A stretch of 64,000 bases of DNA from Archangium violaceum (GTDB lineage: Bacteria; Myxococcota; Myxococcia; Myxococcales; Myxococcaceae), in NCBI RefSeq assembly GCF_016887565.1, contig NZ_CP069396.1, positions 3,003,001 through 3,067,000 of the forward strand. The letters are read 5' to 3'. Position numbers and translations under genes: made by a program. Position 1 is the first letter of the stretch. Each line of letters begins with the position of its first letter. Shown in pieces: positions 1 through 64,000 of the stretch. Under the pieces are notes generated by a model, which was not told where the DNA came from, ran no database searches, and saw only the letters and a list, made by a program, of their open reading frames with translations.

Positions 1-976
1 TGTTCGCGCGCGAGGCACCCGTGGGCATGGGGCCGGTGGCGACGGGGCCCTCCACCCGGCCGGTGACGACGGTGGGCGAGGCCTTCCCCTTGCTCGGGGT
101 GAGGGTGACGGTGGCGCCGTTGCTCACCGCGACCACCTCGCCCTGGAGGTCCGTGCGGAAGATGTGCGCGCCCACGGCGCCGAGCCGCTGGAGGGCCTCG
201 TCCGTGGGATGCCCGTAGTCGTTGCCCGCGCCGCAGGAGATGATGGCCGCCTGGGGCTTCACCGCCGCGAGGAAGGGCGCGGTGGACGAGTAGCGTCCTC
301 CGTGGTGCGCCACCTTCATCACCGTGGAGGTGAAGTCGATGGGCTTGCCCAGCAGGTGCTCCTCCGTCTCCGGCTCCGCGTCTCCCACGAAGAGGAACGC
401 CGTCTTCCCGTACGTCAGCTTGGCGACGATGGAGTTGGCGTTGACGTCCGAGCGCGTGCGGGTGAGGAACGCCTCCTGCGGCATGCGCGGCGAGAGGATG
501 GTGAGCGTCACGCCCTCGCCCAGGCCGATGGTGAGGAGCGTCTCGGGCGCGCTGGGGTTGGGCGTGGGCGTCATCACCTGGCCCACCTTCCTGCCCACCA
601 CGTCCAGCAGCTTGCGGTAGGCCTCGCTCGGGTGGTCGAAGCCCGGGTCCATGTAGCGCCTGGCGCCCACCGCCTGGATGACCTTGGCCAGGCCTCCCAG
701 GTGGTCCAGGTGGGGGTGGGTGAGGATGACCATGTCCAGCGGCCCCGGGACGAGCTCGCGCACGCGGGCCACCAGCCTGTCGTCGGACTCGGGCGTGCCG
801 CCGTCGATGAGGACCGTCTTTCCGGTGGGCGAGACGATGAGCGTCGAGTCCCCCTGGCCCACGTCGAAGAAGTAGACGGTGAGGGACCCGGGTCGAGGCG
901 CGGAGGTGGTGGCCGCCAGGCCCGGCAGGGCGCCGAGCAGGACGACGAGAGCGAGGAGGAGCCTCACGAAGGCCAT
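1..976 (-). CDS. ComEC-like MBL-fold hydrolase, exported (3' end cut off)
   Basis: Reading leftward from an ATG at 976 the frame stays open to the window edge, so the C-terminus is missing. Residues 1-22 form a signal peptide (MAFVRLLLAL... ending LPGLAA). The mature part begins LTVYFFDVGQGDS, the hallmark of the ComEC/Rec2-type metallo-beta-lactamase domain, followed by LIDGG and the metal motif THPHLDH at 86-92, then GDAEPETE and KVAHHGG. Known relatives are free-standing secreted MBL hydrolases or the nuclease-like domain of the DNA-uptake channel ComEC; the channel domain is absent here, so competence is not implied. It diverges from deoC across about 100 bases. The fold is secure; the substrate is unknown. 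Confidence 0.85.
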   Translation of the reverse strand, partial: MAFVRLLLALVVLLGALPGLAATTSAPRPGSLTVYFFDVGQGDSTLIVSPTGKTVLIDGGTPESDDRLVARVRELVPGPLDMVILTHPHLDHLGGLAKVIQAVGARRYMDPGFDHPSEAYRKLLDVVGRKVGQVMTPTPNPSAPETLLTIGLGEGVTLTILSPRMPQEAFLTRTRSDVNANSIVAKLTYGKTAFLFVGDAEPETEEHLLGKPIDFTSTVMKVAHHGGRYSSTAPFLAAVKPQAAIISCGAGNDYGHPTDEALQRLGAVGAHIFRTDLQGEVVAVSNGATVTLTPSKGKASPTVVTGRVEGPVATGPMPTGASRAN

Positions 977-1079
977 GGTGGGCGGGACTCTACCCCATGG
1001 GGAGGACATCCGTTGCGTGACCTGCACGTGGCCGTCTCGGTGCTTCCCGAGCGGCTCGGACTGGGTTAGACCGCGCCCC

Positions 1080-1892
1080 ATGGCCGAGGCTCAAGACATC
1101 CAGCGTCTCGTCGAGGAGATCGCCGACCACGTCCGCCGCAACCCGCCAGCTTCCCAGGCGGGCAGGCAGGGGCAGGGGGCTCCATCCGTCCGCACCGCCC
1201 GCGTCGCGCCCGAGTCCATCCGGAGCAACGCCGACCTGGCGCCGTACATCGACCACACGCTCCTCAAGCCCGAGGCCACCCGCGAGGACGTGGCCCGGGT
1301 GGCGCGCGAGGCGGCGGAGCACGGCTTCGCCACGGTGTGCGTGAACTCGTCCCACGTGGCCACGGTGGCGGGCATCCTGGCCGGCTCGCGCTCGGTGCCC
1401 ATCGCCGTGGTGGGCTTCCCCCTGGGCGCGGCCCTCTCGAGCGCCAAGGCCTTCGAGGCCCGCGAGGCCATCGCCGCCGGGGCCCGGGAAATCGACATGG
1501 TCGTCCACGTCGGCGCGCTCAAGGCCCGCGACTACACGCTCGTGCTGGAGGACATCTCCCAGGTGGTGGAGGCCAGCCGGCCCTATCCGGTGAAGGTCAT
1601 CCTCGAGACGAGCCTGCTCTCACGGGACGAGAAGATCGCCGCCTGTGTGTTGTCCAAGGCGGCGGGCGCGGCGTTCGTGAAGACGTCCACGGGCTTTGGC
1701 TCCGGTGGGGCCACCGTGGAGGACGTGGCGCTCATGCGCCAGGTGGTGGGCGAGGACGTGGGGGTGAAGGCCTCCGGCGGCATCCGTTCGGCGGAGGACG
1801 CCCTGAAGATGATTCAGGCGGGGGCCAACCGCCTGGGAGCCTCGGCGTCCGTGGCCATCGTGTCGGGCGAGAGGTCCACCGCGAAGTACTAG
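1080..1892 (+). CDS. deoC: deoxyribose-phosphate aldolase
   Basis: This 270-residue class I aldolase cleaves 2-deoxyribose-5-phosphate to glyceraldehyde-3-phosphate and acetaldehyde, the last step of deoxynucleoside catabolism. Visible landmarks are IDHTLL at 57-62, Asp139 in EIDMVV, the Schiff-base Lys201 in FVKTSTGF, and the assisting Lys230 in VKASGGIR; these match the Asp102/Lys167/Lys201 triad of the E. coli enzyme. The ATG at 1080 leaves an N-terminal extension of about 50 residues of low complexity before the core. The frame is open further upstream, but that stretch overlaps the divergent gene and lacks family similarity. A phosphomutase lies two genes downstream and nucleoside phosphorylases about 8 kb away, which fits a split deo pathway. 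Confidence 0.95.
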   Translation: MAEAQDIQRLVEEIADHVRRNPPASQAGRQGQGAPSVRTARVAPESIRSNADLAPYIDHTLLKPEATREDVARVAREAAEHGFATVCVNSSHVATVAGILAGSRSVPIAVVGFPLGAALSSAKAFEAREAIAAGAREIDMVVHVGALKARDYTLVLEDISQVVEASRPYPVKVILETSLLSRDEKIAACVLSKAAGAAFVKTSTGFGSGGATVEDVALMRQVVGEDVGVKASGGIRSAEDALKMIQAGANRLGASASVAIVSGERSTAKY

Positions 1893-1912
1893 CCACCGGG
1901 TGGAGAGGGCTC

Positions 1913-2305
1913 GTGACCGAGGCACAGCGCGAGAAGTTCAAGCAGAAGCTGCTGGCGCTCCACGCGGAGCTGACGGGCAAGGCGCCAGCGAAGATCGAAC
2001 CCAACCGCACGGACGAGTCGCGCGTGGGCGGGGACGAGGACGAGCAGCCGCTCAACGAGATGATGCAGGCCATCGCCTCCAGCCGGAACCGGAACATGGA
2101 CGGCGTGCTGCAGCGCGTGGTGAAGGCGCTGGGCAAGCTGCGCGATGAGCCGGACTCCTTCGGCGAGTGCGAGGAGTGCGGCGACGCGATTCTCCCCGGC
2201 CGCCTGGAGGCCATGCCCTACGCGGAGTTCTGCGTGAACTGCCAGGGTCAGAAGGATGCTCCCAAGGGGGGTCCTACCCGACGCAAGCTCACCGATTACA
2301 CCTGA
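1913..2305 (+). CDS. DksA/TraR-type C4 zinc-finger protein
   Basis: A 130-residue protein with an N-terminal helical segment, an acidic middle, and a C4 zinc finger made by Cys86, Cys89, Cys107 and Cys110 (CEEC and CVNC). This is the layout of DksA/TraR-family proteins, which bind in the secondary channel of RNA polymerase and tune transcription with ppGpp. The start is a GTG at 1913, preceded by GGAGAGG, 20 bases after the deoC stop. The coiled-coil tip residues of true DksA are not obvious, so it may be one of the many small myxobacterial DksA-like paralogues rather than the main stringent-response factor. Confidence 0.8.
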   Translation: MTEAQREKFKQKLLALHAELTGKAPAKIEPNRTDESRVGGDEDEQPLNEMMQAIASSRNRNMDGVLQRVVKALGKLRDEPDSFGECEECGDAILPGRLEAMPYAEFCVNCQGQKDAPKGGPTRRKLTDYT

Positions 2306-2390
2306 GACCACGCCGGGTCTGACCATCGCTGAACAGACGGGGAAGGCGGCACACGGCACCACGCGTGACCGGCCTTATGGAGGGGTGCAC

Positions 2391-4127
2391 ATGGACGTGA
2401 CGGGATTGAAGGAGAAGGCGGAGGCGTGGCTGCGGGCGGACCCGGACCCGGCCACCGTGGAGGAGCTGCGGGGCGTGCTCGCGCGCGGCGACTGGGCGGA
2501 CATGGCGGACCGCTTCGCGGGCGACCTGGAGTTCGGCACCGCGGGCCTGCGCGGCGTGATGGGCGCGGGGCCCAACCGGATGAACCGCGCGGTGGTGCGG
2601 CGCACCACGGCGGGCTTGGCGCGCTACCTCAAGGCCACCGTCCCGGACGTCACCACCCGGGGCGTGGTGGTGGGCCGCGATGGCCGCCGGCTGAGCGCCG
2701 AGCTCGCCGAGGACACCGCCTGCGTGCTCGCCGCCGAGGGCATCCCCGCGCACGTCTTCCCCCAGCTGGCGCCCACGCCCCTCACCGCCTTCGCCTGCCT
2801 GCACCTCAACGCCGCGGCGGCGGTGATGGTGACGGCCAGCCACAACCCGCCCGAGTACAACGGCTACAAGGTGTACTGGGGCAACGGCGCTCAAATCATC
2901 CCGCCCCATGACAGGGGCATCGCCTCGTTCATCTCGAAGGTGGAGCCCGCCAACCAGGTGGAGCTGCTGTCCCCCGCGGAGGCGCACGCGCGCGGGCTGT
3001 GGAGCGACGTGCCGGACTCGCTGGGCGACGCGTACCTGGACGCCATCCTCAAGCTGCGCGTGCATGGGCGCGGCTCGGACTCGCTCTCCATCGTCTACAC
3101 CGCCATGCATGGCGTGGGCGGCGTGTGGATGGAGCGGGCCATGAAGCGGGCGGGCTTCTCCCACTTCCACGTGGTGGCCGAGCAGCAGCAGCCGGACGGG
3201 GCCTTCCCCACCGTGCGCTTCCCCAACCCCGAGGAGCCTGGGGCCATGGACCTGTCCACGGCCACCGCCGAGCGGGTGAAGGCGCAGCTGGTGCTGGCCA
3301 ACGACCCGGACGCGGACCGGCTGGCGGCGATGGTGCGCGACGGGGCGGGGAAGCTGCGCATGCTCACCGGCAACGAGGTGGGCGTGCTGCTGGGCCACTA
3401 CGTGCTGGTGCAGGGGCCCACGCGGCGGGGCAAGCCCCACGTCATCACCACCATCGTGTCCTCGACGCAGCTCGGGGCCATCGCCCAGGAGCTGGGCGTC
3501 GCGTACGACGAGGTGCTCACCGGCTTCAAGTGGATCGCCAACCGGGCCCTGGAGCGCGAGAAGGCCGAGGGCACGCAGTTCGTCTTCGGCTACGAGGAGG
3601 CGCTCGGCTACACGGTGGGCACCGTGACGCGGGACAAGGACGGCATCGGCGCGGCGCTGGTGTTCGCGGACCTGGCCGCCTGGTGCGAGTCGCGCGGGAC
3701 GACGGTGCTCGGCTACCTGGAGGAGATTCAACGCCGCTTCGGCCTGTACGTGAGCGCGCAGCGCAACTTCACCTTCCCGGGCGCCGAGGGTGCGCAGGTC
3801 ATCTCGCGCATCATGGAGGGCTTCCGCCGCTCGCCGCCCACGCGCGTGGGGGAACTGCCGGTGAGGAGCGTGCTGGACTACAAGAAGGGCGAGAAGCTGC
3901 CTCCGTCCAATGTGCTCGCCTTCGAGCTGGAGGGCGGCGGCCGGGTGACGGCGCGTCCGTCCGGGACGGAGCCGAAGATCAAATACTACTTCGAGCTGAA
4001 GGAGACCTTGGGCTCCGGCGAGCCGGTGGAAGCCGCGCGCGCCCGGGGAGAGGCCCGGCTCCGACAGTTCATCGACGCCTTCATCGCGCTGGCGCGCGAG
4101 CGGGGGCAGCCGGAGGTGGGTGCGTGA
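2391..4127 (+). CDS. alpha-D-phosphohexomutase superfamily, PGM2-like (phosphopento-/phosphoglucomutase)
   Basis: A 578-residue sugar-1-phosphate/6-(or 5-)phosphate mutase. It shows all four family loops: phosphoserine Ser150 in TASHNPPEYNGYK, the Mg-binding DPDADR at 304-309, the sugar-selective loop GYEEALGY at 399-406, and the phosphate-binding RPSGTEPK at 521-528. The text YNGYKVYWGNGAQI followed by PHD is the pattern of the PGM2 subgroup, whose human member is mainly a phosphopentomutase. Since the locus encodes nucleoside phosphorylases and DeoC but no DeoB, I infer that it converts (deoxy)ribose-1-phosphate to the 5-phosphate; a phosphoglucomutase role is the main alternative. The ATG at 2391 follows GGAGGGG. 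Confidence 0.9.
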   Translation: MDVTGLKEKAEAWLRADPDPATVEELRGVLARGDWADMADRFAGDLEFGTAGLRGVMGAGPNRMNRAVVRRTTAGLARYLKATVPDVTTRGVVVGRDGRRLSAELAEDTACVLAAEGIPAHVFPQLAPTPLTAFACLHLNAAAAVMVTASHNPPEYNGYKVYWGNGAQIIPPHDRGIASFISKVEPANQVELLSPAEAHARGLWSDVPDSLGDAYLDAILKLRVHGRGSDSLSIVYTAMHGVGGVWMERAMKRAGFSHFHVVAEQQQPDGAFPTVRFPNPEEPGAMDLSTATAERVKAQLVLANDPDADRLAAMVRDGAGKLRMLTGNEVGVLLGHYVLVQGPTRRGKPHVITTIVSSTQLGAIAQELGVAYDEVLTGFKWIANRALEREKAEGTQFVFGYEEALGYTVGTVTRDKDGIGAALVFADLAAWCESRGTTVLGYLEEIQRRFGLYVSAQRNFTFPGAEGAQVISRIMEGFRRSPPTRVGELPVRSVLDYKKGEKLPPSNVLAFELEGGGRVTARPSGTEPKIKYYFELKETLGSGEPVEAARARGEARLRQFIDAFIALARERGQPEVGA

Positions 4128-4795
4128 AACGCGGTATTTCGATGGGTGTGTTGTTGGGCCTGCTGTGCGTCTCGAGCGTCGCGATGGCGCAGGAGGGCGT
4201 GTCGTACGGCCGGGGCCAGGGCTGGTCCGTGCTGTCGGGCCAGACGTTGGGCAATGGCACCGCGCTGGTGGGCCAGGTGGGCTGGCCGGGCCTGTCTCTG
4301 GGCCTGCTGCACGGGGCCACGAACAAGTTCGACATCGGCGGCAAGCTCAGCTTCAACTACGGCCGCGAGGGCATCGTCACCAGCGTGGTGCCGGGGCTGA
4401 AGCTGCAGGCCTGGCTGCGGCTGATGCTGCTGGAGTCGTCGCGGGTGAACCTGGGCCTGAGCTTCGCCCCCGGGCCCTTCTTCTACTTCTACGAGCGCTA
4501 CACCGACGTGGGGCTGTCGCTGCCCATCGCCCTCACCGTGGGCATCCCCGTGGGCAGCGCGCTCATGCTCAACGTGGGCCTGGATGTTCCCTTCTACGTC
4601 ATCTTCGGCTCGGGGGGCGGCCCCGTCTTCCCCATCCTCGTGGGCGGCGGGTTGGAGTACTTCGTCGACCGCAACCTCGCCGTTACCTTCAACGTGCGGA
4701 TGGGACCGTCCATCTTCCCCTACGACGACTTCCGCTACCGGGGCCGGGCGCGCTTCACCATGGAGGCGATGTTCGGCATCGCCTACCGGCTGTAG
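4124..4795 (+). CDS. exported beta-barrel-like outer membrane protein, unknown function
   Basis: A 223-residue protein starting at a GTG that overlaps the stop of the phosphomutase gene (GTGA), so it is probably translationally coupled. MKRGISMGVLLGLLCVSS...AMA is a clear signal peptide cleaved near residue 21. The rest alternates glycine-rich hydrophobic strands (for example GWPGLSLGLLHG, SLPIALTVGIPVG, FPILVGGGLEYF) and ends in the aromatic FGIAYRL typical of outer-membrane barrels. I recognise no specific family. Its place after the mutase could be chance or could mean a porin role in substrate entry; the latter is only a guess. An ATG at 4142 is an alternative start but would cut the positive n-region. 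Confidence 0.7.
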   Translation: MKRGISMGVLLGLLCVSSVAMAQEGVSYGRGQGWSVLSGQTLGNGTALVGQVGWPGLSLGLLHGATNKFDIGGKLSFNYGREGIVTSVVPGLKLQAWLRLMLLESSRVNLGLSFAPGPFFYFYERYTDVGLSLPIALTVGIPVGSALMLNVGLDVPFYVIFGSGGGPVFPILVGGGLEYFVDRNLAVTFNVRMGPSIFPYDDFRYRGRARFTMEAMFGIAYRL

Positions 4796-4819
4796 CCGCC
4801 ACCACGGGGCCCGCGAGCG

Positions 4820-5380
4820 CTACCAGCTCGCGGTGCCCTGGTCCGGCAGCTCCACCGTGACGGTGGTGCTCGTCAGCCCCACGCTCTTCACCTTGAAGCC
4901 TCCGCCCAGGGTCTCCACCAGCTCGCGCGCCATCTTCAGGCCCGCCTGGGGTGCCTCCCGCGCGAGGGCGGTCGCCTCGGCCTCCGGCAGCTCGCGTGCC
5001 GGGTAGTGCACGCGGAAGGTGGGGCCGTAGTCCCCGAAGTCGTCCTGCGGCTCCACCGTCAGCCGGACGGCGCGGATGCTGTCCCCTCCGCTCCGGCGCG
5101 CATCCACCGCGTCGGCGATGAGGTGGAGCAGCACCTGCTCCAGCCGCTGCCGGCTCACCCGCGCGAACACCGGCTCCGCCGGCAGCTCCAACTGCACCTC
5201 GCGGGTCTCCACGTGCCCGGTGGCCTGGAGCAGCGCCACCGCGTGCCGCGTCAGCGCGCAGACATCCAGGTGCTGCACGTCGGTGCCGTCCAGGGCGCCC
5301 GCCGCGCTGAGATGACCGCGGCCCTCGCCGTTCGTCGCCATCATCCGCCGCGGCCCATAGGCCATCGCCACCGCGCTCAT
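4820..5380 (-). CDS. degenerate GHKL (histidine-kinase-like) ATPase-fold protein
   Basis: A 186-residue protein starting at an ATG (5380) behind GAGGTGA. The middle and end resemble the catalytic half of a histidine kinase: RLEQVLLHLIADAVDA aligns with the N-box, and LKMARELVETLGGGFKV followed by TSTTVTVELP with the final helix and strands. However, the N-box asparagines are replaced, no DxGxG loop is visible, and there is no phospho-acceptor domain. It is therefore probably a non-catalytic ATPase-fold protein, perhaps a partner or antagonist of another kinase. It stands alone, convergent with the outer-membrane protein gene. Longer in-frame starts up to 5566 exist but their sequence looks like non-coding DNA. 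Confidence 0.55.
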   Translation of the reverse strand: MSAVAMAYGPRRMMATNGEGRGHLSAAGALDGTDVQHLDVCALTRHAVALLQATGHVETREVQLELPAEPVFARVSRQRLEQVLLHLIADAVDARRSGGDSIRAVRLTVEPQDDFGDYGPTFRVHYPARELPEAEATALAREAPQAGLKMARELVETLGGGFKVKSVGLTSTTVTVELPDQGTASW

Positions 5381-5789
5381 CGCGTCACCTCGTGTCTCGT
5401 GTGTGTCTGATTTCACGTCGGGCCCCCCTCCCTCGTCCCAGGACGCCGACCTCTCTCCTCCGTCCCCCGTCCCCACCACCCTCGCGTCCAGCGCCAGTCG
5501 CTGAGCCGAGGACCCTTCACGAGCCCCTCGGCTTCGCCGCGTACCCACCCCCCTGGCGTGCCACATAGTTCATGCGATGCGCATGCCGTCTGGGTGGCCT
5601 TCACGCCTCGTATGTCCGGCGGGAGACGGTGGGCTCCTTTTTGCTGGAAATTCACGAACTTGGGGCGTCACCCGTTGAAACGCCCGCCGCACCCGTCCTC
5701 TGCCTCGGACGCGAGGGTGGGTCGGAGGCAACTCGCAGTCTCGGGTGACCCGGGTCCAGGGAGACCCGGGCCGTGGCTGGGCGCACCGG
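5381..5789. other. 409-base intergenic stretch
   Basis: The region lies between the start of the kinase-like gene and the end of the nucleoside transporter operon, both on the minus strand. I see no convincing coding sequence; the open frames here have no codon bias or recognisable motif. It should contain the promoter of the 4820-5380 gene and, near its right end, the hairpin described at 5749-5770. Confidence 0.5.
5749..5770 (-). terminator. hairpin after the transporter operon
   Basis: A perfect 8-bp inverted repeat, CCCGGGTC and GACCCGGG, with a 6-base loop begins about 20 bases after the last transporter stop codon. No T-run follows on the minus strand, so it may be a weak or factor-assisted terminator, or an mRNA 3' end stabiliser. 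Confidence 0.4.
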
Positions 5790-6719
5790 TCAGCGGGATT
5801 CCTGCTCGTAGGGGGTGCCGAGGGCGGCGGGGGCGTGGGTGCGCTGGCCCTGGAAGGCGAGCAGCACCAGCGTGAGCAGGTAGGGCAGGGCGAGGAGGAA
5901 GCCCTGGGGCACCACCTCGGCGAGGCCCGGGGCGCTGGAGGCCAGGCCGATGCGCAGCGCGTTGCCGGCGGCGAAGAAGAGCGAGGCGAAGAAGGCGCCC
6001 AGGGGCGTCCACCGGCCGAACACCGTGGCGGCCAGGGCCATGAAGCCGAGGCCGGCCGGGGTGTGCTGCTCGAAGCGGTCCAGCACGGCGGTGGAGAGGG
6101 CGGCCCCGCCCAGCCCGGCGAGCATGCCGCCGCCCACCACGGCCAACCAGCGCAGCCCCGGCACGGACAGGCCGAGGGTGGCCACCGCGTGGGGCTTGTC
6201 GCCCACGGCGCGCAGCCGCAGGCCTAGCGGCGTGCGGTACAGCATCAGGTGGAAGGCGAAGGGCAGCGTCAGGGCGATCCACGTGAGGGCCGAGTGGCCG
6301 GAGAAGGCGCGCAGCAGGGGCACGTGGGACAGGAAGGACAGGTGCCAGCGGGTGAGCTGTTGGATGGGGGGCGTGCCGTTGGGCCCGTAGAGGGCCTCGA
6401 GGAGGTAGGTGCCGCCCGCGAGCGCCACGAGGTTGAGGGCCATGCCGGACACCACCTGGTCCGAGCGCCAGCGGATGCTCAGGTAGCCGTGCACGGCGGC
6501 CATGGCGCCACCAGCGAGCATGCCCACCAGCACGCCCAGGGGGGTGGGGACGGTGATGGCCGCCACGGCCGCGCAGAAGGCGCCCGCGCGCATCATCCCC
6601 TCCACGCCCACGTTCACCACGCCGGAGCGCTCGGAGAGCGTGGCTCCCAGGGCGCCGAAGAGGAGCGCGGGGAAGTACTCCAGCGTGGAGGCCAGAAGGG
6701 CTTCCAGGATTTCAAGCAC
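5790..6719 (-). CDS. nupQ: nucleoside ABC transporter permease, second subunit
   Basis: A 309-residue inner-membrane protein with about eight hydrophobic segments. The start region (PALLFGALGATLSERSGVVNVGVEGMM) is the signature of the smaller permease of BMP-type importers, known as NupQ/YufQ in Bacillus and NupC in streptococci, which import purine and pyrimidine nucleosides. It pairs with the larger permease just upstream, overlapping it by 8 bases, and with the double ATPase. It is the last gene of the operon. Simple-sugar importers of the RbsC/XylH type are related, but the adjacent nucleoside-salvage enzymes argue for nucleosides. Confidence 0.9.
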   Translation of the reverse strand: MLEILEALLASTLEYFPALLFGALGATLSERSGVVNVGVEGMMRAGAFCAAVAAITVPTPLGVLVGMLAGGAMAAVHGYLSIRWRSDQVVSGMALNLVALAGGTYLLEALYGPNGTPPIQQLTRWHLSFLSHVPLLRAFSGHSALTWIALTLPFAFHLMLYRTPLGLRLRAVGDKPHAVATLGLSVPGLRWLAVVGGGMLAGLGGAALSTAVLDRFEQHTPAGLGFMALAATVFGRWTPLGAFFASLFFAAGNALRIGLASSAPGLAEVVPQGFLLALPYLLTLVLLAFQGQRTHAPAALGTPYEQESR

Positions 6720-7845
6720 GGGGCACCTCCGGGCTCGGCTCCGGCTGTTTGTTGGGAGCCGTGGGCACCACCCGTCGGCGTAGCAGGGCGAGCCACACCA
6801 TCCGGCCCGCGACGAAGAGCAGGGCCAGGCCCTGGATGAGCTCGGGGTAGCTCTTGTGCACGCCCAGCAGCTGCATGCGCGTGCCGCCCGCGCGCAGCAC
6901 TCCGAAGAAGAGGGCGGACAGCGCCACGCCCAGCGGGTGGTTGCCGCCGATGAGCGAGATGGCGATGCCGTCGAAGCCGTACGGGGCGCCCAGGGAGCCC
7001 GGGTAGCGGAACTCGGTGCCCAGCACCAGCACCGCGCCGGCCAGGCCCGCGAGCGCTCCCGCCAGGCCCATGGCCTCGAGGGTGCGGCGGGCCACGGGAA
7101 TCCCCGCGGCCCGGGCCGCCTCGGGGCCCAGGCCCACCGCGCGTGTCTCGAAACCCTGGCGCAGCCGCGCGAGCCACACCCAGATGGCCAGCGCCACCGC
7201 CAGCGCCAGCGGGAAGCCCAGGTGCAGGCGCGACATCTCCCCCATCAGCCGGGGCAGCTGCGCGCTGGTGGCGATCTCCGCGGTGCCCGTGGTGGAGAGG
7301 TTGGTGCCGGCTCCGGCCCGGAGGGGACCCACCGCCAGCCAGTTGTCCACCAGGCTCACCGCCACCCAGTTGAGCATGATGGTGGAGATGACCTCGTGGA
7401 CGCCGCGGGTGAGCTTGAGCACCGCGGCGATGAGCGCCCACAGGCCGCCGGCCACGCCGGCCGCGAGCAGCGCCGCCAGGATGTGCAGCGCGGAAGGCAG
7501 CGCCAGCTGGGCGCCCACCACCGCCGCCGCGAGCGCGCCCACCAGCATCTGCCCCTGGGCGCCGATGTTGAAGAGGCCCACCTTGAAGGCCACCGCCACG
7601 GACAGCCCGGTGAAGAGGAGCAGGGCGGCCTTGATGGTGGCCTCGCCGAGAGGCCGGGTCAGCAGGGTGACGCGGCCCCCGTCGAGGTACGCCGCCCAGT
7701 CGCCCAGGCCTCCGCGCAGCATGTGCAGGTAGGCCCCGGTGGCCGTCTCCGCGTCGCGCGTGAGGGCGATGAACACCCAGCACACCGCCAGGGCCAGGAA
7801 CACGGAGAGGACGGAGGGGAGCACCGCGCGCAGCCGGTCACCCAT
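6712..7845 (-). CDS. nupP: nucleoside ABC transporter permease, first subunit
   Basis: A 377-residue polytopic membrane protein. It has a single long N-terminal helix (LPSVLSVFLALAVCWVFIALT), then the conserved FKVGLFNIGAQGQMLVGALA and EVISTIMLNWVAV motifs of the larger permease of BMP-type nucleoside importers (NupP/YufP class). The C-terminus carries FDGIAISLIGGNHPLGV, also typical of the family. The ATG at 7845 overlaps the end of the ATPase gene by 8 bases and the 3' end overlaps nupQ, so the three genes form a tight minus-strand operon. The frame is open upstream to about 8202, but that part is antisense to the ATPase gene. Confidence 0.9.
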   Translation of the reverse strand: MGDRLRAVLPSVLSVFLALAVCWVFIALTRDAETATGAYLHMLRGGLGDWAAYLDGGRVTLLTRPLGEATIKAALLLFTGLSVAVAFKVGLFNIGAQGQMLVGALAAAVVGAQLALPSALHILAALLAAGVAGGLWALIAAVLKLTRGVHEVISTIMLNWVAVSLVDNWLAVGPLRAGAGTNLSTTGTAEIATSAQLPRLMGEMSRLHLGFPLALAVALAIWVWLARLRQGFETRAVGLGPEAARAAGIPVARRTLEAMGLAGALAGLAGAVLVLGTEFRYPGSLGAPYGFDGIAISLIGGNHPLGVALSALFFGVLRAGGTRMQLLGVHKSYPELIQGLALLFVAGRMVWLALLRRRVVPTAPNKQPEPSPEVPRA

Positions 7846-9364
7846 GGACCACCTCCTGGCCGTTGCCGCCGAGCATGCGCCGGCCGATCTCCCGCTCGTC
7901 GAACTCGGGGCGGGTGAAGGTGCCGGTGACGCGCCCCTCGAAGAAGACATAGATGCGGTCGGACAGGGCCAGGACCTCCTCCAGATCCAACGAAACGAGC
8001 AGGACACCCGCGCCCCGGTCGCGCGCCTCGCGCAGCTTCGCCTGCACCTGCGCCACCGCGCCGATGTCCAGGCCGCGCGTGGGCTGCACCACCACGAGCA
8101 GCTTCGGCGCCGCGTCCAGCTCGCGCGCCACCACCACCTTCTGCTGGTTGCCGCCCGAGAGCGCCTGCAGCGGCACCATCGGGTCCGGCGGCCGCACGTC
8201 ATAGGCCTTCAGCAGCCCCTGGGTCCGCTCGCGCCGGCCCTCGAAGTCCACCCGGAGCCCCTTGGCGAAGGGCGCCTGGTCCTGTCTCCCCAGGGCCACG
8301 TTCTCCTCCACCGTCATGGCCTTCACCACCGCGCGCCACAGCCGGTCCTCGGGCACGTGCCCCACGCCTCGGTGCCGGGCCTCGGCGGGCGTCAGCCCCG
8401 TGAGCGGCGCGCCCAACAGGTGGCCTCCGCCCTCGTCCAGGGGGCGCAGGCCCGTGAGCACCTCGGCGAGCTCGCGCTGGCCGTTGCCGTCCACCCCGGC
8501 GATGCCCACGATTTCTCCCGCGTGCACCTCCAGGGACACCCCGCGCACCGCCGGCCGCCCGTCGGCCCCTCGCGCCCGGAGGCCCCTGGCCTCCAGCAAC
8601 TTCTCTCCCTGGGGCGGGTGGTACGTCTGGGCCTCGGCCTGGGGGACGCGCGACTCACCCACCATCAACGCGGCCAGCTCCGCGCAGCTGGTGTTGGCGG
8701 CGCGTACCTCGGCCACCAGCTTGCCGCGCCGCATCACGGCGACCCGATCGGCCACGCTCAACACCTCGCGCAGCTTGTGGCTGATGAAGACCACCGTGCG
8801 CCCGCCCGCCGCCAGGCCGCGCGCCACCCGGAAGAGGTCGTCCGACTCCTGGGGGGTGAGCACGGCGGTGGGCTCGTCGAGGATGAGCACCTGGGCGCCC
8901 CGGTGGAGCGCCTTGACGATCTCCACCTTCTGCTGCGAGCCGACCGTGAGGGTGTCCACCCGGGCGCGGGGATCCAGCTTGAAGCCGAAGCGCTCGCAGG
9001 TGGCGGCCACCTCCGCGCAGGCGCGGTCCAGGTCCAACCGTCCCCAGCGCGAGGGCTCGCGGCCGAGCACCACGTTCTCGGCCACCGTCAGGGTGGGGAC
9101 GAGCATGAAGTGCTGGTGCACCATGCCGATGCCCCGGGCGATGGCGTCCCTGGGGCTGCGCAGACGCACCGGCTGACCATTGGCGAGGATGTCACCGGAG
9201 TCGGCCTGATAGAGCCCATAGAGGACGTTCATCAGGGTGGACTTGCCGGCGCCGTTCTCGCCAACCAGGGCGAGCACCTCCCCGGCGGCGATGTCCAGCG
9301 ACACGTCGTCCAGGGCTGTCACGGCGCCGAAGCGCTTGTGGATGTGCTGGAGGGAGATCAACAC
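7838..9364 (-). CDS. nupO: nucleoside ABC transporter ATP-binding protein (two ABC domains)
   Basis: A 508-residue cytoplasmic ATPase with two tandem ABC domains. The first has Walker A GENGAGKST (about 35-43), signature TVGSQQKVEI and Walker B LILDEPTAVL. The second is degenerate in its Walker A (GVDGNGQRE) but keeps LSGGNQQKVVVARE and reads VVVQPTRGLD at Walker B. This one-active, one-degenerate arrangement is usual for the RbsA/NupO group of sugar and nucleoside importers. Translation starts at a GTG at 9364 preceded by AAGGTGG. No BMP-family substrate-binding lipoprotein is encoded next to it; that subunit must lie elsewhere. Confidence 0.92.
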   Translation of the reverse strand: MLISLQHIHKRFGAVTALDDVSLDIAAGEVLALVGENGAGKSTLMNVLYGLYQADSGDILANGQPVRLRSPRDAIARGIGMVHQHFMLVPTLTVAENVVLGREPSRWGRLDLDRACAEVAATCERFGFKLDPRARVDTLTVGSQQKVEIVKALHRGAQVLILDEPTAVLTPQESDDLFRVARGLAAGGRTVVFISHKLREVLSVADRVAVMRRGKLVAEVRAANTSCAELAALMVGESRVPQAEAQTYHPPQGEKLLEARGLRARGADGRPAVRGVSLEVHAGEIVGIAGVDGNGQRELAEVLTGLRPLDEGGGHLLGAPLTGLTPAEARHRGVGHVPEDRLWRAVVKAMTVEENVALGRQDQAPFAKGLRVDFEGRRERTQGLLKAYDVRPPDPMVPLQALSGGNQQKVVVARELDAAPKLLVVVQPTRGLDIGAVAQVQAKLREARDRGAGVLLVSLDLEEVLALSDRIYVFFEGRVTGTFTRPEFDEREIGRRMLGGNGQEVVHG

Positions 9365-9451
9365 AGTCCACCTTTATCAGATGGGAGGTGGGTGACGGCG
9401 GGCCTTTCTCCCGGTGCATGTCTGGCCGCCTTCCTGCTATGGCCTGTAGCC

Positions 9452-10756
9452 GTGAGACCCTACGAGCTCATCAAGGCGAAGCGGGATGGGAAGAAGCTGG
9501 CGCCCGAGGACATCCGGGCGTTCATCGAGGCGTACACCTCGGGGGCGGTGCCGGACTACCAGATGTCCGCCCTGTGCATGGCGGTGTTCTTCCGGGGGCT
9601 GGACGCGGTGGAGCTGGGCGCCTGGGCGAGGGCGATGCTCGAGTCCGGCGAGGTGGTGGACCTGTCGGACACACCGGGCGTGAAGGTGGACAAGCACTCC
9701 ACGGGCGGGGTGGGGGACAAGGTGTCCCTGAGCCTGGCGCCGCTGGCGGCGGCCTGCGGGGTGCCGGTGCCGATGATCTCGGGCCGGGGCCTGGGGCACA
9801 CCGGAGGGACGGTGGACAAGCTGGAGTCCATCCCTGGCTTCCGGATGGACGTGCCGGTGTCCGAGTACCGCCGGTTGGTGCGCGAGGTGGGGTGCTGCCT
9901 CATCAGCCAGACGGCCTCCATCGCCCCGGCGGACAAGAAGCTCTACGCGCTGCGGGACGTGACGGCCACGGTGGACTGCATTCCGCTCATCGCCAGCTCC
10001 ATCATGAGCAAGAAGCTGGCGGAGGGCATCGACGCGCTGGTGCTGGACGTGAAGGTGGGCAGCGGGGCCTTCATGAAGAAGGTGGAGGACGCGCGCACGC
10101 TGGCCCGGACGATGATTGGCATTGGCGCGGAGATGGGCCGCAAGGTGACGGCGCTGCTCACGGACATGGATCAGCCGCTGGGCCGCGCGGTGGGCAACGC
10201 GCTGGAGGTGGTGGAGGCCGTGGAGATGCTGCGCGGCCGGGCGCCGGAGGACTACACGGAGGTGACGCTGGCGCTCACCGCGGAGATGCTGGTGCTGGGG
10301 CGCAAGGCGGCCTCCGTCGACGAGGCGCGTCAAAAGCTGGCGCGGGCCATCCAGGACGGGAGCGCGGTGCGCAAGTTCAAGGAGATCGTCCAGGCGCAGG
10401 GGGGAGACCCTCGGGCCATCGACGACTACGGACTCTTGCCGCGGGCGCGCTCCACGGTGGATGTGCTGGCGTCGCAGGGGGGCTTCGTCACGGCCATCGA
10501 CACGGAGGCGGTGGGCATGGCGGCGGTGGTGCTCGGCGCGGGGCGCCAGCGGGTGGACAGCATCATCGACCCGGCCGTGGGCTTCACCCTGCTGCGCAAG
10601 GTGGGCGAGCCCGTGAAGGCGGGGGAGCCGATCGTCCGCATCCACTTCAGCGAGGAGGGACCGGTGAAGGAGGTGAAGGAGCGACTGCTCGCGGCCTATC
10701 ACTTCGGGCCCCAGGCCCCCGCGTCCCGGCCGCTGGTGGTGGAGCGGTTGGAGTAG
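9452..10756 (+). CDS. deoA: thymidine/pyrimidine-nucleoside phosphorylase
   Basis: A 434-residue enzyme that splits pyrimidine (deoxy)nucleosides with phosphate into base and (deoxy)ribose-1-phosphate. The family signature SGRGLGHTGGTVDKLE is present at about 115-130, with KVDKHSTGGVGDK (78-90) forming the phosphate site and the R...S...K pocket (ALRD, SSIMSKK) further on. The length and KVDKHSTGGVGDK fit both DeoA and the broader Pdp enzyme of Bacillus, so uridine may also be used. The start is a GTG at 9452. It diverges from the importer operon across 87 bases, which must hold both promoters, and leads a plus-strand run of punA, PilZ and cdd. Confidence 0.93.
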   Translation: MRPYELIKAKRDGKKLAPEDIRAFIEAYTSGAVPDYQMSALCMAVFFRGLDAVELGAWARAMLESGEVVDLSDTPGVKVDKHSTGGVGDKVSLSLAPLAAACGVPVPMISGRGLGHTGGTVDKLESIPGFRMDVPVSEYRRLVREVGCCLISQTASIAPADKKLYALRDVTATVDCIPLIASSIMSKKLAEGIDALVLDVKVGSGAFMKKVEDARTLARTMIGIGAEMGRKVTALLTDMDQPLGRAVGNALEVVEAVEMLRGRAPEDYTEVTLALTAEMLVLGRKAASVDEARQKLARAIQDGSAVRKFKEIVQAQGGDPRAIDDYGLLPRARSTVDVLASQGGFVTAIDTEAVGMAAVVLGAGRQRVDSIIDPAVGFTLLRKVGEPVKAGEPIVRIHFSEEGPVKEVKERLLAAYHFGPQAPASRPLVVERLE

Positions 10757-10770
10757 GATTCGGAGCGACG

Positions 10771-11616
10771 ATGGGGCTCTACGAACAGGTGCAGGAGACG
10801 GTAGGGGCCATCCGAGCGCGGGCCGGGAGCATCGCGCCCAAGGTGGGCATCATCCTCGGCAGCGGGCTGGGCGGCTTCGCCGACGGTCTCGAGGACAAGG
10901 TGGTCCTCCCCTACGCGGACCTGCCGCACTTCCCCCACTCGTCGGTGCCGGGCCACGCGGGCCGGCTCGTGCTGGGCCGCGTGCGCGGTGAGCCGGTGGT
11001 CGCCATGCAGGGCCGCGTGCACGCCTACGAGGGCTACACCCCGGCCCAGGTCGCCTTCCCCGCGCGGGTGCTGTGCGCGCTCGGCATCCACACGCTGGTG
11101 GTGACCAACGCCGCGGGTGGGGTGAACCTGGACTTCAGGCCGGGTGACCTGATGGTCATCACCGACCACCTCAACCTGTCGGGATACAACCCGCTGACCG
11201 GGCCCAATGACGATCGGCTCGGGCCCCGCTTCCCGGATATGACCACGGCCTACCCGGCGGTCCTCCAGGCCCAGCTGAGGGAGTCGGGGCGGCGCGTGGG
11301 CGTGGAGCTCAAGCGGGGGGTCTACGCCATCCTCGCCGGCCCGGCCTACGAGACGCCGGCCGAGATCCGCATGCTGCGCCACCTGGGCGCGGACGCGGTG
11401 GGCATGAGTACCGTGCCCGAGGTCATCGCCGCCAACCACATGGGAGTGCGCGTGGCGGGCGTGAGCTGCATCACCAACCTGGCGGCGGGCATCGGCGGGA
11501 AGCCCCTGACGCACGAGGAAGTGGCCGAGACGGCCCACCGGGTGAAGGATCTCTTCACCCGACTCCTCGAGGATTTCCTTCCCACGGTGGCCCGAGCGGG
11601 AGCGAGCAAGGCATGA
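10771..11616 (+). CDS. punA: purine-nucleoside phosphorylase, trimeric type
   Basis: A 281-residue phosphorylase for purine nucleosides (typically guanosine and inosine and their deoxy forms). Family landmarks are the phosphate loop ILGSGLGGF near residues 28-36, GRVHAYEGY, VVTNAAGGVN, GPAYETPAEI and GMSTVPEVIAA, with the Asn of SCITN, which in trimeric PNP contacts the 6-oxopurine. This makes it the low-mass trimeric class rather than hexameric DeoD. The ATG at 10771 lies 14 bases after deoA with GGAG nearby. Its stop overlaps the ATG of the PilZ gene. Confidence 0.93.
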   Translation: MGLYEQVQETVGAIRARAGSIAPKVGIILGSGLGGFADGLEDKVVLPYADLPHFPHSSVPGHAGRLVLGRVRGEPVVAMQGRVHAYEGYTPAQVAFPARVLCALGIHTLVVTNAAGGVNLDFRPGDLMVITDHLNLSGYNPLTGPNDDRLGPRFPDMTTAYPAVLQAQLRESGRRVGVELKRGVYAILAGPAYETPAEIRMLRHLGADAVGMSTVPEVIAANHMGVRVAGVSCITNLAAGIGGKPLTHEEVAETAHRVKDLFTRLLEDFLPTVARAGASKA

Positions 11617-11993
11617 ACGAGCAGTCCAATGACAGAATCCGGGTGTCGGATGACGAGCGGCGGGAATCTCCCCGTGTGTCGATGCGCTTCCTCGTGAGGC
11701 GGGCGGACACCGCGGACATGTTCGAGTCCCGGGAGGGCAACCTGTCGCTCGGGGGCTTCGCCTGGTTCGGAGCGGCCCTGCCGGTGGGCTCGAAGGTGGA
11801 GGTCCGCTTCACGCTGCCCGGCTCCATCGACGAGTTCCTCCTCCGGGGCGAGGTGCTGAACGTGGGGCATGGCTCGAAGGGCTCGTCCGCGCACGCGCGC
11901 TTCCTGGAGCTGCCGGTGGAGGCGGAGATGCGCATTGCCCGCTATCTCGATGACCTCGAGCTGGCGGAGTCCAATCCACGAGGTGGCGCATGA
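11613..11993 (+). CDS. PilZ-domain protein (possible c-di-GMP receptor)
   Basis: A 126-residue single-domain protein. It carries both PilZ signature motifs: RxxxR (Arg17-Arg21 in RRESPR) and NxSxxG (Asn43-Gly48 in NLSLGG), which in the family wrap around cyclic di-GMP, so ligand binding is plausible. Myxobacteria also have divergent PilZ proteins that do not bind it. The odd point is the position: its ATG overlaps the punA stop (ATGA) and its stop overlaps the cdd start (ATGA), so it should be made together with two nucleoside-salvage enzymes. No enzymatic domain is attached. Confidence 0.85.
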   Translation: MNEQSNDRIRVSDDERRESPRVSMRFLVRRADTADMFESREGNLSLGGFAWFGAALPVGSKVEVRFTLPGSIDEFLLRGEVLNVGHGSKGSSAHARFLELPVEAEMRIARYLDDLELAESNPRGGA

Positions 11994-12394
11994 GCGCGGA
12001 GATTCCCTGGGAGCAGCTGTTCGAGGCGGCGACGAAGGTTCGCGAGCGCGCGCACGCGCCGTACTCCCGGTTTCCGGTGGGGGCGGCGGTTCTCTACGCG
12101 GACGGCTCGGTGGTGACGGGCTGCAACGTGGAGAACTCTTCCTATGGGCTCTCCGTGTGCGCCGAGCGTGGCGCGTTGGCGGCCGGAGTGGCGCAGGGGC
12201 GCAGCCGGCCGGTGGCGATAGCCATCGTGGTGGACACGCCCACCCCGTGCCCCCCGTGTGGCATGTGCCGGCAGGTGATGCTGGAGTTCGCCCCGAAGGA
12301 GCTGCCGGTGCGCAGCCGCAACCTCAAGGGAGACGAGGCGCGCTACTCGCTGGGCGAGCTGCTGCCGCACGCCTTCACGAGCGACTTCCTCTGA
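11990..12394 (+). CDS. cdd: cytidine deaminase
   Basis: A 134-residue, short homotetrameric-type cytidine deaminase converting (deoxy)cytidine to (deoxy)uridine, feeding the pyrimidine phosphorylase upstream. The zinc site is explicit: Cys57 and catalytic Glu59 in CAER, with Cys90 and Cys93 in PPCGMCRQ. N-terminal APYSRFPVGAAV and GCNVENSSYG are the standard substrate-loop motifs. Its ATG overlaps the stop of the PilZ gene. It ends the deoA-punA-PilZ-cdd run and converges with the aldo/keto reductase gene. Confidence 0.96.
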   Translation: MSAEIPWEQLFEAATKVRERAHAPYSRFPVGAAVLYADGSVVTGCNVENSSYGLSVCAERGALAAGVAQGRSRPVAIAIVVDTPTPCPPCGMCRQVMLEFAPKELPVRSRNLKGDEARYSLGELLPHAFTSDFL

Positions 12395-12434
12395 CGGAGG
12401 GGCACCGTGACGTGCGCCCCCCGGCCGGGTCGAG

Positions 12435-13469
12435 CTACCCCAGCTGACCCTGGGGCGGGAAGCCGTGCTGCTCCCGCCCCTCGTTCCCGTCGAACTGCAT
12501 CGACGTCTTGAACAGCTCGAAGCGCCCGTCGGCGGCCAGTGGCGCCACCCGGTTGCGCAGGGCCGCCATCTCCTCCTTCGTCATCGGCTTGAAGCCGCGC
12601 GCGATGGCCAGGTTCTGCTGGAGCACCTCGGGCGAGTCGATTCCGCTGATGGTGACGGCCACCGGCAGGCTCATCGCGTAGCGGATGGCCTCCTGGGGGG
12701 TCACCACGCCCTTCTTCACCGGCTCGGCGTTGCCGCTCAGGCTCTTCATTCCGAGAGGGGCCATCTTCCGCCGGAGGACCTCGGGGAGGACGCGCTGCTC
12801 GAAGCTGCGGAAGGTGCCGTCGAACACGTTGAGCGGCATCTGCACCGCGTCGAACGGGAAGCCGTGCCGGAGCATCTCGAGGTGCAGATCCGGGTGCTTG
12901 TGCCCGGTGAAGCCCACGAAGCGGACCTTGCCCTGCTTCTTCGCCAGCTCCAGCGCCTCCACCACTCCGCCCTTCTTGAAGTGGAGCTCCGGGTCGTTGG
13001 CGTAGACGACCTCGTGGATCTGCCAGAGGTCCAGGTGGTCCGTCTGGAGCCGCCGCAGCGAGTCCTCCAGCTGCTTCATGGCCACGTCCTTGCCACGGCC
13101 ATGCGTGCAGACCTTGGTCATCAGGAACGCCTTGTCACGCCGGCCTCCCTGGAGGGCCTTGCCCATGATCTCCTCGGAGCGGCCCTTGTTGTAGTCCCAG
13201 GCGTTGTCCAGGAAGTTGATGCCCGCGTCGAGCGCCTCCTGGATGATGCGGATGCCGACCTGCTCATCCTTCGGTGCGCCGATGTGAAAGCCGCCGATGC
13301 CGAGCGCCGAGACCTTCACGCCCGTCTTTCCGAACGGCCGCATGGGGATGGCATCCGGCGCCGGGGCGGCGCTGCCCTGGTCGGCCTCGGCCTCTCCCGC
13401 GACTCCGGCTCCCGCGGCGAGCGCCGCGATACCGGCCAGCTGCAAGAACTCCCTGCGCGACGAATCCAT
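12435..13469 (-). CDS. Tat-exported aldo/keto reductase
   Basis: A 344-residue protein starting at an ATG (13469) behind a strong GGAGGAG. Residues 1-30 form a twin-arginine signal (DSSRREFLQLAGIAALAAG), implying export of a folded, NADPH-loaded enzyme. The barrel keeps the catalytic tetrad Asp88, Tyr93, Lys119 and His152, in the contexts FLDNAWDY, MTKV and WQIHEVV. Family members reduce aldehydes and ketones; the physiological substrate is unknown. No C-terminal ferredoxin-like cluster is visible. It lies downstream of the amylase on the same strand, separated by about 120 bases. Confidence 0.88.
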   Translation of the reverse strand: MDSSRREFLQLAGIAALAAGAGVAGEAEADQGSAAPAPDAIPMRPFGKTGVKVSALGIGGFHIGAPKDEQVGIRIIQEALDAGINFLDNAWDYNKGRSEEIMGKALQGGRRDKAFLMTKVCTHGRGKDVAMKQLEDSLRRLQTDHLDLWQIHEVVYANDPELHFKKGGVVEALELAKKQGKVRFVGFTGHKHPDLHLEMLRHGFPFDAVQMPLNVFDGTFRSFEQRVLPEVLRRKMAPLGMKSLSGNAEPVKKGVVTPQEAIRYAMSLPVAVTISGIDSPEVLQQNLAIARGFKPMTKEEMAALRNRVAPLAADGRFELFKTSMQFDGNEGREQHGFPPQGQLG

Positions 13470-13591
13470 TCTCTCCTCCGGTGATGGGCCGCGGCTCATG
13501 CTGGTGCGGCGTGGCGCGGTGCGGCACCCCCTCGAATGCGCCTGTGTCGGGTGGCGTATAGGAGGGGGTGCGCGGAGGAGGCGACGGGGGC

Positions 13592-15199
13592 TCAGAGCTT
13601 GAAGTTGCCGTCGTTGCGCGTGGCGGTGCTGCCACAGGCCGGAGTGGTGAACTCGCGGTTGCCACTGGTGGTGGTCTGGTTGCTCTCCCAGGCCGCCGTG
13701 GAACCATTCCACTTCACGTACTTGTACTGGGTGGCGGTGGAGGGCGGCAGCTGCGCCGTGCCGCTCCAGGTGGCGTTGGCGCCGGTGCCCTGGATGGTCA
13801 GCTTGAAGCCACTGGCCGGGGTCCAGTTGCCCAGCACGGTCTGGTTGCCCACCACGTAGAGATCCTGCCCGAAGGTGGTGTTGGCGTTGGCGATGCTGAA
13901 GGACACCGACACCGTGGTGCACGTCCCACCGCCGGTGCCCCCCTTCGTCCACACCGCGTAGCCGCTTCCGGACGCGGCGAGCGTCCAGCCGGTGCCCGGA
14001 TTCCAGTCCGTGCCGCCGATCTTCATCGCCGTGTTGCCATTGATGATGGCCGCGTACAGGCCGTTCTCGGCCCGCTGGATGGCCACCGTCGACGTCGAGG
14101 TGATGCCCTGCGCCTTGCGCACGTCCATCAGCGCCTTGATGGCCGCCTTGAGGTTCCAGTCATAGATGTGCGGGTAGTACACTGCGGGGATGCCGGGGTG
14201 GGTGAGCACGTAGGCATAGCCCTGCATCACCTTGTCGCAGGGCACGGGCCAGTGGCGCTGCCCGACGTTGCAGTTCTCGCTCGGGCCCGTGTCGTGGTTG
14301 TCCACGAACGTCACCATCTTCTGCGCCCACCAGCCGATGCCACCCGCCGGCTTGCTCGTGCCGTCCTTCAGCCGTCCGTACTCGTTGTAGGTCAGCGCCT
14401 GGTTGAGCAGGCCCTTCGTCGTGAAGTCGAACACGCCGCACGTCCCGCCCGTCCCGTCGATGTAGTTGATCAACAGCTGCCGGTGAGCATCCACGTTGCT
14501 GTAGTTGAGGTCGGTCCACACCTCGCCCACGCAGAAGTCCGGCGCCATGGCGTCGTGGTAGAGCTTCGCGTAGCCCGGGGCGTAGCCCTTGGAATAGTCG
14601 TAGCGGATGCCGCTGAAGCCCACACCCTTGAGCCGGCTGCTCAGCCAGTTCTTGAGGTCTCCCTGCACCACCGAGTTGCTGTGGTCCAGGTCGCGCGCGG
14701 CGCCGTAGCCATCGCCCGAGTCCACGGCCCCCGTGCCCTGGCCCCACTCATCGTTGGACGTCACCGCGTAGCTGCCCCAGCTGGGGTTGGTGAAGTCGGC
14801 CCAGTTGGCGGTGCCTACCCGGTGGTTGATGACGACGTCCGCCACGACCTTCACCCCGCTGTTGTTGAAGGCGGTGATGGCGTTCTTCAGGTCGGTCTCG
14901 CTGCCATAGCTCGAATTGAGGACGTTGAGCTGCCGGGGCAGATAGCCTTCCTTGGCCGCCGAGTCGCTCGGCGGCGGGAACCACACGTGCGTGAACCCCA
15001 TGGCTCCCAGGTCCGACGCCTTGCTGGAAAGGACGCCGTACCAGTTCGGGCTCGTGGCGCTGGCGGAGTTCCAGTGGAAGCCCTGCACGAGGATGGCGCT
15101 GCTGGCCTGGGCTTGCTGCGTGGCGGCCTGGACCGGCGCCGCCTCCGTGAGCACCGCGGTACACGCCACCGTGACAAGACAGGGTATCAGTCTCTTCAT
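13592..15199 (-). CDS. secreted alpha-amylase (GH13) with C-terminal starch-binding domain
   Basis: A 535-residue starch-degrading enzyme. A signal peptide (MKRLIPCLVTVACTAVLT...VQA) ends near residue 25. The (beta/alpha)8 barrel has the GH13 regions DVVINH (121-126), nucleophile Asp201 in GIRYD, acid/base Glu226 in VGEVW and Asp303 in FVDNHD. The opening (ILVQGFHWNS, THVWFPPPSDS) resembles the plant-like GH13 subgroup and maltotetraose-forming amylases. From about residue 428 to the end is a CBM20-type starch-binding module. Upstream lies an A+T-rich control region. The nearby amidohydrolase diverges from it. Confidence 0.95.
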   Translation of the reverse strand: MKRLIPCLVTVACTAVLTEAAPVQAATQQAQASSAILVQGFHWNSASATSPNWYGVLSSKASDLGAMGFTHVWFPPPSDSAAKEGYLPRQLNVLNSSYGSETDLKNAITAFNNSGVKVVADVVINHRVGTANWADFTNPSWGSYAVTSNDEWGQGTGAVDSGDGYGAARDLDHSNSVVQGDLKNWLSSRLKGVGFSGIRYDYSKGYAPGYAKLYHDAMAPDFCVGEVWTDLNYSNVDAHRQLLINYIDGTGGTCGVFDFTTKGLLNQALTYNEYGRLKDGTSKPAGGIGWWAQKMVTFVDNHDTGPSENCNVGQRHWPVPCDKVMQGYAYVLTHPGIPAVYYPHIYDWNLKAAIKALMDVRKAQGITSTSTVAIQRAENGLYAAIINGNTAMKIGGTDWNPGTGWTLAASGSGYAVWTKGGTGGGTCTTVSVSFSIANANTTFGQDLYVVGNQTVLGNWTPASGFKLTIQGTGANATWSGTAQLPPSTATQYKYVKWNGSTAAWESNQTTTSGNREFTTPACGSTATRNDGNFKL

Positions 15200-15215
15200 G
15201 GGCTCTTCTCCCGGG

Positions 15216-15300
15216 GTAAAGATTTACTACTGGGTGCGCGTTTTGCTGGGAGAGAACCGGTCTGTCAATTTTTTCAGAAAGTAATTTATTTACAAATATT
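15216..15300 (-). promoter_or_regulatory. A+T-rich control region of the amylase gene
   Basis: In otherwise G+C-rich DNA, 15261-15300 is strikingly A+T-rich. On the minus strand TTGACA (15268-15263) is followed after 17 bases by CAAAAC (15245-15240), a possible sigma-70-type promoter with a weak -10. A perfect dyad GTAAA-TC-TTTAC (15216-15227) would fall just after the start point, and an imperfect dyad GTAATTTATTTAC (15281-15293) lies upstream of it. Dyads in these positions resemble operator sites for a repressor such as a LacI-family sugar regulator; this is inference. The region also serves the divergent amidohydrolase. Confidence 0.45.
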
Positions 15301-15320
15301 ACGCGCCTGGGGGGAGTGTC

Positions 15321-16718
15321 GTGTCGGATTCAGGACGAAGCCCCGGGCCGGTGGGGGCGGCGGTCCGTGATAAGACCCGGCGGACCGTGGACCTGCTCCT
15401 GACCAACGGCCTGATCGTCACCATGAACCGTGAGCGCGAGGTGCTCGCGGAAGCCGATGTCCTCATCCAGGATGGGCGCATCGCCCGGTTGGGGCGGAAC
15501 ATCCGCACGCGAGGCGCGGGCCTGCGCGTGCTGGACGTCACCGGCAAGGTGGTACTGCCCGGCTTCATCCATGGGCACCTGCACGCCTGCCAGACGCTCT
15601 TTCGCAACCGCGCGGACGGGCTGGAACTGCTGGACTGGCTGCGCGAGCGCATCTGGCCCTTCGAGGCCGGGCACGACGCGGACTCGCTGAGGGCCTCGGC
15701 GGACCTCACCTTCGCCGAGCTCATCCGCTCGGGGGCCACGGCCGCGCTCGACATGGGCACGGTGCGCCACTACGACACCGTCTTCGAGTCCGCCCGGGAC
15801 TGCGGCTTCCGGCTCACCGGCGGCAAGGCGATGATGGACGCCTCCGACGTGCCCACCGGCCTGCACGAGTCCACGGAGGCCTCACTGGCGGAGAGCCTGG
15901 CGCTGCTGGAGCGCTGGCACGGCACCCACGGAGGCCGGCTGCGCTACGCCTTCGCGCCGCGCTTCGTGCTCTCCTGCACGGAGAAGCTGCTGAAGGAAGT
16001 GGCGCGCCTGGCCCGGGAGAAGGGCGTGCGCATCCACACCCACGCCAGCGAGAACCGCACCGAGTGCGACGTGGTGCGCGAGCGGGTGGGCCGCGACAAC
16101 ATCGCGTATTTCCACGAGCTGGGCCTCACGGGCCCGCACGTGACGCTGGCCCACTGCGTGTGGCCCACCGAGGAGGAGCGGGGCCTGCTGCGGGACTCGC
16201 GCACGGTGGTGTGTCACTGCCCCGGCTCCAACCTCAAGCTGGCCTCGGGCATCGCCCCGGTGCCCGAGCTGCTGGACGCGGGAGTGACGGTGTGCCTCGG
16301 CGCGGACGGCGCGCCCTGCAACAACAACCTGGACATGTTCGTGGAGATGCGGCTGGCGGCGCTGCTGCACAAGCCACGGGTGGGGCCCCGGGGCATGCCT
16401 CCGGAGCGCGTGCTGGAGATGGCCACGCTCGGCGGCGCTCGCGCGCTGGGCCTGGAGGCGGAGGTGGGCTCGCTGGAGGAGGGCAAGCGCGCGGACATCA
16501 CCGTGGTGGACCTCTCCGACCTGCACTCCACTCCGTCCGACCCCCGGGACGTGCTCTCGCCGCTCGTCTACTCCGCCCAGTCCCGCGACGTGGTGCACGT
16601 GCTCATCGACGGGAAGCTCGTCCTCAAGGACCGCGTCCTGCTCACCCTGGATGCGGCCTCCGTGGCCTCCAGTGCCCGCCAGCACGCCGGGCGTATCGCC
16701 TCCCGGACCCGCCGGTGA
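15321..16718 (+). CDS. amidohydrolase, TrzN/SsnA/MtaD-like deaminase family
   Basis: A 465-residue metal-dependent hydrolase starting at a GTG preceded by GGGGGGAG. The metal site is complete: His86 and His88 in HGHLHA, His239, His241 and Glu244 in HTHASE, His278 in LAHCVW, and Asp329 in GADGAPCNN. The GADGAPCNNNLDMF text closely resembles methylthioadenosine/S-adenosylhomocysteine deaminases and s-triazine hydrolases. I infer a purine-nucleoside or nucleobase deaminase, which would suit the nucleoside-salvage genes upstream; guanine or cytosine deamination cannot be excluded. No signal peptide, so cytoplasmic. Confidence 0.85.
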   Translation: MSDSGRSPGPVGAAVRDKTRRTVDLLLTNGLIVTMNREREVLAEADVLIQDGRIARLGRNIRTRGAGLRVLDVTGKVVLPGFIHGHLHACQTLFRNRADGLELLDWLRERIWPFEAGHDADSLRASADLTFAELIRSGATAALDMGTVRHYDTVFESARDCGFRLTGGKAMMDASDVPTGLHESTEASLAESLALLERWHGTHGGRLRYAFAPRFVLSCTEKLLKEVARLAREKGVRIHTHASENRTECDVVRERVGRDNIAYFHELGLTGPHVTLAHCVWPTEEERGLLRDSRTVVCHCPGSNLKLASGIAPVPELLDAGVTVCLGADGAPCNNNLDMFVEMRLAALLHKPRVGPRGMPPERVLEMATLGGARALGLEAEVGSLEEGKRADITVVDLSDLHSTPSDPRDVLSPLVYSAQSRDVVHVLIDGKLVLKDRVLLTLDAASVASSARQHAGRIASRTRR

Positions 16719-16904
16719 GGCCGCGCCCGCCTCGCGGGTAGGGGTCGCTCGCACTCCGAGCGAGCCTGGGAGGGCCCCCCGGGCGTCGGCTGGCAATCAC
16801 CACCGTTCGCCGAGCGTAGATCCGTGGCATACGCCATACGTGGAAAGACGGTGGGTTGGTGTAAGGTCGTGGGACTCGATTTTGGGAGGAGGTAGTCAGC
16901 CGCC

Positions 16905-17639
16905 ATGTGGCATCGATTCAGAAGGGCAATGCGGAGCTTCTTCGGTTTCTTCGTCTCCTCCATCGAGGATCCTGAGCTCATCCTCGAGCAGAACGTGCGT
17001 GACCTGAACGATCAGGTCCCGAAGATGAACGAGTCCATCGCCATGGTGCGGGCGAACGTGACGCTGCTGGAGAAGGAGAACGCGAAGTACAACCAGGACA
17101 TCCGGGAGCTGACGGCCAAGGTGAAGGCGGCCATCCAGGCGGGCCGGGATGACCTGGCGGCGCAGTACGCCACCAAGCTGCAGACGGAGAAGGGGGCGCT
17201 GGAGCGCAACGAGCTGCAGCTGGCCACGGCGAAGCAGGCGTACGAGAAGGCGCTGAACCTGAAGAAGGTCTTCATGCGCGAGAAGGAGAAGAAGACGCAG
17301 GAGGCGATGAACGCCATCCGCGACGCGCGCCGCGCCCAGTGGCAGTCCAAGGTGGCCGACGCGATGGAGTCCTTCACCGTCGCCGGCATCGACCAGACGC
17401 ACGACGAGATGCTGCGCAAGGTCCAGGAGAAGGCCGCCGTCAACGAGGCGCGCATGCAGATGGCGCTCGAGTCGGTGGACCACCAGGCCGTGCAGATCGA
17501 GGAGGACGCCGAGCGCCTCCAGGCCATGGACCTGGTCAAGCAGATGAAGATGGAGATGGGCCTGGACAGCCCCGCGCCGGTCTCCGAGGTCGGTGGTGGC
17601 ACCGAGAAGACCATCGGCAAGAAGGTGGAGATCAAGTAG
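16905..17639 (+). CDS. pspA: PspA/IM30 family membrane-stress protein
   Basis: A 244-residue, almost entirely helical protein. It starts with an amphipathic helix ([20 protein letters not shown]) followed by [17 protein letters not shown], the canonical PspA/Vipp1 opening, and long coiled coils from about 25 to 210. PspA oligomers coat and protect damaged inner membranes and, in enterobacteria, restrain the activator PspF. No PspF, PspB or PspC is present here. Two downstream genes (a solute-binding-like protein and a membrane-anchored coiled-coil protein) are probably co-transcribed. GGAGGAGG lies a little upstream of the ATG. Confidence 0.93.
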
Positions 17640-17666
17640 TCCCGTGGGACGGAGGAGGCCGCTCTG

Positions 17667-18854
17667 ATGGCAGTGCAACGCGGACCCGGCCTCACCCCGT
17701 TCGTCGGCCTGTGTGTCCTGGCGGTGGGGTACCTGCTGGCCTCGCGGCTGGGGTACCTGGATCGGCTGCAGGCGCGCTTCTTCCCGGCGGCGAAGGAGGC
17801 CGTGCGCCTGTCTCCGGGAGACTTCCCCGCGGGAGTGGCGGCACCGGTGGCGGACGTGGCCTCGGTGCCGCTGCGGCCCACGCTCATCGGCTTCACCGCG
17901 CGTGGCTCGGCGGCGGCGCTGCTGCTGGCCACCGGAGGGGCCTCGACGCTGGACAACCCCGGGCCTCCGCCGGGCGCGGCGCAGGGCGTGCTGAAGACGG
18001 CGTACGCCATGGACGCGCGCGCCGTCGTCTTCCCCACCGAGGAGGAGCTGCGGCAGGCGCTGTCGGTGGGGGCCGAGCACGGTGGCGTGGACATGGCGGC
18101 CATCTCGGTGGACCGGCTGGCGGCGTGGATGCCGTCGCTGCGGGACGCGGCGCCACGCACGGTGATGTTGCTGGGGCGCAGCCGGGGGCAGGAGGCGCTG
18201 GCGGCGGTGGGAGTGCCGGACCTGGCCTCGCTGCGAGGCAAGCGGCTGGGGGTGTACCCCACGAGCTCCTCGTACTACTTCACGCTGTGGGTGCTGTCGC
18301 GCGCGGGCCTGCGCATGGCGGACGTGCGGTGGGTGGACCTGCCCTCCACGCTGGACGCGGGCCGGGCGTTGCGCGAGGGCCGGGCGGACGCGGTGGCGGG
18401 GCTGTGGGGCGACGTGGAGCTGGCCGCGCGGGACAGGGGCGGCGCGGTGCTGGCCACCACGGCGGATGCGCCGCACCTGCTGGCCACGGTGCTGGTGACG
18501 CGGGGGGACTACGCCGCGCGCTATCCGGACGCGGTGCGCCGGCTGATTCGTGGGCTGCTGGACGCGAGCGGCGCCGTCCTGAAGGACCCGGGGCCCGGCG
18601 CGCGGCTGTTGGGCGAGGTGGCGCCCTACCTGGGTGACCCCACCGAGGCCATCCGCAGCGCGCCTCCGGCGACACTGGCGGACAATCGGGCCTTCTTCGG
18701 GCTTTCCGGCGAGGCGCCCGTCACCTATGACGAGCTTTTCCAGAGCGCCTCGGCGCTCTATCGAAAGATCAAGCGCACGGCGGCGGTTGTGCCGGCCGAG
18801 GACACCCGCGACCTCGGAGCGCTGAAATACGTGTCGGAGGCGCGAGGGCCCTGA
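17667..18854 (+). CDS. membrane-anchored ABC-type solute-binding protein (NMT1/SsuA-like)
   Basis: A 395-residue protein with an N-terminal hydrophobic helix ([19 protein letters not shown]) that lacks a clear cleavage site and may be an anchor. The remainder has the layout of a type II periplasmic binding domain of the nitrate/taurine (NMT1) group: [31 protein letters not shown], the helix [18 protein letters not shown], and a late segment with [17 protein letters not shown]. No transporter permease or ATPase is encoded nearby, and it follows pspA by 27 bases. I therefore suspect a sensor or accessory role in the envelope-stress response rather than uptake. Confidence 0.65.
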
Positions 18855-18893
18855 GCCCTCTGTCCGCGAGGCGCCTCCCTGGCGAGGACTTCC

Positions 18894-19703
18894 GTGGCCC
18901 GCACTCCGAACTTCCTGAAGGCCGCCTTCCTGATGCCCGCCAACCTGGTGGGACTGCTGACCGCCGGAGCGTCCTCCGCCATGACGGGAGAGCTGCTGCC
19001 GTCGCTGGTGGCGCTCGGGGTGGAGGGCGTGTACCTGGGGGTGGCGATCTCCTCGAAGCGCTTCCAGCGCGCGGTGCGCGCGAGCCAGCCGGGAGCGAAG
19101 GACGAGGAGGCGGCACGGCAGCAGATGGAGTCGCTGCTGGCGGATCTGGCGCCCTCGCAGCGCGAGCACTACCAGGTGCTGGTGGGGCTGAAGGAGAAGA
19201 TCCTCGCCAACTACGCGAAGCTGCCCGGCGGGCGGGTGCTGTCGGCGAGCAGCGAGCAGCGGCTGGACACGCTGCTGACGTCATTCCTGCGGCTCATCTC
19301 CACGCTGAACCAGTACCGCACGTACCTCAACTCGGCGGAGCGGCAGTCGCTGGAGAAGGAGGTGCGCCTGCTGGAGGCGGAGGTGGCGCAGGAGGCGAAT
19401 CCACGGCTGAAGGACGTGAAGGAGAAGCGGCTGGACATCCTGAAGCGGAGGCTGGCGCGCTTCGAGCAGGCGAGTGAGAGCCGCGAGGTGGTGAGCCACC
19501 AACTGGCGAGCATCGAGGACCTGATGCGGCTGACGCACGAGCAGTCCATCGCCATCCGAGACCCGGAGACCGTCAACCGGCAGCTGGATGCGCTCAGCGC
19601 CGAGGCGCACGCCACGGACGAGACGGTGCGCGAGATGGAGCGCTTCCTCGACTTCACCGAGGAGACCTCGGGCCCGCTGCCGCACGGCACGCGCGTGCGG
19701 TAG
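18894..19703 (+). CDS. membrane-associated coiled-coil protein linked to pspA
   Basis: A 269-residue protein of unknown function starting at a GTG (18894) with GAGGA just before it. Residues 10-55 hold one or two hydrophobic segments ([37 protein letters not shown]). The rest is charged and helical, with strong coiled-coil character from about 120 to 250 (for example [18 protein letters not shown] and [15 protein letters not shown]). It is third in the run with pspA and the binding-like protein, so it may tether PspA to the membrane or sense bilayer state. This is inference from order and architecture; I recognise no named family. Confidence 0.6.
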
Positions 19704-19796
19704 GGGACACCGCGCGACATGGGCCGTTTCAGGGCCTCGGTGACTCTCCGCATACTGGCTTTCGAGGGTTCCGGCTCACGGAGTCACGGAGGCACC

Positions 19797-20267
19797 ATGC
19801 ATGGGAGGGTCCTGGGGCGATTGCTTCTCGCCGGGGCGATGGCGCTCCTCTTGGATGCGTGCGCGACCGCATCCGGCGGACACATTCCTCCGTCTGCTTT
19901 CGAGTTCCACGAGATTGTGTCCAACGAGGGGCCACTGCCAGGTGGGTGGAAGGTGGCTCAGGTCAACATCCTGTTGGCCCGGGTCTCGCGGTACAAACCA
20001 TTGCAGGCCTGGTGTGATCTCGAAATTGGAATCCCCCTTGAGAACTGGAAGCGCTCCCTGACGGATTCGCTCGCGCAGCGTAAGTCAGCGCAGGCCTCGG
20101 ATGCGGCGGCTCAACTTGTGCTGCGTGGGAATGAGACGGTTTCCGTTCTTGCCTGCAATCAGTTCAGGGATGAGACGAGGCGTCTGCTGGAGCGGAGCCT
20201 CTTTGGTGTCAGGGTGACGAAGTTCCTCACGCTGGGTATCGAACCCAAATCCTTTCCTGAGGATTGA
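19797..20267 (+). CDS. small lipoprotein, unknown function
   Basis: A 156-residue protein starting at an ATG behind CACGGAGG. A lipoprotein signal is clear: hydrophobic LGRLLLAGAMALLL followed by lipobox LDAC. The mature chain (FEFHEIVSNEGPLPGGWKV, then CDLEIGIPLENWKRSL) matches no family I recognise. Base composition and codon use are visibly less G+C-rich than in the flanking genes, suggesting recent acquisition. The next gene begins one base after its stop, so the two are a unit. Confidence 0.65.
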   Translation: MHGRVLGRLLLAGAMALLLDACATASGGHIPPSAFEFHEIVSNEGPLPGGWKVAQVNILLARVSRYKPLQAWCDLEIGIPLENWKRSLTDSLAQRKSAQASDAAAQLVLRGNETVSVLACNQFRDETRRLLERSLFGVRVTKFLTLGIEPKSFPED

Positions 20268-20268
20268 G

Positions 20269-20859
20269 ATGCAAGACGTCATGGATGCGCGGTTCTCAGC
20301 AGGTGCACTCGTCGACCTCGTGCACCGGTACTACCCAGCGGGGATTCATGGCGATGATCCGCGACATAGGGAGAGCGAGGAATACCGACGATTGACCGCT
20401 GCGCGCCTGTCGGCCCAGACAGATGACTCGGCTTGGAAGGGATTCCGGCAGCGCATTCGCGAGCAACTCCCTGGATGTGTGCAGTGGGAGTTGCCTGGCC
20501 TGCTCTACGACCCGAGCCGTCGCGTCCGGGTTTATTTGCCGGACACGCAGAAGTCCGATCGCACGAGGAATGCCATCGTGGTGTTTACGAGCATCCTGGC
20601 TCCAGTACATATCCTCCATGCTTCCCAAGAGATGGATTTGGGCGAAGAGGAGACAACTTCCCAGGTGTGGTTCCCTCCGTTTCCACCTGAGTTCCAATCT
20701 CTCGAAGCGAAGCTGGATGCGCTCGTGCGTGACTCGTTCGGGACCGTCCGGTTGCCCAATGAGATTCTCTTCACCCCCGTGCCGGACCTCCAGGTCGGCA
20801 ACACCGACTTCGGAAAGGTGCAACTCCTCCACTGCCTCTTTACCGATAACATCTGGTGA
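20269..20859 (+). CDS. accessory protein, possible immunity-type (myxobacterial paralogue family)
   Basis: A 196-residue soluble protein without signal peptide. The start LVDLVHRYYPAGIHGDDPRHRESEEYRRL and the later LYDPSRRVRVYLP, PPFPPEFQSLEAKLDAL and LPNEILFTPVPDL look, from memory, like a large set of single-domain proteins scattered through myxobacterial genomes, often beside lipoprotein toxins. On that basis it could be an orphan immunity protein; I could not test this. Like its upstream partner it has a lower G+C content than its surroundings. ATG codons at 20269 and 20281 are both possible starts. Confidence 0.55.
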   Translation: MQDVMDARFSAGALVDLVHRYYPAGIHGDDPRHRESEEYRRLTAARLSAQTDDSAWKGFRQRIREQLPGCVQWELPGLLYDPSRRVRVYLPDTQKSDRTRNAIVVFTSILAPVHILHASQEMDLGEEETTSQVWFPPFPPEFQSLEAKLDALVRDSFGTVRLPNEILFTPVPDLQVGNTDFGKVQLLHCLFTDNIW

Positions 20860-20922
20860 CCCTCCTTCCGGCGGTCACTCCTGATAGGCTGCGGGCCTTT
20901 CCGTCTCGTCGAAGGGGTCCCG

Positions 20923-21981
20923 ATGCTGCGCCGCTACATGGGAGACAAGCCGAAGCGCGAGTACACCAACTCGTGCACGCCGTGCATGGCCCTCAAGCAG
21001 CAGGTGGCCTGCAACGAGCTGTGTTGCCGCCACTTCCTCGTGATGATGGCCCAGGAGGACCTCGACGAGGGACTCCTTCCCCAGCCTCCCTTCCTCGATG
21101 TCCTCAAGAAGGCTCCTTCGGGTCACTGCTTCTACTTCGACGAGAAGACCACCGCCTGTGGTGCCTGGGACAAGCGCCCCCTCGTCTGCCGCTCCTATGA
21201 CTGCCGCGATGATGGTTTTCGCGCGGCCATGGTCCGCGACCATGTCAACCCGCCCGAGGCCCACTTCGTCTCGGAAGAGCCTCGCACCTGCGAGGGCTGC
21301 GGGGCCGGGCTCTCGCTGTTGATGGGGTGCGCGGCCTCGTGTGATGGGCGCGCCGTGTGCATCGCGTGCGGCGCGGGTTACTCCGTCGCCTTTCACTATG
21401 CGGAGCGGCGCTTCGACATCCGCTATGTCTCGGACCTGGAACCCCGCAGGCAGCGCGAGTACCTCCTTCAATCGTTCCTCTACCGTGCGCGCTGGGCGGA
21501 GGCCCTCGCCGTCCTCGACGAGCTGCTCGACCAGACTCCCGACCGGGAGGATCTGCGCCTGGAGCGCGCCGTCGTCCTCGCCGAGCTGGGCAGGCGGGAT
21601 GAGGCCCGCGGGCTTTTGGAGGCCAGTCCGGTCCTGGAGTCCGCGCTCGAGCTCGCCTGGCTCGATCGCCTCGATGGCCGTCTGGATGAGGCTCGGAGTC
21701 GGCTCGAGGCCGTCTTCCCCCGCCTCCCCGAGGGCTCACAGGTTCGCGCCATGACGCAGCTCGGTAAGGTTGCTCGTCAGCAGGGGGACGTCGGCACCGC
21801 GGCCCTCTGGTTCGTCAAGGGGTTCTCCCTCCATCGCAAGCACTCCCGGCCGAACGCCGCGCTCAAGGAACTCGTCATGGAACTGTCCCGGGGTGCTCCG
21901 CACGAGCGCGCCGCCGTCCAGAGCGCCCTGGCCGGACAGGACGTGGCTCCGGACCTGCGACGGGATGTCCAGGGCGAGTAG
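20923..21981 (+). CDS. YkgJ-type cysteine-cluster protein fused to TPR-like repeats
   Basis: A 352-residue protein. Residues 15-130 form a cysteine-rich metal-binding module of the YkgJ/zinc-or-iron-chelating family: Cys18, Cys21, Cys30, Cys34, Cys35, Cys69, Cys79, Cys89 and Cys94, with CGAWDKRPLVCRSYDC as the typical end. A second cluster (CEGCGAG, CDGRAVCIACGAG) follows at about 125-155. From 180 to 330 the chain is built of helical pairs resembling TPRs (RWAEALAVLDELLDQTPDRE, GRRDEARGLLEAS). YkgJ domains are thought to hold Fe or Zn and some act near flagellin methylation; the fusion to protein-interaction repeats is less common. Function unknown. Confidence 0.7.
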   Translation: MLRRYMGDKPKREYTNSCTPCMALKQQVACNELCCRHFLVMMAQEDLDEGLLPQPPFLDVLKKAPSGHCFYFDEKTTACGAWDKRPLVCRSYDCRDDGFRAAMVRDHVNPPEAHFVSEEPRTCEGCGAGLSLLMGCAASCDGRAVCIACGAGYSVAFHYAERRFDIRYVSDLEPRRQREYLLQSFLYRARWAEALAVLDELLDQTPDREDLRLERAVVLAELGRRDEARGLLEASPVLESALELAWLDRLDGRLDEARSRLEAVFPRLPEGSQVRAMTQLGKVARQQGDVGTAALWFVKGFSLHRKHSRPNAALKELVMELSRGAPHERAAVQSALAGQDVAPDLRRDVQGE

Positions 21982-22017
21982 GGTTCAACCCTGGGATTCG
22001 CCAGACCCTCACCCCGT

Positions 22018-22038
22018 CCCTCTCCCAGAGGGAGAGGG
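22018..22038. repeat. palindromic repeat, copy 1
   Basis: CCCTCTCCC-AGA-GGGAGAGGG is a perfect 9-bp hairpin with a 3-base loop. It is preceded by ACCCTCACCCCGT, the complement of the flank GGGGTGAGGGT seen beside other copies. It lies between two convergent genes and may act as a two-way terminator. See copies at 22072, 46491, 46558 and 50386. Confidence 0.85.
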
Positions 22039-22071
22039 TTGAACCCCAGGGCTTCGCTACCCTCACCCTTT

Positions 22072-22092
22072 CCCTCTCCCGAAGGGAGAGGG
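22072..22092. repeat. palindromic repeat, copy 2
   Basis: The same 9-bp arms, CCCTCTCCC and GGGAGAGGG, with loop GAA. It is preceded by CCCTCACCCTTT and, with copy 1, forms a tandem pair whose linker GGTTGAACCCCAGGG also recurs in part before copy 1. Confidence 0.85.
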
Positions 22093-22100
22093 GTGGGGAC

Positions 22101-23204
22101 TCAGTAGACCGTGCTCTGCCACGGGAACAGGTAGGTCAGCGGGATGTTGAGTCGCGCCGCCCATGAGGCCTCGTTGTGCCCCGCTCCCTGCGCCACGTAG
22201 GAGTACAGATCCTTTCCCTGTACGTACCCGTCCGCTACCAGCGCGTCCCTCATCCGCGTCGTCTCCGTCAGGCCGTCGCCGTTCGTCCCCGCGTCGATGT
22301 AGATGTTCACCGCTACCTTCGTGGTGGTCGCCTCCACCTGCTGCGTCAGCGCCTGGTTGTTCCACCAGAATGAGCTCGACATCGCCGCCAGCTTCCCGAA
22401 GACCGCCGGGTTGCGCCTCCCGATGTAGAACGACACCAGCCCTCCCAGTGACGAGCCGATGAGCGCCGTGTTCGTCTTCGTCGTCAGCGTCCGGTAGTTC
22501 TGGTCGATGTACGGCTTCACCGTGTCGAGGATGAAGCGCTCGTACTTGTCCGCGCCCCCTCCGCCATACTGCGGATCGCAGCAGGGCGTGTACTCATAGA
22601 TGCGGTTCGAGCCACCATTGTAGATGCCCACGATGATGACCTCGTCCATCGAGCCGTTGCCGATGAGCGCGTTGGTCGTCTCGTCCATGCGCCACTCGAC
22701 GCCGCCAAAGGCGGTGGAGGGATCGAAGAGGTTCTGACCGTCGTGCGCGTACAGCACCGGGTAGCGCTTGAGCGGGTTCTCCGAGTAGCTCGGGGGAAGG
22801 TAGATGGCGAGGTGGCGCGTGTTGCCGAGTTGCGGCGAGGAGATGTTGTAGACGTACTGCAGCCGCCCCGAGGCCGCGCCGAAGAAGGGGTAGAGGTCCA
22901 CCGTGGCACCGGCCTTGATGAGGTAGTTGGCGCCGGTGGACCAGGTCACGTCGTTGACGAGAGGTTTGAGCTCCACGTCGCCCACGGTGTTCGCCCAGGT
23001 CAGCGTCCAGATGTTGCCCGTGGTCCAGGTGGCGTTGGTGCCAGTGGTCCAGGACAGGGGGGTCTTGCTGCCTCGTATCGTGATGCGGTTGCCGTAGCCG
23101 ACGTCGTAGTGGACCCGGACTGTGGTGGCCTCCGCCGCCGTGCCCAGGAGCAACAGCACGAGTGCCGCCAGCAGGCCAGCCCCGCGCGTCATGGATTCGT
23201 ACAT
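22101..23204 (-). CDS. secreted esterase D/Fes-like alpha/beta hydrolase with N-terminal carbohydrate-binding-like domain
   Basis: A 367-residue protein. The ATG at 23204 gives a signal peptide (MTRGAGLLAALVLLLLGTAAEA). Residues 28-110 form an immunoglobulin/CBM20-like strand-rich domain (TTVRVHYDVGYGNRITIRG, WTLTWANTVGDVELKPL). The hydrolase begins near 125 (NTRHLAIYLPPSY, YPVLYAHDGQNLFDP) and has nucleophile Ser252 in GSSLGG, a likely acid at Asp305 or Asp310 and His343 in GAGHNEASW. This is the esterase-D/enterochelin-esterase layout; related secreted enzymes cut ester links in plant polymers or siderophores. The substrate is unknown. It converges with the YkgJ/TPR gene over the paired palindromes. 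Confidence 0.8.
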   Translation of the reverse strand: MYESMTRGAGLLAALVLLLLGTAAEATTVRVHYDVGYGNRITIRGSKTPLSWTTGTNATWTTGNIWTLTWANTVGDVELKPLVNDVTWSTGANYLIKAGATVDLYPFFGAASGRLQYVYNISSPQLGNTRHLAIYLPPSYSENPLKRYPVLYAHDGQNLFDPSTAFGGVEWRMDETTNALIGNGSMDEVIIVGIYNGGSNRIYEYTPCCDPQYGGGGADKYERFILDTVKPYIDQNYRTLTTKTNTALIGSSLGGLVSFYIGRRNPAVFGKLAAMSSSFWWNNQALTQQVEATTTKVAVNIYIDAGTNGDGLTETTRMRDALVADGYVQGKDLYSYVAQGAGHNEASWAARLNIPLTYLFPWQSTVY

Positions 23205-23384
23205 GGTGTGTCGTGCCTCCCTGTGAGAGTCGCCGCCTCCTTGGACTTGCCCGGGCATGGGTCGATCACCCATGCTCCCAGTGCGAATCCCGGTGGGGCA
23301 AGGTCAGCCCCTGGACGGGTGGCCGGTGCCCGCCGTACGAATGAATTTGACTCCGGGCCCTGGGCCGTCTGCACTCCCGTTCCT

Positions 23385-24991
23385 ATGCTCCGCCGCGCCT
23401 CACCCTGGCTCCTGCTCCTGTTGCTCGTGTTCGCCGGCTGTTCCCGCTGCGGCGAGAAGCAGGGCGCGCTCGGGACGAAGACGAGAGACCCCGCCCGCTT
23501 CCTTCCTCGCGGCGCCCAGGCCGCCCTCGTCGTTCCAGATCTCGGCGCTCTCGGCGAAAAGCTCGCCCGCTTCCAGAACCTCAAGCTGGCCAACTTCGTC
23601 GCCCAGCTCCAGAACGCCCAGTCCGCCGAGGCCTATGTCTCCAGTGTCATGCGCCAGGTGGGCGTGGACCTGCGTAACCGTCAGGCAATAGAGGCCGCTG
23701 GCATCGACCCCGCCCGGGGCGCCGGTGTGGCCCTGCTCAGCGGCGGCCAGGCCTTCTCCGTGCTCGGCGTGAAGGACGAGAAGACCCTCACGGAGACCTT
23801 CGCCAAACTCGCTCGCGACCGTCTCGGGGCCTCTCAGCGCGCCGAGCAGAAGAGCCCCGGTGGCACCCTCGTCAGCTTCAGCCGGCCCGGCGCGCAGCAG
23901 CCCTCGCTCGGCCTCCTCTTCACCGACGGCTACGCCCTGCTGGGCGCCGGCCCCATGGTGGCCCAGCTCTCCGGCTACGCCACGCTGCCCGCCGACAAGT
24001 CGCTCGCGGAGGAGCCCCTCCTCTCCGCCTCCCTCAAGCGGCTCCCCGCCGAGCGCGACTTCTATGCCTTCCTCCCCGGCGGCGTCGGCTTCCTCGTCCC
24101 GGCCGGCACCACCCAGTCCGTCACCGTGACGGGCTCGCTCGGCGAGCGCGCGGTGACGCTGCGCATGGACTCGCCCTGGCCGGACACCCAGGCCTCCCTC
24201 TCCGCGCTCGTCCCGCAGCAGGCCCCGGAGCTGCTCGGCTATTTGCCGGAGGACAGCTTCCTCGTGGCGCGCTACCGGGGAGACCCCTCGCAGCTCAACG
24301 GCATCTGGCCCTACCTCGCCGGCTCCTACGTCACCCGCGCCGTGCAGGAGAGCGGCTTCGACGTCAAGGGCGAGGTGCTCGACAAGTTGAAGCCGGGCCT
24401 CGTCGCGGGCGTGGCCCTGGCTCCCACCGTGCAACTCACCGGGGGCATGCCCTCGCTGGACCCTCGGCGCACCAACCCCTTCCGCTACGTGCACCTCGTG
24501 GTGGTGGGCGAGGCGAAGGACACCACCAGCTTCCCCGCCACCCTCGAGAAGCTGCCCGCCATCGCCCCTCGCTTCGGCGCCGAGGTGAAGCCCTCGGACC
24601 TCGCCGGCCAGCGCGTCTACCTGACCTCCTACCGCCAGGGCGAGGGCGCTCACTTCGCAGCGGTGGGGGACAAGCTGACGCTCGCCGCGCCCCAGTCCCG
24701 TCTCGAGGCGGCGCTCACGAAGCTCCAGGGCCCCGCCGGCAACATCCCCGTGGCCGAGGACCTGCGTGGGGTGCTCCAGGGTCCCGTGCTGGGCGCGGTG
24801 GTGGACCTGCGGCGCCTCTCCGACGCCGTGAAGGCGCTCCCCTCCGAGGCCTGGGGCATCGGCGGCTTCGCCATCAAGGCGACCACCGTTCGCTGGCTGG
24901 ACGCCACGGATGACCTACGCGCGGTGACGCTGGGCCTCTCCGAGAAGGAGAAGGCCCTGCAAGCCGAGCTCACCCTCTGGTTGGCACCCCA

Positions 24992-24995
<4 letters not shown>
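23385..24995 (+). CDS. large lipoprotein preceding an ABC export operon
   Basis: A 536-residue lipoprotein: MLRRASPWLLLLLLVFAGC gives a lipobox ending at Cys19. The mature part alternates short glycine/alanine-rich strands and helices. Segments such as FLPRGAQAALVVPDLGALGEKL and PEDSFLVARYRGDPSQLNGIW recall cell-surface lipoproteins with repeated halves (DUF3352-like), but I cannot assign a named function. Its stop overlaps the start of an ABC ATPase gene, and four genes run head to tail with overlaps, so it probably acts with that transporter, for example as a substrate or periplasmic partner of a LolCDE/MacB-like system. Confidence 0.65.
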
Positions 24996-25683
<688 letters not shown>

Positions 25684-25687
<4 letters not shown>

Positions 25688-26967
25688 GGCTGGCGGCGCT
25701 GTCCCAGCTGGTGCGCCAGAGCCTCGTGCGCGAGCGGCGGGGGGCGTTCTTCTCCGCCTTCGGCGTGGCCATGGGCGTGGGGGCGCTCGTCTTCTTCCTG
25801 GGTCTGGGTCTGGGGGTGGGCCGCGTCATCCGCGAGCGCGTCTTCCCCGCGGACGCGCGGCTGGTGGACGTGGTGCCTCCGGCCGTGTCGCTCGGCTCGT
25901 TCCTCGGGGGCGGCAAGCTGGACACCGTCATGGTGGAGCGCCTCCAGGCGCTGCCCGAAGTGGAGACGCTGTACCGGAAGATGAACGTGCGCGCCCCCGC
26001 GGCGAGCCGCTACGACGGTGACTTCTTCGGCCGCAAGCTGCGCATGGGCGTGGATGTCCTCGCTGTGGGGGTGGACCCCGGCCTCGTCGAGGGCGACGTG
26101 CGGATGAACAAGTTCGTGGACCCGGGGCCGGGTCAGCCCCTCCCGGGTCTCATCTCCACGCGGCTGTTGGAGATCTACAACAACACCTTCGCCCCGGCCC
26201 GCAAGCTGCCGAGGCTCGCGCCGGAGATGCTCGTCGGCTTCACCTTCCCGGTGGACTTCAACCGCTCCTACGTGTCCGCCCCGCTGCCGGGAGCCCCCGT
26301 CATCTCCTCCCAGGTGCAGGTGGTGGGCGCCTCCGACCGGGCGCTGCTCGCGGGCGTCACCATTCCCCTGGACGCGGCCATCCGCCTCAATCGCGAGATG
26401 GGCCAGGACACGGAGACGTACTCCGGCGTCACCCTGGTGGCCTCCAGCCCCGGTGCCGTGCCGGGCCTCGTGGAGGCGGTGAAGGAGATGGGTCTGGAGA
26501 TCGACGACCAGGAGCGGCGGCTCGCGGAGAACGTGGGCGCGGCGGTGGCCCTCACCACGTCCGCGCTGGCGCTGCTCTCCATCCTCATCTGCGTGCTCGC
26601 GGCGGTGAACATCGCCCACGCCCTGAGCGCCTCGGTGCGCGCACGCGCCAAGGAGATTGGTGTCATGCAGGCGGTGGGCGCCTCGCGCTCGGACGTGCGC
26701 AACATCGTCCTCGCCGAGGCTGGCGTGGTGGGGCTGGCCGGGGGGCTCCTGGGCACGCTCGCCGCGATCGTCCTTGCACTGGTCGTGGACAGGCTCGCGT
26801 CCTCCTACCTCCCACAGTTCCCCTTCAAGCCCGAGAGCTTCTTCTCCTTCCCCTGGCCCGTGGTGGTGGGCGGGGTGGTGCTCGGACTGCTCGCCGCGGT
26901 GGCCGGCGCCTGGTTCCCCAGTCACCGCGCCGCCGCCACCGACCCCGCACGCACGCTCGCCGGATGA
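25684..26967 (+). CDS. ABC transporter permease, MacB/FtsX family
   Basis: A 427-residue membrane protein with the MacB/LolC/FtsX plan: one N-terminal helix (FFSAFGVAMGVGALVFFLGLGLGVG), a periplasmic domain from about 50 to 285, and three C-terminal helices (ALALLSILICVLAAVNIAHAL, AEAGVVGLAGGLLGTLAAIVLALV, WPVVVGGVVLGLLAAVAGAWF). ARAKEIGVMQAVGASRSDV between the first two is the conserved coupling region. It should form a dimer with the preceding ATPase. Only one permease gene is present, so a homodimer as in MacB is likely. Macrolide, lipoprotein or peptide export are all possible. Confidence 0.9.
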
Positions 26968-27755
26968 CGCTGCCCAAGACCAAGACGCTCCTCGCCAACG
27001 TCGTCTGCCTGCTGGTCCTCGCCTGGCTCTACGGGGGAGACCTGAGCGACGCCCTGCGCGCCCGGAGCGCCGAGGTATCCGCCTTCCTCGCGCTTCCTCC
27101 GCTGGTGTGGCCCGCCGTGGTGCTGGCCGTCACGACGGGGGCGCTCGGGGTGGTCGTCTGGGGCGTCCTGCGCGGGCGGGGCGAGGACTTCAAGGGCTAC
27201 CGGCTGCTGCCCATCGTCCTGGTGGGCGCGCTCTTCCTCGACCTGGTGCTCGTGGAGAGCCAGGTCCCGCTGCGCTCCGAGGACGTGGCCGTCCTGTCGC
27301 TGCGCCACCTCCAGGAGCAGGCCCAGGCCCTGAGCAACGGCCGCACCGTGCCCTCGAACCCGGAGGTGCTGCGGCGCCTGGTGGCGGACATGGGCCAGCC
27401 GCCCTACCTCGTGCGAGGGGCGCGCGCTCCCTCCTGGTCGCTCCAGGTCCGGTCGAACTGCCAGGGGCCCGTCCGGGAGGCCCCTGGTCTGACCGTGGGG
27501 ACGTTCATCTACTGCGTGGCGCCCGGGGACGCACATGCCTGGATCACCCTGGTCGGCCTGCCGGCGGGCGAGCGCTTCGGCCTGCCCGCGGTGGTGTCCG
27601 AGGACGGTGAGCCGCACGTGGGGATCGTCCAACCCACACCCCCAGAGGAAGGGGAGGAGTCGGAGCCTTTCCGGGAGCCACCGGGGACTCCGGCCGCCGA
27701 TGTTGCCCCGGAGTCCACAGACGCCGGGGAAGTGGCTCCGGCCCCCAACCCCTGA
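26964..27755 (+). CDS. membrane protein of the ABC operon, unknown
   Basis: A 263-residue protein whose ATG overlaps the permease stop (ATGA). Three hydrophobic segments are seen near residues 8-26 (LLANVVCLLVLAWLYGG), 45-72 (LVWPAVVLAVTTGALGVVVWGVL) and 82-98 (LLPIVLVGALFLDLVLV). The remaining part is a soluble domain with two cysteines (SNCQGPV, TFIYCVAP), probably periplasmic, and an acidic proline-rich tail. No family is recognised. The strict overlap of four genes argues that it is a dedicated component of the lipoprotein-ABC system. Confidence 0.6.
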   Translation: MTLPKTKTLLANVVCLLVLAWLYGGDLSDALRARSAEVSAFLALPPLVWPAVVLAVTTGALGVVVWGVLRGRGEDFKGYRLLPIVLVGALFLDLVLVESQVPLRSEDVAVLSLRHLQEQAQALSNGRTVPSNPEVLRRLVADMGQPPYLVRGARAPSWSLQVRSNCQGPVREAPGLTVGTFIYCVAPGDAHAWITLVGLPAGERFGLPAVVSEDGEPHVGIVQPTPPEEGEESEPFREPPGTPAADVAPESTDAGEVAPAPNP

Positions 27756-27868
27756 GAACCACGGGGGGAGCGCCTGGGCGAGGTCCGCCTCCGGAGACGA
27801 CCCCATGGTTGACCCTATGGAGGGGCGGTCGATAGGCTCGGCCTCCAAACACCGAGCCACGTACGCCC

Positions 27869-30358
27869 GTGACGACCACTCAACCGAAGCGGCAGCCCAT
27901 TCCGTTTGGGAAATACCTCCTTCTCGACCGCATCAACATCGGCGGCATGGCGGAGGTGTGGCGCGGAAAGATGTTCGGCGCGGGAGGTTTCGAGCGCCTC
28001 GTCGCCATCAAGCGCATCCTCCCGAACATCGCCGAGGACGACGAGTTCATCTCGATGTTCATCGACGAGGCGAAGATCAGCGTCCAGCTGAACCACGCCA
28101 ACGTCGCGCAGATCTACGAGCTGGGGCAGATCTCCAACAGCTACTTCATCGCGATGGAGTACATCCCCGGCAAGGACATGCGGGCCATCTTCGACCGGTG
28201 CCGGAAGAAGGGTGAGCCCGCTCCCGTGCCGCTGGTGGCCTTCGTGGTGGCCAAGATGTGCGAGGGCCTCGACTACGCCCACCGCAAGAAGGACAACCTG
28301 GGTCGCGATCTCAACATCGTCCACCGCGACATCTCGCCCCAGAACGTCCTCCTCTCCTTCGAGGGCGAGGTCAAGGTCATCGACTTCGGTATCGCCAAGG
28401 CGGCGGGCAAGGCCACCAAGACGCAGGCCGGCATCCTCAAGGGCAAGTTCGGCTACATGAGCCCGGAGCAGATCCGCGGCATGCCGCTGGACCGCCGCTC
28501 CGACATCTTCGCCATCGGCGTGTGTCTCTACGAGATGCTCACCGGCGAGCGGCTCTTCGTGGGCGACAGCGACTTCAGCGTGCTGGAGAAGGTGCGCAAG
28601 GCCGAGGTGCCGCCGCCCTCCACCTACAACCGGCGCATCCCCGAGGCGCTGGAGAAGATCGTCCTCAAGGCGCTCGCGCGCGACGTGGACGAGCGCTACC
28701 AGTACGCCAACGAGCTGGGCGACGACCTGCAGCGCTTCCTCATCACCTCGGAGTCCATCTTCGGCCGCAAGGACCTCATGCAGTACATGAAGTCCACCTT
28801 CGCCGAGGACGTGGAGCGCGAGAAGCTGCGGTTGCAGGAGTACGCGGACATCAAGCCCCCCGAGGGGATGATGGCCGCCATCGAGATGGGTTTCAGTGGT
28901 GCGTCCTCGGCCCCGCCGCCACAGCCGGTCAGCGCGCCGGTGCCGAGCCAGCCGCCCATGGAGCCGCCCGCGCCCCCCGTTGGCGCCGGAGGCGTGCGCC
29001 GCTCTCCCACGCTCGGCGCCCTGCCCAAGCTGACGGCCGCCCCTCCCGCACCGAAGCCCCCGGCACCGGAGGAGGAGTCCGGGGCGACGATGGTGGTGAA
29101 CAGCTCCGAGTACTTCGAGGACGAGCCGACCACCCAGCCGGGGATGGTGGGTCCCGGACGCACGGTGACGCCGGTGGAGGTGCCTCGCCCGCTCGTCATC
29201 GACGAGCAGCCGGCGCAGCGTGTCCCCGGCGCGCGGATGTCGCAGCCGGTGACCGTGACTCCGGCCCCGGCGCGTGCCCCGACGCTCGCGTCCGCCTCCG
29301 CGGAGAGCACCACCGTGGCCCGTCAGGGCCGCAACACGATGGATGGGCTGCCGCGCATCGTCCGGCCGGATCCGTCGGCCGACTCCCCGGGCGTGGCCCG
29401 GCCCTCGCAGCCGGTTCCCACCGTGCCGGGCCGCCCCTCGTTCGCGCCGCTGCCCGTGCCGCCCGTGGCTCCCAGGGTGGAGCCGCAAGAGGAAGAGGAG
29501 GTGGAGGCACCGACCTCTCCGGCCGTCGCGGCCAGACCGCCCCCCGGCTCTCCACGGCCGGCGGATCGGGCCCCGGCTCCCGTCGCGGCCGCGCCCAACC
29601 GCCTGCCGCTCATCGCGGGGCTCGGCGCCCTGGTGGTGCTGTTGCTGATCGTGGTGGGCTTCCTCGCGATGAAGCCCGAGCCCAAGAAGGGCTACATCCT
29701 GGTGAACCTGCCCGCCGATGCGCGGGACGTCCGGGTGAATGTCAGCGGGCAGGACCTGAACGTGCCCAAGTCCGGGCCCATCCTCCAGGAGGTGCCGGCT
29801 GGCCCCGCCCTGGTGTTGGTGAGCGCCGCGGGCTACAAGCCCTTCACCCAGCAGATGGAGATCGCCCCCGGCATGACGCCCACGTCGCTGGAGGTGAAGC
29901 TCCAGCGCGAGGTGCAACAGGCGCGCGTGGTGGTCGTCACCCAGCCCTCGGATGCCGAGCTGAAGGTGGACGGCAAGGTGGTGCGTGAGAAGGGCAGCAG
30001 CTCGACCTACATCGGCGAGGTGCCGGCGGAGACCGAGGTGGTGGTGTCGGCCAGTGCCCCGGGCTTCAAGTCGATGGACAAGCGCATCAACCTGCCCGCG
30101 GGCGACAAGCCCATGGACGTGCAGCTCAAGCTCGAGCCGGAGGGCTACGAGGTGGAGGTGCAGTCCGTGCCCGCCGGGGCCGCCATCTTCGTGGAGGGTC
30201 AGGACCTGGGCCGCACGACGCCGGCCAGGGTGCGGCTGCCGACCAGCGTGAAGCAGGTGAGCCTCAAGCTGCGCTGCCACGAGGATGCGAACGTGGCCGT
30301 GGCTCCCGCCGTGGGTTCGGTGAAGGAGCGGTTGAAGAAGCAGCGCGGCTGCCGCTGA
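27869..30358 (+). CDS. eukaryote-like Ser/Thr protein kinase with PEGA repeats
   Basis: An 829-residue transmembrane kinase starting at a GTG. The kinase domain (about 12-290) keeps the glycine loop INIGGMAEVW, Lys48 in VAIKRI, Glu67, HRD with Asp154 in VHRDISPQN and DFG at 172-174. A long Pro/Ala-rich linker (about 345-575) leads to a membrane helix near 580-601 (LPLIAGLGALVVLLLIVVGF). The outer part has three PEGA-type domains (KKGYILVNLPADARDV, VVVTQPSDAELKVDGK, EVEVQSVPAGAAIFVEGQ), which probably bind surface ligands or peptidoglycan. No ribosome-binding site is evident. Such kinases are abundant in myxobacteria; targets cannot be read from sequence. Confidence 0.93.
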   Translation: MTTTQPKRQPIPFGKYLLLDRINIGGMAEVWRGKMFGAGGFERLVAIKRILPNIAEDDEFISMFIDEAKISVQLNHANVAQIYELGQISNSYFIAMEYIPGKDMRAIFDRCRKKGEPAPVPLVAFVVAKMCEGLDYAHRKKDNLGRDLNIVHRDISPQNVLLSFEGEVKVIDFGIAKAAGKATKTQAGILKGKFGYMSPEQIRGMPLDRRSDIFAIGVCLYEMLTGERLFVGDSDFSVLEKVRKAEVPPPSTYNRRIPEALEKIVLKALARDVDERYQYANELGDDLQRFLITSESIFGRKDLMQYMKSTFAEDVEREKLRLQEYADIKPPEGMMAAIEMGFSGASSAPPPQPVSAPVPSQPPMEPPAPPVGAGGVRRSPTLGALPKLTAAPPAPKPPAPEEESGATMVVNSSEYFEDEPTTQPGMVGPGRTVTPVEVPRPLVIDEQPAQRVPGARMSQPVTVTPAPARAPTLASASAESTTVARQGRNTMDGLPRIVRPDPSADSPGVARPSQPVPTVPGRPSFAPLPVPPVAPRVEPQEEEEVEAPTSPAVAARPPPGSPRPADRAPAPVAAAPNRLPLIAGLGALVVLLLIVVGFLAMKPEPKKGYILVNLPADARDVRVNVSGQDLNVPKSGPILQEVPAGPALVLVSAAGYKPFTQQMEIAPGMTPTSLEVKLQREVQQARVVVVTQPSDAELKVDGKVVREKGSSSTYIGEVPAETEVVVSASAPGFKSMDKRINLPAGDKPMDVQLKLEPEGYEVEVQSVPAGAAIFVEGQDLGRTTPARVRLPTSVKQVSLKLRCHEDANVAVAPAVGSVKERLKKQRGCR

Positions 30359-30373
30359 AGAGGATTCAGACAG

Positions 30374-30398
30374 GCGCCCGTCCGGTTGGGGCGGGCGC
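30374..30398 (+). terminator. hairpin after the Ser/Thr kinase gene
   Basis: GCGCCCG (30374-30380) pairs with CGGGCGC (30392-30398) 15 bases after the kinase stop, with further CC/GG pairing inside a bulge. No T-run follows, so termination may be partial and the AAA gene could still receive read-through. Confidence 0.4.
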
Positions 30399-30433
30399 GA
30401 GTGCCCCCCCGAGGGGGCTGGAGGGGTGTGTCC

Positions 30434-32188
30434 GTGACCAAGTCACGCAAGGCCGACCCGGCGGATCCGCTCGCGGAGCTGCCCGGCTGGGCCCGCAAGC
30501 TGGCCCAGAAGTACTACACGAAGACCGTCAGCACCTTCCTCCTCTATGGAGCGGTGAGGGACCTGCAGCCCACCACCCAGGAGGACGGCAGCCGGGGCTT
30601 CGGCACCCTGCGCACGTTCCTCTCCGATGAGCTGTTCGGCGGGCGCGACCACGTCCTCTTCTATGACCGCTCGTCGGGCATCCGCTCCTCGTCTCCGGAG
30701 ACGCAGAAGGAGCTGCAGCGGACGATGGCCGGCTACGACGCGCTCTACGGCACGGACTACGCCAAGAGCCTGCCGAGGGATCCGGCCCGGGCGCTGCAGA
30801 TTCTGGAGAACTTCCTGCGGATGCGCGTGAGCGAGGGCAAGTCGCTGGCGCTCATCATCGACTTCGCCGAGACGCTGGTGCCGGGCGGGGAGATGAGCCA
30901 CCTGTCCGCCGAGGACCGCTTCGTGCTGGCCACGCTGGATAAGTGGGCGCACGACCCGCAATTCCTCGCGGGGGACATGTCCGTGGTGCTGCTGGCGGAG
31001 AACCTGGCGGACATGTCGCAGCGCCTGACGCGCAACCCGTACGTGGCGCCCATCGAGCTGCCCCTGCCCACCGAGGAGGAGCGGCTGGAGTACGTGCGCT
31101 ACAAGCTGGAGGGCAAGAAGCTGGCGGCGGTGTCGGACGTGCCGCTGGCCGGCCTGGCGAAGATGACGGCGGGCCTGTCGCGCATCAACCTGGACCGCGT
31201 CCTCACCGAGGCCCTCGAGCACGGCGTGCGGATCACCTCCGACCTGCTCAAGGAGAAGAAGAAGGAGCTCATCCAGGCCGAGTGCCACGGGCTGCTCGAG
31301 TTCATCGAGCCGTCCAACACGCTCGACGCGGTGGCGGGCCACGGCAAGGCCAAGGAGATGCTGCGCAACGCCGCCAACGCGCTGAAGAAGGGCCGCATCG
31401 AGGTGATGCCCATGGGCTACCTCGTGAGCGGTCCGGTGGGCACGGGCAAGACGTTCCTGGTGTCCTGCTTCGCCGGGGAGATTGGCATCCCGGTGGTGAA
31501 GTTCCTCAACTTCCGCAGCCAGTGGCAGGGCGTCACCGAGGCCAACCTGGAGAAGATCTTCAATCTCCTCAAGGCGCTCTGGCCCGTGGCGGTGATGGTG
31601 GACGAGGCGGACACCTTCCTGGGCAACCGGGACTCGGGCGGGGACTCGGGGACGAGCAGCCGCGTGTTCGGCTCCATCGCCTCGTTCATGGGCAACACGG
31701 TGTACCGCGGCAAGATTGTCTGGTTCCTGATGACGGCGCGGCCGGACCTGCTGCCCATCGACCTCAAGCGCCAGGGACGCGCCGAGGAGCACCTCGCGCT
31801 CTTCTACCCGGAGACGGAAGCGGAGCGGGAGGAGCTCTTCCGGGTGATGCAGAAGAAGACGGGCCTGAAGCTGGACGTACCCTCGGTGAGCGAGCTGATT
31901 CCGACGGGGACGCGCCAGCTGAGCGGCGCGGACATGGAGGCGGTGCTGGTGCGCACCCGCTTCCGCGCGCTGGCCCAGGGGCGCGAGCAGGCCACGGTGG
32001 AGGATCTCAAGGCCGTCTTCGAGGACTTCGTGCCGCCCAGCTACCCGCTGGAGATCGAGCTGCAGAACCTGGTGGCGGTGCAGGAGTGCACCAGCCGCGA
32101 GCTGCTGCCCGAGAGCTTCCGCCGGTTGGACCGCGACCACATCACCCGCCGCGTCCGCGAGCTGAAGCTGCTGCTGGAGCAGGGGTGA
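30434..32188 (+). CDS. AAA ATPase, CDC48-like
   Basis: A 584-residue cytoplasmic ATPase. The GTG at 30434 is chosen because GGAGGGG lies about 8 bases ahead of it. The N-terminal half (1-285) resembles an inactive AAA module: LALIIDFAETLVP sits where Walker B would be and there is no P-loop. The C-terminal module is intact with Walker A SGPVGTGKT near 332-340, Walker B VAVMVDEAD near 385 and an R-rich sensor region (TARPDLLPIDLKRQGRAEEH). One dead and one live ring is typical of remodelling ATPases. Substrate unknown; neighbours suggest a link to signalling. Confidence 0.85.
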   Translation: MTKSRKADPADPLAELPGWARKLAQKYYTKTVSTFLLYGAVRDLQPTTQEDGSRGFGTLRTFLSDELFGGRDHVLFYDRSSGIRSSSPETQKELQRTMAGYDALYGTDYAKSLPRDPARALQILENFLRMRVSEGKSLALIIDFAETLVPGGEMSHLSAEDRFVLATLDKWAHDPQFLAGDMSVVLLAENLADMSQRLTRNPYVAPIELPLPTEEERLEYVRYKLEGKKLAAVSDVPLAGLAKMTAGLSRINLDRVLTEALEHGVRITSDLLKEKKKELIQAECHGLLEFIEPSNTLDAVAGHGKAKEMLRNAANALKKGRIEVMPMGYLVSGPVGTGKTFLVSCFAGEIGIPVVKFLNFRSQWQGVTEANLEKIFNLLKALWPVAVMVDEADTFLGNRDSGGDSGTSSRVFGSIASFMGNTVYRGKIVWFLMTARPDLLPIDLKRQGRAEEHLALFYPETEAEREELFRVMQKKTGLKLDVPSVSELIPTGTRQLSGADMEAVLVRTRFRALAQGREQATVEDLKAVFEDFVPPSYPLEIELQNLVAVQECTSRELLPESFRRLDRDHITRRVRELKLLLEQG

Positions 32189-32199
32189 GGGGGTTGAAG

Positions 32200-32222
32200 G
32201 GTGGGGGAGCCGCTCCCCCACC
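32200..32222 (+). terminator. strong intrinsic-type terminator after the AAA gene
   Basis: GGTGGGGGAG and CTCCCCCACC form a perfect 10-bp stem with a 3-base loop, 12 bases after the AAA stop codon, followed by the T-rich TGTTGCTTGGTT. This separates the kinase/AAA genes from the KaiC-like operon. Confidence 0.65.
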
Positions 32223-32398
32223 TGTTGCTTGGTTGTCCAGGTGACCTTCGGGCTGGTGCTCCTTCGAGTGCTCGCGGAAAGACGCTTTTCCCGTGTTACG
32301 GGAGGAGTGCGCGCCACCCATCCAAGGATTTCTTCTCCCCATGAAGGCACGTCTCTGGCAGGGCTCGCGTGGTCACTTCTCAACCGTAGCGAGCACTC

Positions 32399-33874
32399 AT
32401 GATGGACGACAGCAACCGGCGGCAGTGCCTGGAGACCGGTATCCCGAGCTTCGATGTGCTGCTGGGCGGCGGTATTCCCCGTCGGCAGACACTCATCGTC
32501 GCGGGCAACCCTGGCTGCGGCAAGACGATCCTCTGCAGCCAGGTGGCCTTCCTCGCCGCCGCACGTGGGTTGCCCGTGGTGATCTCCACCGTCACCTCCG
32601 AGCCCCACGACAAGCTGGTGGATGCGCTCTCCGGCTTCTCCTTCTTCCGCCGCGAGCTGCTGGGCGAGAAGCTCTTCCTCATGAGCACCTACGCCTCGCT
32701 GAAGAAGGGGGCCAAGGAGGCGCGTGACCTGCTGGTGCACACCGTCCGCGAGCGCGGCGCGAAGCTGCTCTTCATCGACGGGCTGCGCGCCATCCGCGAC
32801 CTGTGGCAGGACGAGGCGAAGCTGCGCGAGTTCCTGTACGAGCTGGGCATCGGGCTGTCCGCGACGGACTGCGTCGGGCTCTTCACCACCGAGTACCCCC
32901 TCGAGAAGCTGATGGCGCTGCCGGAAGCGACGACGGTGGATGGCATCGTCTCGCTGTCGGTGAACACGCGGGGCGCGCGCCGCCAGCGCCGGGTGGAGGT
33001 GGTCAAGCTGCGCGGCCGGCCCCACCTGCCCGGCGAGCACCTCATGCGCATCGGTACCGAGGGCGTGGAGATCTTCCCTCGCATCGAGACCCAGGTCCCC
33101 TCCGAACAGGACTTCGTCCCGAAGCGCCACCGGGCCGGCTTCGGTCTGCCCGAGCTCGACGGGCTGATGGACGGCGGGCTGCCCGTCCAGAGCACCACCC
33201 TGCTCGCGGGCAGCATGGGCATTGGCAAGACGCTGCTCGCCGCGCACTTCGCGGCGGAGGGGGCCCGCCGGGGGGAGAAGACGCTCTTCGTCTCCTTCTT
33301 CGAGCCTCCCGCCGCATTGCTCGCCCGGGCGAAGCGGATCGGGTTGGACGTGCAGGAGGAGTTGACGAGTGGAGCACTGACATTGGTCCACCAGCCTCCG
33401 GCCGAGGTGGAAGCGGATGTCCTCGTCGATCGCATCCTGCGGGAGGTGACGCGTCAGGGAATCCAGCGGCTCGTCATCGACGGACTGACGGAGCTCGAGC
33501 TCTCCATCGCGGACCCGGAGCGGCGGCGTACCTTCCTGGCCGCCTTGAGCGTGCATCTCCGGACCGCGGGAGTGACGTCCCTCTTCACCAAGGAGGTGTC
33601 GAAGATCGCTGGCACCGAGCTGGATTTCAGCGACACGCCCATCGCGATCCTCGGTGAGAACCTGCTGCTGTTGCGCTACGTGGAGCTGCGCGGGCGCATC
33701 CACCGCATCATGTCCATCCTCAAGATGCGCGACAGCAAGTACGACGGGAACCTGCGCGAGTTCGAGATCAACGACGCGGGCATCCGGGTCCTGGCGCCGA
33801 TGCGCTCGGTCGAGGGTCTGCTGACGGGCCAGGCCCGGCCTGTTGGAGGAAGCGCCGCTGGGGAGTCGAGATGA
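32399..33874 (+). CDS. KaiC-like ATPase with two RecA-type domains
   Basis: A 491-residue protein made of two KaiC/RadA-type domains. Domain 1 has Walker A GNPGCGKT near residue 36 and domain 2 has GSMGIGKT near residue 271, each with a following hydrophobic Walker B strand (KLLFIDGL, RLVIDGL). The openings CLETGIPSFDVLLGGGIPR and RAGFGLPELDGLMDGGLP are the KaiC-family N-terminal motif. The cyanobacterial autophosphorylation residues cannot be placed with confidence. The last codons overlap a receiver-kinase gene (ATGA), so the two probably work together; comparable KaiC-kinase pairs occur outside cyanobacteria in signal output. Two ATG codons stand in tandem at the start. Confidence 0.9.
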   Translation: MMDDSNRRQCLETGIPSFDVLLGGGIPRRQTLIVAGNPGCGKTILCSQVAFLAAARGLPVVISTVTSEPHDKLVDALSGFSFFRRELLGEKLFLMSTYASLKKGAKEARDLLVHTVRERGAKLLFIDGLRAIRDLWQDEAKLREFLYELGIGLSATDCVGLFTTEYPLEKLMALPEATTVDGIVSLSVNTRGARRQRRVEVVKLRGRPHLPGEHLMRIGTEGVEIFPRIETQVPSEQDFVPKRHRAGFGLPELDGLMDGGLPVQSTTLLAGSMGIGKTLLAAHFAAEGARRGEKTLFVSFFEPPAALLARAKRIGLDVQEELTSGALTLVHQPPAEVEADVLVDRILREVTRQGIQRLVIDGLTELELSIADPERRRTFLAALSVHLRTAGVTSLFTKEVSKIAGTELDFSDTPIAILGENLLLLRYVELRGRIHRIMSILKMRDSKYDGNLREFEINDAGIRVLAPMRSVEGLLTGQARPVGGSAAGESR

Positions 33875-34953
33875 GCCTCATCCTCATCGCGGAGGATGAA
33901 GAGGCCATGCTCGAGATCTTCGCCCAGGTGGTGGAGGACCTGGGTCATCGCGCCCTGCGGGCACACAATGGGGAAGAGGCCCTCCTGCTGGCCCGGACGG
34001 AACGGCCGGACCTGGTGGTGAGTGACCACATGATGCCCCGGCGCACGGGCGTGGAGCTGCTCCGGGCGCTGCGTGCCGATGCCCGGCTCGAGACGGTCCC
34101 CTTCCTGTTGCTGAGTGCCGCGAACCCCAAGGGCCTGGAAGAGGCCGATGTCTTCCTCTCCAAGCCGGTGGAGCTCGAGACCTTCGAGGAGACCGTGCGG
34201 AAGGTGTTGGGCTCGCGTCCCGCCGCCGAGCCTCGCAATGAGGTCGTGCCCGGGGGGTCCCGCGTGGACCGCTCCAGCGGAACCGTGCGCGAGGAGATGC
34301 TCAACTGGGTCGCCCATGAGATCAAGACGCCCTTGAGCTCGGCGCGGCTCAACGCCCAACTGCTGCTGCGCAAGCAGGGGAAGAAGAGCACTTCCGATGA
34401 GAAGCGGTTCACGGAGACCATCCTCCGCCAGCTGGACCGGATGAATACCCTCGTCACCTCCATCCTCGATGCGGCGCGCCTGTCCGAGGGCAAGCTGGCG
34501 CTGCGGCTGGAGCCCGGGGATGTCGCGGCGTTCCTCCAGGAGGTGGTCCAGGAATGGCGCGAGCTCCAACCGCAGGTGGACTTCCTCCTGAAGGGGCCGG
34601 AGCAGCGGGTCGAGCTCTCCTTCGATGCCGAGCGCGTGCGCTACATCCTCAACAACCTGATCTCCAACGCGGTGAAGTACGGGGGAGAGGCACGGCGTGT
34701 CGAGGTGACGCTCTCCCTCTCACCCGGGCTGGCCATCGTCCAGGTGCGCGATTGGGGCGTCGGCATCGCGGCCTCGGAGTTGCCCAACGTCTTCGACCGG
34801 TTCCACCGCGCGGAGGTCGCCGGGGGGCAGGGCCATGGACTGGGCCTGTACATCGCCGGGGCGCTCGCGCGGCTCCACGGGGGCTCGCTCACCGCGCAGT
34901 CGACATTGGGTGAGGGTTCCACCTTCAGCCTCCGGCTTCCCCTCTCGCGTTGA
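33871..34953 (+). CDS. receiver-histidine kinase hybrid
   Basis: A 360-residue soluble two-component protein. Residues 1-112 are a receiver with acidic pair Glu8/Asp9, phospho-acceptor Asp52 in VVSDHMMP and Lys98 in LSKPVE. Residues 140-205 are a HisKA dimer domain with His149 in WVAHEIKTPLSS. Residues 235-360 are the ATPase, with N-box NNLISNAVKYGG, DWGVGIA, and GHGLGLYIAGAL. It has no input domain other than the receiver, so it should be driven by another kinase or by its KaiC-like partner, with which it overlaps by four bases. Confidence 0.93.
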   Translation: MSLILIAEDEEAMLEIFAQVVEDLGHRALRAHNGEEALLLARTERPDLVVSDHMMPRRTGVELLRALRADARLETVPFLLLSAANPKGLEEADVFLSKPVELETFEETVRKVLGSRPAAEPRNEVVPGGSRVDRSSGTVREEMLNWVAHEIKTPLSSARLNAQLLLRKQGKKSTSDEKRFTETILRQLDRMNTLVTSILDAARLSEGKLALRLEPGDVAAFLQEVVQEWRELQPQVDFLLKGPEQRVELSFDAERVRYILNNLISNAVKYGGEARRVEVTLSLSPGLAIVQVRDWGVGIAASELPNVFDRFHRAEVAGGQGHGLGLYIAGALARLHGGSLTAQSTLGEGSTFSLRLPLSR

Positions 34954-34963
34954 GCCCTCGGGG

Positions 34964-36061
34964 CTACAGCAGCGCCACCACGAATGGCGCCGCCGCGAGC
35001 CGCACCGCCTCGACCCACCGCCCCCAGCGCCTGCCCTCCAGCACGCCTCCCAGTCCTCCCATGGAAGCCAGGAACCAGGCCGCGAACGCGAGCCGCGAGG
35101 GCAGGGGCAACGACGCGCCCCGGCCCAGGAACAGCACGGTGAGCAGCAGCGTCAGCACGCCCACGATGCCGACGTAGAGCGCCACCCGGCGCGGGATGGG
35201 CACGTCGAACCGGGCCCTCCCCGCCACGGGCTCCGAGGCCGGAGCGTCCACGCCCGCCGGGCGCCACTCGGGCGGCATGAACCAGACCTTCAGCTTGTCC
35301 AGCGGCCGGGGCGCCTTCCAGGACAGGGCCGCGAGCTCCCGGAAGGGGGTGATGGCGGCCAGCAGCGGGTTGAAGGTGCGGACCTGCTTCACCGTGCCGT
35401 AGGTGACCGGCTCCACCTCGGGCTCGAAGGTGCCGAACAGCCTGTCCCAGATGATGAGAATGCCGCCGTGGTTCTTGTCCAGGTAGCGGCCGTTGCAGGC
35501 GTGGTGCACGCGGTGGTGCGAGGGCGTGCTGAGCACCCATTCGAGGGGCCCGAGCTTGCCGATGAGCTCGGTGTGCACCCAGAACTGGTAGAGCGTGTTG
35601 AGCCCCGCCGCGGTGGCGAACATGACCGGTGAGAAGCCGAGCCACGCCAGCGGCAGGTAGAAGACGCGCGAGAAGAGCGGCTGGATGGGTCCCTGCCGCA
35701 GGGCCACGGCCAGGTTGTAGTCCTCGCTCTGGTGGTGGGGGGCATGCGCCGCCCAGGCCAGGTTCATGCGGTGCGAGGCGCGGTGGAACCAGTAGTAGGC
35801 GAAGTCGACGCCGAGCATCAGCCCCGTCCAGGCCAGCGCGGAGGAGGGGATGTCGAAGAGCCGGTGCTCGTAGAGGGCCACGTAGGCACCGGCCAGCAGT
35901 CCCACGGCCACGACGTTGAAGACCGTCTGGGCGGACCCCAGCGAGAGGTTCGCGAAGACATCCGGGCCTCGGAACACGCGCCGGTTCCGGAGACGCCCGG
36001 CCAGCCACTCGATGCCCATCAGGACGAAGAAGAGGGGGATGGAGAGTGTGATGAGGCGCAT
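34964..36061 (-). CDS. sterol desaturase/fatty-acid hydroxylase family membrane protein
   Basis: A 365-residue integral membrane di-iron oxygenase. The eight-histidine metal site is present as HRASH (93-97), HAPHH (106-110) and HHRVHH (182-187). Hydrophobic helices occur at about 3-20, 48-65, 78-92 and 135-155, with an additional pair near the C-terminus (VALYVGIVGVLTLLLTVLFLG, FAAWFLASMGGLGGVL). The spacing resembles alkylglycerol monooxygenase and related bacterial proteins, so an ether-lipid or fatty-acyl hydroxylase is possible; myxobacteria make ether lipids and sterols, but the substrate cannot be read here. Converges with the hybrid kinase gene. Confidence 0.88.
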   Translation of the reverse strand: MRLITLSIPLFFVLMGIEWLAGRLRNRRVFRGPDVFANLSLGSAQTVFNVVAVGLLAGAYVALYEHRLFDIPSSALAWTGLMLGVDFAYYWFHRASHRMNLAWAAHAPHHQSEDYNLAVALRQGPIQPLFSRVFYLPLAWLGFSPVMFATAAGLNTLYQFWVHTELIGKLGPLEWVLSTPSHHRVHHACNGRYLDKNHGGILIIWDRLFGTFEPEVEPVTYGTVKQVRTFNPLLAAITPFRELAALSWKAPRPLDKLKVWFMPPEWRPAGVDAPASEPVAGRARFDVPIPRRVALYVGIVGVLTLLLTVLFLGRGASLPLPSRLAFAAWFLASMGGLGGVLEGRRWGRWVEAVRLAAAPFVVALL

Positions 36062-36115
36062 GGCGGGGTGAACTCTATATGGTGCGGGGGCTGCACTCTT
36101 CCAAGCGGAGACATC

Positions 36116-37288
36116 ATGCGCAGAACGAGCCGATTGTCATGGGTGATGGCTGGAGTGGTATCCCTCGTGGGTGGCTGCCAGCCTGGGGAGGAGCCCTCCA
36201 CCCCTGGAGTCTCATCGTCACTGGCGATGCGGGCGGACGCGGTCCCGGCCTGGGTGGGCAAGTGGACCTCCGACGCGCCCATGAGCACCGCGCGCAAGAG
36301 CCACACCGCGACGCTCCTCAACTCCACCGGCTCGGTGCTGGTGGCGGGCGGCAGCGCCACTTCCGGCCTCACCGCGAGCGCGGAGGTGTATGACCCGTAC
36401 GTGAACAGCTGGTCTCCCACGGGCTCCCTGAATCTGGCACGCGCGAGCCACACGGCGACGCCGCTCGGCTCGGGTCAGGTGCTGGTGGTGGGCGGCCATG
36501 CCTCCGGTCTGCCCACGAACGCCACCACGGAGCTGTATGACCCGGCCACCGGCACCTGGAGCTTCACGGGGAGCCTGAACACGCCTCGTGCCTGGCACAC
36601 CGCGACCCTGCTCGACTCGGGCAAGGTGCTGGTCACGGGCGGCTTCACCTTCACCTCCAACCCTGGCTCCACGAGCGCGGAGCTGTACGACCCGGCCACT
36701 GGCACCTGGAGCCCCACGGGCTCCATGATCAAGGCGCGCATGTGGCACACCGCGACGAAGCTCTACTCGGGCGAGGTGCTGGTGATTGCCGGCTTCAACG
36801 GCAACGAGGGCGCGCTCGCGAGCGCGGAGCTGTACGACCCGGCCACCGGCACCTGGAGGCTGGTGAGCCCCATGCCGTCGCTTCACTACAAGCACACCGC
36901 GACGCGGCTCTACTCGGGCTCGGTGCTGGTGACGGGCGGCACCTCGGGTCCGAGCCCCACCCATCTGGCCGCCATCTACGATCCCTTCAACGACCGGTGG
37001 ACCAATGCCGTCCCCCTGGGATTTGCCCGCGAGGGCCACCACGCGACCCTGCTCTACTCGGGCCAGGTGCTCATCTCGGGTGGTGACAACGGCGAGGGTC
37101 TCACCGTGCCGGAAGCCGAGTTGTATGAGCCGGGCTCGAACTGGTGGCTCTTCGCGGGCTGGCTGCCGGGGAACGGCCCGGGTTCCGCCGAGACGCTGCT
37201 GCACACCGGGCAGGTGCTGCTGACGGGAGGCTCGCTCGGCGATGCGCCCCGCGCGTCCGTCTCCCGGTATACGCCACCCTCCTACTGA
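36116..37288 (+). CDS. Kelch-repeat lipoprotein
   Basis: A 390-residue lipoprotein with lipobox VGGC at Cys21. After a short linker there are about six or seven Kelch-type blades of roughly 50 residues, each reading like SHTATLLNSTGSVLVAGG...AELYDPATGTWSPTGS. These form a beta-propeller that binds proteins or glycans on the cell surface. Such propeller proteins are numerous in myxobacteria and rarely characterised. The ATG at 36116 is set by the signal peptide; the frame continues upstream only through antisense of the desaturase gene. Confidence 0.88.
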   Translation: MRRTSRLSWVMAGVVSLVGGCQPGEEPSTPGVSSSLAMRADAVPAWVGKWTSDAPMSTARKSHTATLLNSTGSVLVAGGSATSGLTASAEVYDPYVNSWSPTGSLNLARASHTATPLGSGQVLVVGGHASGLPTNATTELYDPATGTWSFTGSLNTPRAWHTATLLDSGKVLVTGGFTFTSNPGSTSAELYDPATGTWSPTGSMIKARMWHTATKLYSGEVLVIAGFNGNEGALASAELYDPATGTWRLVSPMPSLHYKHTATRLYSGSVLVTGGTSGPSPTHLAAIYDPFNDRWTNAVPLGFAREGHHATLLYSGQVLISGGDNGEGLTVPEAELYEPGSNWWLFAGWLPGNGPGSAETLLHTGQVLLTGGSLGDAPRASVSRYTPPSY

Positions 37289-37306
37289 GACGCGCTGGCG
37301 GAGCAG

Positions 37307-37324
37307 GGGAGACCTGGCTCTCCC
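37307..37324 (+). terminator. hairpin after the Kelch gene
   Basis: GGGAGA pairs with TCTCCC across the 6-base loop CCTGGC, 19 bases after the stop, followed by TTGCCT. A short stem with few T residues; modest support. Confidence 0.4.
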
Positions 37325-37419
37325 TTGCCTGCCCGACCTTTTCTGGAGAGGCTGGAACCCGTTCAGAATGTGACATGGGGTGATCGGGGGCTTCTCCACC
37401 GCCGGCCGCTCCTCCCGAC

Positions 37420-39312
37420 ATGGCGATTCATTCATCTCCCGCGACAAGCCAGGACATTCCCAGGCCCATCGTGAAGCCCCCGGGGCTCCTGCGCTGGCTG
37501 GACTTCTTCCTCTCGGAGTCCCTGCGCGATGTGCCGCCCTCGGACCTCGTCCGCCACCGGGTGCTCGTGGGCTCCGCGTGTTTCATGCTGGCGTTCGCCG
37601 TGTTGTACATGGCGTTCTCGCTGTTCTCGCCGCTTCCCACGCTCCCAGGTGTCACCGCGGGCCTGGGGTACGCGGCGACGCTGGTGACCGCGCGCAGGGC
37701 CACCACGCGAGATGCTCCGGCGATGCTCCTGTTGGCGACCCTCACGGTCGGCTTCGTGGGAGGCGTCTTCGGCAGCAAGCAGGGCTTCGAAGGGAGTGTG
37801 CAGGCCGCGAACATGTTGCTGCCCGCTCTGGCCGTGTACCTGTTGGGGCCGCGCCAGGGGCTGGTCTACACGCTCTTCTACGCCGTGGTCATGACCGGGG
37901 TGCACCCGTTCTACCGCACGCAGCTCGGCATCACCCCCGAGCCCTTCTCCCTCACACGCTATTGGGGCCGGCACGTCTTCGCGGGCATCTCCTACGTGGC
38001 CGCCTGGGGACTGGGCTCGCTGCATAGCACCACGCGGGAAGCGGCCCACCAATCGCTCGAGCGGATCTTGAAGGAGCTTCGCGGCAGCGAGAGCAAGCTG
38101 AGCAGCATCATCGAGAGCACCGATGACCTCGTGGTCTCGCTCGATACCGAGGGGCGCGTGGTGGCCGCCAACTCGGCCATGAAGAGCTTCTACCGGAAGC
38201 TGCTCGGCAAGGAGCTCGAGTTGGGGCAGCCGATCCTCCACTACGGGTCGCAGGAGCGGCTCGTGATCTGGAAGGCCCACTTCGACCATGTGCTTCAGGG
38301 CCAGCGTCTGCGCGTCGAGGAGACGTTCGAGCTGGAGGGCTCCCCCACCGTGCTGGACTTCAGCCTCCATCCCATCCTGGTCGAGGGCGGCCGGACGGCG
38401 GGGGTGACCCTCTTCGGCCACGACATCACCCTCCGCAAGGAGGCCGAGGCCCGGATGGGAGAGATGCACCGCTCCCTGGTGGATGTCTCGCGCCAGGCGG
38501 GCATGGCCGAGGTCGCCACCGGTGTGCTCCACAACGTGGGCAACACCCTCAACAGCGTGAACATCTCCACCAGCCTCGTCACCGACCGGCTCCGCAACTC
38601 GCGCGTCACCGGCCTGGCCAAGGCCGCCAACCTGTTGCGCGAGCACACCACGGACATCGCCCTCTTCCTCTCCCAGGATCCCCAGGGCCAGAAGCTGCCG
38701 GCCTACCTCATCGCGGTGTCCGACCAGCTGACGGAGGAGCGGCAGGCCATGCTCCAGGAGATGAACGCGCTGGGCCTGAGCGTGGAGCACGTCAAGTCCA
38801 TCGTCAGCATGCAGCAGAAGCACGCGCGTCCCGCGGGCGCGGTGGAGCGGATGGACGTGCCCCAGCTCATCGACGAGGCCCTGCGGCTGCACGCCGTCTC
38901 CTTCGAGCGGCTGGCCATCCACATCGTGCGGGACTACGCCGATGTGCCCCCCATCTACGTCGACCGGCACAAGCTGCTGCAGATCCTCATCAACCTGCTG
39001 AGCAATGCCCGGCACGCGCTGGTGGACAGCGCGCAACAGGACAAGCGGTTGACCATCCACGTGCGGCGCGCGCCCGAGGGCGGGGGATTGCTCATCGAGA
39101 TGACGGACAACGGCGTCGGCATCGCCCCGGAGAACCTGGCGCGCCTGTTCTCCCAGGGCTTCACCACCAAGAAGACGGGCCACGGTTTTGGCCTGCACAT
39201 CAGCGCCCTGGCCGCCACCGAGATGAAAGGCCGGCTCTCCTGCAGCAGCCCCGGCCCGGGGCTGGGGGCCACCTTCACACTCGAACTGCCCATGGGCATG
39301 CACACATCATGA
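37420..39312 (+). CDS. membrane histidine kinase with PAS domain and LHNVGN-type acceptor region
   Basis: A 630-residue sensor kinase. Residues 45-205 contain about six membrane helices. A PAS domain follows at about 220-345 (ESTDDLVVSLDTEGRVVAANSA, TLFGHDITLRKEAEA). The presumed acceptor is the His of EVATGVLHNVGNTLNSVNIS near 370, a variant of the H-box seen in a distinct kinase subgroup. The ATPase has NLLSNARHAL, DNGVGIAPEN and TGHGFGLHISALAA. The downstream TAXI-type binding protein gene overlaps its end by four bases, suggesting ligand sensing by partnership. No cognate response regulator is adjacent. Confidence 0.9.
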   Translation: MAIHSSPATSQDIPRPIVKPPGLLRWLDFFLSESLRDVPPSDLVRHRVLVGSACFMLAFAVLYMAFSLFSPLPTLPGVTAGLGYAATLVTARRATTRDAPAMLLLATLTVGFVGGVFGSKQGFEGSVQAANMLLPALAVYLLGPRQGLVYTLFYAVVMTGVHPFYRTQLGITPEPFSLTRYWGRHVFAGISYVAAWGLGSLHSTTREAAHQSLERILKELRGSESKLSSIIESTDDLVVSLDTEGRVVAANSAMKSFYRKLLGKELELGQPILHYGSQERLVIWKAHFDHVLQGQRLRVEETFELEGSPTVLDFSLHPILVEGGRTAGVTLFGHDITLRKEAEARMGEMHRSLVDVSRQAGMAEVATGVLHNVGNTLNSVNISTSLVTDRLRNSRVTGLAKAANLLREHTTDIALFLSQDPQGQKLPAYLIAVSDQLTEERQAMLQEMNALGLSVEHVKSIVSMQQKHARPAGAVERMDVPQLIDEALRLHAVSFERLAIHIVRDYADVPPIYVDRHKLLQILINLLSNARHALVDSAQQDKRLTIHVRRAPEGGGLLIEMTDNGVGIAPENLARLFSQGFTTKKTGHGFGLHISALAATEMKGRLSCSSPGPGLGATFTLELPMGMHTS

Positions 39313-40667
39313 CGACGGATACGATCAAGGAACAGCTCAGGCGTACGGTGCGGCGCGACCTGTTGCTCACGCTCGCGCCCACGGTGCTCATCATCGCCGC
39401 CGCATTCACCGTGACGTTCTACTTCGTCAAGCCCGCGCCACCGAAGAAGCTCGTCGTCGCGACGGCTCAGGACGAGGGGGGCTTCCGTTACTTCGCGCGG
39501 AAGTACCAGGAGGTCCTCGCCCGGCACGGCGTCACGTTGGAGATCCGCCCGACGAAGGGCTCGGTCACCAGTGTCGAGCTCCTCTCCGCGGACGACGCGG
39601 AGACGGACGTCGCGTTCGTGCAGGGTGGCACGGCGGGCGGGGAGAACGCGGCGCGCATCGTGTCGCTCGGCAGCCTCTCGTACGTGCCACTGTGGGTCTT
39701 CTACCGGGGCGAGCCCATCGAGGACGTGCGCGGGCTGAAGGGCAGGCGCATCGCGATCGGGGCGGCCGAGAGTGGGACGCACGCGCTGGCCCGTACGCTC
39801 CTGGCGGCCAATGGCGCGGACCAGGCTCCGACGGAGCTGCTGCCGTTGGAGCGCGACCAGGCCATCGAGCAGCTCAAGCAGGGCGGCGTCGACGCGGTGT
39901 TCCTCGTCGCCCCCGCGGAGTCACCGCCGATCCAGAAGCTCGCCGCGGCCCCCGGCGTGCGGCTGCTCAGCTTCGCGCGCGCCGATGCCTACGTCCGCAA
40001 GTACCCGTACCTGTCGAAGTTGGTGCTGCCACGGGGCGTCTTCAATCTCGCGGCGGACGTTCCGGAGCATGACGTGGTGCTGCTCGCGCCGACCGCGAAC
40101 CTCCTGGCGCGGGACACGCTGCATCCGGCGCTCGCGTACCTGCTCATGCGCGCCGCGAGTGAGCTCCACGGCAGCGCCGGGTTGCTCGACCGCTCGGGTG
40201 AATTCCCCGCGCCGCTCGAGACCGGCTTCCCGCTCAGCGACGAGGCCCGCCGCTACTACCAGGCCGGCGTTCCGTTCCTGCAACGCTACCTGCCTTTCTG
40301 GGCCGCGAACCTCGTCGACCGGCTCTGGGTGATGCTCGTGCCGATCATCGCCGTGGTAGTGCCCCTTGGACGGGCCGTGCCGGCGCTGTTCCTGTGGCGG
40401 GTCCGCTCCCGCATCTTCCGGTGGTACACGCGCCTGAAGGAGATCGAGCTCCAGCTCGAGGAGAACCCCGGACGGCAGATGCTCGAGGACATGCTGAAGC
40501 GGCTCGAGGAGACCGAGCGCGCGGTGAACCGGATTCCCACGCCCCTGTCGTACGCGGAGAATCTCTACTTCTTCCGCGAGCACATCGAGGTGGTCCGCCG
40601 TCGGCTCGTCAGGCAGCTCTCGGAGGAAGCCGGAAGCGGCGAGGCCAGGACGCAGGTGACGGGCTGA
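39309..40667 (+). CDS. TAXI-family solute-binding protein, membrane-anchored
   Basis: A 452-residue protein with an N-terminal helix (LLTLAPTVLIIAAAFTVTFYF), a periplasmic TAXI-type binding domain from about 48 to 310 (KLVVATAQDEGGFRYFA, VAFVQGGTAGGE, LKGRRIAIGAAESGTHALART), then a second helix near 340 (LWVMLVPIIAVVVPLGRAV) and a cytoplasmic coiled tail. TAXI proteins usually deliver substrates to TRAP transporters, but no TRAP membrane subunit is here. Being double-anchored and overlapping a histidine kinase gene, it probably acts as a co-sensor; this is inference. Confidence 0.82.
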   Translation: MTTDTIKEQLRRTVRRDLLLTLAPTVLIIAAAFTVTFYFVKPAPPKKLVVATAQDEGGFRYFARKYQEVLARHGVTLEIRPTKGSVTSVELLSADDAETDVAFVQGGTAGGENAARIVSLGSLSYVPLWVFYRGEPIEDVRGLKGRRIAIGAAESGTHALARTLLAANGADQAPTELLPLERDQAIEQLKQGGVDAVFLVAPAESPPIQKLAAAPGVRLLSFARADAYVRKYPYLSKLVLPRGVFNLAADVPEHDVVLLAPTANLLARDTLHPALAYLLMRAASELHGSAGLLDRSGEFPAPLETGFPLSDEARRYYQAGVPFLQRYLPFWAANLVDRLWVMLVPIIAVVVPLGRAVPALFLWRVRSRIFRWYTRLKEIELQLEENPGRQMLEDMLKRLEETERAVNRIPTPLSYAENLYFFREHIEVVRRRLVRQLSEEAGSGEARTQVTG

Positions 40668-40685
40668 GGGACTCCCTCCCTTTGG

Positions 40686-42620
40686 CTACGGCGCCTTCAC
40701 CACGAGGCGCAGGCCGGTGGGGAGGCGGGTGGTGTCCTTGATGTTGTTCCAGCGCTTGATGTCCTCGACAGTGACCCCGTAGCGCTGGGCGACACTCCAG
40801 ATGGACTCACCGGCGGCCAGCTCGTGCACGGTGCCGGGGCGGCCCGCGTTGCCGGCCGGGGCCCGCTGGGCGATGACGGTGCCCGCGCGCTCCTCCACCT
40901 GCTTGGGGGCGTTGTCCGGATACACGTACAGCACCGAGCCCACCTTCAGCGCCCGCTTGCTGGTGCGCGCCGACAGGTTGTTCCACTTGCGGATGTCCTC
41001 CGCGTTCACCTGGAAGCGCTGGGCGATGGCCCACAGGCTGTCACCCGACTGCACGCCGTAGGTGACGCGCTTGCGGCCGTTGATGACCTCCGTCTTGATG
41101 GGGCCCGTGGCCACCGGACCGCGAGGCGTGCCCGCCGGCACCTCGTCCTCGGGGCGCAGCACCGTCACGCCGCTGCTGCGCGCCTGCGCCACCTTGCGCG
41201 CCAGCGCGCTGTTCTGCCCCGTGCCCTCGCCGCCTCCGCGCCCGTTCGGCACGGGGATGACCAGCTCCGCGTTGAGCCGGAGCGTCTTCACGCTCTTGAG
41301 CCGGTTCATCTGCAGGATGGCCTCGGCCGCGCTGCCGTACTTGAGGGCGATCTGCGACAGCGTGTCGCCCTTGCGCACCTTGTGGACGCGGAAGGTGAGC
41401 CGCTCCTTGGGCGCGATGCGGGCGAAGTTCTCCGCGAAGCGCTCCGCCGAGCCCTTGGGCAGGCGCAGGGTGTACGGGTTCTTCGCGCTCGCCGGCGGGG
41501 TGCACCAGCGCCGCAGCTCGGGGTTGAGCTCCTGCACCTCCTTCACGTCCACGCCGGCCGCCCGGGCGATGACGTCCAGGTCGGTGGCGTCGTTGATCTT
41601 CACCTCGTCGAAGGAGAGGGCCGGCTCGTAGGCGAAGTCCTTCTCGTCGAAGCCGAAGGCGGTGGGGTGCTTGGAGATGAGCGCCGCGGCGATGAGCTTG
41701 GGCACGTAGTGCCGCGTCTCCAGCGCCAGCCCCTTCTCCTCGGGGGCGGAGATCACCCAGAAGTCCTTGGTGCCCAGGCGCTCCACCATCCTGCGCACCC
41801 GGCCGCTGCCCGTGTTGTAGCCCGCCCACGCCAGGTACCAGTGGCCCAGCTCGTTGTAGAGGTCCTTCAGGTAGCGCGCGGCGGCCGTGGTGGCCTTGAT
41901 GGGATCCCTCCGCTCGTCCACCCAGAAGTCCTGGTGCAGCCCGTACTGGCGGCCGGTGCTGGAGATGAACTGCCAGGGCCCGGAGGCATGCGCCCACGAG
42001 TAGGCGTTGGTGGAGAAGCCGCTCTCGATCATCGCCAGGTACACCGTGTCGCGAGGCAGCCCGTTGGCCTCGAGGATGGGCTGCATCACCGGCAGGTAGC
42101 GGGTGGAGCGCTCCATCCACTTGCGGAACCACTTGCGGCCCGGGCCCTGGAAGAACTGGATGTACTGGGCCACCAGCGGCTGCATCTCCACGGGGATGTC
42201 GTACTTGCCCTGGATGCGCGAGACGTCGAAGCTGGCCACGTCGGTGATGAGGGACAGCTCGGCCTCGGCCTCGTCCTCGCGGAAGGTGGGCTCCTCCAGC
42301 GCGTCCAGCATGCGCTGGCGCAGCGGGTTGGCCAGGCCCAGGCGGCGCAGCGACTGGAGCACCTCGGCGTTGGGCCGGGCGCCCGGATCCAACGTGGCGC
42401 CTTCCAGGGCCCGCATCTCCTCGAGCTCGGTGGACTCGGGCTCCACCTCCTCCGGGTCCTCCTCGGGCGTGGCCTCGGGCTCCTCGGCGGAGCCCAGCAG
42501 CAGTTGCTTGTCCTCGGTGCCGAGCACCCGCATGCCGGGTGGCGGCGGGGGCATCGTCAGCGCGTCCTGGGGAGTCGGGACCGAGGTGAGGACCAGGAGG
42601 AGCAGGCTGAAGTGCGGCAT
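40686..42620 (-). CDS. MltD-like lytic transglycosylase with three LysM domains
   Basis: A 644-residue exported murein hydrolase. The ATG at 42620 follows AGGTG; a GTG two codons upstream is also possible. A short signal (PHFSLLLLVLTSVP) leads into an acidic segment, then the family 1 transglycosylase domain at about 170-330 with catalytic Glu199 in AMIESGFSTNAYS and the motifs GPWQF and AWAGYNTGSGRV. Three LysM peptidoglycan-binding modules follow (VRKGDTLSQIALKYG, VQSGDSLWAIAQRF, LAAGESIWSVAQRYG). The absence of a lipobox distinguishes it from E. coli MltD. Role: cleavage of glycan strands during wall growth, remodelling or predation. Confidence 0.9.
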   Translation of the reverse strand: MPHFSLLLLVLTSVPTPQDALTMPPPPPGMRVLGTEDKQLLLGSAEEPEATPEEDPEEVEPESTELEEMRALEGATLDPGARPNAEVLQSLRRLGLANPLRQRMLDALEEPTFREDEAEAELSLITDVASFDVSRIQGKYDIPVEMQPLVAQYIQFFQGPGRKWFRKWMERSTRYLPVMQPILEANGLPRDTVYLAMIESGFSTNAYSWAHASGPWQFISSTGRQYGLHQDFWVDERRDPIKATTAAARYLKDLYNELGHWYLAWAGYNTGSGRVRRMVERLGTKDFWVISAPEEKGLALETRHYVPKLIAAALISKHPTAFGFDEKDFAYEPALSFDEVKINDATDLDVIARAAGVDVKEVQELNPELRRWCTPPASAKNPYTLRLPKGSAERFAENFARIAPKERLTFRVHKVRKGDTLSQIALKYGSAAEAILQMNRLKSVKTLRLNAELVIPVPNGRGGGEGTGQNSALARKVAQARSSGVTVLRPEDEVPAGTPRGPVATGPIKTEVINGRKRVTYGVQSGDSLWAIAQRFQVNAEDIRKWNNLSARTSKRALKVGSVLYVYPDNAPKQVEERAGTVIAQRAPAGNAGRPGTVHELAAGESIWSVAQRYGVTVEDIKRWNNIKDTTRLPTGLRLVVKAP

Positions 42621-42772
42621 GGTCACCTGGGGTTTCGGCTACCGGGAGGGCCGGGCGAGTGGTTTGAAGGTCAAGTATTCGACGCTTGGGGCGAACCTGG
42701 AACAAGCGTCCAGACAGCCTATTCTCTCCCTGGATGGTCCCGGCGGGAAGAAACGCACCCCCGTGACGTGTT

Positions 42773-44287
42773 CTAGGGCTTCGGCTTCACTTCCTGTGGC
42801 TGGCCATGGCCGGGGCCGAGGATCCTCGGCACGTAGGTGGCGAAGTCGAAGTGGGGAGAGTTCTCCCGGTTGTGGCAGGTGACGCACACCGCCTGGCCAG
42901 GGCGGGCGGTGATGTTGTCGGTGGAGGGGTCCTCCACATGGAGCGAGCCGGGGCCGTGGCAGCTCTCGCAGCCCACGTGCTCGCGGCCGGCCATCTTGTC
43001 CAGGCGGCACACGCCACCGGGCTGCTCCCAACCGGTGACGTGGCAGCCGGTGCAGTTGAGGTGGTGCTGCTTGCCCACCTCCTTCAGCGTCTCGATGGCC
43101 CGGTGGTGCTTGGAGGCCTCCCACACCGGGAAGGACTCCTTGTGGCAGTCGGCGCAGGCGGCGCTGCCCACGAAGGCGGCCTGGCCCTTCGCGGGGGCGG
43201 GGCAGTCCTGGCCGTGGGCCTTCGCCCATTCCAGGTTCATCTTCCCCACGTCCGCGTCATAGGCGTTCACCACCGCCATGGCCTCCGGGCTCGAGGCGAG
43301 GGTGGACTCCAGGGGGACGAAGCGCACGGAGAAGGAGTCCGAGTCGCCCGTGGCCGTCACCGGCGTGGTGAGGAGGGCCTGACGGCGCGCCACCAGCTCC
43401 TCGCGCTTCTGCTGCTTGAGGCGCTTGAGGTTGGGGTCGATGCCGGGGAGGTTGATCTCCTTGTCCAGCAGCTCCATGCGCCGGTCGATGGAGGCGGCCT
43501 CGCGCTCGGTGTCCTCGGCCGTCTTCTGCGGGGTGAAGGGGCCCGGCTTCGCGCCGTAGGCCAGGTCCACGCGCAGCAGCGAGCGGCCCTTGCTCTGCAG
43601 TCCGACGACGGGCACCGCGTCACGCGCCAGCCTGTTCTGCTCGCCGTCGAACTCGGAGGCGGTGTGGGTGGCGAGCACCAGGTCCACGCCCGGCTCCGGG
43701 GTGGCGGTGGCGCGCTGGGCCTCCTCGAGGGTGCCGTGGAAGAGGCCCACGACGAAGTCGGCGCCCTGGGCGCGCGCCCTGGCGCTGGCCTGCTTCAGTC
43801 CGGCCGCGTCCGAGGCGCTCACCACGCCCACCTCGCGCTTGCCGGCGGGCAGCACCTTCACCCCGCCGGGCTCCAGCTCGGGCAGTCCCAGGCCGCGGCG
43901 GAAGTCGGCGCCGCGCGTGTCGTCCAGCTCGCCCACCGCGCGCACCGTCAGGCCCATGCGCTTCATGGCCTCGGCGAGCGCCCGGGCCTTGCTCTCCTCC
44001 TGGGGCACCTGCTCCGGCTGGAGCGTGGGGGCGCCGAAGAGGCTGTCACCGCCGTCCACGTAGAGGACGGGCAGCGGGCCCTTGCGCGCCTCTTGAATCT
44101 GGAAGGCCGCGCGCGCGATGCCGCCGCGCATGTTCTCGCTGCAACCGCAGGGGCCCAGGTAGCCGCGGGTATCGGCGGAGAAGAAGAGGACGGCGCCCGG
44201 AGCCTCCGTGCGCGCCGGGGCCGACTCCTTGCGTGTGCATCCCGAGAGCGCCGCCAGCAGGACCAGTCCGGGGAGGAGCCGTCTCAC
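42773..44287 (-). CDS. lipoprotein with metallophosphatase-like domain fused to a tetraheme cytochrome c
   Basis: A 504-residue lipoprotein (lipobox LSGC, Cys17) starting at a GTG. Residues 30-245 follow the 5'-nucleotidase/UshA metallophosphatase plan: ADTRGYLGPCGC near 39, DGGDSLFG at 78, GELDD at 119, VGLFHG at 180 and ATHTAS at 206. Several metal-ligand positions differ from the family (DTR instead of DxH, GELDD instead of GNHD), so catalysis is doubtful. Residues 265-305 are coiled coil. The C-terminal part has four CxxCH heme sites at Cys378, Cys412, Cys440 and Cys468 plus extra histidines, as in cytochrome c554-type proteins. It likely sits in the periplasm and passes electrons. It follows a response regulator gene by 4 bases. 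Confidence 0.8.
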   Translation of the reverse strand: MRRLLPGLVLLAALSGCTRKESAPARTEAPGAVLFFSADTRGYLGPCGCSENMRGGIARAAFQIQEARKGPLPVLYVDGGDSLFGAPTLQPEQVPQEESKARALAEAMKRMGLTVRAVGELDDTRGADFRRGLGLPELEPGGVKVLPAGKREVGVVSASDAAGLKQASARARAQGADFVVGLFHGTLEEAQRATATPEPGVDLVLATHTASEFDGEQNRLARDAVPVVGLQSKGRSLLRVDLAYGAKPGPFTPQKTAEDTEREAASIDRRMELLDKEINLPGIDPNLKRLKQQKREELVARRQALLTTPVTATGDSDSFSVRFVPLESTLASSPEAMAVVNAYDADVGKMNLEWAKAHGQDCPAPAKGQAAFVGSAACADCHKESFPVWEASKHHRAIETLKEVGKQHHLNCTGCHVTGWEQPGGVCRLDKMAGREHVGCESCHGPGSLHVEDPSTDNITARPGQAVCVTCHNRENSPHFDFATYVPRILGPGHGQPQEVKPKP

Positions 44288-44291
44288 CGCG

Positions 44292-44675
44292 TCACCAGAT
44301 GATGCTCTGCACCAGCTCGTCGATCTTCTCGCCCATCTTCTCCAGCCCGTTCACCTTGGAGAGGCTGCCGTCGGCACCGACCTGCTCGGCCAGCTTGCTC
44401 AGCTCGTCGTCCGGGAGGCTGGAGAAGAGGATGATGGGGATGTCCTGGGTGCCGTACTCGTTCTTCAACGTCCGGCAGATGTCGGTGCCCTTGGCCTCGG
44501 GCATGTGGATGTCGGTGAGGATGAGGTCCGGCTTCCACGTCTGCAGGGTCTTCTCGAACTCCATCAACGTGGAGGTGGCGACGACCTCATAGCCGCGCGC
44601 CTCCAGCACGGCCTTCTCCATGGCGAGAGTGATCTCGCTGTCGTCAATGAGCAGGATTTTTCGCTTCTCTTGCAC
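44292..44675 (-). CDS. single-domain response regulator
   Basis: A 127-residue CheY-like receiver with acidic pair Asp11/Asp12, phospho-acceptor Asp55 in LILTDIHMP and a Ser-Lys pair late in the chain (GSLSKVNGLE) where the conserved lysine should be. No output domain. The GTG at 44675 is preferred because AGGAAGAGG stands just ahead; an ATG at 44744 lacks such a site. It is four bases upstream of the cytochrome lipoprotein gene, so the two are probably co-expressed although they act in different compartments. Confidence 0.88.
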   Translation of the reverse strand: MQEKRKILLIDDSEITLAMEKAVLEARGYEVVATSTLMEFEKTLQTWKPDLILTDIHMPEAKGTDICRTLKNEYGTQDIPIILFSSLPDDELSKLAEQVGADGSLSKVNGLEKMGEKIDELVQSIIW

Positions 44676-44855
44676 GGCGACCTCTTCCTGGGGGGCCTCT
44701 TCTAGCCTACGGATCCCTATGACACCAAGGGTTTCCCGTCCCATTGGAATCCAGGGGAGGGATGTTCCGGCAGGTACCTTGCAGGACGGGCGGGCTGCCG
44801 GAACATACACATAGGTGTTGCCGGATGGGTCAGGGAGGCGCAGTAAGAGGCGCCC

Positions 44856-46487
44856 ATGCGTCGCGCTCTGACCGGACTGTGCGTGCTGCTGTCCCTCGTG
44901 CTGCTGCCGGAGGCCCAGGCCTTCAACGCCGGGCTGGGGGCTCCCCCGTCCACGGTGGACCGGCAGACACCCTACACCGCCGCCAATGGCTTCTTCACCG
45001 CGGCCCAGCGGGGCGACTACCCGCTGGCGGCGCACTACCTGGACCTGGACTACCTCCCCACGTCCGAGCAGAAGAAGGAGGGGGCGCGCCTGGCCTGGCG
45101 CCTGCGGCTCATCCTGGACGACAAGCTGGCGCCGGAGGTGCTCGACAACCTGAGCAAGGAGCCGGAGGGAGACCCGGAGGACGGCCGCTTCGAGAAGCTC
45201 ACCGTCCTCACGGCGGGCAAGAACCGCTACCCCATCCAGTTGTCGCGCGTGACGGTCGACGAAGGTGCGCGGGTGTGGGTGTTCAGCCAGTCGACGGTGA
45301 AGGCGATCGACGCCATCTACGACTCGTACGAGCCGGAGGTGCTGGGGGTCCCGGTGCCGACGGTGCTCTTCGAGCGGGTGGTGCTGGGGCTGGAGCCCTG
45401 GAGGTGGCTGGGGCTGTTGATGACGGTGGTGCTGGCGGGGCTGCTGGCCATGGTGCTGGAGCGGCTGTCGCTGGCGTTGATGGCGAGGCTGGCGAGCTGG
45501 ACGCGGGTGACGTGGGATGACGCGTTGGTGCCGGCGGGGCAGGGGCCGCTGAAGCTGCTGTACTTCGCGCTGCTGGGAGCGTTGGGGACGGCGCTGCTGC
45601 AACTGCCGCCCACGGCGCAGTTCGTGGCGACGCACCTGGTGACCTCGTTCATCATCGTGGCGGTGGCGTGGTTCCTGCTGCGCTTCCTGCGGGTGACGTC
45701 GCAGTTCGTCCAGCAGACGGTGACGAAGGAGCCGAAGGACGCGGCGCGAGCGCGAGGGCTGCACACGCAGCTGGTGGTGCTGCGGAGCGTCTTCGAGGCG
45801 GCGACCTACATCATCTCGGCGGCGCTGTTGCTCATGCAGTTCGAGACGGTGCGCAACGTGGGGGTGTCGCTGCTGGCGTCGGCGGGAATCGCGGGCCTCG
45901 TCATCGGTCTGGCGGCGCAGAAGTCCATCTCGTCGTTGCTGGCGGGCATCCAGCTGTCCATCACGCAGCCGATCCGGATCGGGGATCAGGTGGTGGTGGA
46001 GAACGAGTTCGGCACGGTGGAGGAGATCACCCTGACGTACGTGGTGGTGAAGGTGTGGGACGAGCGGAGGCTGGTGGTGCCCATCTCGCAGTTCCTGGAC
46101 AAGTCCTTCCAGAACTGGAGCAAGGGGGGGCAGAGCATGCTGGGCCCGGTGCAGCTGCTGGTGGACTTCACCGCGGACATGGAGGCGCTGAGGGCGGAGC
46201 TGCGGCGCATCCTGGAGAACGAGGGGAAGGAGCTGTGGGATGGGAGGGTGGGCAACGTGGTGGTGGAGGACGTGCTGGACCGGACGCTGAAGGTGCGGGT
46301 GCTGGTGAGCGCTCCTCCGGGGGTCCTGTTCGATCTACGGGCCCTGGTGAGGGAGAAGATGATGGTGTACCTGCGAGCGAGGCCAGAGTGGCTACCGACC
46401 ACGCGCACCGAGCCGAGGCAGGTGGTGCAGCAGCCGCCGGCGGGGGAGCAAGCCCAGTCGGCCCCCCCCGTCACGCCCCGGGCCTGA
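44856..46487 (+). CDS. MscS-family mechanosensitive channel
   Basis: A 543-residue inner-membrane protein with a signal-like N-terminus (RRALTGLCVLLSLVLLPEAQA) and a periplasmic domain of about 150 residues. Five hydrophobic segments follow from about 175. The pore-lining helix is recognisable as LLASAGIAGLVIGLAAQKSISSLLAGIQL, followed by the MscS beta domain (PIRIGDQVVVENEFGTVEEI) and the cytoplasmic alpha/beta cage. It is larger than E. coli MscS, as in MscM/YnaI-type channels. Function: release of osmolytes under osmotic downshift. A palindromic repeat pair follows its stop. Confidence 0.92.
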   Translation: MRRALTGLCVLLSLVLLPEAQAFNAGLGAPPSTVDRQTPYTAANGFFTAAQRGDYPLAAHYLDLDYLPTSEQKKEGARLAWRLRLILDDKLAPEVLDNLSKEPEGDPEDGRFEKLTVLTAGKNRYPIQLSRVTVDEGARVWVFSQSTVKAIDAIYDSYEPEVLGVPVPTVLFERVVLGLEPWRWLGLLMTVVLAGLLAMVLERLSLALMARLASWTRVTWDDALVPAGQGPLKLLYFALLGALGTALLQLPPTAQFVATHLVTSFIIVAVAWFLLRFLRVTSQFVQQTVTKEPKDAARARGLHTQLVVLRSVFEAATYIISAALLLMQFETVRNVGVSLLASAGIAGLVIGLAAQKSISSLLAGIQLSITQPIRIGDQVVVENEFGTVEEITLTYVVVKVWDERRLVVPISQFLDKSFQNWSKGGQSMLGPVQLLVDFTADMEALRAELRRILENEGKELWDGRVGNVVVEDVLDRTLKVRVLVSAPPGVLFDLRALVREKMMVYLRARPEWLPTTRTEPRQVVQQPPAGEQAQSAPPVTPRA

Positions 46488-46490
46488 TCT

Positions 46491-46511
46491 CCCTCTCCCG
46501 CCGGGAGAGGG
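46491..46511. repeat. palindromic repeat, copy 3
   Basis: CCCTCTCCC-GCC-GGGAGAGGG, followed by TCGGGGTGAGGGT. It begins 4 bases after the MscS stop codon and is paired with copy 4. Confidence 0.85.
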
Positions 46512-46557
46512 TCGGGGTGAGGGTCGCTCGGGCCCCGGGTTGAACCCCGAGTATGCC

Positions 46558-46578
46558 CCCTCTCCCTCTGGGAGAGGG
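46558..46578. repeat. palindromic repeat, copy 4
   Basis: CCCTCTCCC-TCT-GGGAGAGGG, followed by CTGGGGTGAGGGT. With copy 3 it forms a tandem pair; GGGTTGAACCCC lies between them, as it does between copies 1 and 2. Confidence 0.85.
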
Positions 46579-46637
46579 CTGGGGTGAGGGTCTACACCGT
46601 CAAGCCAGCGCCACCCCCCTACACTGGAGGGGATTCT

Positions 46638-47414
46638 GTGCTAGGTGTCGGGCCCCCCATGCCTTTCGCGGTAGCCCTCTCCTCCTATTCGTTGATCATC
46701 CTGCTGGGCGCCGTCGTGGGAGCGCTGGCGGTGGTGCTGACGCGGGCGCCGACGAAGCTGGTGACGTTCCTGGCGTTCGCGGCGGGGGTGATGTTCGGGG
46801 CGGCGTTCTTCCACATGCTGCCGGAGGCGTACCACGGGGGAGGGTTCTGGGCGTTCGCGCTGGTGCCCGCGGGGTTCGTCTTCCTGATGGTGCTGGAGCG
46901 GTACGTGCTGACGCATGCGTGCGAGGAGCCGCCGGAGTGCAAGGAGCACGTGCACGGGCGCACGCTGGGGCTGACGGCGTTCCTGGGGCTGTCGGCGCAT
47001 ACGCTGTTCGACGGCATCGCGCTGGGCTCGGCGGTGAAGGAGGGGGTGGGGCTGATGGCGTTGCTGGCGATCACCTCGCACAAGGTGCCCTCGTCGCTGT
47101 CGCTGGCGTCCATCCTCAAGGCGGAGGGGAAGAGCTCGAGGAGCATCCTGGGGCTGTCGGTGGTGTACGGGCTGATGGTGCCGGTGGGGGCGCTGCTGTA
47201 CATCGCCTTCGACACGGTGCTGCGCTTCGAGGCGCTGGCGCCGAGGGCGCTGGCCTTCTCCGCGGGCACCTTCCTGTACGTGTCGGTGTCGGACCTGCTG
47301 CCGCACGTGAACCGGCACGGGAAGGACAACCGGGGGCGCAACCTGGTGGCGCTGGCGGCGGGCCTGCTGCTGATGTTGGCGCTGTCACAGGTGGCGGAGT
47401 TCCCCGGACACTGA
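46638..47414 (+). CDS. ZIP-family divalent metal transporter
   Basis: A 258-residue polytopic membrane protein. GGAGGGG five bases before a GTG at 46638 decides the start; the next ATG is at 46659. Metal-site helices are clear: HMLPEAYHGGG in an early helix, HTLFDGIALGSA in helix IV and TSHKVPSSLSLASIL in helix V. A short His/Cys loop (CEEPPECKEHVHGR) lies before them. Members move zinc or iron into the cytoplasm. It is flanked by a palindromic repeat pair and a CBS gene and appears to stand alone. Confidence 0.9.
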   Translation: MLGVGPPMPFAVALSSYSLIILLGAVVGALAVVLTRAPTKLVTFLAFAAGVMFGAAFFHMLPEAYHGGGFWAFALVPAGFVFLMVLERYVLTHACEEPPECKEHVHGRTLGLTAFLGLSAHTLFDGIALGSAVKEGVGLMALLAITSHKVPSSLSLASILKAEGKSSRSILGLSVVYGLMVPVGALLYIAFDTVLRFEALAPRALAFSAGTFLYVSVSDLLPHVNRHGKDNRGRNLVALAAGLLLMLALSQVAEFPGH

Positions 47415-47556
47415 GCGCACGCTCGCGGTCCAGCGGGGCCAACGGCCATGGTATGAGCGGCCGGAACGAGCAGCGCTGGGCCGCTCGGATGCCCCCACGG
47501 GTGCATGGGGCACCGCGAGGGTCCACCCTGTTCGTGGGAACGACAGGGAGGACACC

Positions 47557-47961
47557 ATGCTGACCGTCGAGGAACTGATGACCCGGGACCTGGTCACCCT
47601 GAAGGAGGACGACGACATCGTCCGGGGGGATGACCTGCTGGCCGAGTACGACATCCGTCACCTTCCGGTGGTGAAGGACGGGAGGCTGGTGGGGCTGGTG
47701 AGCCACCGGGATTTGATTCGAGCACTGGCGCGTCAGGAGCGGGCGCCGGGAGCGCCGCCCCAGCAGGTGCGGGACATCATGACGCGCTCGGTGGAGACGC
47801 TGAAGCCGCGGAGTTCGGTGCGCGAGGCCATCCACAAGATGCTCGACCACAAGTTCGGGTGCGTGCCGGTGGTGGAGGATGGAGACCGGCTGGTGGGCAT
47901 CCTCACGGAGACGGACCTCATCCGGCTCGCCGGGAAGCTGTTGGACCGGGAAGAGCGGTAG
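47557..47961 (+). CDS. CBS-domain pair protein
   Basis: A 134-residue protein made of two CBS domains (VEELMTRDLVTLKEDDDIV and VRDIMTRSVETLKPRSSVR, each followed by IRHLPVVKDGRLVGLVSHRDL-like strands). CBS pairs bind adenine nucleotides (AMP, ATP, SAM) or cyclic dinucleotides and sense energy state. No enzymatic domain is fused. GGGAGG stands just ahead of the ATG. Target unknown. Confidence 0.9.
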   Translation: MLTVEELMTRDLVTLKEDDDIVRGDDLLAEYDIRHLPVVKDGRLVGLVSHRDLIRALARQERAPGAPPQQVRDIMTRSVETLKPRSSVREAIHKMLDHKFGCVPVVEDGDRLVGILTETDLIRLAGKLLDREER

Positions 47962-48060
47962 GGCGTGAGGGGAGCCGGGGCACGCGAGTGGTCCCCGGCT
48001 TGATTTTCAGCGGGCAGGGCCGAGGATGCGCGCCGCCGCGAGGGCGCGGCACCCGGCCCC

Positions 48061-48843
48061 ATGGAACGACGCTCCGACTGGTACGACCACCCCGAGTATT
48101 ACGAGGCCATCTTTGGAACGGACACCGAGCGGGAGCTGGACTTCCTGCTGGAGGTGAGCCGTCGCTACGGGACGGGAGGCAAGAGGCTGCTCGAGCCCGC
48201 GTGCGGAGCGGGCCGGCTGGTGGCGGAGGCCGCGCGCCGGGGCCTGCAGGTGGTGGGCTACGACATCTCCGAGAAGATGCTGGCGCACGCGCGCCAGCGG
48301 CTGACTCCGGCCGAGCGCCGGAGGGTGCGGCTCTACCCGTCACGGATGGAGGACTTCTTCCGGCCGGAGCTGGAGGGGCGGGTGGACCTGGCGTTCAACC
48401 TGGTGTCCACGTTCCGCTACCTGGACAGCGAGAAGGCGGCGCTGGAGCACCTGGAGGGGACGCGGCGGCTGCTCCATCCCGAGGGCCTGTACGTGCTCGG
48501 CTTCCACCTCACGGACTACGAACGGAGGAAGGCGGAGCACGAGCGCTGGGTGGAGAAGCTGGGGAAGGACACGGTGGTGTGCAACACCCACGAGGGGTTG
48601 CCGGACCGGCGCCTGAGACGCTCGGCCATGCGCAACCGGCTGCGGATTACCGGGCCGGGGAAGAACCTGCTCATCGAGACGCATTGGTACTTCCGCACGT
48701 ATGACCTGACACAGGCCCGGCGCCTGTTCCGGAGGGCGGGGCTCCAGGTGCTGGAGGTCTTCGACTTCGACTACCAGGTGGAGGCTCCGCGGAAGCGAGG
48801 GGAGATCCGCCTCGACAGCATCTTCGTCCTCCGGCCCGTGTGA
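48061..48843 (+). CDS. class I SAM-dependent methyltransferase
   Basis: A 260-residue protein with the Rossmann-like SAM site LLEPACGAGRLVAEA near residues 44-58, acidic VVGYDISEKML, and the post-motifs VDLAFNLVSTFRYL and LHPEGLYVLGFHL. The substrate-determining part (HWYFRTYDLTQARRLFRRAG) is generic for small-molecule methyltransferases. The following AlkD-like gene begins within or just after its stop codon, suggesting coupling, but a functional link with DNA repair is not obvious. Confidence 0.85.
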   Translation: MERRSDWYDHPEYYEAIFGTDTERELDFLLEVSRRYGTGGKRLLEPACGAGRLVAEAARRGLQVVGYDISEKMLAHARQRLTPAERRRVRLYPSRMEDFFRPELEGRVDLAFNLVSTFRYLDSEKAALEHLEGTRRLLHPEGLYVLGFHLTDYERRKAEHERWVEKLGKDTVVCNTHEGLPDRRLRRSAMRNRLRITGPGKNLLIETHWYFRTYDLTQARRLFRRAGLQVLEVFDFDYQVEAPRKRGEIRLDSIFVLRPV

Positions 48844-48848
48844 GAGAC

Positions 48849-49574
48849 ATGTCCCTCGAGACCCTCATCGACGAGCTGGCGCGGGCAGCCGATCCGGAGA
48901 AGGCGGCCTTCTTTCCGAGGTTCTTCAAGACGGGCCCGGGGGAGTACGGGGAAGGGGACGTGTTCCTCGGGGTGACGGTGCCGGAGCAGCGGCGCATTGC
49001 CCGTCGCCACAAGGACCTCCCCCTGGAGCAGGTGAGCGAGTTGTTGCGGAGCGAGGTGCACGAGCACCGGTTCACCGGCTTCGTCATCCTGGTGGAGCGG
49101 TTCGCGAGGGCGGACGAGGCGGGACGAGGGCGCCTCTTCGAGTTCTGCCGGGAGCACCTGTCGAGGATGAACAACTGGGACCTGGTGGACACGGTGGCGC
49201 CTCGGCTCATCGGCGAGTACCTGCTCGAGCATCCCGAGCTGAAACCGCTGCTCTACGGCTGGGCGGGCTCGCCGGTGCTGTGGGAGCGACGAATCGCCAT
49301 CATGTCGACGCTGGCGTTCATCCGCGCGGGGGACTTCACGGACACGCTGAAGCTGGCCGGCGTGCTGCTGCACGACCCGCACGACCTGATGCACAAGGCG
49401 GTGGGCTGGATGCTGCGCGAGGTGGGCAACAGGGACCGGACAGCGGAGGAAACCTTCCTCGACCGACATGCGTGGGAGATGCCGAGGACGATGCTGCGCT
49501 ATGCCATTGAAAAATTCAGTCCAGCGCGGCGTGAACACTACCTGAAAATCCGCTCCGCCCCCCCAGTTGCATGA
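48849..49574 (+). CDS. AlkD-like DNA alkylation repair (HEAT-repeat) protein
   Basis: A 241-residue helical-repeat protein. The opening KAAFFPRFFKTGPGEYGEGDVFLGVTVPEQR and the later LSRMNNWDLVDTVAPRLIG, WAGSPVLWERRIAIMSTL and MHKAVGWMLREVGNRD are conserved AlkD-family motifs; the Trp and Asp residues of the DNA-facing groove appear retained (NNWDLVD, WERR). AlkD glycosylases remove bulky or charged alkylated purines without base flipping. A GTG at 48840 overlapping the methyltransferase stop is an alternative start. Confidence 0.85.
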   Translation: MSLETLIDELARAADPEKAAFFPRFFKTGPGEYGEGDVFLGVTVPEQRRIARRHKDLPLEQVSELLRSEVHEHRFTGFVILVERFARADEAGRGRLFEFCREHLSRMNNWDLVDTVAPRLIGEYLLEHPELKPLLYGWAGSPVLWERRIAIMSTLAFIRAGDFTDTLKLAGVLLHDPHDLMHKAVGWMLREVGNRDRTAEETFLDRHAWEMPRTMLRYAIEKFSPARREHYLKIRSAPPVA

Positions 49575-49631
49575 GAGCCATTTCCAGCGGTTGAATGTCT
49601 GTGTTCACGCTTGGTGAACATGGAGGTTCTC

Positions 49632-50366
49632 ATGAGCAAGAGACGTCCGTCGTTGGTGCTCTTCCTTCCCGCTGTCGGTGGTGACTCGACGTTCTGGGAA
49701 CCGCAGGTGGACGCACTCCGGGGCTCCTACTCACCGTTGCCGATCGATCTGGTGCGGAGCGCGGCGCGGGTGTCGATGGCGGGTTTCGCCGAGGACGCGA
49801 TGCGGGCCATCCTGGCGACGGGCCATGAGGACGCGCATCTGGTGGGCCAGTCCATGGGAGGAGTGGTGGCGCTCGAGCTGTACCGGCGCTACCCGGATCG
49901 GGTGCGCTCGCTGACGCTGGCCAACACGTGGGCCTTCCAGCCGGAGGGTGCGGCGCGCAGCCAATGGGTCGAGGAGCAGCTCGGGAAGATGACGCTGGCC
50001 GAGTTCTCGCGGATGAACATGCCGGACCTGTTCGCGCCGGACACGAGGAAGGACATCATCGAGCGAGCCGTGTCGGTGGAGAGCCGGAAGGAGCGGGAGA
50101 CGTACCTGGCCTGCTGGCGCGAGATGCTCAAGGTGGACCTGCGCCCGATCATCCCGAGGATTCGAGTCCCGGTGTTGCTGGTGGGGGGAGAGAAGGATCG
50201 GCTGACGCCGACGCGTCCGTTGCTCACGGGCATGCAGAAGGCGCTGCCCTCAGCGAGACTGGTGGAGCTGCCGGGAGCCTCACACTTCTCGAACCTGGAC
50301 CGTCCGGAGGCCTTCACGAAGGCCTTGCGAGAGCACCTCGACGAGGCGGAAGACAAGGGCCCGTAA
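49632..50366 (+). CDS. alpha/beta hydrolase
   Basis: A 244-residue cytoplasmic hydrolase; GGAGG five bases before the ATG at 49632 fixes the start. Landmarks are LPAVGGDSTFWEPQ (oxyanion region), nucleophile Ser in VGQSMGGVVALEL near residue 80, acid Asp in VGGEKDRLTP and His in GASHFSNLD. This is the catechol-lactonase/menaquinone-hydrolase type of serine hydrolase (PcaD/MhpC group), for which function cannot be set by sequence alone. Confidence 0.85.
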   Translation: MSKRRPSLVLFLPAVGGDSTFWEPQVDALRGSYSPLPIDLVRSAARVSMAGFAEDAMRAILATGHEDAHLVGQSMGGVVALELYRRYPDRVRSLTLANTWAFQPEGAARSQWVEEQLGKMTLAEFSRMNMPDLFAPDTRKDIIERAVSVESRKERETYLACWREMLKVDLRPIIPRIRVPVLLVGGEKDRLTPTRPLLTGMQKALPSARLVELPGASHFSNLDRPEAFTKALREHLDEAEDKGP

Positions 50367-50385
50367 ATCCGCGCACGCACACTTC

Positions 50386-50406
50386 CCCTCTCCCCCTGGG
50401 AGAGGG
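50386..50406. repeat. palindromic repeat, copy 5
   Basis: CCCTCTCCC-CCT-GGGAGAGGG, followed by ACGGGGTGAGGGT. It lies between two convergent genes, as do copies 1 and 2, and could terminate both. Confidence 0.85.
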
Positions 50407-50449
50407 ACGGGGTGAGGGTATATCCACCCCGTCCTCCCACCCGTGGGAC

Positions 50450-51232
50450 TCAGAACCGGGAGCGCCGGACCTCGAGCAACCACGCCTCCAGGTCCGCGGT
50501 GCGCCCAGGCTCCTCTGGGAGTACGGAGTGCGCATACGCCTCATCGAGCCGTTCGAAGGCACGGCCCACCTGACCGCGCCAGTGCGTGGAGAGCGCATCA
50601 GGCAACTCCCCGCGCTCGCCCCGCCGCTTCCAAGCGACGAGCTCGCTGGCCTCACCAAAACCATAGCGGTCCATGAGGGCGGTGAGGTCCGTCTCCACCT
50701 CACGAGTCAGCAGGGCATGGGTGCCGGTAAGCGCCGTGCGCAACACATAGAGGAGCTTCTTGGTGGAGCGAAAACCCGTCTTCTCCCACTCGCGCAACTG
50801 ACTGGTGGCGAAGCCGCGGTAGTGCCGATGAAGTCGACGCGACAGCACCTGACGCACGAGGGGACGTACGGCCTCCAGCTCGGGAGAGCCGCGCAGGGTA
50901 TGGGTCCCGAGCAGCCGCTCGATGTAGTTGCCATTGCCCTGGAGCACGCCCTGCAGCACGGGGCCGAGCTCGTTGGACGAGTAGTCCACCTCGACGCCGT
51001 CGAGCACCTCCAGACGCTCGGCGGGAGTGGGGTTGCGCTGCTCCAACCGGAGCAGCTCCGAGGTGGAGGCGACATGGATGCACTTGAGGTCCAGATCGCT
51101 ATCGGGCGAGGGAAAACCATACGCGTGAGCGCCCGAGAGGGACACGACGAGGTGCCAGCGGCGGGTGGACTCCTCGTCGAGCACGCGGTTGGCCACACGC
51201 AGCTGGTGCTCCGTCATCAGGTGGTCCGTCAT
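50450..51232 (-). CDS. nucleotidyltransferase, COG3541/YcgL-like, short form
   Basis: A 260-residue member of the DNA-polymerase-beta nucleotidyltransferase superfamily. The catalytic core is LSGAHAYGFPSPDSDLDLK with the GS-like loop at 32-39 and metal-binding Asp46 and Asp48. The start at 51232 has GGAGG 7 bases ahead and overlaps the stop of a second, longer nucleotidyltransferase (ATGA). YcgL-type enzymes are uncharacterised; relatives have been noted beside RNA-repair genes, so transfer of a nucleotide to RNA or protein is possible. It is not a MNT-HEPN toxin-antitoxin pair, since no HEPN protein is adjacent. Confidence 0.82.
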   Translation of the reverse strand: MTDHLMTEHQLRVANRVLDEESTRRWHLVVSLSGAHAYGFPSPDSDLDLKCIHVASTSELLRLEQRNPTPAERLEVLDGVEVDYSSNELGPVLQGVLQGNGNYIERLLGTHTLRGSPELEAVRPLVRQVLSRRLHRHYRGFATSQLREWEKTGFRSTKKLLYVLRTALTGTHALLTREVETDLTALMDRYGFGEASELVAWKRRGERGELPDALSTHWRGQVGRAFERLDEAYAHSVLPEEPGRTADLEAWLLEVRRSRF

Positions 51233-52533
51233 GACTGTTCCTCCGTCCATTCGACGGCCGGCGGCGCGGGGGCGTCGCGGCCGAGAGGCCCGGGCTCGCG
51301 CATCACCCAGCGGCGCGCGAGCTCCTCGCCCACGCGCCGAAGCAGACGGTCCGCGCGCCCGTAATCGGGGAGCTGCGGCAGCCGGCTGGTGCGGTGGGCC
51401 TCCTCCAGCTCGGGAGCGAGGGCCTCGGCGTCGCGCAGCACCTCCTCCAGGGGGACGTGCCCGGCCTTGATGTCGAGCATGCGAGCCTTGTGGTGGCCGG
51501 AGACCTCGAAGGTGGGGACACCCTCGCGAAGCCACCCGGTGGCGAGCACCACCAGTCGCAGCAGGTTGTAGGCGTTCTTCGGGCGCAGCTCGCGAGCGCT
51601 GGGGGGCCGGCCACCGCCACCGCGGGCGTAGCGGGTGAGGGCGGCGAAGTCGTTGGACTCGATGAGACCCTGGTCCGAGAGCGAGCGGTAGAGCTGCTTG
51701 AGGTACGTCTTGGCCGCGAGCAGCCCATCCTCGGGAGTGGGGGCGGAGCGCGGGGAGATGGCGGCGAGCCGTCGGGCCACCTCGTCGAGACTGGGCGCGG
51801 GCTCCTCGCACAACCATTCGAGCACCGAGTCACGGTGCTCGGCGAGACGCTGACTGCGCGTGAGCTTGTCGAGCTGGCTCATGGCGTACCGGCCGAAGCT
51901 GCCGAAGATGGCTTTGGAGACGAAGGCATCGCGCTCGGCGAGGAGCCACTCGCCGAGCGGGTCCGAGGCGCGGGCGCTGGGGACGAAGAGCATCTCGAGG
52001 GTGTTGGGGTCGGCGCGCAGGGCCTGCTCCACGGCCTTGGAGAGCTCCCAGTAGGTGTGACTGCCGTCGGCGCTGACGAGATCCCTCGGCTTGTCGGCGA
52101 GGCCGAAGTGCCAGGGGAGGGGGAGGCCGAAGACGCCGCGCAGGTCGACATCGGAGGACTTGTTGGCGAGGCCCCAGGCCTGCGAGCCGACCACGGTCTC
52201 CACGACGACGCAGGGGCGGAGGGCATCCCAGGTGGCGGCGCGTCGGAGGGCGAACTGGAGCTGACCCGGCTTGCGAGGCACCAGCTCGTCGCGGGCGTAC
52301 CAGAGTTCGCCGACGCCGACGACCTGGACGTCGAAGCCGCCGCCACGGGCGCGCACCACGCGGCCCACGACGCCCTGGGGGATGTGCCGGTCACCGGCCA
52401 CACGCTCCACGCGGGTGGTCACCTCGGTGCCGTGGGGGAGGGGGACGGAGAGCTTGTCGACCTGCTCATAACCCCGGGGGCGGGTGGTTCCCTCGGTGCG
52501 GTCCTGCTCGGGAGTCTTGGGTCCGCGGGTCAT
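51229..52533 (-). CDS. nucleotidyltransferase, COG3541/YcgL-like, long form with N-terminal SH3-like domain
   Basis: A 434-residue protein. Residues 33-88 look like a small KOW/SH3-type barrel (LPHGTEVTTRVERVAGDRHIP, GVVGRVVRARGGGFDVQVVG). The transferase core reads ETVVGSQAWGLANKSSDVDLRG with the GSQAWG loop at 116-121 and Asp128/Asp130. A long helical C-terminus includes RPKNAYNLLRLVVLATGWL and SGHHKARMLDIKAG, also typical of YcgL relatives. GGAGG precedes the ATG at 52533. It is translationally coupled to the short paralogue, so the pair probably forms a heteromer or acts in sequence. Confidence 0.82.
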   Translation of the reverse strand: MTRGPKTPEQDRTEGTTRPRGYEQVDKLSVPLPHGTEVTTRVERVAGDRHIPQGVVGRVVRARGGGFDVQVVGVGELWYARDELVPRKPGQLQFALRRAATWDALRPCVVVETVVGSQAWGLANKSSDVDLRGVFGLPLPWHFGLADKPRDLVSADGSHTYWELSKAVEQALRADPNTLEMLFVPSARASDPLGEWLLAERDAFVSKAIFGSFGRYAMSQLDKLTRSQRLAEHRDSVLEWLCEEPAPSLDEVARRLAAISPRSAPTPEDGLLAAKTYLKQLYRSLSDQGLIESNDFAALTRYARGGGGRPPSARELRPKNAYNLLRLVVLATGWLREGVPTFEVSGHHKARMLDIKAGHVPLEEVLRDAEALAPELEEAHRTSRLPQLPDYGRADRLLRRVGEELARRWVMREPGPLGRDAPAPPAVEWTEEQS

Positions 52534-52602
52534 GGGGGCCTCCGGGTGAGACGGAAAGGATTCCCATGGACGTTACTGGCGCGGGGTCCTGACGGCCATC
52601 CG

Positions 52603-53034
52603 TCAGAAGGTGGCGAGCGATAGCACGGAGCTGCGGCGAGCCACGGCGTCGCGCGCGAAGGTCACCAGGCCCGAGAGGATTTCGCGCAGCTCCTCCGGCT
52701 CATGGTGTTCCCGGTCCATGCGCTCCGCCCACGCGTTGGCGAGGCCGGGCACGTTCTCGTCCGTGACCCGGGCGAGCGCCTGGATGAAGGAATCCTTGAC
52801 GCGCGCGATGATCAACCCGTCCTCGTCCCGGAAGATGAGCGGATCCTCCGAGGTGGACTCGGACGTGATGTCTTCCTTTCCCTGGAGGGCGGCGGAAAGG
52901 GCCATGAGCTCCATTTCGATGAGTGGAAACTCGATGTATGTCCAATCCTCAGGGGAGTGTTCCTCGGTGGTGACGATCGATTCGATTGCCTCCGCCTCGT
53001 CTTCTCTCGCGATGAACCAGGTCGTGATCTGCAT
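52603..53034 (-). CDS. small acidic protein, unknown
   Basis: A 143-residue acidic protein with no signal peptide or membrane helix. Sequence runs MQITTWFIAREDEAEAIESI, then EEHSPEDWTYIEFPLIEMELMAL and a helical tail (LANAWAERMDREHHEPEELREIL). The layout of short strands then helices resembles small immunity-type or DUF proteins, but I recognise no family. It lies 69 bases upstream of the nucleotidyltransferase pair on the same strand and next to the insertion element, so it may be their operon leader or an independent accessory gene. Confidence 0.6.
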   Translation of the reverse strand: MQITTWFIAREDEAEAIESIVTTEEHSPEDWTYIEFPLIEMELMALSAALQGKEDITSESTSEDPLIFRDEDGLIIARVKDSFIQALARVTDENVPGLANAWAERMDREHHEPEELREILSGLVTFARDAVARRSSVLSLATF

Positions 53035-53285
53035 GAAGGGGCTCCGATGCTTTTGTCCGGCACGACCCTATCACCGCATGACCTCTTGAGTAGAACTCTT
53101 TATGCTGTCCTCCCAGGACGGCTGCCCCCATGTTCGGGGTCGCGGAGAGGGTGTCAGTCACCCGCTCAGCCCCCGCTTTGTGGGTCGTCAACCGTGTCCA
53201 TCTGCCGGGATGCCCCCCATCGGCCAGGGAACATCAGCACGGGACGGGGCGTGCTCGGCTGGTCGCCTTCGACCCGTTCTGATAA

Positions 53286-53307
53286 GAGCTCGTTTCAAAA
53301 ATGGACC
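53286..53307. repeat. left terminal inverted repeat of the IS
   Basis: 22 bases beginning GAGCTCGTTTC and ending ATGGACC; identical to the complement of 54255-54276. Confidence 0.95.
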
Positions 53308-53332
53308 TGAGAGGTCAGGTAACATGCCCTGC

Positions 53333-53719
53333 CTATTCAGGGCCATTTCGTAAATGGCGCTCAAGCACGCGATAGAGAAGGAGGCAGTGGCCAAGGCGAA
53401 GGAGTGCCAGGTGCATCTGTGGGTTCCGCTCTTCGCGAATCCGCAGGCGTTTCATCTGGTGGAACCAGTCCAGGGAGCGCTCCACCACCCAGCGATGGCG
53501 TCCCAAACGCTCCTTCGACTCCACGCCTCGGCGGGCGATGCGGGGAACGATGTGGCGCTTCCGTAATCCCCGGCGGGTATCGGCATAATCGTACCCCTTG
53601 TCGCCGTGCCCTTTCGCCGGACGCCTGCGTGGCCTGCCTCGTGGCCCCTTGATGGGGAGGATGGCGTCGAGGAGCGGCAGCGCCTCGCGCTTGTCGTGCA
53701 CGTTGGCGGCCGACAGCAA
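53333..53719 (-). CDS. IS5-family transposase, second half (orfB)
   Basis: The 128-residue part from ATG at 53719 has VHDKREALPLLDAIL, the HGDKGYDY motif and the final RWVVERSLDWF carrying the catalytic Glu of the DDE triad. The frame is open further upstream to about 53818 and there encodes GPNPTDRGKAGSKHHLVVD, the expected IS5 core, so it is normally made as a fusion with orfA by a -1 frameshift at the run AAAAGGGGGG (53818-53809 on the minus strand), not from its own start. Confidence 0.88.
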   Translation of the reverse strand: MLSAANVHDKREALPLLDAILPIKGPRGRPRRRPAKGHGDKGYDYADTRRGLRKRHIVPRIARRGVESKERLGRHRWVVERSLDWFHQMKRLRIREERNPQMHLALLRLGHCLLLYRVLERHLRNGPE

Positions 53720-53745
53720 GGTGGCCAGCGGCAGGCCCCGGCGGT

Positions 53746-54150
53746 CTACGACCAGGTGGTGCTTGCTGCCCGCCTTTCCTCTGTCCGTTGGATTCGGGCC
53801 TGTTTGGGCCCCCCTTTTATCGCCCGTAGGCTGCTGGAGTCGAACGAGGCCCGGCTCCAGTCAATGAGCCCCTTGTGCCCCAACTCGTTCAGCAACACCC
53901 GCTGGAGCTTCTCGAAGACTCCTGCTCGGCTCCACTTTCGCAGCCTCCTCCAGCACGTCGCCCCGCTGCACCCGAACACCTCGGCTGGCAGGTCTCTCCA
54001 GGCGATGCCCGTCCTGAGCACGAAGATAATGCCCCGCAGGCACGCCCTATCGTCGCGCAATGGACGACCTCTTCTCCCTTTGCGGCGATGTCGTGGCAGC
54101 AGCGGCTCCACCCTCGCCCACAGCTCGTCCGGGACCAGTTCGCGCCTCAT
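53746..54150 (-). CDS. IS5-family transposase, first half (orfA)
   Basis: The N-terminal half (about 134 residues) of a DDE transposase: MRRELVPDELWARVEPLLP, then the DNA-binding region RPLRDDRACLRGIIFVLRTG, GIAWRDLPAEVFG and the first catalytic Asp in WSRASFDSSSLRA. A GTG at 54168 is an alternative start. It ends just after a slippery run AAAAGGGGGG where the frame of orfB takes over, giving a full-length OrfAB. Confidence 0.88.
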   Translation of the reverse strand: MRRELVPDELWARVEPLLPRHRRKGRRGRPLRDDRACLRGIIFVLRTGIAWRDLPAEVFGCSGATCWRRLRKWSRAGVFEKLQRVLLNELGHKGLIDWSRASFDSSSLRAIKGGPKQARIQRTEERRAASTTWS

Positions 54151-54254
54151 GCTTGCGAGGATGAGCACCAGGTACGTAGAGGGAAGTCTGGATACCTCTG
54201 CGGTTCATTTATGAAACAATCCCAGGGAGGCAGGTCAGATGACCTAGGCTCCCT

Positions 54255-54276
54255 GGTCCATTTTTGAAACGAGCTC
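54255..54276. repeat. right terminal inverted repeat of the IS
   Basis: 22 bases beginning GGTCCATTTTTG and ending GAGCTC; exact complement of the left end. Confidence 0.95.
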
Positions 54277-54292
54277 TAAGTTGTGCCGCGCT

Positions 54293-55228
54293 ATGTGGAA
54301 TCTCCTACTTCGCCGGTCTACTCTACTTCTCGCTCTTGTGGCATCCGTGGCCGGGGCCGGGGTACGCGAGCCCAACGAGCGGAACATCTACCTCTCGGAC
54401 CATACGAGCCGAGAGGCACCTGACGTGTACGTCGTCGGGGGTATCGTGACCGTCCTCCGCTTGGAGCAGCCCTGCGATTCAGCGCGGACCAAGATGCTGG
54501 CCTGGGAAGGTCGCTTCGAGCCTGTGGAGTGTGTCGGGAAACGGGTGCTTATTGAGCCCCTCCGTGATCTCGATCCCGAAGACCGGCTCATGCTGCTGGT
54601 GACGCTCGCGGATGGAACGGAACTGCCCTTCACCGTGACATCACGGCAGAAGGCCACCAACGACCGGACGGGCGATCAGCAGGTCAACGTGTTCCGTGAC
54701 CGCGAGGCCCCGAAAGCGGTGCTTGCGTCCCTGTATGATGCGCTCCAGAGAGAGGGACAGCTCAGGGAGGAAGTCGAGCGTTATCGCAAAGAGGACTCAG
54801 TCAATCACTCTCTTGCCGGCCTTCTGGCGAAGGGGGCCACGAAACAGACGCCGTTTCGGGAGCGGTACTCGGCGCTATTCAAGAGCCCCACGGGTGTGGA
54901 ATTCCATGTCTCCGTGTTGGCCAGCAGGAACCGGGACAAGGCGGCGGTGGTCTTCACTGTGAAGAACAACAGCCCGACCGAGCCTTGGAGTCTGATGGAG
55001 GCCCGCTTGAGCACGGGTGATGGGCGAGAGCAAAGACCGTTTGCTCTGCGTGCCTCTCAGGAATACTGGGAGCCGGGTGGGCAAAGTGGGCAGATCGCCG
55101 TCGTCCTGGATGCGAGTGCCTTTGACTCGACGACTGGCCCCGACCGGCTTGTTCTGGAACTCTTCCGTCAAGGAGATGGTCTGCGGCAGGCATGGGTTCA
55201 TCTGGATAAACAACTGCTGCGTTGGTAG
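54293..55228 (+). CDS. DUF2381 family exported protein (myxobacterial paralogue)
   Basis: A 311-residue exported protein. WNLLLRRSTLLLALVASVAGA is a signal peptide. The mature part matches the DUF2381 plan: REPNERNIYLSDHTSREAPDVYV at the start, EGRFEPVECVGKRVLIEPLRDLDPEDRLML in the first domain, an EREGQLREE-like charged middle helix and a second beta domain (AAVVFTVKNNSPTEPWSLMEA). The family is abundant in Myxococcales, often near protein kinases or lipoprotein toxins; function unknown. The IS ends 16 bases before the ATG, so its native promoter and perhaps ribosome-binding site were displaced. Confidence 0.82.
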   Translation: MWNLLLRRSTLLLALVASVAGAGVREPNERNIYLSDHTSREAPDVYVVGGIVTVLRLEQPCDSARTKMLAWEGRFEPVECVGKRVLIEPLRDLDPEDRLMLLVTLADGTELPFTVTSRQKATNDRTGDQQVNVFRDREAPKAVLASLYDALQREGQLREEVERYRKEDSVNHSLAGLLAKGATKQTPFRERYSALFKSPTGVEFHVSVLASRNRDKAAVVFTVKNNSPTEPWSLMEARLSTGDGREQRPFALRASQEYWEPGGQSGQIAVVLDASAFDSTTGPDRLVLELFRQGDGLRQAWVHLDKQLLRW

Positions 55229-55239
55229 ATCCCGCCCTC

Positions 55240-55731
55240 ATGGTTCCCGTTCGCTCATTGCTTGCTGCTTCTGTCCTGCTGCTTTGCGTGTCCTCCAGTT
55301 GCACGACGACTGGGGGCGTCTCCCTTCGCCCGGACGGAAGCCCCGGACCGGAAGCGTGCCCGGAAAAAGCGCTTGAGGCCATGCATCGCCTTGGTCTGAG
55401 CGTTGGGGACGCTTCGAATGTCGAGCTTGATGTGAACCAGACCGACGCCAGCCCCATCACGCTGTACGACGGTCCCGTGGAGAGCATGTTGAACAGCCCG
55501 CTGGGGACTCTTCCGGCAGTCACCCGTCTCTATGGACGGGTCTGGACAGGAGGCCCACAGGTCGTCATCCGGTATTACGAGTTGCATCCACCGGACGAAG
55601 AGCCGGTTCCGATTTGCGCCGTGGCTCGGCTCGCACGCGGTCAACTCAGAAAGAAACCCGAGTCCAAGCCAGGAACGGCCATTCTCGAATTCTCCAGCGC
55701 TGGGCTCTACATCGTGAACTCGTTCCGGTGA
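55240..55731 (+). CDS. small lipoprotein downstream of DUF2381
   Basis: A 163-residue protein with signal VPVRSLLAASVLLLCVSSSC; the SSSC end makes a weak lipobox with Cys as anchor. The mature part (SLRPDGSPGPEACPEKALEAMHRLGLSVGD, then GPVESMLNSPLGTLPAVTRLYGRVWTGG and YYELHPPDEEPVPICAVARL) recalls small myxobacterial lipoproteins encoded beside DUF2381 genes. The start lies 11 bases after the DUF2381 stop, so the two are likely one unit. Function unknown. Confidence 0.7.
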   Translation: MVPVRSLLAASVLLLCVSSSCTTTGGVSLRPDGSPGPEACPEKALEAMHRLGLSVGDASNVELDVNQTDASPITLYDGPVESMLNSPLGTLPAVTRLYGRVWTGGPQVVIRYYELHPPDEEPVPICAVARLARGQLRKKPESKPGTAILEFSSAGLYIVNSFR

Positions 55732-55754
55732 ACCACCGCGCGCGCTGAGCCGAC

Positions 55755-55990
55755 ATGGGAAGTGTCACTGAGCGGAAGGGCAACGCGCTGCGCCTGGTCG
55801 ACGTCCACAGCTACCGCGCTCAGGGCAGGGTGGCCGTGGAGGTGAAACTGGAGAATCCCGGTACGGCCGCCCTGGACGGCGGTGGGCGCGGTGCTGCGCG
55901 GGCCCAAGGGCGAGGTGGTGAAGCCTCTGCCCCTCTGGCAGCCGGAGCCCGTGCCTCCGCGAGAAGTGATGGCCGACGAGCAGGATAAGT
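55755..55990 (+). pseudogene. frameshifted fragment of a second DUF2381 gene
   Basis: Frame 1 encodes GNALRLVDVHSYRAQGRVAVEVKLENPGTA. At about 55866-55872 the homology jumps to another frame that continues PWTAVGAVLRGPKGEVVKPLPLWQPEPVPP. Joined, the two parts align with the second domain of the intact DUF2381 protein upstream (VVFTVKNNSPTEPWSLMEARL against VEVKLENPGTAPWTAVGAVL). The N-terminal domain and signal peptide are missing and the C-terminus is unclear, so this is a decayed remnant. About 140 bases with no visible gene separate it from the toxin gene. Confidence 0.7.
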
Positions 55991-56128
55991 GGCGCCGTGT
56001 GGTGGTGGCCAACCCTTTACGTCCTCCACTTCTCTCCCTATCCATTGGTTTGACGACCGCACCCGGCTTCCGTGTACTCCCGGAAACAACCCGCGCCAGC
56101 CCTCGCGGTTGGCAGCAAGAGGTGCGGC

Positions 56129-57781
56129 ATGTTTCCCCGTCGGAAGAGTCCCCGCTCCGTGGGCCCGCTGCCGCCCCGCTGCTGGATGCTGCCCGTGCTT
56201 TTACTGCTCGCGGCATGTGCCACGGGCCACCCGCCGGGCGGCATGCTGATGGGGAGCAGGCGCCCCTTGTCGCGCACGCCCCCAGCGGCACCCAGACAGG
56301 CGTCCTTCGCGCAGGCGGGTGTGGGCCTGGAGGGAGCGGTGCGGTACGAGGTGGTGGTGCTGGAGCCGGGCTCGGCGGGCGCCAGCCGAGCCGTGCTGGT
56401 GAGCCGGGACGACTTTCTGCGCGCGGTGCGGGACAACGCCCGGAAGACACAGCTTGACGGCAAGAGCCCCCGGGAGGCCGCGCGCGAGTGGCTGAGGGGA
56501 CAGGTGGAGCAGCACCCGGAATGGGAGCAGAGGAGTGGGACGTGGGTGGCCGAAGTGTACAAGGGCCGCGTGCTGTCGCTGGTGCCCATGGACGAGGACA
56601 GCGGCCTGGCGACCGAGGCGAGCGAGGCCCTGCGCCGCCACTACCTGGCGTGGTGCGCCCGGGGCCAGGGAGGTGGCGACTGCCTGCGCCTGCTGGACGA
56701 CGCGCCCTACCTCAAGGCGGACGACCGGCGGACGCTGGCGCTCGCCTTGTCCTTCGGCTCGGTGCTGGAGGAGACGAAGCAGGCGCTGGGGCGGGAGTTG
56801 GACCCGCAGGTGGTGGTGGCCTCGTGCATGTGGACGCTCGGCGCGTACCTGGCGCTCTGGCTGGTGCCCGAGCCGACGACCAAGCTGGTGGCCGCCGGGC
56901 TGTCCGTCGTGCTGGTGGCGTGGCTGGGGGTGGAGACGTTGTGGGGGCTGATGGACGGCTGGGCGGCCATGGCGACCCGGGCGCACGATGCCACCACGTT
57001 CGGCGAATTGCGCGAGGCAGGCGAGGGCTTCGCCCGGGTGCTGGGCACGGACGCGGCGCGGGCGATGATTCTGGCGGTGGGGGCATTGACGGGGCGCACG
57101 CTGGGGGACGTGGCGGCGCGGGTGCGCTCACTGCCGGGCTATGGCATGGCCAATGCGCGCTGGCAGGCGCAGGGTGGGGCGGCGGTGCTGGAGCGGGTGG
57201 AAACCCTGGCGGCCCAGGAGGGCGCGCTGGCGCGGGCGGTGGAGACGGTGGCGGCCACCCCGCACGGCCCTCTGGCGGTGGTGATGCTCAAGAAGGGGCG
57301 GGGCGGTGGGGCGTCCTCCGGAGGCGGCGCCTCGGGCACCGTCGCCATCCGTCACCGGGGAGGCAACCAGCAGGTGCTCCTGCCCAATGGGCAGAGGTGG
57401 CACTTGCCTCCTGGCAAGTCCATCCACGACATCCCGGTCGAGGACGAGGTGGGTGACATGCTCCAGAAGGCGGTGACCGAGGCGGCCCGGCAATGGGGGC
57501 CCCACAGGCTCTCTCCGAGGGAGGCCAAGGCCATCGACGACGCCCTCAAGGAAGGCGAGTATTGGCTGGCGCACCTGCTGGAGCGCGAGGCCCGGGGCCG
57601 CTTCGTGCATGCTCAGGTGAAAAAGCAATTCGAGGGGATTCTTCGATTCCGTCACGAGGGTGTCGACGTGATTGACCCGAAAAACAATCGTCAGTACGAG
57701 ATTCTCTCCGGGACGGTGTCGAATCTGGCGCGACATGGCCGGCGCATGGCGGGCGAGTTCTTCCGGATGCTCACCTTCTGA
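56129..57781 (+). CDS. SitA-like polymorphic lipoprotein toxin
   Basis: A 550-residue lipoprotein. AGAGGTG precedes the ATG at 56129; the signal ends in LLLAAC (Cys30). The N-terminal part (RYEVVVLEPG, VLVSRDDFLRAVRDNARK, REAAREWLRGQVEQHPEW) and the hydrophobic central stretch (VVVASCMWTLGAYLALWLV, LVAAGLSVVLVAWLGVETLW) resemble the delivery part of Myxococcus SitA toxins, possibly the SitA5 group. From about 430 a separate tip begins; it ends GVDVIDPKNNRQYEILSG, LARHGRRMAGEFFRMLTF, nuclease-like in feel (conserved D, E, K, H). SitA lipoproteins pass between TraA-compatible kin by outer-membrane exchange and kill cells lacking the immunity protein. Composition falls in G+C toward the 3' end, fitting an exchangeable tip. 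A candidate immunity gene follows 11 bases later. Confidence 0.72.
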   Translation: MFPRRKSPRSVGPLPPRCWMLPVLLLLAACATGHPPGGMLMGSRRPLSRTPPAAPRQASFAQAGVGLEGAVRYEVVVLEPGSAGASRAVLVSRDDFLRAVRDNARKTQLDGKSPREAAREWLRGQVEQHPEWEQRSGTWVAEVYKGRVLSLVPMDEDSGLATEASEALRRHYLAWCARGQGGGDCLRLLDDAPYLKADDRRTLALALSFGSVLEETKQALGRELDPQVVVASCMWTLGAYLALWLVPEPTTKLVAAGLSVVLVAWLGVETLWGLMDGWAAMATRAHDATTFGELREAGEGFARVLGTDAARAMILAVGALTGRTLGDVAARVRSLPGYGMANARWQAQGGAAVLERVETLAAQEGALARAVETVAATPHGPLAVVMLKKGRGGGASSGGGASGTVAIRHRGGNQQVLLPNGQRWHLPPGKSIHDIPVEDEVGDMLQKAVTEAARQWGPHRLSPREAKAIDDALKEGEYWLAHLLEREARGRFVHAQVKKQFEGILRFRHEGVDVIDPKNNRQYEILSGTVSNLARHGRRMAGEFFRMLTF

Positions 57782-57792
57782 AGGGGACTGAC

Positions 57793-58446
57793 ATGGCGTG
57801 GCTCGAGAACGTCATTTACAAAAATCAGGAGATCGAAAACGAGCGGTTGGAGCTGACCGACAAGAACTCGCTCTATTACCTCAGCACCAACCTGACGCTG
57901 CGCCACTGCACCGTCGTCCTGAAGGTTCCCGCCAGTCGCCTGATCATCAATCAGGCTCGTTTCATTGATTGCACCTTCGAGGTGAAGCAGGAGTTGAAGA
58001 ACCATCAACAGTGGATAGGTGCGTCCCTGAAGGGGTGCCGGTTCAAGGGGCGGTTGTCAGGGTGCGACTTCGGGCATTGGCCCGAATACGGGAGTGAGCC
58101 GGAGTACCAGATGGGCGCCATCGAGGACTGTGACTTCACCGAGGCCCGCTTGGACGAGTGCCGCTTCCACGGGGACAATCCCCGCACCCTCCGGTTTCCC
58201 AAGTGGCCCTGCTTCACCCTCCTGGATCCTGTCCGTCGAGCCGACGAGCTCCGCAACCTCAAGTGGCCGGACCGGTTTGGCAGATCGCTGGCATCCCTGT
58301 TGGATCAGAGTCCGGAGAAACGAATCAAGCACCCGCGCTCCACGATGGCCTTGAGCTACTACGCTCCCGCGGAGGCCAAGCGGTTGGGCATCACGGAAGA
58401 GGCGTTCAAAGCCGCCATCGAGAAGTGCGACTTCATCGTCTACTGA
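57793..58446 (+). CDS. pentapeptide-like protein, candidate immunity to the upstream toxin
   Basis: A 217-residue cytoplasmic protein. The middle contains irregular pentapeptide-type coils with the rhythm ARFIDCTF, GASLKGCRFKGRLSGCDF and IEDCDFTEARLDECRFHG, which would form a short right-handed beta helix. The C-terminal half is helical (RRADELRNLKWPDRFGRSLASL, YAPAEAKRLGITEEAFKAAIE). It starts 11 bases after the toxin stop, shares its lower G+C, and has no signal, as expected for a protector acting inside the cell. Immunity is inferred from position only. Confidence 0.65.
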   Translation: MAWLENVIYKNQEIENERLELTDKNSLYYLSTNLTLRHCTVVLKVPASRLIINQARFIDCTFEVKQELKNHQQWIGASLKGCRFKGRLSGCDFGHWPEYGSEPEYQMGAIEDCDFTEARLDECRFHGDNPRTLRFPKWPCFTLLDPVRRADELRNLKWPDRFGRSLASLLDQSPEKRIKHPRSTMALSYYAPAEAKRLGITEEAFKAAIEKCDFIVY

Positions 58447-58480
58447 TGAGCGCCAGGAAGTAGCTGATCCGTTGACCCAC

Positions 58481-59464
58481 TCAGCGGAACCAGTCCGCAG
58501 AGCAAGAACCGTCCATTTGCTCCAGGTGCGGACTGTGCCCGGCCGGCACGCGCACGAGCCTCACATCGGGCATGACCTTCACCGCGGCCTCGGCCAGTGA
58601 CACGGGCAGCACCGTGTCGTGCTCGCCCCAGAAGAGCAGGGTGGGTTGCTTCACTTCGCCCAACCGCGCGAAGCGGTGGAACACGCCGCCCGTGAGTGGC
58701 ACCAGCGCGTTGAAGGCACGCGTAGCTTCGGGCCTCCCTCCAGGCATCGTCAGTAGCTCATAGGCCAGCGCCATCAACCGCCGGTTCACCGGCGTGTCCG
58801 GCAGCGGTGCGATGCGCCCGAAGAGCTTCGGTCCCAGCACTCGCGCCACCCGCTCCGGGCCCGCGCGGAAGAAGAGGCGCGCATCCAGCCCCATCTCCGG
58901 GCCCAGCCCCATCGCGTCCACCAGCGCCAGCCGCTCCACCGGCACGCGGCCCCGCAGCGCCAGCTCCAGTGACACCAGCCCGCCCAGCGAGTGCCCCACC
59001 ATCGTCACTGGTCCCAGGGCCAGCGTGGACAGCACCTCCTCCACCGGCTCGACGAAGTAGCGCAGCCCGTCCTCGGCTGTCCGCAGCGGCCCTTGGGGCA
59101 CCGAGGAACATCCGAAGCCCGGCAGGTCCACCGCCAGAACCCGGTGCTCCCGGGCCAGTTCCGGCAGGAGGGGGAACCACATGCTCGCCGCGTTCCCCCG
59201 CCCGTGGAGCAGCACCACCGGAGGGCCCTCGCCCCCCTCAATGACCCGCAGGACCCCACCCCCCTGGAGCGGGCACATCCGGGACACCCACCCCGGGCCC
59301 AGCTCCCCCAGCAGTTCCGCCTCCACTGGACCCGGCTCACGGGGGGCGACCGGGCCGCCGGCTGCCCGGAGGCGCGGTTCCTCCCCGGCAGAAGGTTGGC
59401 GTCCGGCGCCGCGATGTGGTTTGGGGTGTTCCTGCCGGTCCTTCCTGGGACTTTCCGGGGCCAT
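58481..59464 (-). CDS. alpha/beta hydrolase
   Basis: A 327-residue hydrolase. After a Pro/Arg-rich N-terminus, probably non-conserved, the fold starts at GGVLRVIEGGEGPPVVLLHGRGNAASMW. Nucleophile Ser lies in MVGHSLGGLVSLEL, acid Asp in FWGEHDTVLP and His in PAGHSPHLEQ. No signal peptide or lipobox. The ATG at 59464 lacks a good ribosome-binding site and a later start, nearer the fold, is possible. It diverges from the moxR operon over about 100 bases. Substrate unknown. Confidence 0.8.
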   Translation of the reverse strand: MAPESPRKDRQEHPKPHRGAGRQPSAGEEPRLRAAGGPVAPREPGPVEAELLGELGPGWVSRMCPLQGGGVLRVIEGGEGPPVVLLHGRGNAASMWFPLLPELAREHRVLAVDLPGFGCSSVPQGPLRTAEDGLRYFVEPVEEVLSTLALGPVTMVGHSLGGLVSLELALRGRVPVERLALVDAMGLGPEMGLDARLFFRAGPERVARVLGPKLFGRIAPLPDTPVNRRLMALAYELLTMPGGRPEATRAFNALVPLTGGVFHRFARLGEVKQPTLLFWGEHDTVLPVSLAEAAVKVMPDVRLVRVPAGHSPHLEQMDGSCSADWFR

Positions 59465-59568
59465 GGAGCCCCGAAATTACTGGAATGTCCGGCGAGATGC
59501 GCTGTTGAGCGGCGTACCCCATCCCCCCTAGGCTGCCCGCCTCCTCAGGGACGGTAGAGACGGCACAT

Positions 59569-60558
59569 ATGAACACGGACATCCGAGCACTTACCGAGCG
59601 CGTCCAACAGGAGAGCAGCTTCGTCGAGCTCCTCAACCAGGAGGCCGGCAAGGTCATCGTCGGCCAGCGCTACATGCTGGAGCGCATCCTCATCGGGCTC
59701 CTGTGCAACGGCCACGTCCTCCTCGAGGGCGTCCCCGGCCTGGCCAAGACGCTCACCGTGCGGACCATCGCCGATACGCTCAGCGCCACCTTCATGCGCA
59801 TCCAGTTCACCCCGGATCTGCTGCCGGCGGACGTGGTGGGCACCACCATCTACAACCAGCAGGCGGGCAACTTCTCCGTCCGCAAGGGCCCCATCTTCGC
59901 CAACATCGTGCTCGCGGACGAAATCAACCGCGCCCCGGCCAAGGTGCAGTCCGCCCTCCTGGAGGCCATGGCCGAGCGCCAGGTCACCATCGGCGACCAG
60001 TCCTTCCCGCTGCCCTCGCCCTTCCTCGTGCTGGCCACCCAGAACCCCATCGAGCAGGAGGGCACCTACCCCCTGCCCGAGGCCCAGGTGGACCGCTTCA
60101 TGCTCAAGGTGCGGGTCGGCTACCCCACGCGCGAGGAGGAGAAGGTCATCATGGACCGCATGGGCGGCGGCAAGGTTCCGCAGGCCCAGAGGGTCATCGG
60201 GCTGGAGCAGCTCGTGCGCGCCCGCGAGCTCGTCCATCAGATCTACATGGACGAGAAGGTGAAGGACTACATCCTCAACGTGGTCTTCGCCACGCGCGAG
60301 CCGGGGCGCTACGGCCTCAAGGACCAGGCGGACTACATCCAGTTCGGCGCGAGCCCGCGCGCCACCATCGCGCTGAGCCAGGCCGCTCGGGCCCACGCCT
60401 TCCTGCGCCACCGGGGCTTCGTCACCCCCGAGGACGTCAAGGCCGTGGCCTTCGATGTGCTCCGCCACCGCATCGCCCTCACCTACGAGGCCGAGGCCGA
60501 GGAGCTCACCACCGAGAAGCTCATCCAGCGCGTCTTCGACCGCGTCGAAGTTCCCTAA
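59569..60558 (+). CDS. moxR: MoxR-family AAA ATPase
   Basis: A 329-residue AAA+ chaperone-like ATPase. Walker A EGVPGLAKT near 54-62, Walker B NIVLADEINRAPAK, sensor 1 region VLATQNPIEQEGTYPLPEAQVDRF and a C-terminal lid (YIQFGASPRATIAL) are all present. MoxR ATPases act with VWA proteins encoded downstream to fold or activate target proteins, often metal enzymes or membrane complexes. It heads a five-gene run with a DUF58 protein, a membrane protein and two VWA proteins. Confidence 0.95.
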   Translation: MNTDIRALTERVQQESSFVELLNQEAGKVIVGQRYMLERILIGLLCNGHVLLEGVPGLAKTLTVRTIADTLSATFMRIQFTPDLLPADVVGTTIYNQQAGNFSVRKGPIFANIVLADEINRAPAKVQSALLEAMAERQVTIGDQSFPLPSPFLVLATQNPIEQEGTYPLPEAQVDRFMLKVRVGYPTREEEKVIMDRMGGGKVPQAQRVIGLEQLVRARELVHQIYMDEKVKDYILNVVFATREPGRYGLKDQADYIQFGASPRATIALSQAARAHAFLRHRGFVTPEDVKAVAFDVLRHRIALTYEAEAEELTTEKLIQRVFDRVEVP

Positions 60559-60591
60559 CCCGTCGCAGGAGAGAGGCCGAGGGAGCGCGCC

Positions 60592-61473
60592 GTGCTCGCC
60601 AAGGACATCATCCGCCGCATCCGCAAGCTGGAGATCCGCACCCGCAAGGTGGTGTCGGACATGCTCGCGGGCCAGTACCACTCGGTCTTCAAGGGCCGGG
60701 GCATGGCCTTCTCCGAGGTGCGGCAGTACCAGCCCGGTGACGAAATCCGCATCATCGACTGGAACGTCACCGCCCGAATGAACGAGGCCTACGTCAAGGT
60801 CTTCACTGAGGAGCGCGAGCTCACGGTGATGCTCCTGGTGGACGTGTCGGCCTCCAAGGAGTTCGGCTCTCGCGAGCGCTCCAAGTCGGAGGTCGCCGCC
60901 GAGGTGGCCGCTCAAATCGCCTTCAGCGCCATCGCCAACAACGACCGGGTGGGGCTCATCCTCTTCTCGGACCGGGTGGAGAAGGTGGTGCCGCCGCGCA
61001 AGGGCCGCTCGCACGTGATGCGGCTGGTGAGCGACATCCTCACCTTCCAGCCCAAGGGCAAGGGGACGGACCTTGCCGCCGGTCTCACCTACCTGAACCG
61101 CGTGGCGCGCCGGAAGACGGTGACGTTCCTCATCTCGGACTTCCTCACCCAGGGCTACGAGCAGCCCCTGCGCCTGGTGGGCCGCAAGCACGACCTGGTG
61201 CCCGTGGTCATCGCGGATCCGCTGGAGCAGGAGTTCCCCCGGCTGGGGCTCGTGGAGATGGAGGACCCCGAGACGGGCGAGCGCTTCGTGGTGGACACGA
61301 GCGATCCGCTCGTTCGAGGTCGCTTCGCCCGCGCCATGCAGGCGCAGCGCGAGGAGCGGCGCAAGCTCTTCAAGAAGTTCGAGCTGGACCACGTGGAGCT
61401 CAGCACGGCCGATGATCATGGCATGGCCCTGGTGCGCTTCTTCCGCGCCCGGTCCCGGAGGATGGCGGCATGA
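60592..61473 (+). CDS. DUF58 domain protein of the MoxR operon
   Basis: A 293-residue protein starting at a GTG with GAGGGAG ahead. The DUF58 signature region QYHSVFKGRGMAFSEVRQYQPGDEIRIIDWNVTARMNEAYVK is divided between residues about 25-70, followed by VMLLVDVSASKEF, a VWA-like strand with MIDAS-type DxSxS. These proteins partner with MoxR. The stop overlaps the next ATG (ATGA). Confidence 0.93.
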   Translation: MLAKDIIRRIRKLEIRTRKVVSDMLAGQYHSVFKGRGMAFSEVRQYQPGDEIRIIDWNVTARMNEAYVKVFTEERELTVMLLVDVSASKEFGSRERSKSEVAAEVAAQIAFSAIANNDRVGLILFSDRVEKVVPPRKGRSHVMRLVSDILTFQPKGKGTDLAAGLTYLNRVARRKTVTFLISDFLTQGYEQPLRLVGRKHDLVPVVIADPLEQEFPRLGLVEMEDPETGERFVVDTSDPLVRGRFARAMQAQREERRKLFKKFELDHVELSTADDHGMALVRFFRARSRRMAA

Positions 61474-62480
61474 GGTGGCTGGCTCTCTCCGCGTTTCTCT
61501 TCGTCTCGCCGGCCCTGGCCCAGACCCCGGCCGCTCCCGCTCCGGCCCAGGCCGCGAAGCTGCCGGAGGTGGAGCCCTCGGGCTTCCAGGCCAGCGTGCA
61601 GCCCGAGCGGGTGCTCCTGGGCGAGCCCTTCACCTACGAGCTCGTCATCACCCACCCGGCCAACCAGCGCTACGAGCTGGAGCTGCCGCCGGACCTCGGC
61701 GACTTCGAGCTGCTGTCCCAGGCTCGCACGCCGCCGCAGGCCGGCAAGGAGCCCGCCGTCACCCTGTTCCGGTTGAAGCTGTCCGCCTTCAACCTGGGCA
61801 TGGTGACGCTGCCGGAAGTGCCCTTCCTCGTGTCCACGCCGGACGGCCCCAAGCGCTTCGTGGCCCCGGGCCGCACCCTCGAGGTGGGCTCCACCCTGCC
61901 CGAGGACGCCGAGTCCAAGGGCGCCGACCTCAAGGACATCCAGCCGCCCACCGAGGTGGCCATCCGCTCCTGGATGCTCCTCTGGGGGCTGCTGGGGGCG
62001 CTGGCCGCCGCCGCACTCGCATGGGGGGCGTACCGGCTCTTCCAGAAGTACCGCAACCGCCCCCAGGCCGCCGCGGAGCCGCCCGCGCCACTGGACGTGC
62101 GCACCCGCCGGGCGCTCGAGGCACTCAAGGCCGAGAACCTGCACGCCCAGGGCAGGGTGAAGGACTTCTACTTCCGGCTGTCGGAGATCGTCCGAGGCTA
62201 CCTCGGCGAGCGCTACGGCTTCGATGCCCTCGAGTGCACCAGCTCGGAGCTGATGGCGAAGCTGCGGCGCATACACACCCCCGGCCTGCCCGAGGACGGG
62301 CTGCTGCGCTTCGTCTCCGAGTCGGACATGGTGAAGTATGCCCGCGCCGAGTCCTCGCCGGAGTCGTGCGGCGCGGCGTTGGCCTTCGGCTACGAGTTGC
62401 TGGACAAGACCTGGCCCCCTCCACCGCCCCCCGGGGCCGCCCCCTCCGTGTCCCATGCTTCCGGACCTCGCGTTCCATAG
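61470..62480 (+). CDS. BatD-like exported membrane protein
   Basis: A 336-residue protein with signal peptide MRWLALSAFLFVSPALA. A strand-rich periplasmic domain (SVQPERVLLGEPFTYELVITH, YELELPPDLGDFELLSQ) leads to one membrane helix near 168-190 (SWMLLWGLLGALAAAALAWGAYRLF) and a cytoplasmic domain with EIVRGYLGERYGFDALECTSSEL. This is the arrangement of the small BatD-type component of MoxR-Bat loci. It overlaps the DUF58 gene by four bases and the next gene by 26. Confidence 0.75.
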   Translation: MRWLALSAFLFVSPALAQTPAAPAPAQAAKLPEVEPSGFQASVQPERVLLGEPFTYELVITHPANQRYELELPPDLGDFELLSQARTPPQAGKEPAVTLFRLKLSAFNLGMVTLPEVPFLVSTPDGPKRFVAPGRTLEVGSTLPEDAESKGADLKDIQPPTEVAIRSWMLLWGLLGALAAAALAWGAYRLFQKYRNRPQAAAEPPAPLDVRTRRALEALKAENLHAQGRVKDFYFRLSEIVRGYLGERYGFDALECTSSELMAKLRRIHTPGLPEDGLLRFVSESDMVKYARAESSPESCGAALAFGYELLDKTWPPPPPPGAAPSVSHASGPRVP

Positions 62481-63465
62481 CCCCGAGTACCTCTGGGGAT
62501 TGCTGCTCGTGCCGGTGCTGCTGGCCTGGGCCTGGCGTGAGCGGCGCTCCCGTGCCGCGCTGCGCTTCTCCGCGGCGCACGTGCTCGCCCGCCAGGGCCG
62601 CGGCCTGCGCACGTACATGCTGCCGATGCTGCCCTTCATGCGCGCCTTCGCGGTGGCCGCCGCCATCGTCGCGCTCGCCCGGCCCCAGTCCCGCGACTCG
62701 CGCGTGCGGGACTTGAGCGTCGAGGGCATCGACATCGTCGTCGCGCTCGACCTGTCCACCTCCATGGAGGCCGGCGACTTCCGCCCGCAGAACCGCCTCC
62801 ACGTGGCCAAGGAGGTGCTCGCCGAGTTCATCTCCAACCGCGTCAACGACCGCATCGGCCTGGTGGTGTTCGCCGGCGCGGCCTACACGCAGGCGCCCCT
62901 GACGCTCGACTACGGCGTGCTCAAGGAGGTGCTGCGGCAGTTGCGCACCCGCGTGCTCGAGGACGGCACCGCCATTGGCGACGCGCTCGCCACCGCGCTC
63001 AACCGCCTCCGGGACTCCGAGGCCAAGAGTCGCGTGGTGGTGCTCATCACCGACGGTGACAACAACTCCGGCAAGATTTCGCCGCTGGACGCCGCTCACA
63101 TGGCGAAGTCGCTGAACATCCCCATCTACAGCATCCTCGTGGGCAAGGGCGGCAAGGTGCCCTTCCCGCAGGGCACGGACCTGTTCGGCAACACCGTCTG
63201 GCGTGAGACGGAGATTCCCATCAACCCCGAGCTGCTGCAGGACATCGCCGACTCCACCGGCGGCGAGTACTACCGCGCCACGGACCCGGAGGGCCTCAAG
63301 CAGGGCCTCCAGAAGGTGCTGGACTCGCTGGAGCGCTCCAAGCTGATGGAGGGCGGGGCCTCGGCCAACTACCGCGAGGACTACCACCCGTACCTGCTGC
63401 TGGCCTTCGGACTCGCCGCGCTGGAGCTCTTCCTGCGCGCCACCTTCCTGAGGGTGTTCCCGTGA
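62455..63465 (+). CDS. batA: VWA-domain membrane protein, BatA-like
   Basis: A 336-residue protein with a helix near the N-terminus (YLWGLLLVPVLLAWAW), a second near 62-75 (MRAFAVAAAIVALARP), a VWA domain from about 92 to 285, and a C-terminal helix (YLLLAFGLAALELFLRATFL). MIDAS residues are Asp99, Ser101 and Ser103 in VALDLSTSMEAGD with ITDGD later. Bat proteins were named for Bacteroides aerotolerance and act with MoxR. The 5' end overlaps the BatD-like gene by 26 bases. Confidence 0.92.
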   Translation: MLPDLAFHSPEYLWGLLLVPVLLAWAWRERRSRAALRFSAAHVLARQGRGLRTYMLPMLPFMRAFAVAAAIVALARPQSRDSRVRDLSVEGIDIVVALDLSTSMEAGDFRPQNRLHVAKEVLAEFISNRVNDRIGLVVFAGAAYTQAPLTLDYGVLKEVLRQLRTRVLEDGTAIGDALATALNRLRDSEAKSRVVVLITDGDNNSGKISPLDAAHMAKSLNIPIYSILVGKGGKVPFPQGTDLFGNTVWRETEIPINPELLQDIADSTGGEYYRATDPEGLKQGLQKVLDSLERSKLMEGGASANYREDYHPYLLLAFGLAALELFLRATFLRVFP

Positions 63466-64000
63466 TGCCGACGGACCCCTGGCGCTTCACCATCCTCGGC
63501 TACCAGGTGGGGCTCGCCAGGCCCGCCTTCCTCGCGCTGTGCGCGGCGGGCGTGCTGGTGGGCACCCTGGCCCTCGTGTCCGCGCTGCGCCGCCGCGGCC
63601 GTGTGAGCGCGCTGCTCAACGAGCGGCTCGTGGACAAGCTGGCCCCCGGCATCTCTCGCTGGCGCCCGGCGGTGCAGGGCGGCTTCTACGGGCTGGGGCT
63701 GCTCCTCTTCGGGCTGGCGCTGGCCCAGCCCCAATGCGGCACCAAGAGCGAGCTGACGAAGCGGCGCGGCATCGACGTGGTGGTGGCGCTGGACGCCTCC
63801 AAGTCCATGCTCGCGCGCGACGTGCAGCCCAGCCGCCTGGAGCGCGCCAAGCTGGAGCTCACCACGCTGCTCGACGAGCTGAAGGGAGACCGGGTGGGCC
63901 TGGTGGCCTTCGCGGGCGATGCCTTCATCCAGTCGCCCCTCACCTCGGACTACTCGGCGGTGAAGCTCTTCCTGCGCGCGGTGGAGCCGGAGCAGATGCC
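63465..64000 (+). CDS. batB: second VWA-domain membrane protein, BatB-like (3' end cut off)
   Basis: The gene runs off the window after 178 codons. It opens with two hydrophobic helices (LARPAFLALCAAGVLVGTLALVSAL, GGFYGLGLLLFGLALAQP) and a VWA domain with MIDAS residues Asp110, Ser112 and Ser114 in VVALDASKSMLARDV. The ATG at 63465 overlaps the batA stop by one base; a GTG at 63462 is also possible. It should pair with BatA. Confidence 0.9.
   Translation, partial: MPTDPWRFTILGYQVGLARPAFLALCAAGVLVGTLALVSALRRRGRVSALLNERLVDKLAPGISRWRPAVQGGFYGLGLLLFGLALAQPQCGTKSELTKRRGIDVVVALDASKSMLARDVQPSRLERAKLELTTLLDELKGDRVGLVAFAGDAFIQSPLTSDYSAVKLFLRAVEPEQM

Follow-up and report, generated by a model that had tools for sequence, protein, structure and literature searches.

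The gene at positions 42773..44287 of the 64,000-nucleotide stretch of Archangium violaceum DNA analyzed here (hereafter, the window) encodes a 504-amino acid protein in which profiles and structural models identify a UshA/SoxB fold joined to a tetraheme cytochrome c554-like domain. This protein is probably a cell-envelope lipoprotein that lacks the dimetal hydrolytic site of the SoxB/5'-nucleotidase fold and works through a pair of cysteines, C47-G-C49, wired to the hemes. All window features described below lie on the minus strand.

Domain architecture and structural models

The open reading frame runs from a GTG start codon at 44287 to a stop at 42773; 48 relatives align with the window protein along their length, the closest being 94% identical, and the frame is therefore real rather than a chance one. 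A predicted signal peptide (44237..44287) ends in a lipobox, LSGC, whose cysteine, C17, is kept in at least 90% of the sequences in a 49-sequence alignment; the Pfam model LPAM_1 matches this peptide with an E-value of 0.008 and 17 bits, below the cut-off of 20. Residues about 28-354 (43226..44206) form the 5'-nucleotidase/SoxB-like domain, with structural alignments at Z scores of 20.5-23.9 over the 50 matches listed, and residues about 369-497 (42797..43183) form the tetraheme domain, which matches PF13435 (cytochrome c554) with 52.9 bits at a cut-off of 20.8. The preliminary description had posited a UshA-like half fused to four intact CxxCH sites in an electron-transfer lipoprotein; fold matches, motif positions and the PF13435 match bear out the fusion, and with C17 in its lipobox the protein does look like a lipoprotein.

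An AlphaFold2 model of the protein, built from 49 sequences, has a mean pLDDT of 88.9 and a pTM of 0.87. In VIA-align comparisons on this model, the N-terminal half matches the 5'-nucleotidase 3ivd (Z 23.9, 2.6 A, 245 aligned residues), the nucleotidase 2z1a (Z 23.8), CD73 (Z up to 23.7, 2.5 A, 243 residues) and the thiosulfohydrolase SoxB (2wdc; Z 23.2, 4.4 A, 250 residues, 23% identity). With all of these Z values less than 1 apart, the fold by itself does not decide between a nucleotidase and SoxB. Neither the metallophosphatase model nor the 5'-nucleotidase C-terminal domain of Pfam matches the window protein at E-values up to 1, and the place of the latter domain is taken by the cytochrome.

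Conservation was counted in a 129-row alignment composed of the window protein, 48 rows from loci that NF041198 hits and BLAST searches with this protein had turned up, a route that could favor the PCG motif, and the best 80 of the 394 confirmed loci with the pattern V[GQ]CExCHGP in the heme region, which were not chosen by that motif. Loci L072 and L017, where the BLAST match stops short of the N-terminus, the second, heme-less frame of L132 and duplicate loci were omitted; L088, which has no N-terminal part, was dropped from the counts of 128, and both members of an identical pair (L070/L087) and of a nearly identical pair (L029/L116) were counted.

The four heme motifs are CADCH (378-382; 43142..43156), CTGCH (412-416; 43040..43054), CESCH (440-444; 42956..42970) and CVTCH (468-472; 42872..42886). 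When the C-terminal 145 residues were modeled alone, as protein only (82 sequences, pLDDT 93.0), cytochrome c554 (1ft6) aligned over 133 of the 145 residues (Z 12.9, 2.4 A, 31% identity), and the next match beyond a second c554 entry was 6qvm at Z 6.8. Three conserved histidines outside the motifs are candidate distal heme ligands: H394 (43106..43108; 129/129 rows), H450 (42938..42940; 128/129 rows) and H494 (42806..42808), present in 35/35 close orthologues and in 99/129 rows, some of which end early. In c554, one of the four hemes is five-coordinate, and three further histidines for four CxxCH motifs would fit a c554-like coordination. Four strict CxxCH motifs occur in 114/129 rows, 14 others have one longer-spaced motif, and L152 is cut off. 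The longer motif is a fourth motif of the form CX3CH, an uncommon heme-binding spacing, in 13 of these 14 rows (L009, L082, L011, L095, L118, L101, L109, L110, L102, L115, L108, L149 and L128). The Archangium genome also encodes a stand-alone small tetraheme c554-type cytochrome (L007, C1:8190392-8190697) that resembles the C-terminal part of the window protein and has no UshA half.

An invariant C-G-C/U motif with selenocysteine exchange

Between the two altered metal motifs DTRGY and GELDD, to which the preliminary description had been confined in this domain, lies P46-C47-G48-C49 (44141..44152), proposed here as a redox motif on the strength of its conservation and of selenocysteine (Sec) exchange. 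C47, G48, C/U49, G55 and G80 are ranks 1-5 by conservation among the 301 columns of the N-terminal domain in 128 relatives. Position 49 is Cys (TGC or TGT) in 113/128 and TGA (Sec) in 15/128. A GGTCT apical loop, a feature known from SECIS elements of bacteria, the one of Escherichia coli fdhF among them, is found 14-34 nt downstream in 13/15 Sec members vs 4/113 Cys members. The mean folding energy is -12.3 kcal/mol for the Sec members and -17.2 kcal/mol for the Cys members and does not set the two groups apart in this manner: the SECIS-like signal lies in the loop and not in stability. The window gene itself has neither an in-frame UGA nor a SECIS element: its codon 49 is TGC and the GGTCT loop is absent.

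The relatives with TGA include members of the Desulfobulbaceae, of other Thermodesulfobacteriota and of the Acidobacteriota, and on a quick tree at least three changes between Sec and Cys are needed. The Cys member of Ca. Electronema (L124) is nested inside a Sec clade and retains the GGTCT loop, as if its change from Sec to Cys were recent. At another distant locus, the tetraheme PCGU gene is immediately preceded by a further UshA-like frame (L132:4460-5518), which has PCAU and is heme-less.

The 13.2-Mb host genome carries SelA (575 bits), SelB (328 bits) and tRNA-Sec (73.2 bits), all above cut-off. It also contains a heme-less UshA-like paralogue whose single in-frame TGA falls precisely on the U of PCGU, with a GGTCT hairpin downstream of it. 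This paralogue (L001, C1:9075916-9079974, minus strand, about 1480-2590 of that locus) lies downstream of a TPR lipoprotein gene and has no family match in Pfam. Among the matches listed, 64 of the 96 genomes belonging to the family of the window show a one-TGA match of this kind, and the motif was read in 11 loci, 8 of them from that family or from the window genome. An Rfam search of five paralogue loci found no SECIS family, and the hairpins were then read by folding. Since the host holds this heme-less PCGU gene, we regard the window gene as a cysteine, heme-bearing relative of the Sec paralogue.

Drift of the former metal site

The metal positions of the N-terminal domain show the opposite pattern, ranking 64-295 of the 301 columns in the 128 relatives. 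Aligned to the family profile, L006, a nucleotidase encoded in the Archangium genome with DLH, GNHE and GHTHQ intact, places D39-T-R41 of DTRGY (residues 39-43; 44159..44173) on D-L-H, a former D-x-H motif with R in place of H; G80-D81 on G-D; E120-L-D122 of GELDD (residues 119-123; 43919..43933) on N-H-E, a former GNHE/D motif in which E replaces N and L replaces H; and H184 (43736..43738) and H208 (43664..43666) on the two later histidines. The ligand set (D, H, D, N, H, H) is thus incomplete in the window protein, where R41 and E120 stand for H and N, and the altered ligands pointed out in the preliminary description hold up. Across the 128 relatives, the canonical ligand is kept at position 39 in 74, at 41 in 7, at 81 in 52, at 120 (Asn) in 0, at 184 in 39 and at 208 in 44. 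None of the six ligands is kept in 21 relatives, one in 54, two in 17, three in 16, four in 20, and five or six in none. With four of the six ligands as the maximum in any relative, and the Asn in none, the alignment indicates that the canonical dimetal site is lost family-wide.

The window protein and its genus are among the relatives with the most metal-site residues left, retaining D39, D81, E120 (at the Asn position), D122, H184 and H208. An unlikely reading, though the strongest rival to a thiol-based enzyme, is that the N-terminal domain binds one metal through D81, E120, H184 and H208, with C47/C49 possibly as extra or alternative ligands, and acts as a hydrolase or as a metal-centered redox enzyme whose hemes serve the metal. 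These residues do sit at the positions of the UshA site, four of six ligands persist in the 20 relatives counted above, and Cys and Sec are both able to bind metals. However, even among 35 close orthologues, position 184 is His in 19 and position 208 in 23, the Myxococcus-type orthologues have N81, P120, D184 and R208, and all relatives keep C-G-C/U, including the 21/128 with none of the six ligands.

Genomic neighborhood

The window gene stands in a conserved, single-strand order behind a lone response regulator and ahead of an SLT/LysM lytic transglycosylase (40686..42626; PF01464, PF01476). The regulator (44292..44675, with the start codon picked by eye) has a receiver domain only (PF00072, 69 bits) and ends 4 bp upstream of the GTG start, an arrangement that the preliminary description had correctly reported as a tandem. 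Among the 60 loci listed, the window included, the gene has the regulator next to it in 33 and the transglycosylase downstream in 42; in 96 more diverse loci, the transglycosylase is the commonest neighbor (18/96), and no operon partner common to all phyla was found, the other recurrent neighbors being lineage-specific (a ribosomal/trmD cluster, DUF4159). The neighbor clusters of these 96 loci include shadow frames on the opposite strand, and only clusters of recognizable genes were used. In the 25 closest other loci listed, the regulator is 92-100% identical, and the UshA/cytochrome gene, the transglycosylase and MscS span 53-98% identity; judged by these identities, the receiver-only regulator is under unusually strong constraint. 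One contig titled Comamonas sp. KCTC 72670 (L084) carries the whole myxobacterial block of regulator, UshA/cytochrome gene and transglycosylase and groups with Myxococcus in the tree; this record is probably mislabelled or contaminated.

The window's own neighbors (response regulator, lytic transglycosylase, MscS) are uninformative on electron transfer. At 19 chosen distant loci, mostly of Sec members, redox neighbors occur in a minority: NapC/NirT multiheme cytochromes at four (L119, L132, L145 and L148), two of which also encode a multiheme protein that matches cytochrome b561 below the cut-off, a DsbA at L135 and a DsbC-like protein at L124. The remaining distant loci have DUF1573 or DUF4159 neighbors or nothing telling. 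In the Planctomycetota/Verrucomicrobiota loci L130, L129, L140, L159, L144 and L156, a same-strand DUF4159 gene is found about 1 kb upstream. The host genome encodes NapC/NirT proteins at two places, neither near the window gene.

The regulator, which did not turn up beside the distant relatives, is weakened as an obligate partner. This bears on the earlier proposal of a phosphatase domain that has lost its catalytic activity, provides docking or sensing to an electron-transfer lipoprotein and is tied to the response regulator, a proposal that we now consider rather improbable. Part of it stands, in that the canonical phosphatase ligands are gone and the regulator is a frequent neighbor among close relatives; we found no link of the domain to sensing, the regulator adjoins the gene in close relatives only, and the Cys pair is present in the distant relatives where the regulator was not found. 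A domain used for docking only would not be expected to hold an invariant Cys pair that alternates with Sec while the metal ligands drift. The invariant C-G-C/U and the Sec exchange, which the proposal leaves unexplained, lead us to reject a dead docking domain as the full explanation. The loss of the dimetal site is supported, and the verdict of a dead, merely docking or sensing domain is not.

It is very improbable that C47 and C49 form just a structural disulfide in a plain electron carrier: that role suits C362 and C427, which occur together in 55/128 relatives and never singly and likely form a disulfide, but the costly Sec kept at position 49 in the 15 Sec members speaks against it, Sec being unusual at structural sites.

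A possible thiol/selenol redox enzyme

Redox chemistry in the N-terminal domain is favored because the loop by the former metal site holds an invariant C-G-C, or C-G-Sec in the members with TGA. In the mechanism we propose, C47-G-C49 would replace the hydrolytic chemistry, and the pair would cycle between a dithiol (or thiol-selenol) and a disulfide (or an S- or Se-bound substrate), with the four hemes carrying electrons to or from it. The NapC/NirT neighbors of four relatives point to a reductive direction, in which electrons might pass from quinol through a NapC-type cytochrome and the tetraheme domain to the pair and on to the substrate. From the likeness to SoxB and the DsbA and DsbC-like neighbors, one may guess, weakly, at sulfane or thiosulfonate sulfur, oxidized selenium species or a protein disulfide as that substrate.

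More tentatively, these proteins may constitute a class of enzymes, spread over many phyla, in which a metallophosphatase/SoxB fold has been turned to thiol/selenol redox chemistry and joined in one chain to a c554-type tetraheme domain. Such enzymes would connect the quinol/cytochrome pool of respiration with sulfur, selenium or disulfide substrates of the envelope, and in myxobacteria they would work beside a heme-less Sec paralogue. By splitting what is kept (C-G-C/U and four hemes) from what has drifted (the metal ligands), the alignment yields a testable question: is this a cytochrome-coupled thiol/selenol enzyme, and which substrate does it use? The Cys form in culturable myxobacteria, with the Sec paralogue in the same genomes, offers a system free of the difficulty of selenoprotein expression.

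Comparison with known systems

Lists of selenoproteins have included UshA-like members since 2008 at the latest (PMC2398784), named after phosphatases whose metal site the family lacks. PMC9312934 and PMC2398784 list them with the motif CxU, the latter singling them out as an exception among the families that have Cys redox motifs, and a table row in PMC13188914 ties NF041198 to 'UshA-like protein, CxU'. The literature we searched yielded no functional study of them. The closest curated family (NCBIfam) is NF041198, UshA_like_PCGU, 'UshA-like (seleno)protein', which the window protein matches in two stretches with 240.1 bits, the best one reaching position 518 of the 519-position model; because this is less than the cut-off of 275 bits, we file the protein as a relative and not as an equivalog member. 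Two Sec members match nearly the full model length with 364 and 651 bits. The window protein shares with this family the two-domain layout, PCG(C/U) and the c554-type tail; it differs in having Cys (TGC) rather than UGA and in its place in a response-regulator/transglycosylase row.

The multiheme cytochrome selenoproteins MccSep/ExtKL (9wt8; NF040886) likewise combine multiheme c with Sec and share a c554-type stretch (E 0.009), but the match is limited to chain residues 49-138 of 9wt8, and the Sec in the entry title is U325. NF040886 gives the window protein 18 bits at a cut-off of 250. UshA/CD73 5'-nucleotidases have the same catalytic-domain fold (Z up to 23.9, 2.6 A), from which the window protein departs in having no intact DxH, GNH or GHxH and no matched nucleotidase C-terminal domain. 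SoxB (2wdc, 4uwq; TIGR04486) is alike in fold, with the Z score and identity given above, and TIGR04486 gives 78 bits with L136, a Sec relative, below the cut-off of 550; unlike SoxB, the window protein has fused hemes, does not keep the metal ligands and has no TIGR04486 match among the 12 NCBIfam families that match it at E-values up to 1. The tetraheme half resembles Nitrosomonas cytochrome c554 (1ft6, 1bvb) in its whole-domain fold and its four CxxCH motifs, but the window protein reaches 36 bits for NF043010 at a cut-off of 400, and this half is shorter, has a lipid anchor and is joined to a SoxB/UshA fold.
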